A stretch of DNA of 25,185 nt from a virus: the IMG/VR virus record IMGVR_UViG_3300024224_000012, positions 1 to 25,185 of that record; one strand, written 5' to 3'. Shown piece by piece: positions 1-25,185 of the stretch (position 1 is its first letter; each line of letters opens with the position of its first letter). A program made the position numbers and the translations under genes. The notes beneath the pieces were generated by a model that was not told the DNA's origin, searched no databases, and worked only from the letters and a program-made list of their open reading frames with translations.

Positions 1-2
1 GG

Positions 3-140
3 TCGAGCCACGCTGCCGATGCGATGCGGTGCCTGGCGATGGGGCTGCGGGAGACCGAGCGCAAGCCGCTGGAGCCGACATACCACCGCCCGGTGTTCCT
101 CACCGAAGGCCGCAGCAGTGCAACGTGGATGGGGGCATGA
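3..140 (+). CDS. Terminase large subunit, C-terminal fragment (cut by window edge)
   Basis: Reading frame 3 is open from the window edge to a TGA at 138-140 and encodes about 45 residues beginning SSHAADAMRCLAMG. The S-H-A-A-D-A-x-R-x-L-A pattern is the typical end of the RNase H-like nuclease domain of phage large terminases, where the Asp of HAADA is the last metal-binding acidic residue. TerL is the packaging motor that cuts concatemeric DNA and pumps it through the portal. Position directly upstream of the portal gene fits. The frame was too short to appear as a full gene because its start lies outside the window. The stop overlaps the next ATG by 4 nt (ATGA), so the two are probably translationally coupled. 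The identification rests on one short motif plus gene order. Confidence 0.72.
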   Translation, partial: SSHAADAMRCLAMGLRETERKPLEPTYHRPVFLTEGRSSATWMGA

Positions 141-469
141 GAACCAACATGTTCCTCACGCCGGCCATGATTGCGCGACAGGCGTTGGTGCTGATCGCGT
201 CGGAGGACGCGTTGCCGATCACGCGCGCTGAGGCGGCTGTGGTGATCGATATGCATGACCTCGCACTGCCGTTGAACGACTTTGCGTCGCGGTATTTAAA
301 GCCTGTTGTTGTGGCTCTGGGGTATGGCGATCGACTGGACGCCCGCGGACGGCGCATCGAGACCGAGACCTGTGAGGAGACATACAGAGGGCAGCGGCTG
401 CGTGTTTCCTTCGCGCCGGATGAGCCTGGCGACATGCAGGAAATGGTCTTCCGTCTGAGTGCTGCCTGA
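137..469 (+). CDS. Small protein resembling a miniaturised coat protein
   Basis: The product is 110 aa. Start ATG 137 was chosen because it overlaps the TerL stop as ATGA; the open frame upstream is TerL DNA read out of frame. Two segments match the coat protein encoded at 5177-6379. Residues 11-20 (MIARQALVLI) correspond to coat MITAKALVIL, and residues 44-60 contain D-F-x-x-R-Y-x-x-P at 48-56, matching coat 103-111 (DFSARYIEP). Only about 23 residues separate them here against about 75 in coat, so if homologous it is a coat N-terminal region with a large internal deletion. The C-terminal 45 residues are acidic and unrecognised. It could be a minor capsid or assembly factor, or a decaying copy. 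It overlaps the portal start by 1 nt (TGATG). Confidence 0.72.
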   Translation: MRTNMFLTPAMIARQALVLIASEDALPITRAEAAVVIDMHDLALPLNDFASRYLKPVVVALGYGDRLDARGRRIETETCEETYRGQRLRVSFAPDEPGDMQEMVFRLSAA

Positions 470-2658
470 TGGCCCGACGCCCGCAAGCCGGAGATGCCGA
501 GATCATCCGCGAGGCGAAAGCCAGATTCGAGCGTTGCGTCGCATGGGAAAGCACAGCACGCGCCAACGCGCTCGCCGATGCGAAGTTCGCAAACGGCGAT
601 AGCGTCAACAAATGGCAGTGGGATACCGACGTTCAGAAGAAGCGCGGCGCGCGCCCCATGCTGACGATGAACAAAACCAGGCAACACATCCTGCAGATCG
701 TCAACGACGCACGCCAGCACAAAGCGCAGATCAAGGTGACGCCGGTCGGTGGCCATGCGAGCTACGAGGCCGCACAGGTGTTCTCCGGCATCGTTCGGCG
801 CATCGAATATCAGTCAAAAGCCGTCGATGCCTATTCCACGGCGATCTACCACCAGGTCGAGACCGGAATCGGCTACGTGCGCGTAGTGACAGACTACGCC
901 GACGAGGAGACGTTTGACCTCGACATCTACATCCACCGCATTGCGGATCAAAACACGGTCTACATGGACCCGGACGCGAAGCAGTACGACAAGTCGGACT
1001 CGAACTTTACGTTCGTGTTTGTCGATAAGCCGCGCGATATGTCGCAATACAAAGACTTAGTCCCGACATCGGCGGCGCTCGATCACTCGGACGGCTGGAA
1101 CGACAAAGATCACATCCGCGAAGCCGAGTATTTCCGGCGCACGAACAACAACGACAAGCTGTATCGCCTGCCTGATGGCTCCTCGCGCCTTGAGAGCGAC
1201 ATGGATGACGATGAGCGGGATAGCATGAAGGAGGCTATCGAGGCGCAGGGCGATCTTGACGATGAGGACCCGCAGAAGATCATGGTGCGCCGGGTCAGCA
1301 CCCCGGTAATCGAGTGGTTCAAGATCGTCGGCGACCGCATCGTTGATCGCGAGCCATGGCCAGGCCGCTACATCCCGATTGTGCCGTTCATCGGCGAGGA
1401 AGTGGTGATCGACGGCCAGATGGACCGGCGCGGACACACTCGCTGCCTGCTCGATGCGCAGCGGATGTATAACTACTGGAGTTCGGCTGCGACTGAACAG
1501 GTCGCGTTGCAGACTAAGACGCCGTTCACCGGGCCAGCACGCGCGTTCGAGGGTTACGAGAAATTCTGGGACAACGCCAACACCGACAATATGCCGTGGC
1601 TGCCTTATAACGACGTAGACGACACAGGTCAGACCATCCCGAACGGTCGCCCCGCGCGTGAACAGCCTCCCGTCATGGCTGAGGCATACGTCAAAGGGAT
1701 GGAAATCGCCCGCGAGGACATGATGATGGTGTCGGGCCAGTATCAGGCCCTCGTCGGTGCGCCGTCCAACGAGATAAGCGGCACGGCGATACAGCAGCGC
1801 CAGCGCCAGGGCGAAAACAGCACCTACCACTACATTGACAACCAGGCGAAGGGCATACGCCAGATCGGCCGCATCGTGCTAGACCTCATACCGAAGATTT
1901 ACGACACGGCGCGCGTGATCAAGATCATGGCGGAGGACGGAAGCGAGAGCGACGTGCATCTGGTGCCGAATGCACCGACCTCGCATCAGCAGATTGCCAT
2001 GACGCCGCAGGGTCCGCAGCCGGTTACGCCGCAGCAGGCCGATGCTGTGACTGCCGATCCCAACGCGCCTAACCCGAAGGTCATCTTCAACCCCAACGTG
2101 GGGCGCTACGACGTGGAGGCGGATGTCGGCCCGTCGTTTGGCACGCAGCGGGAGGAGGCGGCGAACGCATTCGCCCAGATCATGGCGCAGAACCCGGCGG
2201 CGTTTCAGGTGGTCGGCGACTTCTGGGCGCAGAACTCGGACTTCCCGGGAGCGGACGAGCTGGCGGAACGGCTGCGTCGTGGCCTGCCGCCGCAATACAA
2301 GGCGGATACGCCTGATCCAGAGGTCATCAAGCTGCAGCAGGCGCTACAGCAGACGACAGTCCATGCAAACCAGACGCTGCAACAGGCCGATGCGGAGATT
2401 GCACGCCTCAAGGCAGAATGCACGCGGATGCAGGAGCAGTTGAAGGATAAGAGCGACGAAATCGAGATTAAGGACTACGACGCCGAGACGCGCCGCCTGG
2501 CGGCAGTGGGTAATATCGACCCGGCATCGCTGCAGGTGATCGTGCGTCAGATGGTCTCGGACATGCTGCAGACCGAGATAGCCCCGCACTTGCAGGCCCA
2601 CGCGGCGCTGAATGCGTCGCTGCAGCCGCCTGAACCCCAACCGGAGACCGTGCAGTGA
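469..2658 (+). CDS. Portal protein, P22 gp1-like
   Basis: The product is 729 aa, essentially the length of P22 portal (725 aa). The portal is the dodecameric ring at one capsid vertex through which DNA enters and leaves and on which the tail is built. Supporting motifs include RARPMLTMNK-type sequence near residues 60-69, the clip/stem region with VETGIGYVRVVTDY (130-143), and YIHRIADQNTVYMDPDAK (154-171) followed by SDSNFTFVF, which is characteristic of the P22-like portal family. Residues of about 615-690 form a predicted coiled coil rich in Gln, Glu, Lys and Ala (LQQALQQTT through DKSDEIEIKDYD), corresponding to the helical barrel or C-terminal extension. ATG 469 overlaps the upstream stop. 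Placement between TerL and scaffold is the classical order. Confidence 0.93.
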   Translation: MARRPQAGDAEIIREAKARFERCVAWESTARANALADAKFANGDSVNKWQWDTDVQKKRGARPMLTMNKTRQHILQIVNDARQHKAQIKVTPVGGHASYEAAQVFSGIVRRIEYQSKAVDAYSTAIYHQVETGIGYVRVVTDYADEETFDLDIYIHRIADQNTVYMDPDAKQYDKSDSNFTFVFVDKPRDMSQYKDLVPTSAALDHSDGWNDKDHIREAEYFRRTNNNDKLYRLPDGSSRLESDMDDDERDSMKEAIEAQGDLDDEDPQKIMVRRVSTPVIEWFKIVGDRIVDREPWPGRYIPIVPFIGEEVVIDGQMDRRGHTRCLLDAQRMYNYWSSAATEQVALQTKTPFTGPARAFEGYEKFWDNANTDNMPWLPYNDVDDTGQTIPNGRPAREQPPVMAEAYVKGMEIAREDMMMVSGQYQALVGAPSNEISGTAIQQRQRQGENSTYHYIDNQAKGIRQIGRIVLDLIPKIYDTARVIKIMAEDGSESDVHLVPNAPTSHQQIAMTPQGPQPVTPQQADAVTADPNAPNPKVIFNPNVGRYDVEADVGPSFGTQREEAANAFAQIMAQNPAAFQVVGDFWAQNSDFPGADELAERLRRGLPPQYKADTPDPEVIKLQQALQQTTVHANQTLQQADAEIARLKAECTRMQEQLKDKSDEIEIKDYDAETRRLAAVGNIDPASLQVIVRQMVSDMLQTEIAPHLQAHAALNASLQPPEPQPETVQ

Positions 2659-2876
2659 TGACCGACACCGACATAAGTGAGGTTTGGGAGGCGCTGAACC
2701 GCCTATCGGCGCGTCTCGATGCGCTGGAGGCTGCCAAGGCCATGCAGCAGGGTGCCGTTGGCAACGTGGGCTACAGCGATGTCTCGGTGGTTTTAGCTGC
2801 GCCGCCGAACGCGCCTGGGTTGGATACGCACGACAGCGGCCGCGTGAAGTATGGCGCGGGAATGATCACGTACTGA
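2658..2876 (+). CDS. Small hypothetical protein with N-terminal coiled coil
   Basis: The product is 72 aa. ATG 2658 overlaps the portal stop by 1 nt; GTG 2655 is an alternative one codon earlier. Residues 7-30 (SEVWEALNRLSARLDALEAA) form an amphipathic helix with heptad Leu spacing. The C-terminus (GYSDVSVVLAAPP to GAGMITY) looks extended or beta. No family is recognised. It sits between portal and scaffold, where phages often carry small accessory head or regulatory genes, and is probably co-transcribed and translationally coupled with the portal. Confidence 0.75.
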   Translation: MTDTDISEVWEALNRLSARLDALEAAKAMQQGAVGNVGYSDVSVVLAAPPNAPGLDTHDSGRVKYGAGMITY

Positions 2877-2891
2877 ACAGGGAGTAACACC

Positions 2892-3356
2892 ATGCCTGCA
2901 TCCCCCTCTGCCATTCGTGACGTGGTCGGCAGCCAGCCTACCGTAGCGCAGTCCATTGCGGCTTTCTTGCGTGGCGTCACTGCGGCGATTTATGCGGGCG
3001 AGGTGTCGGCGGTCGCGCTCGCGGACGACATCAGCGCGCAGGGTCCGGCGTGGGCGGCGTCGTTCACCCAGAACACGCCACATGCGGCCGATGTGGTGGC
3101 GCTGGAGATGGACACGACGAAGCTGCCAAGTGGCATGAACGAGGCTTTCCCGCCACTGTCCACGCGGGCGCAGCAGCTCGAGGAGATGGAGGCGCTGAAG
3201 AAGGCCGCGGCTGAGCGTGAGGCTGCGGATAAGAAGGCGGCCGACGACAAGGCAGCGGCGGATAAGAAGGCGGCAGAGCAGGCGGCCAAGGCTGCTGCGG
3301 CGCAACGTGAGGCGCAGTATCAGGCGGCCCAGAACCAGCCGCAGCGGGAGGCGTGA
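2892..3356 (+). CDS. Hypothetical protein with Ala/Lys/Glu-rich helical tail
   Basis: The product is 154 aa. GGAG at 2881-2884 lies 7 nt before ATG 2892, a good Shine-Dalgarno match that fixes the start. Residues 1-90 look like a small folded domain (SIAAFLRGVTAAIYAGEVSA, then SFTQNTPHAADVVALEMD). Residues 92-154 are a low-complexity, highly charged Ala/Lys/Glu/Asp/Gln helix with an 11-residue repeat (AADKKAADDKA, AADKKAAEQAA), suggesting a long hendecad-type coiled coil. No homologous family is recognised. A helical, alanine-rich tail between portal and scaffold could suit an assembly accessory or a second scaffold-like factor, but that is only inference. Confidence 0.75.
   Translation: MPASPSAIRDVVGSQPTVAQSIAAFLRGVTAAIYAGEVSAVALADDISAQGPAWAASFTQNTPHAADVVALEMDTTKLPSGMNEAFPPLSTRAQQLEEMEALKKAAAEREAADKKAADDKAAADKKAAEQAAKAAAAQREAQYQAAQNQPQREA
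3225..3274 (+). repeat. 33-nt period direct repeat inside coiled-coil coding sequence
   Basis: The 17-mer GCGGATAAGAAGGCGGC occurs at 3225-3241 and again at 3258-3274, a 33-nt (11-codon) period. It encodes the AADKKAA hendecad unit of the helical tail of the 2892-3356 protein. Exact nucleotide identity suggests recent unit duplication. Confidence 0.85.
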
Positions 3357-3547
3357 TGCAGGGTGAGAACGAGGTGGCGATCTACGGCAATTCCGCGCTC
3401 GCGGTAGACTTACAGCGCATCGCGGCACTTGAGGCGCGCGTTTCTCTCCTGCTCGAGCATGTCGCGGAGTTGATGTTGTGCGTCGAACGAGCGAGCGCCC
3501 GGCCCGATGCGGCATTCCCCGCCCGAGCGTTGAAGTGGAGCGTCTAA
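3356..3547 (+). CDS. Small hypothetical protein, coiled coil
   Basis: The product is 63 aa. ATG 3356 overlaps the previous stop as TGATG; GTG 3353 is a possible in-frame alternative one codon upstream. Residues 17-45 (VDLQRIAALEARVSLLLEHV) make a strongly amphipathic helix with Leu/Ile/Val at heptad positions and should form a short coiled coil, followed by a basic, Pro/Arg-rich tail. No family is recognised. It is one of four consecutive small genes packed without gaps between portal and scaffold, the first and third of which are coiled-coil dominated. Confidence 0.65.
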   Translation: MQGENEVAIYGNSALAVDLQRIAALEARVSLLLEHVAELMLCVERASARPDAAFPARALKWSV

Positions 3548-3744
3548 TGACGCGGATGTGGGTGGCTGACGATCTGCCGTTCTACGAGTGGGAGAGTGAG
3601 CCGGTGCAGCATCGCGGCGATTGCTACGCGGCAGAAGCCGGCGCTGAGACATATCCCGACATACAACGACCTATCGGGTTCATGCGACGCAAGCCGCGCG
3701 TCCGGGTGAAGGCATGGACTATGCCGATTATCGTGGAGGCTTGA
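3547..3744 (+). CDS. Small hypothetical protein
   Basis: The product is 65 aa. The open frame extends upstream to 3478, but ATG 3547 overlaps the preceding TAA (TAATG) and avoids a large overlap, so it is preferred. The sequence starts MTRMWVADDLPFYEWESEP, is Trp/Tyr-rich at the N-terminus, and becomes basic (FMRRKPRVRVKAW) near residues 49-59. There is no recognisable domain, signal peptide or membrane segment. It is immediately followed by the TTG start of scaffold with no intervening bases, so the pair is probably translationally linked. Confidence 0.6.
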   Translation: MTRMWVADDLPFYEWESEPVQHRGDCYAAEAGAETYPDIQRPIGFMRRKPRVRVKAWTMPIIVEA

Positions 3745-4482
3745 TTGAGCGAGACTGAAACCGGCCCGCAGCCCGGAGGCGAAGCGCCTGAAGCTGCTGT
3801 GACTGAGACGGAGGCCACCGCGCCGGTCGATGCAGGCGCTGCGACTGAGACTGAGACGGAAACCAAGCCGACCGAGGAGCAGCCGAAGCCCTCACGCGCA
3901 GATCGGCGTTTCGCCGCCATGTCCGCGCGCCTGGCGGCCCAGGCTGCCGAGATCGAGGAGTTGCGCCGTGGGGGCCAGCAATCCCCCCCTGCTGCCCCTA
4001 CGGCGCTGCCACAGACGCCCGAGGAATTGCAGGCAGTCGTGCGTGCTGAGGCGTCCAAGCTGGCCGCAGAGGAGCGCACAAGGGAGCGCGTCATGGCGTT
4101 CCACAGGGCAGGGCAAGCGGCTCACTCCGACTGGAAGGAGCGCTGCGAGAACCTGCAGGCGATGGGCGTTGACAGGGAAATGTCGCACATCCTGGTCGAG
4201 ATGGACGACGGGGCGCGCGTTGCCGGCGCCCTGGCAGACGACCCGGAGGCGCTCGAGCGCATCGCGGGCATCAGGACCGAGCGAGGCCGGGCAATCGCGC
4301 TGGGCAAGTTCGCGGCGTCGTTGCCGGAAGCGCGGCCGGCACGCACCCCGGTATCGCGGGCGCCTGCTCCGATCCGGCCGGTGACCGGCGTCGCTAACCC
4401 GACATTCAACGAATACACCGCCTCAGCCGAGCAGTTGATGGACTACTACAGCAAGCAGGCGATGGAGCGGAGGCGGGCCTAA
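3745..4482 (+). CDS. Scaffolding protein, probable
   Basis: The product is 245 aa and starts with TTG 3745 directly after the upstream TGA; the next in-frame ATG is near residue 59, which would discard the acidic arm. Residues 1-50 are Glu/Thr/Pro-rich and disordered. A helical Ala/Arg/Glu segment follows (SRADRRFAAMSARLAAQAAEIEELRR) and another near 90-125. The C-terminus ends in a basic helix (MDYYSKQAMERRRA). An acidic disordered N-terminus, helical middle and short basic C-terminal helix between portal and coat are the hallmark of P22-like scaffold proteins, whose C-terminal basic helix binds coat during procapsid assembly. P22 gp8 is longer (303 aa). Identification is by architecture and synteny rather than a diagnostic motif. 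Confidence 0.8.
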   Translation: MSETETGPQPGGEAPEAAVTETEATAPVDAGAATETETETKPTEEQPKPSRADRRFAAMSARLAAQAAEIEELRRGGQQSPPAAPTALPQTPEELQAVVRAEASKLAAEERTRERVMAFHRAGQAAHSDWKERCENLQAMGVDREMSHILVEMDDGARVAGALADDPEALERIAGIRTERGRAIALGKFAASLPEARPARTPVSRAPAPIRPVTGVANPTFNEYTASAEQLMDYYSKQAMERRRA

Positions 4483-4700
4483 TGCGAATGCCGGAGCATC
4501 TGGACGGTAATCTTAGGGTGCCGGTCGGCAGTGGATGGGTTTACAACGCCTATACGGACACCGCATGGCCGCCCAGTGGATTGGTCCGCGTTCCTTCTCC
4601 CCAGGATGATGCGCGAGTGCCGTCAGAAGTTCGCGCAGGCATTGCTGCATACGTCGAAACGCTGGGAGCGAAGATAGCAGAGAAGAAGCGATGCCCTTGA
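4482..4700 (+). CDS. Small hypothetical protein
   Basis: The product is 72 aa. ATG 4482 overlaps the scaffold stop by 1 nt. The sequence has a compact aromatic N-terminal half (GSGWVYNAYTDTAWPPSGL) and a helical basic C-terminus (VRAGIAAYVETLGAKIAEKK). No family is recognised. Its last 10 nt overlap the start of the next gene, and its purine-rich end (AGAAGAAG near 4680-4687) doubles as the likely ribosome binding site of that gene. It lies between scaffold and coat, so an assembly role is possible but unsupported by any motif. Confidence 0.65.
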   Translation: MRMPEHLDGNLRVPVGSGWVYNAYTDTAWPPSGLVRVPSPQDDARVPSEVRAGIAAYVETLGAKIAEKKRCP

Positions 4701-5020
4701 AACGCAAGACTCGCCTGAAGCGCATCGATGCCAAACGTAAGCTAGTCATCGCGGCGCAACGTGATCTGGGTAAGCAGTTCAGTAAGCTGGAGCGCCTAAA
4801 GGAGCGTCTGGCGAGGCGCCTGGCAAAGCTAGAGACCAAGCGCGCGGAGATGCTGGGCTATTCGTTGACGGAGGACATGATTACGGCCAAGGCGCTCGTG
4901 CTTCTCCACCAGAAACAGAGCCTTGTCGGACGGGTCAACGAAGCTAATGCCAATATTGGCGATTCTCTCCGTTTTCGCATGCCTGTCGGCTACACCGTGA
5001 AAGCAGCGGACGCCGGCTAA
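4691..5020 (+). CDS. Basic helix fused to a copy of the coat N-terminus
   Basis: The product is 109 aa. Residues 1-55 are a very basic helix (MPLKRKTRLKRIDAKRK, then LERLKERLARRLAKLETKR), a possible nucleic-acid- or scaffold-binding coiled coil. Residues 63-102 align with coat residues 14-61: MITAKALV is identical, HQK and VG are shared, and IGDSLRFRMPVGYT matches IGTSLRIRLPVQYT, with an 8-residue gap. By my alignment 25 of 35 aligned positions are identical. In the identical MITAKALV block six of eight codons differ silently, which argues for old duplication kept by selection on the protein. The product stops where the coat fold would continue. It may be a minor capsid or assembly modulator next to coat; its function is unknown. 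Confidence 0.82.
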   Translation: MPLKRKTRLKRIDAKRKLVIAAQRDLGKQFSKLERLKERLARRLAKLETKRAEMLGYSLTEDMITAKALVLLHQKQSLVGRVNEANANIGDSLRFRMPVGYTVKAADAG

Positions 5021-5176
5021 ACGCCCAAGCCCTCGCGGGAGGCTCTAAAGCCCGCTGTGTCGTGCCTGACGCCTCGTCGCTGTGGCTACCCGATTTTCGC
5101 GACGGACGGAAAAGCAGCCCCAAGAACGCGCACCGCGTGAGGGGCCTTTCCTTCCCCATTGCGAAAGGTCGCGGCC
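5021..5176 (+). promoter_or_regulatory. Structured untranslated leader of the coat gene
   Basis: These 156 nt between two tightly packed genes have no convincing ORF but contain three possible hairpins. They are CGTCGC 5075-5080 with GCGACG 5099-5104; ACGCG 5126-5130 with CGCGT 5134-5138; and GGCCTTTC 5143-5150 with GAAAGGTC 5163-5170. The last covers the coat ribosome binding site. Such a gap is exceptional in this otherwise overlapping operon, so a cis-acting RNA is likely. Covariation or probing would be needed for proof. Confidence 0.5.
5143..5170 (+). promoter_or_regulatory. Hairpin sequestering the coat Shine-Dalgarno
   Basis: GGCCTTTC pairs with GAAAGGTC through 8 bp (one G-T wobble) around a 12-nt loop. 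The 3' arm contains AAAGG 5164-5168, the ribosome binding site 8 nt before coat ATG 5177. Closing the hairpin would block coat translation. The paired bases are seen directly; the regulatory effect is inferred. Confidence 0.55.
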
Positions 5177-6379
5177 ATGGCCACGAACGCCACGAACACC
5201 CTCCTCAATATCAACATGATCACGGCGAAAGCCCTGGTCATCCTTCACCAGAAGCTGAACTTCGTCGGGTCGATCAATCGCCAATACGACGACTCATTTG
5301 CCAACTCGGGCGCGAAGATCGGCACCTCGCTCCGCATCCGCCTGCCGGTGCAGTACACCACCGCAACCGGCGCGGCGCTCTCGATGCAGAACTCGGTGGA
5401 AACCAACACCACCCTCACCGTCAACACGCAGCGCCACGTCGATTTCTCGTTCAGCACCTCCGAGCTGACGATGAACATCGACGATTTCTCGGCCCGCTAC
5501 ATCGAGCCGGCCATTGCGGTGCTCGCGGCCAACATCGAAAACGACTGCATCTCCACCGTGATGCCGGCGGTGTGGAACCAGGTTAATGGCCAGGGCTCGG
5601 CGCAGACGTTCCGCAACGTGCTGCAGGCCCGCAAGCTTCTGCTGGACAACCTGACGCCGCAGAGCAAGCAGTGGCAGTTGCGCATCAACACGCAGGACAA
5701 CGTTGACATGGTGGACAGCCTGAAGGGTTTGTTCCAGCAGTCAACGCAGATCAGCCGCCAGTACACCGACGGCGTGATGGGCCTGTCGGCTGGGTTTGAG
5801 TGGGCAGAGAACACCTTTTTGACCACGTTCACGACCGGCGCGCGGAACACCGCCTACGTGTTGAACGGCGTTCCTGCCAACGGGGCCACGACGGCCGTTG
5901 TTGCGACCGGCGCGGGTGCGATGGTGGTCGGCGACGTGTTCACCATGGCCGGCGTCAATCGCGTGCATCCCGAGACCAAGGCCAATACCGGCGTCCTGCA
6001 GCAGTTCGTCGTCACTGCGGCCTATGCAGGCGGCGCTGGCACGATCTCGTTCGCCCCGGCGCTGAACTACACCGCGGGTGCGACGCAGAACGTCAATGCG
6101 GCTCCGGCGTCCAACGCGGCGCTGACGTTCGCAGGAACGCTCTCCACCGCCAGCGGTGTGTCGCTCGCCTATCACCCCGATGCGTTCACCTTCGCCACTG
6201 CCGACCTGGTCATGCCGGGTGGCGTGGACATGGCTGCGCGCGCCGTGAAGGACGGGATATCAATGCGTATCGTGCGTCAGTACGACATCAATCTTGACGT
6301 GCTGCCGTGTCGTATCGACGTTCTGTATGGCATGGCCCCGATCCGCCCGCAGCTCGCCGTCCGGTTGGCCGCAAACTGA
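5177..6379 (+). CDS. Major coat (capsid) protein, P22 gp5-like family
   Basis: The product is 400 aa. ATG 5177 is preferred over the upstream in-frame TTG 5159 because AAAGG at 5164-5168 is well spaced. Family signatures are NINMITAKALVILHQKLNFV (11-30), NRQYDDSF (34-41), KIGTSLRIRLPVQYT (47-61) and the E-L-T-M-x-I-D-D-F-x-x-R-Y-x-x-P motif at 96-111. The C-terminal part contains GDVFTMAGVNRVHPETKANT, as in relatives with an inserted beta domain. P22 coat is 430 aa. The protein forms the icosahedral shell with an HK97 fold. It follows scaffold and the coat-fragment gene, and its translation may be controlled by the structured leader. It is the best-supported capsid gene of the window. Confidence 0.93.
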   Translation: MATNATNTLLNINMITAKALVILHQKLNFVGSINRQYDDSFANSGAKIGTSLRIRLPVQYTTATGAALSMQNSVETNTTLTVNTQRHVDFSFSTSELTMNIDDFSARYIEPAIAVLAANIENDCISTVMPAVWNQVNGQGSAQTFRNVLQARKLLLDNLTPQSKQWQLRINTQDNVDMVDSLKGLFQQSTQISRQYTDGVMGLSAGFEWAENTFLTTFTTGARNTAYVLNGVPANGATTAVVATGAGAMVVGDVFTMAGVNRVHPETKANTGVLQQFVVTAAYAGGAGTISFAPALNYTAGATQNVNAAPASNAALTFAGTLSTASGVSLAYHPDAFTFATADLVMPGGVDMAARAVKDGISMRIVRQYDINLDVLPCRIDVLYGMAPIRPQLAVRLAAN

Positions 6380-6389
6380 GGAGTGGCGC

Positions 6390-6737
6390 ATGACCATCCT
6401 AGATAGCGGCACAAGGATGCACAGCGGCGACGAGTTGAACGCGCTCGTCGTCGCGCCTCCGGTCGTGACCGTCGTTCCGCTCACCGGGGCGACGATCACG
6501 ATGGCGCAGGGCGATCGTATGCTCTACGTGAACCCAGCGGGCACCATCGCCACACTCACGGTCAAGTTGCCACCAAATCCGTTGGTGGCGCAGTCGGTCA
6601 CGATCGGTTTCGGTCAGATCGTGACGGCGCTCACGGTTCAGGACAGCGCTGCTGGTGCGGTGGCCTCGACTGCGGGCGCAATAGGTGTGTCGCAGGAATG
6701 GAAGTTCCTAGGCGGTGCCTGGGTGAAGTGGCGCTAG
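6390..6737 (+). CDS. Small beta-rich virion-type protein
   Basis: The product is 115 aa. The frame is open further upstream inside coat, but GAGGAG at 6378-6383 lies 6 nt before ATG 6390 and fixes the start. Residues 25-115 are an all-beta pattern (TLTVKLPPNPLVAQSVTIGF, QIVTALTVQD, SQEWKFLGGAWVKW). This kind of short domain recurs in phage tail and decoration proteins, where it provides a beta-sandwich module. Position between coat and the gp4-like adaptor would fit a capsid decoration or head-completion protein. There is no signal peptide or catalytic motif. The functional call is inferred from fold pattern and location. Confidence 0.7.
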   Translation: MTILDSGTRMHSGDELNALVVAPPVVTVVPLTGATITMAQGDRMLYVNPAGTIATLTVKLPPNPLVAQSVTIGFGQIVTALTVQDSAAGAVASTAGAIGVSQEWKFLGGAWVKWR

Positions 6738-6741
6738 CCTA

Positions 6742-7683
6742 GTGAACCTCGTCACCACGGGCGACCTGATCACGTTCTGCCTGCGTTTATCGAACGTGAA
6801 CGGCGTCGGGCAAACGCCAAATGCACAAGACAGTAACGACGGGTTGACGCTGCTGCAGACGCTCATGGCGCAGTGGCAGCGTCGGCGCTGGCTCGTGTGG
6901 GACCTGGCAGATACCTCCATCGTATCCACGGGGGCAATCTCGTACTCGATTGGGGCGGGAGGTAACTTCGACATCCCCCGTCCCGACAAGATCGAGAGCG
7001 CGTTTGCGAGGCTGCTTCCGTCAACCTCAACGGGTGACTTCTCGCTAGACTTCAGCGACGACTTTTCGCTGAACGGCGGTGTCGTCACGCTGGGGCCAGG
7101 CTTGGCGGCGGCGTTGCCGACTAGCCCAGTAGGGTTGCCGCCGGGCACCTATTGGAACGACGGCGGCTTGCTGGCTATCACGCCGGGGCTGCCTGGGAAT
7201 GGGTTCCCGCAAGGTCAGGGCGCGCCCCCGAACCTGATCGACTATCCGCTGCACATTATCTCGGCGCGGCAGGAATACAATCGTATTGCGCTAAAGCAGC
7301 TTGTCACGTTCCCGGCGACGTTGTTCTACGACAGCGCGTTCCCGCTCGGTAACCTGTTCTTCTGGCCAATACCCCAGCAAGGGCAGTGGGAACTGCACAT
7401 CACCACCAAGGCCACGCTGCCGGTCTACACGACGCTGACCGATGCGCTGAACTTGCCACCGGAATATGTCGAGGCGCTGATCTGGACGCTGGCGGTGCGG
7501 TTCTCGGTCCTGTTCGGCAATCCGCCGCAGCCGGCGCATGTGGCGGCGATGCAGCAGGCGCTGAGCGTGCTGCGGATGGCGAACGTGCAGATACCAGAGG
7601 CGCAGGTCCCGACTTTCTCACGGATGGGCGGCGGGATCGCCGCTGGCAGTAGCCCTGGCTTTATGGGAGGGTGGTCTAGCTGA
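6742..7683 (+). CDS. Head-to-tail adaptor / DNA packaging stabiliser, P22 gp4-like
   Basis: The product is 313 aa, starting at GTG 6742 only 4 nt after the preceding stop. Residues 31-80 match the gp4 pattern (GLTLLQTLMAQWQRRRWLVW, then SYSIGAGGNFDIPRPDKIESAF). Residues 168-215 give YPLHIISARQEYNRIALK and LFYDSAFPLGNLFFWPIP, and 236-258 give LNLPPEYVEALIWTLAVRF. P22 gp4 binds the portal after packaging, extends it and has muralytic activity. It is only 166 aa, so this version carries an insertion at about 93-165 (Gly/Pro-rich) and a C-terminal extension, as in many longer relatives. The gene order coat, adaptor, tail hub supports the call. Confidence 0.83.
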   Translation: MNLVTTGDLITFCLRLSNVNGVGQTPNAQDSNDGLTLLQTLMAQWQRRRWLVWDLADTSIVSTGAISYSIGAGGNFDIPRPDKIESAFARLLPSTSTGDFSLDFSDDFSLNGGVVTLGPGLAAALPTSPVGLPPGTYWNDGGLLAITPGLPGNGFPQGQGAPPNLIDYPLHIISARQEYNRIALKQLVTFPATLFYDSAFPLGNLFFWPIPQQGQWELHITTKATLPVYTTLTDALNLPPEYVEALIWTLAVRFSVLFGNPPQPAHVAAMQQALSVLRMANVQIPEAQVPTFSRMGGGIAAGSSPGFMGGWSS

Positions 7684-9086
7684 TGTCGGGAACCATTGAT
7701 CTTATCCCACGTGCTCAGGGCGGTCCGCTGATCACGCCGGATTTTCTCGACTTGGTGGTGAACACCGCGCTGAACGCTAAGGCGTCGATCAGCCAGACGG
7801 CGACGGGTAGCACGACAGCAAGGACGTTGCCGGATCGCTTCGGCGATTGGCTGAACGTGAAGGACTTCGGTGCCGTTCTGGATGGCACGACCGATGACAG
7901 CGCGGCGTTCAATGCGGCACGCGCGGCAGCGGTCAAAGGCCAGACGATCTATGTGCCAGAGGGCACTTTCCACGCTGTCACCTGGACGGGTCAGGATCTC
8001 ACAAAACCCGTTCGCTGGCAGATGGACGGCGGCACAACTTTCGCAGGCGGCGGTGCGATCCTGACGATGGGGCCGACGAGCGGCGGCGACATTACCGACA
8101 ACATGCTGCAAAACACAAATGGCATCATCAAGTTTCACGCCAAGAGGACTAACCCCACGACCGCGTGCGATATGCACCGCTGGGACTACATTCTCGACGG
8201 CACAGGCGGCTTGGGGCAGATCGGCAGTGCGCTAACGCTGAACGCGATCATCAACGCGGCCAACGATAGCGCGCTGTGGGCGATGAACATTGTCGCCGAC
8301 AACAACTCCGACAATCCGGCGTCGAGCGGCCTCGTGGGGCTGTCGGTCACGACGCGCAAGAACAGCGTGGCGACTACCCAGGGCATCCATGTTTCGGCTC
8401 TCGATACCACTGGCCTCAATAGCGGCACTAACGGCGGCAGAGGGTTCAGCGCCATTGAGACAGCCAACCGCTTCAATGGCTTGGATGATGCGAGTAATGG
8501 CGCAGTCTGGGGAGGCTTCGGCAACCGCGTCAATATGCACATCAGCACGACATTGCAGCAGATCAACACCGACGAGACGAACGGGATGTGCATGCTGTTC
8601 CCGTCCACTGACGCGGCAGCGCCACACCTCTATGTAAAGAGCGTCATCCTCTGCGGCCTCAATACCCAGGCTTATTCGGTCTACGATGCGCGCGGCGTGA
8701 TCCCGCCGTATGTGTCGGCCAATCCGGTGATCGCGCTGAACATGGCGGCCGGCATGGTCGTGGACTTCAACGGCGGTCCTGATCTGAGTTCGGCGCCTGG
8801 CAATTACCTGCAATATCAGACGAGTGGCACTGACCGACTTCGCTACATGGCGGGGGCGACAGAAGTGTGGTCGGTCCCTGATACCGGCGCGTTCAATACG
8901 TTGCTGTCCTACTCGGTAGCCGGAACCAAGGTCATCGGCGCGCGGGACACCGGCTGGGCCGCGATGACTGGCACGCCAGACAAGGCAACGGCTTTCGCGA
9001 CCAGCACTGTCACCTTGGCCCAGCTCGCCGGCCGGGTGATGTCGTTGCAGGCGGCACTTACAGCACACGGAATCATCGGAGCATGA
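7683..9086 (+). CDS. Tailspike/tail fibre with pectin-lyase-like N-terminal repeat
   Basis: The product is 467 aa. ATG 7683 overlaps the previous stop, with a purine-rich GGGAGGGTGG just upstream. Residues 58-90 (LNVKDFGAVLDGTTDDSAAF, then GQTIYVPEGTF) are the classic entry to a right-handed beta-helix of the pectate lyase type, used by tailspikes that bind or cleave surface polysaccharide. The C-terminus (GARDTGWAAMTGTPDKATAF, then TVTLAQLAGRVMSLQAAL) is a widespread phage tail-protein ending with a short trimerising helix. No catalytic site can be assigned by eye. It lies between the adaptor and the hub genes, not at the end of the late arm as in P22. Confidence 0.8.
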   Translation: MSGTIDLIPRAQGGPLITPDFLDLVVNTALNAKASISQTATGSTTARTLPDRFGDWLNVKDFGAVLDGTTDDSAAFNAARAAAVKGQTIYVPEGTFHAVTWTGQDLTKPVRWQMDGGTTFAGGGAILTMGPTSGGDITDNMLQNTNGIIKFHAKRTNPTTACDMHRWDYILDGTGGLGQIGSALTLNAIINAANDSALWAMNIVADNNSDNPASSGLVGLSVTTRKNSVATTQGIHVSALDTTGLNSGTNGGRGFSAIETANRFNGLDDASNGAVWGGFGNRVNMHISTTLQQINTDETNGMCMLFPSTDAAAPHLYVKSVILCGLNTQAYSVYDARGVIPPYVSANPVIALNMAAGMVVDFNGGPDLSSAPGNYLQYQTSGTDRLRYMAGATEVWSVPDTGAFNTLLSYSVAGTKVIGARDTGWAAMTGTPDKATAFATSTVTLAQLAGRVMSLQAALTAHGIIGA

Positions 9087-9256
9087 CACCTCGCCTAGCA
9101 GTAGCGGCTCTGGAGTTCCTGAAGCGCGTCGAGTTGCGCGGCGTCGAATGCTTCGTGCTGCATGACGTGCTGGTGGAGTTGGACCGCGACGCCAAGGCGC
9201 AGCCGGATGGCGAGCCAGAGGACCGGCCGATGCGCGTGGTGGGCGGGGCGGCGTGA
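9083..9256 (+). CDS. Micro-gene, 57 aa hypothetical protein
   Basis: ATG 9083 overlaps the tailspike stop (ATGA), and TGA 9254-9256 abuts the next TTG start, so this frame exactly fills the gap between two genes. The product begins MTPRLAVAALEFLKRVELRG and continues with FVLHDVLVELDRDAK before an acidic, Pro/Gly-rich tail. It is predicted to be mainly helical. Small genes of this size next to tail genes are common in phages, but I know no function. Support comes from perfect fit in the gene tiling and GC-rich third codon positions. Confidence 0.6.
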   Translation: MTPRLAVAALEFLKRVELRGVECFVLHDVLVELDRDAKAQPDGEPEDRPMRVVGGAA

Positions 9257-10111
9257 TTGGCCGACAACTTGCTACGCCCGCCGATGGACTACCAGGGCGA
9301 CCCGAACAACCTGCTGCAGCAGGGCGCTCCGACGTGGGCCGATGCGGCTTCGTGGCACGCGCAGAACCTGCTGAACACTTGGGCTGCGATGCAGCAGCCG
9401 CAGACTTGGGTGGACGCGGCGCGGCAGTATGGCAATGCGCTGATAGGTGGGACGGCAGCACCTGGGAAGGTTCTTTATCACTTCACGGATCAGCCGTTTA
9501 CGTCGTTTGGCGGCAAGTCGCGTGGGGCAGTTTATCTTGCCGATACGCCTAGCAAGGCAGAGGCCGGTGGATTGGCTGGAATGCGTGAACGAATGACGGG
9601 CGCGGATGACTTCTCGGCTCGTGGCCCCATGGAGGCAAGTCAGGTTCCGGGCGCGCGAACGATTGCGGTCAAGTTGTCTCCGGAAGCTCGTATCTACGGG
9701 GATGCGGTGCCGTCACAGATGACAAATGCGGAGCGCGATGCGGCTATCACTAAGGCCGATAGAATTGCGCATGATGATCCCGCTATTGCAGCAAAAGCGC
9801 GCGACCTTGCGTTGCGTCCGGTTCTTAATCGCAGCAGCAGCATGTCCTTGGAAGATAGTAAGTGGGTGGATGACCTATTTAGCAAGTATGGCGATGCGGT
9901 CGATGAACGAATGACTGCCGCAGAGCGAGCGCGGTTCGGGTCAATGGTCAACAAAATGGGGCCATTCTCGCCGTTGTCTGACGTTGAGTTTGAAAGCCCC
10001 ACGACACAAAAGGCATTGCGACTTCTGGGGTATCACGGCGCGCGCGTTGCGGATGAGGGCGGCCTATCAACGGCCGTCATGGATCCCTCCATGCTGAAGA
10101 TTCAGAAGTGA
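9257..10111 (+). CDS. Putative ADP-ribosyltransferase-like protein
   Basis: The product is 284 aa. TTG 9257 directly follows the upstream stop; ATG 9284 (residue 10) is an alternative. Residues 73-78 (LYHFTD) and 91-101 (AVYLADTPSKA) resemble the H and Y motifs of the ART-PolyVal-type fold found in phage polyvalent proteins. The C-terminus GYHGARV (258-264) and VMDPSMLKI (274-282) matches the usual ending (G-Y-D-G-V-x-V ... V-F-D-P-S-x-I-K). The position normally holding the catalytic Glu appears to be Ser271, so activity is doubtful. Residues 1-70 are helical and may attach it to the virion. GC by hand count is 54% over 9721-10020, against about 65% nearby, suggesting acquisition. It could instead be a structural protein using the fold. 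Confidence 0.6.
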   Translation: MADNLLRPPMDYQGDPNNLLQQGAPTWADAASWHAQNLLNTWAAMQQPQTWVDAARQYGNALIGGTAAPGKVLYHFTDQPFTSFGGKSRGAVYLADTPSKAEAGGLAGMRERMTGADDFSARGPMEASQVPGARTIAVKLSPEARIYGDAVPSQMTNAERDAAITKADRIAHDDPAIAAKARDLALRPVLNRSSSMSLEDSKWVDDLFSKYGDAVDERMTAAERARFGSMVNKMGPFSPLSDVEFESPTTQKALRLLGYHGARVADEGGLSTAVMDPSMLKIQK

Positions 10112-11631
10112 GCAGGGTCCAACTCTCCGGCGGCGCGTATCAGGCTCACAGCGTCATAGCGAGCGCCCAGCGGTGCCTGAACCTCTACGCCGAGCAGATG
10201 CCGCAGGCGCAGGGCGAGCCATCGGCATATGCCTATTACCCCACGCCAGGGACTACGTTGCTCGGCACTATGCCGAACAACTCGCCCATCCGCGGCATGA
10301 AGCTCTGCTCAAACGGGCAGCTTTACGTGGTGGCCGGCTCCGCGGTTTATGCAGTATCATCCTCGTGGGTTGGGACGTTGCTCGGTGGTCTGGCGACGGC
10401 ACGCACCACGCCCGTCAGCATGGCGGAGAACGGCATCAACCTGGTCATCGTGGATGGCAGCGGGGCCGGTTGGGCGGTGACGCTGACCACCAACGCATTT
10501 GCGCAGATTGCCGATCCGAACTTTCGTGGCGGCGACCGGGTCGACTACCTCGACACCTTCCTGGTCAACAACGTGTCTGGCACGCCGCAGTTCCAGTCAT
10601 CCGACAGTCTGGCGATCACCTATGATCCGCTGTTTTTCGCCAACAAGGAGAGCTATTCGGACCTGCTGGTGACGTTGTGCGTCGCCAAGCGCGAGATTTG
10701 GCTGATCGGTCAGGTGACGACCGAGGTATGGTATAACAGTGGTGCGGCCGACTTTCCGTTCCAGGAAATGGCGGCGGTGTTCATCCAGCACGGATGCGTG
10801 GCGAAATATAGCGTCGCGACCATCGACAACTCGGTCTACTGGTTAAGCCAGACGCGCGAGGGGCGCGGTATCGTCATTGCCGGCGCCGGCTACCAGGCGA
10901 AGCGCATCAGCACCTTCGCCATCGAGGCCGAGTTTGCCACTTATTCTGTGATTTCCGATGCGGTCGGCTACACGTATCAGCTCGGCGGCCATATGTGGTT
11001 CGCGCTCGCGTTTCCGACCGCTGACAAAACGTGGTGTTACGACATCAGCACCGGGCTCTGGCACGAGTTGGCATGGATCGACAACAACGGCGTCGAGCAT
11101 CGGCACCGGGCCAACTGCGCGGTGCTGGCCTATGGCGAGGTTGTCTGCGGCGACTGGCAGAACGGCAACCTGTATGCCCTTGACCTTGCTGTGTTCACCG
11201 ACAACAGCCAGCCGATCAAGCGGGTGCGGTCGTATCCGCACATGATCGCGGATGGCAAGCGGGTGTTTTATCGGCAGTTTCTCGCCGACATCGAGGCTGG
11301 CAACCCTGGCGGCGACAGCTTCACGGCGCTGGGGGGTGACGACCTGCTGCGCGAGGATGGGACCCTATTTCTGCGCGAGGACGGCACCGATCTGTTGCGC
11401 GAGGCCGGAGCGTCTAGCGGTCTGCTCAGTCTGCGGTGGTCGGACGATCGCGGGCACAGCTACGGCAACCCTGTGACGCAGTTTGCTGGCGCCACGGGCG
11501 CGTATCTCACAAGCCTGCAGTGGCAGCGGCTGGGGATGGCCCGGGACCGGGTGTTTGAACTGTCGTGGTCGATTGCCGGCTTCCGGGCGCTGCAGGGCGC
11601 GTGGATCGACGCCAAGCCAGGGGTTAGCTGA
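10108..11631 (+). CDS. Packaged DNA stabilisation / tail hub protein, P22 gp10-like
   Basis: The product is 507 aa, starting at GTG 10108 in a GTGA overlap. Early motifs are SAQRCLNLYAEQMP (19-32) and YYPTPGTTLLGT (43-54), followed by many short WD-like beta blades (GQLYVVAGSAVYAVS, NLVIVDGSG, KREIWLIGQVTTEVW, GYTYQLGGHMWFAL, KTWCYDISTGLWHELAW). This is the signature of phage stabilisation proteins such as P22 gp10 (472 aa), which form the six-subunit tail hub, seal the channel and hold the tailspikes. A tandem repeat of an 8-residue unit lies at 412-435. Position after the gp4-like adaptor agrees, although three genes intervene here. Confidence 0.88.
   Translation: MSRVQLSGGAYQAHSVIASAQRCLNLYAEQMPQAQGEPSAYAYYPTPGTTLLGTMPNNSPIRGMKLCSNGQLYVVAGSAVYAVSSSWVGTLLGGLATARTTPVSMAENGINLVIVDGSGAGWAVTLTTNAFAQIADPNFRGGDRVDYLDTFLVNNVSGTPQFQSSDSLAITYDPLFFANKESYSDLLVTLCVAKREIWLIGQVTTEVWYNSGAADFPFQEMAAVFIQHGCVAKYSVATIDNSVYWLSQTREGRGIVIAGAGYQAKRISTFAIEAEFATYSVISDAVGYTYQLGGHMWFALAFPTADKTWCYDISTGLWHELAWIDNNGVEHRHRANCAVLAYGEVVCGDWQNGNLYALDLAVFTDNSQPIKRVRSYPHMIADGKRVFYRQFLADIEAGNPGGDSFTALGGDDLLREDGTLFLREDGTDLLREAGASSGLLSLRWSDDRGHSYGNPVTQFAGATGAYLTSLQWQRLGMARDRVFELSWSIAGFRALQGAWIDAKPGVS
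11341..11412 (+). repeat. Three 24-nt tandem repeats in the gp10-like gene
   Basis: Three in-frame 24-nt units at 11341-11364, 11365-11388 and 11389-11412 encode DLLREDGT, LFLREDGT and DLLREAGA. The shared core is CTG-CGC-GAG. Comparable Leu-x-Glu-Asp-Gly repeats occur in other phage tail proteins and may form a small beta roll. Confidence 0.85.
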
Positions 11632-13145
11632 TGTCGGGTAAGATTTCGCAGGACACCACGGTTCCGTTTAAGTCGTCAATCTATATCCCCGGCGTTGACC
11701 TGTCGCTGGCCGTTGGATTTCAGAACGTCAAGTTACGCGCCGATACGATCAACGGCCCGTGGATCACCCCGCAGCAGTATGGTGCCGTTGCGAACGGTAG
11801 CGACTGCACGGCGGCAATCACCACGATGCTGTCTGCCAATCCGCTGGGGATGTTCTACTTCCCTCCAGGCACATACGGAATCAGTACGCAGATAACCGTT
11901 GGATCGGGGCAGTTTATCGTCGGTGCCGGGCCTGGTGTGACCGTCTTCAACGTGCTGTCTGCCACCGCCGATATCTTTGCGCTTTCCGGTTCGGGGACGG
12001 CGTGGGGTGGCATGTCTGGCTTCAGCATGACTGCCGGTGTGCCGCGCACTGCTGGGCGCTACATCTACGATACGGCAGGCTTCCCAACCGTGGTCGAGAA
12101 CTTTTCTCTAAACGGCGCATTTATCGGCATCGAGCTTGCCACCGCAATCTGCTACTACCGCAACGGGTCGATCAGAGACACCAAGGCAAGCACTGGCATT
12201 GTCATCAAGGTCAGCGGTGGGAACGACCACTTCATAAATAACGTGGTATGCGACAATCCTATCGCTCAATGCGCGGCCGGGCTTCAGATTGTGCAGAGCG
12301 GCGGGACTTTTGTCAGTTCGTGCGACTTCATCCGGTGCGGTATTGGCGTTGCCTTGATCCCGCAAAATGGCAACGCGGTGGATTGGTGCAGCTTTACCGA
12401 CGTTTATGCTGATACCAATTCGGCGCAGGGGTGGCTTTTTGAGTGCGCTGGCACGGGCGCCATCCTGGGCGCAGTGCTAGAGAACTGCTGGTCGTCGTCC
12501 AATTCGACGGACGGGGTATTCGTAGACAAGTCGTCTGGCACTATCGACAACATCAGTCTGAGCAACTTCCGTTGCATCAACAACGGCGCGAACGGGATCA
12601 ACCTGGTCGCTTGCACGCATTGGACGCAGATCGGCGGCACAGTAGCGGGCAACTCGCAGGGAGTGCCAGCGACGCAATCAGGTATCGCTGTTGCGGCGAC
12701 ATGCGATCATGTGATCCTGAAAGGCATTCAGCTAGGCACCATCGCTACGTTCGGTGATACGCATCTGAACCAGATTACGCTCGGCAACGGCATAGATTTC
12801 GTGCAGATCGAGGGATGCAATCTCAGCACGTCGCATACCCCAATCGGCTATTCCACCTTCGGCAATAACTCTATTATCCGCAATAACTTCGGCTTTGTGA
12901 ACGAGTTCCACGGGACGGGACAGGTAAACAACGGCACGACGAGCAACACGGTGCCGCACGGGCTGACGATTACTCCCGCAGTAGCCGATATCGTCATCTC
13001 GCCGCTCACCAGCATGGCGTCTGTTGGCATCAACAGTGCCTGGGTGAGTGCTGCCGGAGCGACGACGTTTACGGTAAGCGTGAATACTGCCCCGTCCTCG
13101 CCATACTTCTTCTCGTGGGCCGCCAGGACGGCTGGCGCGCGCTAA
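11631..13145 (+). CDS. Second tailspike, right-handed beta-helix
   Basis: The product is 504 aa. ATG 11631 overlaps the hub stop, with AGGGG at 11620-11624 as ribosome binding site. Residues 46-85 (ITPQQYGAVANGSDCTAAIT, then FYFPPGTYGISTQITV) are the entry of a pectate-lyase-3 type beta-helix. The middle carries regular rungs rich in Asn, Gly, Cys and small hydrophobics (NNVVCDNPIAQCAAGLQIV, NISLSNFRCINNGANGINLV). The C-terminal 90 residues (TGQVNNGTTSNTVPHGLTI, SPYFFSWAAR) form a separate beta domain seen at the ends of other phage spikes. It is likely a trimeric receptor-binding or depolymerase protein attached to the adjacent hub. It is not a duplicate of the 7683 spike beyond the shared fold. 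Confidence 0.82.
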   Translation: MSGKISQDTTVPFKSSIYIPGVDLSLAVGFQNVKLRADTINGPWITPQQYGAVANGSDCTAAITTMLSANPLGMFYFPPGTYGISTQITVGSGQFIVGAGPGVTVFNVLSATADIFALSGSGTAWGGMSGFSMTAGVPRTAGRYIYDTAGFPTVVENFSLNGAFIGIELATAICYYRNGSIRDTKASTGIVIKVSGGNDHFINNVVCDNPIAQCAAGLQIVQSGGTFVSSCDFIRCGIGVALIPQNGNAVDWCSFTDVYADTNSAQGWLFECAGTGAILGAVLENCWSSSNSTDGVFVDKSSGTIDNISLSNFRCINNGANGINLVACTHWTQIGGTVAGNSQGVPATQSGIAVAATCDHVILKGIQLGTIATFGDTHLNQITLGNGIDFVQIEGCNLSTSHTPIGYSTFGNNSIIRNNFGFVNEFHGTGQVNNGTTSNTVPHGLTITPAVADIVISPLTSMASVGINSAWVSAAGATTFTVSVNTAPSSPYFFSWAARTAGAR

Positions 13146-13146
13146 G

Positions 13147-13959
13147 ATGGCAGTCCTTCTCGTATCGCCAGAGCAGCAGTTCAGCGACGCGGACGGGCAT
13201 CCGTATGCCGGCGGAAAGCTGTTTACCTACATCACGGCCACCACGACGCCCAAGCTGACATGGAGTGACATAGGCGGCACGGCGGCGAACACAAACCCGA
13301 TCATCCTCGATGCGGCCGGCCGGGCGGTCATTTTCGGCGACGGCGATTATCGCCTGATCCTCCACGATGCGAACGATAATCCGATCTTTGACCAGTCGGC
13401 GTCCACTGTCATCTCGGCGGCCATGCAGCCGGTGGTCTCGGGCTCGATTGCCAACGCGCAGACGCTGCTGGGGATCGACCCGACGCTGGGCACGCAGCTC
13501 GCAGCCGAGAGCGCGGCGCGGATTGCGGCAGATAGCGCAGAGGCTACAGCCAGGGCGGCAGCGGACGCGGCAGAGGCAGCGGCGCGTGCGGCGGCTGATA
13601 CGACGCTGCAGAACAATATCAACGCGGAAACGGCGGCGCGGACCGCAGCTGACGCTAACCTGCAGGCCCAGATAACCGGGCTGGTTCCGTCCACGGCGCA
13701 GATGCGGGCCGGGGCTGTCACGGTGTCAATTACCGGAGATTTCACGCTGACGTTCAGCCCGGCATTCCCGACCGATGTGGCGCAGATTTGGGTAGGGTAT
13801 CCGCCAGGAGTAGGGGAGCCGACCGGAGGAAGCCCGGCCAACCCGGTGTCCTTCCCGCATATTACCTCGTTCACCACGGCTGGGGCTGTCGGCATCCTCC
13901 TCGACAACACGTTCACGCCAATCAGCGGAAGCATGAGATACTGGGCGATTGGCTACTGA
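13147..13959 (+). CDS. Fibre/needle-type protein with alanine-rich coiled coil
   Basis: The product is 270 aa, with ATG 13147 two bases after the upstream stop. Residues 1-85 (FSDADGHPYAGGKLFTYITA, ANTNPIILDAAGRA, DGDYRLILHDANDNPIFDQ) match a beta domain common at the N-terminus of phage tail fibres and baseplate proteins. Residues 115-178 form a coiled coil of Ala/Glu/Asp/Thr repeats (AAESAARIAADSAEATARAA). The C-terminus (VSITGDFTLTFSPAFPT to GSMRYWAIGY) is a beta tip. The elongated beta-coil-beta plan fits a trimeric fibre. No P22 gp26-like tail needle is otherwise evident, so this or the next gene may supply the vertex plug; that is inference. Confidence 0.72.
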   Translation: MAVLLVSPEQQFSDADGHPYAGGKLFTYITATTTPKLTWSDIGGTAANTNPIILDAAGRAVIFGDGDYRLILHDANDNPIFDQSASTVISAAMQPVVSGSIANAQTLLGIDPTLGTQLAAESAARIAADSAEATARAAADAAEAAARAAADTTLQNNINAETAARTAADANLQAQITGLVPSTAQMRAGAVTVSITGDFTLTFSPAFPTDVAQIWVGYPPGVGEPTGGSPANPVSFPHITSFTTAGAVGILLDNTFTPISGSMRYWAIGY

Positions 13960-14468
13960 TGGCTAACCCGGTATCACCCCTAAAGTCCGGCTTCCCCTAC
14001 GCCCCTATGCTGGGCGAGGACGGCCATCCGGCGGCGGTGTGGCGCCAGTTCTTCATGGCACTTTGGAACCGCACCGGGGGCGGCGTTGGCGTCCAGGCCG
14101 GACCAGACACGACGCAGGCGCTGGCGGTCGAGACGGCAAACCGGATTGCGGCCGATGCATCGCTCGGAACGGCGCTGGCGAACGAGACTGCGGCCCGCAC
14201 CACGGGCGACACGGCGCTCGGGACGCAGATCACCAACGAGACGGCGGCGCGTATCGCGGCAGATGCGGTGCTGGTGTCGAATGGCACGGCGAACCTGAAC
14301 GGCAGCATCGCAGCAGAACAGGCAGCGCGCATTCTCGGTGATGCGACGAATGCGGCGGCTATCTCTGCAATCCGAGTGCTAGAGCTGCTGGTTAATGGTG
14401 ACGTGCCGGTGGGCATCATGTGTAACCCGGACGGCACGCCGATCTACGTTCCTGGGCTTCCTCCATGA
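13959..14468 (+). CDS. Small coiled-coil virion protein
   Basis: The product is 169 aa. The frame is open upstream, but ATG 13959 overlaps the previous stop (TGATG) and gives a sensible N-terminus (MANPVSPLKSGFPYAPMLGE). Residues 22-40 (GHPAAVWRQFFMALWNRTGG) form a short conserved-looking segment. Residues 48-145 are a coiled coil with repeating E-T-A-A-R-I/T-A-A/T-D units (ANETAARTTGDTALGTQ, ETAARIAADAVL, AEQAARILGDATNAA), closely similar to the repeat in the preceding protein. The C-terminus ends GIMCNPDGTPIYVPGLPP. It probably forms a trimeric rod in the tail, perhaps as partner of the preceding fibre. No enzymatic motif is seen. Confidence 0.7.
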   Translation: MANPVSPLKSGFPYAPMLGEDGHPAAVWRQFFMALWNRTGGGVGVQAGPDTTQALAVETANRIAADASLGTALANETAARTTGDTALGTQITNETAARIAADAVLVSNGTANLNGSIAAEQAARILGDATNAAAISAIRVLELLVNGDVPVGIMCNPDGTPIYVPGLPP

Positions 14469-14788
14469 CCACGACGCTTATCACCGACTACCTGAAAGCT
14501 GGCACCGCGGCGGCGCGTCCGGCTGCCCCGACGCCCCCGACCGGTGGTCTCGTCGTCTACATCGCCACCGACACTGGCGTGGTGTCTGTCTGGAACGGCG
14601 CCGCGTGGATACAGGGCACATATGCGGACGGCGGCGCTACAGCCTCGCCAGACTGGACGAGCGGCGCTGGTGCGCCTGCTGCAACCAAGCCCGTGGGGAG
14701 CCTCTACAGCCGCGTGGGCGGGGCAGTGGGCGCCACCCTCTATGTGAGCCGCGGGGCGGGCGTCTGGGCTGCAGTGGCGGGCGTGTGA
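14465..14788 (+). CDS. Small tail-associated protein, first of tandem paralogues
   Basis: The product is 107 aa; ATG 14465 overlaps the upstream stop by 4 nt (ATGA). It contains VVYIATDTGVVSVWNGAAWI (30-49) and the C-terminal block GAPAATKPVGSLYSRVGGAV, then GATLYVSRGAGVWAAVAGV. That block recurs in the next gene and in many phage tail proteins as a short beta module (P-V-G-S-L-Y-x-R-x-x-G-x-V-G-A-x-L-Y-x-S). It lacks a signal peptide or membrane segment and is probably a minor tail component or fibre-associated adhesin. It overlaps the next gene by GTGA. Confidence 0.7.
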   Translation: MTTTLITDYLKAGTAAARPAAPTPPTGGLVVYIATDTGVVSVWNGAAWIQGTYADGGATASPDWTSGAGAPAATKPVGSLYSRVGGAVGATLYVSRGAGVWAAVAGV

Positions 14789-15066
14789 CGTTCCCCGATT
14801 ACATCATCGCAGGGCTGGCAGCATCGAGGCCGACGCATCCGCTCTATGTGCCCTGTGTCTACATCGCGATCGACACCGGGCTGCGCTCGGTCTGGGACGG
14901 CAAGCGTTGGACGATGGCTGGCAAGGGCGACTGGACGCAGGGAACGGGGGCGCCGAGCGGCACGATGCCAGTTGGTAGTCTCTACAAGCGCACGGACGGG
15001 GCGGTCGGCGCCGCGCTGTATATCTCGAAAGGAGACGGAACGTGGTCCGCTATCGCTGGAGTCTGA
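14785..15066 (+). CDS. Small tail-associated protein, second of tandem paralogues
   Basis: The product is 93 aa. The open frame extends to 14395, but GTG 14785 overlaps the preceding stop (GTGA) and yields MTFPDYIIAGLAASRPTHPL, whose VYIAIDTGLRSVWDGKRW segment aligns with VYIATDTGVVSVWNGAAW of the upstream protein. The C-terminal GAPSGTMPVGSLYKRTDGAV and GAALYISKGDGTWSAIAGV are clearly homologous to the same region upstream. It therefore arose by tandem duplication and diverged. Its last 25 nt overlap the start of the next gene, and its AAAGGAG at 15028-15034 serves as the ribosome binding site for that gene. Confidence 0.72.
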   Translation: MTFPDYIIAGLAASRPTHPLYVPCVYIAIDTGLRSVWDGKRWTMAGKGDWTQGTGAPSGTMPVGSLYKRTDGAVGAALYISKGDGTWSAIAGV

Positions 15067-15395
15067 TCTTCGCCTTGTCTCTGCTGCCGGCGGTGGCGTG
15101 GGCCGACCAGGGGTTCCAGGCCGCACATACCGACCGCAGCGGCACCGTCACATCGGGTGGCGTGGCGCAAACGCTCATGGCAGCGAACTCGCAGCGGCAC
15201 GGCTGCACGATCCAGAATCAGAGCACGGGCGACCTGTGGATCAGAGCAGACGGCACGGCAGCCGCGGCGACGCAGCCTAGTGTGAGACTTCCTGCGGGTG
15301 CGGAGTATCAGTGCAATCCGACCGGCGTGCAGACGACGGCGCACTCGATCTTCGGGGCGACGACCGGCCAGGCGTTCATGGCGCAGGAGTGGTAG
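15042..15395 (+). CDS. Exported small protein with phage virion-type beta domain
   Basis: The product is 117 aa. GTG 15042 has an excellent AAAGGAG (15028-15034) at 7 nt spacing, inside the end of the upstream gene. Residues 1-21 are a Sec signal peptide: basic RYRW, hydrophobic SLIFALSLLPAVAW, and probable cleavage after AWA. The mature part (DRSGTVTSGGVAQTLMAANS, CTIQNQSTGDLWIRADGTAA, HSIFGATTGQAFMAQEW) resembles a small beta domain frequent in phage structural clusters, normally without a signal peptide. It contains two Cys (in GCTIQ and YQCNP) that could pair in the periplasm. It might act at the host envelope rather than in the virion; function unknown. Confidence 0.72.
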   Translation: MVRYRWSLIFALSLLPAVAWADQGFQAAHTDRSGTVTSGGVAQTLMAANSQRHGCTIQNQSTGDLWIRADGTAAAATQPSVRLPAGAEYQCNPTGVQTTAHSIFGATTGQAFMAQEW

Positions 15396-15958
15396 TGCAG
15401 AACTTTTGTCAAATAGCCGCAAACGTTGACGTTATCCCATTGATGGTGGCGCTTCAGGGGCGCCCGCAGTTGTGGAACCGAGATGCCTTTCGGACGACCT
15501 ACACCGGAACGCCACATCGTGACGTTGACGACATCCTGCTGCGGTTCTCGGCGCCGGAAAAGACAGCCGATCCGACGCATCTTGGCGATGTGCTGGAGGA
15601 CATGGAGCCGGTGTTCTATCCGGCATGGCAGGAACTTCCGCAGGTTCGGCCGATTGTGTTTGACCTCATGCGGCGCATCGAGGCTGTCAGTCTGGGGCGT
15701 GTCATCATCACCCGTCTGCAGCCTGGCGGGCGCATTGCACCGCACGCCGATACCGATGGTGACTATGTGGCGCGGGACGACGGGATGCGGTTCCACGTCG
15801 TCCTGCAGGGGCTGCCGGGTAGCCTGTATCACTGCGGCGGTGAGACTGTGCAGATGCTGAGCGGGTCGGTCTGGTGGTTTCAGCACCGCGAGGTCCACAG
15901 CGTCGAGAACAACTCGGCTGACGCGCGCATTCACTTGCTGGTGGACTTTCGGACGTGA
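15395..15958 (+). CDS. 2-oxoglutarate/Fe(II) dioxygenase, Asp/Asn beta-hydroxylase-like
   Basis: The product is 187 aa. GTG 15395 overlaps the upstream TAG by 1 nt and has AGGAG at 15385-15389, so the longer frame to 15311 is rejected. A complete facial triad is visible: H117-x-D119 in PHADTD and H168 in REVHSVEN, with R178 in ARIHLLVDF as the probable 2-oxoglutarate ligand. RFHVVLQG (132-139) and GSVWWFQHREVH (157-168) are typical of the aspartyl/asparaginyl beta-hydroxylase family. These enzymes hydroxylate side chains using O2 and 2-oxoglutarate. The target in a phage is unknown; candidates are virion proteins encoded nearby or a host protein. It is coupled by GTGA to the GNAT gene. Confidence 0.83.
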   Translation: MQNFCQIAANVDVIPLMVALQGRPQLWNRDAFRTTYTGTPHRDVDDILLRFSAPEKTADPTHLGDVLEDMEPVFYPAWQELPQVRPIVFDLMRRIEAVSLGRVIITRLQPGGRIAPHADTDGDYVARDDGMRFHVVLQGLPGSLYHCGGETVQMLSGSVWWFQHREVHSVENNSADARIHLLVDFRT

Positions 15959-16413
15959 TCACGGCTGCGCCAGAGCCGTGGCGCCCGACGATTGACGAGA
16001 TGATGCCACTCCTGCCGCTGCACTGGGAGGAATTGGCGCTCGACCGTGACAAGGTGCCGCTGCAGCCGCAATGGCGCGTCTATGACGAACGGGACGCGCG
16101 GGGCGAACTGCAGATCGTGGTGTTACGTGAGGACGGCCGGCTGATCGGCTACTACTGGGGGTTTATCGCACCTGGGCTGCATTATGCGTCCTGCCTGACG
16201 GCGACAATGGATATATTTTTTGTGCATCCTGAGCACCGTCGCGGGCACAACGGCAGCATTCTATTCCAGGCGGTCGAGCGCGACTTGCGGCGGCGTGGAG
16301 TGCAGCGGTGGTTCGTTGGCGCGAAGCTGCATCGCGACGCATCGCCTCTGTTTAAGCGTCTCGGATTCTCTCCGGTGGAGCAGTATCACTCTAAATGGAT
16401 AGGGGCGGCTTGA
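15955..16413 (+). CDS. GNAT family N-acetyltransferase
   Basis: The product is 152 aa, starting at GTG 15955 within a GTGA overlap. Motif A is clear at 86-104 (DIFFVHPEHRRGHNGSILF), providing the acetyl-CoA pyrophosphate loop, followed by helix FQAVERDLRRRGVQRWFVG and the C-terminal LFKRLGFSPVE with YHSKWIG. This matches a GNAT type repeatedly found beside ejection-protein genes in P22-like podoviruses. It would transfer an acetyl group from acetyl-CoA to an amine, possibly a Lys or N-terminus of a virion or host protein. Coupling with the oxygenase suggests joint action or shared acquisition. The substrate cannot be read from sequence. Confidence 0.85.
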   Translation: MITAAPEPWRPTIDEMMPLLPLHWEELALDRDKVPLQPQWRVYDERDARGELQIVVLREDGRLIGYYWGFIAPGLHYASCLTATMDIFFVHPEHRRGHNGSILFQAVERDLRRRGVQRWFVGAKLHRDASPLFKRLGFSPVEQYHSKWIGAA

Positions 16414-16414
16414 C

Positions 16415-17164
16415 ATGGTAGCGGCGGCGATTGCTGGCATCGGAGCTGTAGCGTCGGCCGGCTCGTCGCTGCTCGGTGGCAGCCAGGCGGCGGGCGCCTC
16501 GAACAAGGCCGCCGGCAACAACCGGCTGCAGTTCCTGCAGACGCGGGCTGACCTCGATCCGTTCGCTACGGCGGGGCGTGTTGTCATCCCCGACCTGGTC
16601 AACCTAGCACAGCAGCCGGTTCAGGGTCCCAACTATCTGTCACAAGCTGCCGGGATGCAGCCGGGGCAGATGACACAGGCCGAGCTGGAGCAGACGCCGG
16701 GGTATCAGTTCAATCTCGCGCAGGGTCTGAAGGCGACGCAGAGCGCGGCTGCGGCGCGCGGCCTCGGTGTGAGCGGCGCATCGTTGAAAGGGGCGGCAAC
16801 CTACGCCACCGGCCTCGCCGACAGCACCTATCAGAACCAGTTTAACAACGCGCAGACGCGGTTTCAGAACTCGCTGAACCTGAACACGGCGCAGCAGGGC
16901 AATCTGACCAACCAATACAACCGGCTTTCCGATGTGGCAAAGATTGGCTCCGGTGCGGCGGCACAGACCGGCGCCATCGGCGCGTCGCTGACGAACCAAG
17001 CCGGGCAGTTCCTCCAGCAAGGAGGACTGGCGCAGGCGGCTGGCACGGCTGGCGTCGGGAACGCGGTTACGGGCGGGATCAACAACTTCCTTGCCAATCA
17101 GTTCCTGCAGCAAGCGGTCGGTGGTGGTGGAACGCGCGGGTTCACCGATCCAATCAATTCTTAG
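16415..17164 (+). CDS. Ejection/internal virion protein, small (P22 gp7-like role)
   Basis: The product is 249 aa; AGGGG 16401-16405 precedes ATG 16415. Residues 3-30 (AAAIAGIGAVASAGSSLLGG) are a hydrophobic Gly/Ala helix, often seen in phage proteins that insert in membranes during DNA ejection. Residues 80-150 (MTQAELEQTPGYQFNLAQGL, then AAARGLGVSGASLKGAATYA) form the conserved core of a widespread phage DNA-transfer protein family. The rest is Gln/Asn/Gly/Ala-rich helix. It is the first of three consecutive genes resembling the gp7/gp20/gp16 ejection set of P22 in order and style, not in detectable sequence. It probably forms part of the conduit across the cell envelope. Confidence 0.72.
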   Translation: MVAAAIAGIGAVASAGSSLLGGSQAAGASNKAAGNNRLQFLQTRADLDPFATAGRVVIPDLVNLAQQPVQGPNYLSQAAGMQPGQMTQAELEQTPGYQFNLAQGLKATQSAAAARGLGVSGASLKGAATYATGLADSTYQNQFNNAQTRFQNSLNLNTAQQGNLTNQYNRLSDVAKIGSGAAAQTGAIGASLTNQAGQFLQQGGLAQAAGTAGVGNAVTGGINNFLANQFLQQAVGGGGTRGFTDPINS

Positions 17165-17173
17165 GCGAAGCGC

Positions 17174-18745
17174 ATGAGCGGCACATACTCCGACCTACTG
17201 AACGCGCAACACGCCGGTAACGCACTGGCAGCGATCGCCAACCCTGGCCAGGTCAACATACTCGGCGCCTACAATGCCGCGAGCCAGACCGGTGCCAACA
17301 TGCTGAACCTTCAGAAGCTGCTTGCTGAGAAGGCGGTCGGTGGCGCGGCGCAGGGCGCGATCAACCCCGATACCGGGGAATACGATCCCAACGCTTTCCG
17401 CAAGAACCTCGTGGCAGCCGGCCCGCAGGCGGCGTTCGGGGCGCAGGCGGGGCTGCAGAACAATCAGAGCCTGTCGGATGCCCAGTTGAACCAGGCGCGT
17501 GTGAAGTTGCAGTTCGTGCAGTCGCGTGCCGGAGCGTTGCTCGACAAGCCGACGATCACCCCGCAGGACGTGCTTGGCGTATTCCAGCAGGGGATTGCTT
17601 CTGGCGTGATGACCATGCCCGAGGTTGCGCGGCAGATGCAGATCGTGCAGGGCCTCGATGCGAACGGACTGCGGCAGTGGGCAGCGCAGCACGCTCAGAG
17701 CGCAGTGGCAGCGCAGACGCAGCTTGAACGCACATACGGCACGACAACGCTGGAAGATGTTGGCGGGGCGAAGGTCCCAGTTACGACGAGGCCGGCCGGG
17801 CCGAACAGCGCGGGGGCCACTAGTGTCGGCGGCGGTGGTGTGGCGACTGGCCTAACACCCGAGCAACTGGCGACGCAGGTTCCGTTTACTGATCCCAGCA
17901 CCGGCCAGAAGTCCATGCTTCCGCTCGGCGAGATATTGCGCCGGCAGGGTGCTACGCCGCCAACCGGCGGGGCGCAGCTCGGCACAGGGAGACCGCCGGC
18001 AGCGCTCCGCAATCCGAACGCACCAGCAGCGACACCACCCGCACCAGATGCCACGCAGCCGGCGCCTGCCGCCGCGCAACCCCCCGCGGTCAAGCCGTTC
18101 GTTGCCGGGCTTACCCCGGAACAGGAAGCACAGAGGCAGGCGCAAGGCACCTCATCGAATGCGAGTTTCGATCAGGAGGCGCAGGCCGGAACGCAGGCAC
18201 AGACGCAGCGGGCCGTCCTCGGCAACATGCTGGCGGATGCCGGGCAGTTCGTTCCAGGCCCTGGTGCTGAGGGCATTCAGAAGGTGCGAGCGACGCTGCA
18301 GCGTGTGGCCAATATGTTCGGCGGCAGTCTGGGCCAAGGAATGGCCGACAAGCTGGCGTCGCAGGACAGCTTCGACAAGTTCGCAGCCCAACTTGCTAAT
18401 GCACAAGGCGCTGGCAGCGACAGTCGCCTGGCGGTTATTCAGGCCGCAACGCCTCACGCCTCGCTGACACCGGGCGGCGTCGATCTCGTCATTCGTCAGT
18501 TGCAGGGAAATACCGACTATCTGGAGGCGCGGTCGAAGCTAGCGGCGGCTTACCCGGAGAAGCAGGATTATCGCGGCTTCCAGGCGAAGATACAGAGCGA
18601 TCTCGACCCGCGCGCATTCCAGTACAATCGCATGACATCGGATCAGAGAACGACGTATTGGAAGAATCTGGATCAGGCCGGCCGGGACGCGCTGAAGAAG
18701 GCGTACAAGTTCGCTGAGGACAATAAGTTTCTCTCCAATCCCTGA
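17174..18745 (+). CDS. Ejection/internal virion protein, middle
   Basis: The product is 523 aa, with ATG 17174 following AGGCGAAG. The N-terminal 230 residues are Gln/Ala-rich helix (QHAGNALAAIANPGQVNILG, TGANMLNLQKLLAEKAVGGA). A Pro/Ala/Thr-rich linker spans about 270-315 (APAATPPAPDATQPAPAAA). The C-terminal third is helical (AVLGNMLADAGQFVPG, RATLQRVANMFGGSLGQGM) and ends with a charged segment (DALKKAYKFAEDNKF). There is no catalytic motif. Size, composition and place between a gp7-like gene and a transglycosylase-carrying gene suggest a P22 gp20-like or T7 internal-core-like ejected protein. The call depends on context. Confidence 0.65.
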   Translation: MSGTYSDLLNAQHAGNALAAIANPGQVNILGAYNAASQTGANMLNLQKLLAEKAVGGAAQGAINPDTGEYDPNAFRKNLVAAGPQAAFGAQAGLQNNQSLSDAQLNQARVKLQFVQSRAGALLDKPTITPQDVLGVFQQGIASGVMTMPEVARQMQIVQGLDANGLRQWAAQHAQSAVAAQTQLERTYGTTTLEDVGGAKVPVTTRPAGPNSAGATSVGGGGVATGLTPEQLATQVPFTDPSTGQKSMLPLGEILRRQGATPPTGGAQLGTGRPPAALRNPNAPAATPPAPDATQPAPAAAQPPAVKPFVAGLTPEQEAQRQAQGTSSNASFDQEAQAGTQAQTQRAVLGNMLADAGQFVPGPGAEGIQKVRATLQRVANMFGGSLGQGMADKLASQDSFDKFAAQLANAQGAGSDSRLAVIQAATPHASLTPGGVDLVIRQLQGNTDYLEARSKLAAAYPEKQDYRGFQAKIQSDLDPRAFQYNRMTSDQRTTYWKNLDQAGRDALKKAYKFAEDNKFLSNP

Positions 18746-21201
18746 TGGGCGATCTATCGATATACGATCCGGTCTTTAAGGAAGCCGGTCTGGAATGGAA
18801 CGTAGACCCGACGTTGCTGAAGGCGGTCGCGGCACAGGAGAGCGGCGGCAAATCGCAGGCGGTTTCCAAAGCAGGGGCTGCGGGGCTAATGGGGATCATG
18901 CCGGATACCGGGCGCGGTCTCGGGATGACGGACCTCAAAGACCCGGTGCAGTCGATCTGGGGCGGGGCAAAATACCTAGCGTCGGCGCTCGATGCCGAGG
19001 GCACGCCGCAGAAGGCTCTGCTCTACTACCACGGCGGCCCGGACTGGCGGCAACGGTTCGGGCCGGAGAGCGCGGCTTACGTGCCGAGCGTGGCGAAGCA
19101 CTACCAGCAATTTGCCGGGCTTGGCGTGCCTACAACGGGCGGCGCTGGACCGGCTGCGGCGGATGGTGCTCCAGGCGGGGCGACGCCGCCAGCGGCTACC
19201 GGAGGGGCGGGAAAGGTGGAGTCTGACGCCGACTTTCTGAAGCGAACCACCTCGGGGCAAGCCAAACCTGCCGGCGAGAGCGATGCCGACTTTCTTAAGC
19301 GGACGACGCAGGGGGCGAAGTCCGAGACGCCGCCGGCCGCAGAACCTACGCCAGCGCCTACGCTGGATGAATACGGGCGCGCTGCCCCTGATATCAAACT
19401 GCCGCCGAGTTCCATTGCGCCGGGCACCGCCGCGGCAGCCGTAGCGCAGGGACCGAATGCGGCCTCTGTGCCGACGCAGGGGCCGCCTACGCCAGCAGCC
19501 GACGTTATTACCGGGGTGCTCGGCCGGGTTGGTCAGGCGGCCGTCCAGGGCTTCCAGGGAACCCCTAATCTGCTGACGCCAGAGGCTCAGGCGTCGCTCG
19601 AGGCACAAGGCCCGGTGGGGCGGTACATCTCCGGGCCGCTGATCAAAATCGGCAATCAGGTGCTCGGCGCGGCCGGAGCGGTTGGCGGGGCTGCAGGTCA
19701 GGCGCTGTATGAGACTGGCAATGCCTTGGGTGGTCCATCGCTTGGGCGTGACCTCTACATGGGCGGGCAGGTTGCGCCGGTTGCCGGCATGGGTGCCGGC
19801 GTTCCGAACATGCTGGAGCCGCCAGCGAGTATTGCCCCCCGCTTCGTGCAGGAGCGTTTTGGTGAGCCGCCGCCGGGGCGACTGCCGCAGCTCCTCGGGG
19901 CCATTGACCGGGCAGACCAGCAGCCGATCCGCCAACCGGGCAACCTGCTAGACCAGAGCGCGCTGACGCAGCCGACGCCGCGGCCGATGGTGGGCGAGGG
20001 GGCGACGCAGAGTGTCGGTGCCGCAGCATCTCGCGAAGGATCAGCCCCAGGCACCTTCGGCCTGTCACCGAAGGAAGCTGCTGCCTATCGCTCGACCGCT
20101 GAGGGGCAGAAGCTGCTGGAGGCGCAGCAGCCGGGCATCCCCGACCGGACAGCATATGTGCCGGGTGTTGAACCAAGCGCGGCTGAGATCGAGCAGAGCG
20201 TGAACACCTCGCGCGAGCTGAAGTCGCTGAAGCTCCAGGCGCCCGAGGTCTCCGAGGAGGCGCGGGCGATCGCGGCGCAGAACAATGACGCACGGCGGAT
20301 GCACTTCGAGCAACTGGCCGGCTCCGACGTGTCGCTGATGAACGCCAAGGCGGCGCGAGCGGCGCAAGCAGAAGCTGATCTGAAGGCGACATGGGCCGGC
20401 AAGACCGAAGCCAACCCTGCCGCAGTGCTGGATAAGGCGGCGGAGATCAAGGCATCGCCAGATGGTCGGCGGCCTCTGGTCCGAGGTGCCATCGACTCGG
20501 TTACATCCGAACTGACTGGCCCCGACGGGAAGCTGATCACCGACCCGGAGCAGCTTTATGGTGTCCGCAAGCACATTGACGACCTGACATCGCGCGAGGC
20601 GGCTGCGGCAGACCCAAAGAATGTCCGTGCAGTGGCAGCACTGGACCAGTTGAAGACCGAGCTTGATACGGTCATTGAGGCATCGGCGCCTGGTTTCAAG
20701 CAATACCTGCAGAACTTCTCAAGTGCCTCGCGGCCGATAGATGCGATGGAGGCGCTGCAGAAGTTCGAGCCGAAGCTGTACGACGCGCAGAACCGGATGC
20801 AATATAGCCGGGTTCAGTCGATGATGCGGCAGATCGTGGATGCGCGGGCGGCTCCTGGGGTCAACGCCTTCAAGTCGATCCCTGACGAGACGATGCAGCA
20901 GCTATGGAACCTGCGAGATGATCTGCGTCGGTCGGCTGGCGCCGAGGAATTAGCGCGGACGACTGGATCGGACACAGCGCAAAACGCCTGGGACATCGCC
21001 AAGACTTACGCAAAGGCTGGCGGCACCGCTGCAGCTCATGGCGTGGCGAACGCGATCTCTCCGGGGTTCGGTTCGATGGCGTTGACAGGCGCGCGAAATA
21101 TGCTGGCTCCGATCTTTAGTGCCAGAAACGCACGGAAGCAGACGACCAGGGGTATGGAGATGTTGCACCCGAAGGACAATTTGCTGCAGCCGCCGCCCTA
21201 G
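18745..21201 (+). CDS. Ejected virion protein with N-terminal lytic transglycosylase domain
   Basis: The product is 818 aa; ATG 18745 overlaps the upstream stop. Residues 5-125 are an SLT-type lytic transglycosylase: VDPTLLKAVAAQESGG with catalytic Glu32, GLMGIMP (47-53, usual GLMQ with Gln replaced by Gly), YLASALDAEG, and ALLYYHGGP (91-99). It cuts peptidoglycan glycan strands to let ejection proteins pass. A Pro/Ala/Gly-rich linker carries two SDADFLKRTT repeats (160-169, 179-188). The remaining about 500 residues are helical and unrecognised (SVNTSRELKSLKLQAPEVSE, YGVRKHIDDLTSREAAAA). The fusion resembles the logic of T7 gp16, with wall-cutting at the leading end. The stop overlaps the minus-strand gene by 2 nt. 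Confidence 0.85.
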   Translation: MGDLSIYDPVFKEAGLEWNVDPTLLKAVAAQESGGKSQAVSKAGAAGLMGIMPDTGRGLGMTDLKDPVQSIWGGAKYLASALDAEGTPQKALLYYHGGPDWRQRFGPESAAYVPSVAKHYQQFAGLGVPTTGGAGPAAADGAPGGATPPAATGGAGKVESDADFLKRTTSGQAKPAGESDADFLKRTTQGAKSETPPAAEPTPAPTLDEYGRAAPDIKLPPSSIAPGTAAAAVAQGPNAASVPTQGPPTPAADVITGVLGRVGQAAVQGFQGTPNLLTPEAQASLEAQGPVGRYISGPLIKIGNQVLGAAGAVGGAAGQALYETGNALGGPSLGRDLYMGGQVAPVAGMGAGVPNMLEPPASIAPRFVQERFGEPPPGRLPQLLGAIDRADQQPIRQPGNLLDQSALTQPTPRPMVGEGATQSVGAAASREGSAPGTFGLSPKEAAAYRSTAEGQKLLEAQQPGIPDRTAYVPGVEPSAAEIEQSVNTSRELKSLKLQAPEVSEEARAIAAQNNDARRMHFEQLAGSDVSLMNAKAARAAQAEADLKATWAGKTEANPAAVLDKAAEIKASPDGRRPLVRGAIDSVTSELTGPDGKLITDPEQLYGVRKHIDDLTSREAAAADPKNVRAVAALDQLKTELDTVIEASAPGFKQYLQNFSSASRPIDAMEALQKFEPKLYDAQNRMQYSRVQSMMRQIVDARAAPGVNAFKSIPDETMQQLWNLRDDLRRSAGAEELARTTGSDTAQNAWDIAKTYAKAGGTAAAHGVANAISPGFGSMALTGARNMLAPIFSARNARKQTTRGMEMLHPKDNLLQPPP
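19222..19308 (+). repeat. Duplicated SDADFLKRTT linker unit
   Basis: Two copies of the ten-residue SDADFLKRTT are spaced 19 residues apart in the linker after the transglycosylase domain. The DNA copies differ at silent positions (for example CTGAAGCGAACC against CTTAAGCGGACG), so the duplication is not very recent. Confidence 0.8.
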
Positions 21202-21500
21202 CGGAAGAACCCATCTGTCCAGGCATACCGCCGAGGCTGAGGCACAGGAAAGCCAGCAGCCTGCATGAAGCGCCGATGCTGATGCCGCCAGTAGTAGGTC
21301 GGGATACCTGCCATATACCACGCGGCCACGACGCCCAGTACTGCAAACATGATGTTGGCTGGAGGTTCGGCGATCAACGCGCCGATGGTGAGCAGCCCCG
21401 CCCCGAGCAGCAGGAATACTAGCAGCCGGGCAAACCAATGGGCCACGAGCCAGAAGTACAGCAGCGCCGCGGCGACAACTAGCCCGATTAGGATTTCCAT
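21198..21500 (-). CDS. Small membrane protein on the opposite strand
   Basis: The product is 100 aa, read on the minus strand from ATG at 21500-21498. A strong AGGAGGG lies about 6 nt upstream (plus-strand CCCTCCT at 21505-21511), the best ribosome binding site in the window. Three hydrophobic segments are predicted at 3-20 (ILIGLVVAAALLYFWLVA), 25-44 (RLLVFLLLGAGLLTIGALIA) and 49-67 (NIMFAVLGVVAAWYMAGI), followed by a basic, aromatic cytosolic tail (YYWRHQHRRF). It is the only credible minus-strand gene. Convergent orientation with the ejection gene, and divergence from the fibre gene, suggest its own promoter. A superinfection-exclusion or holin-like role is possible; no family is recognised. 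Confidence 0.75.
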   Translation of the reverse strand: MEILIGLVVAAALLYFWLVAHWFARLLVFLLLGAGLLTIGALIAEPPANIMFAVLGVVAAWYMAGIPTYYWRHQHRRFMQAAGFPVPQPRRYAWTDGFFR

Positions 21501-21531
21501 CTGGCCCTCCTAGGCCATCCGAATGATTGGC

Positions 21532-21584
21532 GACGGCGCGACCCGGTCGGAGGCCGGGTGTTCGGGGATCAGCCTAGCGCCGTC
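21532..21584. repeat. Nested inverted repeats in the divergent intergenic region
   Basis: An outer perfect 8-bp repeat GACGGCGC (21532-21539) / GCGCCGTC (21577-21584) encloses an inner 6-bp repeat ACCCGG (21541-21546) / CCGGGT (21554-21559). The 124-nt gap 21501-21624 separates a minus-strand gene from a plus-strand gene, so the structure could be an operator, a divergent promoter element or a leader hairpin. No T-tract follows on either strand, so an intrinsic terminator is not favoured. Confidence 0.6.
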
Positions 21585-21624
21585 TGGTCACCATACCACA
21601 AACGAAACCACGAAAGCCACATGA

Positions 21625-23388
21625 ATGAGTGTCACCTACCCCACGCCCACTCTGGACCGCGCTACGTTGAACTTCGACCCGGTGGCCGATACCGATGCGG
21701 TGCGCAAGGGCTATGTGACAGCCGCGACGGGGGCCTATCTGCCGTTGGCTGGTGGGGTGGTCAGCGGTGCAGTGACGCACCAGGGCACCTCTGCGCTGAA
21801 CGGCGCCACCACGGTCGGCACCGCGACGACGGCGGCGAACTTCAACGTTATTGGCCCGGCTGGCGCCTCGCGCGCGTTCCAGTTTATGACAGGCGGCAGC
21901 GCCAACGCTAACCGACGGTGGCAGGAGAGCGCCAACGCAACTGCGGAGACCGGCGCTAACGCAGGTTCGAACCGCGACACGCTGGCGTATGATGACACGG
22001 GAACTCTGCTCGGCACGGTTCTGCGGGCAACGCGGTCCACAGGCTCCTACACCTGGAACCCGAACCTAACGTTCACGAATGCCGTCTATAATTTCCACGG
22101 CACTTCAACGGCCGTCCAGATAGACGGCACAGTTTCCCAGGCAGGCACGCATACCATGACCTCTGGTGTGGCCGCAGGGAGCGGTGGCCTCTCCCCGATG
22201 GGGATAAACTTCAACACGAACTTTACCGGCACGCTAGACACTGGAGTTGGCGCCCCGCACTTCAACTACTGGCAGGTCAACGACACGGTATTTGCCGCCC
22301 GCGCGCTTACGGCATCGGCGCAGCTTTCAATGGTCCATCACTACAATGCGGGAGCTTCGGGAGACCGCTGGCAACTGGCGCTGACCTACAACAAGTCCGC
22401 TGCAGCGGCGGATGGCCTGACAACGTCGGCCATGAATATGTTTGTGGCTATGCAGTTCGATGCCACCGAAGGTATCGGGACAAACTCAAGGGCCTCGTGC
22501 GTGAACTTCGACTGCCGCGTCGGCGGGACTGGCGGCCACGTTGGACGTCTGCTCAACCAGGAGAACGACATTCGCCTGCTCGCCGGCAACACGGCGGACA
22601 GCAAAGGGAACATCGTCACAAACTGCGGAATCAATGACGCAGCTCATGGCACGTTCGAGGACTTCGCCTACGCGGCTTGCTCCAGCCCCACCATAGCACC
22701 AGGAACTGGCGGCAACAAAACCGTGTTTCAGCTATGCGCCGTTGGCACCGCGCTGCCATGGGACCCTACGCTGTCCGGCACCTCGATCATGGATGTGTAT
22801 TACAATCGCGAGGCAAACCTGACGTTTGGCTGGAATCCGACCGTTTACAACGGCTTCAATCTGATCGGTTTGCACTTCACGAACCGTCTGCTTACAAGCA
22901 CCGGCCTGGAGATCGATGGCGCCGGCCAGTTCCCGGTGCTCGGCCCGGCGGCGATCAGCCACAGCAGCACCGGCACCAAGATCAGCGTGCCGAACGTGCG
23001 GGCGGTCTCGGCGACAGTCGCGGCGGGCGGTTCGGGATACATCCTAAACGAATATCTCACTGATGCGATGGGCAATCTCTGGCAGGTTGCCTCGCGCACG
23101 GGTTCCGCGGTTGCCACGGTAACGCTGAGCCAGACCCATTATGCGGCAGCGGCGCCGAGCAACCCGGTGGCTACGCTCAGCGGCAACGGAACCGGCTGCA
23201 CGCTCAATCTGACGACCGCAGCAACCGGCTCGCTCAATCTGTCGGATACCGGACAGAAGCTGGGCTTCTTCGGAGCGACCGCAGTAGTCAAACCCACAGT
23301 GACCGGCTCTAAGGGCGCAAATGCCGCGCTGGCTTCGTTGCTTACCGCACTCGCTAACTTCGGCCTTCTGACTGACAGCTCGACATAG
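21625..23388 (+). CDS. Third receptor-binding tail fibre/spike
   Basis: The product is 587 aa, with ATG 21625. ATG 21621 lies 4 nt upstream in another frame and gives a much shorter product. N-terminal DTDAVRKGYV and LPLAGGVVSGAVTHQGTSAL (near 23-56) are typical phage fibre repeats. The long middle is beta-rich with Asn/Thr/Gly (YTWNPNLTFTNAVYNFHGTS, TFGWNPTVYNGFNLIGLHFT). The C-terminus LGFFGATAVVKPTVTGSKG and NAALASLLTALANFGLLTDS is a widely shared ending of phage tail proteins. It is probably a trimeric adhesin and starts a separate transcription block, being divergent from the minus-strand membrane gene. No enzymatic residues are evident. Confidence 0.8.
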   Translation: MSVTYPTPTLDRATLNFDPVADTDAVRKGYVTAATGAYLPLAGGVVSGAVTHQGTSALNGATTVGTATTAANFNVIGPAGASRAFQFMTGGSANANRRWQESANATAETGANAGSNRDTLAYDDTGTLLGTVLRATRSTGSYTWNPNLTFTNAVYNFHGTSTAVQIDGTVSQAGTHTMTSGVAAGSGGLSPMGINFNTNFTGTLDTGVGAPHFNYWQVNDTVFAARALTASAQLSMVHHYNAGASGDRWQLALTYNKSAAAADGLTTSAMNMFVAMQFDATEGIGTNSRASCVNFDCRVGGTGGHVGRLLNQENDIRLLAGNTADSKGNIVTNCGINDAAHGTFEDFAYAACSSPTIAPGTGGNKTVFQLCAVGTALPWDPTLSGTSIMDVYYNREANLTFGWNPTVYNGFNLIGLHFTNRLLTSTGLEIDGAGQFPVLGPAAISHSSTGTKISVPNVRAVSATVAAGGSGYILNEYLTDAMGNLWQVASRTGSAVATVTLSQTHYAAAAPSNPVATLSGNGTGCTLNLTTAATGSLNLSDTGQKLGFFGATAVVKPTVTGSKGANAALASLLTALANFGLLTDSST

Positions 23389-23398
23389 GATAATCCAT

Positions 23399-23560
23399 AT
23401 GAATGTCACCCTATCGCCGGAAGAAGTTCAGTTTCTACTCAATGAGATCGCTGCCCGTGATCCCGTTATGCGGCTACTGATGCAGAAGCAGGCGGAGGCT
23501 CAGTCGGCCGACAGGCAGCAGCCGGTGCCGATGCATGTGGTGTCCGACGACGCCGCGTGA
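23399..23560 (+). CDS. Micro-gene, 53 aa hypothetical protein
   Basis: AGGA at 23387-23390 lies 8 nt before ATG 23399; the TGA is at 23558-23560. The product begins MNVTLSPEEVQFLLNEIAAR, continues DPVMRLLMQKQAEAQ and ends with an acidic tail. The first 35 residues should form two short amphipathic helices. The sequence is compact, charged and has GC-rich third positions, consistent with a real gene. No function is known. The stop overlaps a possible GTG start of another micro-ORF. Confidence 0.6.
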   Translation: MNVTLSPEEVQFLLNEIAARDPVMRLLMQKQAEAQSADRQQPVPMHVVSDDAA

Positions 23561-23694
23561 TCGCTGGGAATGTTGATCCCCATGGCGAGCAGAGCTTCGA
23601 GAGCTATGGCGTGCGCGCTCTCCAGAGTCTTGGCGCACGCTATCTCCAACAGCGTGCCGATGAACTCGGCATTGATAGGTGGTCCCATGAGTAG
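23557..23694 (+). CDS. Micro-ORF, 45 aa hypothetical protein
   Basis: GTG 23557 overlaps the previous stop as GTGA, the junction type used elsewhere in this operon, and the frame runs to TAG 23692-23694, overlapping the next gene start by 8 nt. The predicted product starts MIAGNVDPHGEQSFESYGVR and continues ALQSLGARYLQQRADELGID, with a plausible amphipathic helix. It fills what would otherwise be a 126-nt gap. Support is positional and compositional only; it may be a chance frame. Confidence 0.42.
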   Translation: MIAGNVDPHGEQSFESYGVRALQSLGARYLQQRADELGIDRWSHE

Positions 23695-24226
23695 GTTGCT
23701 CCTGGCTGCGGCTCTCATCGTAACACTGGCGGTCGGTCCAGCGACAGCGCAAACCGTTACGTCTACCCCGTCTAGGGTCCAGCTCATATTTTCCGGCAGC
23801 ACCCTACAAGGGAACGGCGCCGACACGACAGAGGATGCGCTTGCTGCCTATACAGGCACGGTCAGTCTGGTGAACGTAGGTGATGCAATCCACTTTACCG
23901 GGCGCGGCGTCTCTGCCGGGACCACCGACACCAAGTCGATCCGTGTCAAACTAGGCGGCACGACGACCTGTACCGCCACCAACGGAGCGGCGTCGAATAC
24001 GACGTGGCTGCTGGATTGCTGGATCATAAAGACCGGATCGAGCACTCAGTCGCTGTGGTATTTCAACAACAACGCCACGAACAACATCGCGCAGAATGGC
24101 ACGACCGCTGCGGTCAACGACGCTTCTCCGCTCACGCTGTCACTGACGGCTCAGAACGCGACAACCGCGACCGCCAACTCAATCCAGATTCAATCGGCGG
24201 TGGCGCACTACTTCCCGGCGCAGTAG
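23687..24226 (+). CDS. Exported beta-rich protein
   Basis: The product is 179 aa. The frame extends to 23570, but ATG 23687 has AGGTGG at 23677-23682 and begins a clear Sec signal peptide (SRLLLAAALIVTLAVGPATA, likely cleaved after ATA before QTV). The mature part is Thr/Asn/Ser/Ala-rich and beta-like (VQLIFSGSTLQGNGADTTED, SLVNVGDAIHFTGRGVS), with Cys in TTCTATN and LLDCWII that may form a disulphide. The C-terminal PLTLSLTAQNATTATANSIQ, then IQSAVAHYFPA resembles the end of phage tail beta domains. Export suggests action in periplasm or at the surface, perhaps in superinfection control; a virion part with a retained leader is an alternative. Confidence 0.68.
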   Translation: MSRLLLAAALIVTLAVGPATAQTVTSTPSRVQLIFSGSTLQGNGADTTEDALAAYTGTVSLVNVGDAIHFTGRGVSAGTTDTKSIRVKLGGTTTCTATNGAASNTTWLLDCWIIKTGSSTQSLWYFNNNATNNIAQNGTTAAVNDASPLTLSLTAQNATTATANSIQIQSAVAHYFPAQ

Positions 24227-24262
24227 CATCTGCAACCTAATGCTTGAAACATCATTGCGCAG

Positions 24263-24312
24263 GCGCTAGCGTCTAGCGCGAACCGGCACCAGGGTTGCAC
24301 CCCCAGTGCCGG
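24263..24312 (+). terminator. Paired hairpins, possible factor-dependent terminator or RNA element
   Basis: GCGCTAG 24263-24269 pairs perfectly with CTAGCGC 24273-24279 around CGT. CCGGCAC 24283-24289 pairs perfectly with GTGCCGG 24306-24312, with an inner GGGT/ACCC stem at 24292-24302. The structures lie 37 nt after the last structural gene. No T-run follows, so a classical intrinsic terminator is not shown. Confidence 0.35.
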
Positions 24313-24347
24313 CCAGGCCCACCCCCCGTCCATGAGAGGGACAGAGG

Positions 24348-24476
24348 ATGACACAGCCAGGCACCCCCCGAGGTCCAACGCGGACCGCTTTGGCGCCCGT
24401 ATCCCCATTATTTACATCCTTAGACGGTTTTCAAGGTGTAATATTCCTCACACCCTCTCACTCACGTGTACGATGA
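24348..24476 (+). CDS. Possible 42-aa leader peptide
   Basis: GAGAGGG at 24334-24340 is spaced 7 nt before ATG 24348, one of the better ribosome binding sites here. The frame ends at TGA 24474-24476. The product is Pro/Thr/Arg-rich (MTQPGTPRGPTRTALAPVSP) and then hydrophobic (GVIFLTPSHS). Codon use is unlike the surrounding genes, so it may be a leader peptide controlling the lysis genes or a spurious frame. Confidence 0.28.
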   Translation: MTQPGTPRGPTRTALAPVSPLFTSLDGFQGVIFLTPSHSRVR

Positions 24477-24510
24477 GCGCCCGGCCGGACGGGAGAGTGC
24501 TGCGTCTCGC

Positions 24511-24735
24511 ATGTTTATGGCCGGTGGCTTTGATCCTTCTTTACCTGGTGATCGAGAGAAATTCGGGAAGCTCCTCGCCTACATGGCATCCGAGTATGAA
24601 CGTCGTCAGCGCCGCCAGACTTGGTTCAGCGGCCTCGGCTCCGGCGTGTCGGTCGGCCTCCTGGTTCTTCTGGCGTCCTCAGCCGGGCCAATCGTTATCC
24701 GATGGCTCGTGGGGATGATGTCGCTTGCCCGGTGA
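24511..24735 (+). CDS. Holin-like single-span membrane protein, candidate
   Basis: The product is 74 aa from ATG 24511. GTG 24466 in the same frame would add 15 residues but has no ribosome binding site, ATG 24517 is also possible, and GGGAGAG at 24490-24496 is somewhat distant. Residues 13-38 are a charged helix (DREKFGKLLAYMASEYERRQ). Residues 41-67 are a Gly/Ser/Leu/Val membrane segment (GLGSGVSVGLLVLLASSAG) followed by IRWLVGMM. A short cytosolic helix and one span, placed before a membrane-anchored coiled-coil gene at the end of the late arm, fit a holin. No family match is recognised, so this is a contextual call. Confidence 0.55.
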   Translation: MFMAGGFDPSLPGDREKFGKLLAYMASEYERRQRRQTWFSGLGSGVSVGLLVLLASSAGPIVIRWLVGMMSLAR

Positions 24736-25165
24736 TGAGGCGGCGCCTTGGGGCTGGAACCGGAAGGACGGCGTGCTGGTCCTGGCGATGCTGGCCGGCC
24801 TAGGCGGCGGCTGGAAGGTTATCGACGGCCACAGCGGGCGCGATGACCGGGAGATGGGCGAGCTAACCACCCAGGTCGCGACGCTCCAGCGCAGCGTAGA
24901 CGCGATCAACCGGAGTATCGAGGCATACCAGTCGGACCGCATGAAGCTAGGCGTCAAGGGCGCAGAGCTAGACGCCATTGTTGGGAAGCTCGCCGATCTG
25001 CGTGGCGTTATAGACGCGGTAGAGAAGCGGGCGCAGCAAGCCGACGCCGAAGCTAGGAACAACGAGCGGCAGGCCAACGCCGAGCTAAAGCAAAGTGTTG
25101 CAGACCTGCGCGCAGAGGTCCGCGACGCGCTGCGGGCGCCTCTGGTAGGGCCGCGGCCGAGATGA
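24725..25165 (+). CDS. Membrane-anchored coiled-coil protein, spanin/Rz-like candidate
   Basis: The product is 146 aa from TTG 24725, which overlaps the upstream gene by 11 nt. GTG 24773, with GGAAGG 24762-24767 five nt upstream, is an attractive alternative that would start at the membrane span. Residues 16-33 (GVLVLAMLAGLGGGWKVI) are one transmembrane helix. Residues 42-135 form a long charged coiled coil (MGELTTQVATLQRSVDAINR, VEKRAQQADAEARNNERQAN). An N-terminal anchor with a long periplasmic coil is the plan of inner-membrane spanins, which fuse inner and outer membranes at lysis. A tail or holin-associated protein is another option. No outer-membrane lipoprotein partner is seen before the window ends. 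Confidence 0.6.
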   Translation: MPGDEAAPWGWNRKDGVLVLAMLAGLGGGWKVIDGHSGRDDREMGELTTQVATLQRSVDAINRSIEAYQSDRMKLGVKGAELDAIVGKLADLRGVIDAVEKRAQQADAEARNNERQANAELKQSVADLRAEVRDALRAPLVGPRPR

Positions 25166-25185
25166 GGTGATTGCCCTGGCGCTGG

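Follow-up and report, generated by a model that had tools for sequence, protein, structure and literature searches.

A coat N-arm homologue on an exchangeable small protein encoded upstream of a P22-type coat gene

The internal proteins of phage T4 are recruited into the head by an N-terminal capsid targeting sequence, which is removed by the head protease. In phage P22, the coat N-arm anchors the C-terminal hook of the scaffolding protein, through residues D14, E15, and E18 and also N4, and the hook touches residue R101 as well (PMC9965877). By our own reading, R101 falls where the spine-helix region (P-domain, 79-127) begins. Co-assembly with scaffold has been proposed for the P22 ejection proteins (PMC12005531). 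Finally, the Ccm protein of SaPIbov5, a capsid-protein homologue that has the complete HK97 fold, redirects the assembly of phi12 heads (PMC8569155).

The window considered here, an IMG/VR record of 25,185 bases, contains a gene that resembles each of these systems in part. Its host may be proteobacterial, since coats in bacterial genomes related to the window coat come mostly from Alphaproteobacteria (identity 60% or lower). Within the head cluster, between the scaffold and coat genes, lies a small ORF (Table 1) whose C-terminal domain is homologous to residues 10-67 of the P22-type coat (PF11651/phrog_283). Unlike the coat, this domain is short, stands alone behind an unrelated N-terminal half, and has part of a loop removed. 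The small protein contains none of the P, A, and I domains and so cannot form a shell subunit on its own. Ccm is likewise a coat homologue made beside a true coat, and an action on assembly is plausible for the small protein too. However, Ccm is satellite-encoded and has the full HK97 fold used for capsomer positions, whereas the window gene belongs to the phage's own head cluster, retains only the N-arm (or, in the second class described below, N-arm and P-domain pieces), and encodes 109 residues modelled as two helices and a disordered tail. The T4 internal proteins also are small and head-recruited, with a short targeting element and an exchangeable remainder; the putative targeting element here is instead homologous to coat and C-terminal, with no protease implicated.

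Table 1. Coordinates of the features discussed (window positions, except for introns, which are given in the related phage named)
Feature	Location	Strand	Remarks
Scaffolding protein, phrog_8865	3745..4482	+	PHROG 2.4e-16; proposed docking partner
72-aa ORF	4482..4700	+	Follows scaffold gene; common to window and L009
Small ORF, 109 aa	4691..5020	+	ATG start; basic helix plus coat N-arm copy
N-terminal half, residues 1-58	4691..4864	+	Net charge +14; modelled as one helix
Coat-derived domain, residues 59-108	4865..5014	+	N-arm helix and first E-loop strand
Cassette exchanged between window and L009	4701..5020		Flank identity 99.1% / 95.3%
Major coat protein, P22 type	5177..6379	+	PF11651 2.6e-29; phrog_283 2.2e-67
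Mini-coat, 110 aa	137..469	+	N-arm and spine helix, no A or I domain; collinear weak matches, model and VIA-align ranking
Group I intron (Rfam RF00028)	L053 1409-2152		Splits coat within N-arm coding region
Group I intron (Rfam RF00028)	L067 4205-4956		Splits coat within N-arm coding region; insert encodes HNH endonuclease
Group I intron (Rfam RF00028)	L317 5212-5964		Splits coat within N-arm coding region
Group I intron (Rfam RF00028)	L031 4759-4957		In or beside coat gene
Group I intron (Rfam RF00028)	L078 6061-6342		In or beside coat gene

The small protein and its coat-like domain

The ATG of the small ORF overlaps the stop codon of the preceding 72-aa ORF. Downstream, the coat gene most likely starts at ATG 5177 rather than at the mechanically assigned TTG 5159, because an AAAGG-like ribosome site lies just 5' of the ATG; the spacer between the two genes is then 156 nt. 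This spacer, together with the stop codon, rules out a frameshift or fusion joining the small ORF to coat.

The original prediction held that this ORF carries a copy of the coat N-terminus immediately upstream of coat, and the homology is secure. A blastp comparison with the window's own coat matches residues 59-108 to coat residues 10-67 (5204-5377), with 28/58 identities and one gap (E 2e-12); the gap represents eight residues missing from the coat loop between the N-arm helix and the E-loop strand. None of 2000 shuffles scored above 52 by Smith-Waterman, compared with 116 for the real pair, so the similarity is far above chance. A profile built from 25 coats recovered the small ORF from 42,445 ORFs at an i-E of 8.7e-10; the best value in the reversed-ORF control was 0.23. 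Only the C-terminal residues, about 50 in number, match this profile. The predicted count of identities fared less well: the 25 of 35 reported for residues 63-102 versus coat 14-61 became 26 in 40 aligned pairs on recounting.

The small ORF has no match to the curated Pfam coat profile PF11651, and so we do not classify it as a coat protein. Neither Pfam nor PHROGs yielded a family for it in profile searches, in keeping with the original remark that this architecture was not known as a described P22-like assembly factor. Annotated phages, searched as DNA and protein, held no relative apart from the coat of phage PAE2 (E 0.3), and solved structures gave no hit to a profile combining the small proteins with coat N-termini. 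A DNA-pattern search with RMPVGYT, a motif shared by the copies, gave real matches only in phages already found. We found no account of coat fragments as exchangeable fusion domains in the open-licence literature, and no family described as having this architecture.

In the AF2 model, the predicted basic, helical N-terminus forms a long helix (residues 2-55; block-mean pLDDT 83-96 across residues 1-50). A second helix (residues 61-84) matches the coat N-arm, and the tail, which corresponds to the first E-loop strand of the coat, is disordered.

Exchange, selection, and origin of the copies

Three further contigs contain the small ORF, identical at the DNA level. The comparison with L009 is more instructive: the two genomes share 99.1% identity up to position 4701 and 95.3% from 5021 on, but between these points the ORF is substituted in its entirety, from start codon to stop codon, by one encoding an unrelated N-terminal half and its own coat N-arm domain. 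Thus, at a single locus, one element is conserved and the remainder is exchangeable. L040, L041, and L042 have a chimera at the same locus, in the order Arg/Trp-rich segment, coat spine-helix segment, second Arg/Trp-rich segment, and coat N-arm domain; since the spine-helix segment precedes the N-arm, the coat pieces are permuted. The proposed check for orthologues at this locus thus found related genes in other phages. In L043, a fourth front half joins the N-arm domain upstream of scaffold, and L064 has a shorter N-arm piece. The N-terminal halves in L009, L040-L042, and L043 are all unrelated to that of the window, and so the basic helix is not a constant feature of these proteins. Three coat segments persist across the chimeras: N-arm, first E-loop strand, and the beginning of the spine helix. 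In the window, L040-L042, and L043 copies, 8-9 residues are missing from the loop that joins the N-arm to the E-loop strand; the L009 copy retains them.

A clear N-arm chimera is present at about 8 of 84 distinct loci with recognizable scaffold and coat (window, L009, L040, L041, L042, L045, L259, and L043); a function present at so few is dispensable. The scaffold-coat interval is variable in general, and in many other phages contains unrelated small ORFs. (Proteins of about 555 residues with repeats lie there in L059, 2990-4660; L060, 1179-2849; and L064, 1993-3654.) Small ORFs of L013, L038, L044, and L309 contain coat-like strands that are weaker and shorter; by profile score, those of L038, L044, and L309 are not significant. 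The L038 example (4490-4768) has its strand (HQVDFSLSLSDLS) on a Lys/Ala-rich protein with a C-terminal KQAVAIAYSKKREAQRKK, a tail that recurs in several of these phages. The L013 example (468-971) contains the E-loop-strand-like sequence SLRIRLPISYT, identical to the window coat gene over 23/23 nt.

Are the copies maintained? For the version in L040, L041, and L042, dS is 0.26-0.31 (0.22-0.25 for their coats) and dN/dS is 0.28-0.33 (0.05-0.09 for coat). In neutral simulations, a non-synonymous share this low arose in 3, 0, and 0 of 1000 runs. These values of dN/dS identify a maintained protein, albeit one that evolves faster than coat. Selection as protein, as originally proposed, thus holds for this set. 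It does not extend directly to the window version: the contigs are identical at the DNA level, leaving zero polymorphism, and the dS between the copy and the window coat is saturated. Selection on this version is therefore suggested by analogy only.

The age of the window copy is a separate matter. As predicted, six of the eight codons in the MITAKALV block differ silently from those of the window's own coat. However, the conclusion that the copy is therefore old fails, because the coat of L018 carries the exact 24 nt of the copy. Over the N-arm block, DNA identity to the copy is 83% for the L034 coat and 72% for the window's own coat. Had the copy been captured from the coat of another phage, the silent differences would be accounted for. 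The copies lie close to no one coat in particular and could derive from several coats at several times; a 63-column tree does not separate a single origin from repeated capture (AU p 0.22).

Other phages have group I introns in the coat N-arm region, near the residues missing from the copies. An origin of the copies in intron or homing events nevertheless was not adopted: no intron or endonuclease gene adjoins the window copy, and the L009 copy is ungapped. In L086 (MW202674.1, 3962-5477), the coat annotation consists of two genes flanking a small ORF, perhaps reflecting an intron or other insert.

Mini-coats

The window encodes a second coat relative, just 5' of the portal gene, with weak collinear matches to the coat N-arm and spine helix. 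It groups with better-conserved mini-coats from L015, L043, L251, and L134, in which pieces of the N-arm and P-domain are kept and the A and I domains are absent; the C-terminal P-domain strand is additionally present in L015, L043, and L251. The L043 mini-coat resembles phrog_283 in two stretches (8.9e-7), and that of L251 lies directly 3' of the terminase gene. These two (L043, 942-1421; L251, 5983-6480) begin with twin-arginine-like sequences, RRGFLGG.. and RRGLLAG.., followed by LMPVSTLAFP. Annotated phages yielded no relatives for the two mini-coats searched.

The model of the window mini-coat has a mean pLDDT of 74 and pTM of 0.68. Foldseek alone found no match to it at E 0.001 or better. 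The best four VIA-align matches are the Sf6 coat (two entries), encapsulin, and the CUS-3 coat, all HK97-fold proteins. With Z at 3.7-4.5, and coats included in the model's alignment, this ranking is no more than supportive.

What the coat domain may do

An assembly-factor function is plausible for the small protein, and the gene is probably a means for variable small proteins to attach to the shell as it assembles. From these comparisons we infer scaffold docking, procapsid inclusion, and a cargo role. In the detailed version, which we favor tentatively at somewhat less than even chances, the C-terminal segment of about 50 residues mimics the coat N-arm and E-loop root and docks to the assembling head, with the N-terminal half as exchangeable cargo or effector. 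The mimic would most likely bind the coat-binding C-terminus of the scaffolding protein, and possibly neighboring coat too, and through it the small protein would join the procapsid during assembly. The cargo or effector would be the N-terminal half, a long basic helix in the window and Arg/Trp-rich or other helices in other phages, which would be exchanged as a cassette. Docking on scaffold or coat is suggested because the P22 hook binds the N-arm and the start of the spine, the very segments that the chimeras keep (L040-L042 retain the spine start in addition to the N-arm). Also in favor are the homology itself; the proposed co-assembly of the P22 ejection proteins with scaffold; the near-identical flanks around different N-halves, with the N-arm domain in both window and L009; the purifying selection on the L040/L041/L042 version; and the placement between scaffold and coat, with an overlapping start. 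Counting against it, the P22 contacts are acidic and not obviously conserved here (coat residues 1-61 have a net charge of +4), the stretch of the copy that matches the E-loop strand is modelled as disordered, clear N-arm chimeras are confined to about 8 of 84 loci, and the window version itself is invariant.

The same mimicry could serve interference rather than docking, with the domain competing with coat for scaffold or neighboring coat, and so slowing or redirecting the phage's own heads or poisoning those of co-infecting relatives. Satellites use capsid homologues in this way, as when Ccm occupies the pentamers of phi12-derived heads (PMC8569155); moreover, cassette exchange between close relatives fits phage-phage conflict, and mini-coats without A and I domains could cap growing shells. 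Yet a gene in the phage's own head cluster would hit its own coat first, and we regard this alternative as unlikely. Nor need every copy have a function. Coat pieces may land repeatedly in variable head-cluster ORFs through coat homology, leaving mostly functionless debris. The fragments indeed come in many sizes, some very short and near at the DNA level (23/23 nt in L013; 92-95% identity to other coats over 37-39 nt in L043); the interval is highly variable; and the copies have no single closest coat, nor can the tree demonstrate one origin for them. The dN/dS of the L040/L041/L042 set argues otherwise, as does the fact that both window-locus alleles, despite their different N-halves, keep the domain in frame almost to the C-terminus. 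Debris seems quite unlikely.

Conflict with the host offers another alternative. The bacterial immune protein CapRel directly senses a major capsid protein (PMC9712102), and a domain that mimics the sensed region might keep such a sensor silent. Cassette exchange would fit an arms race of this kind, but nothing connects coat fragments to a sensor, and the adjoining coat gene does not favor early expression. A decoy appears very unlikely.

The docking reading invites a broader and more doubtful generalization: that phages reuse pieces of their own coat (N-arm, E-loop strand, and spine helix) as portable docking modules for a changing set of small chimeras that ride into, or regulate, the procapsid, so that the coat itself would supply the head-targeting system. 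If docking is true, a coat N-arm of about 50 residues would be a natural tag into P22-type procapsids, with implications for what specifies scaffold-mediated loading and for applications of P22-like cages. Phages would then build accessory head proteins from parts of the coat and trade them as cassettes. The Pfam coat family matches none of the small chimeric ORFs, which standard annotation therefore overlooks; such cassettes would be an overlooked source of lineage-specific head functions.
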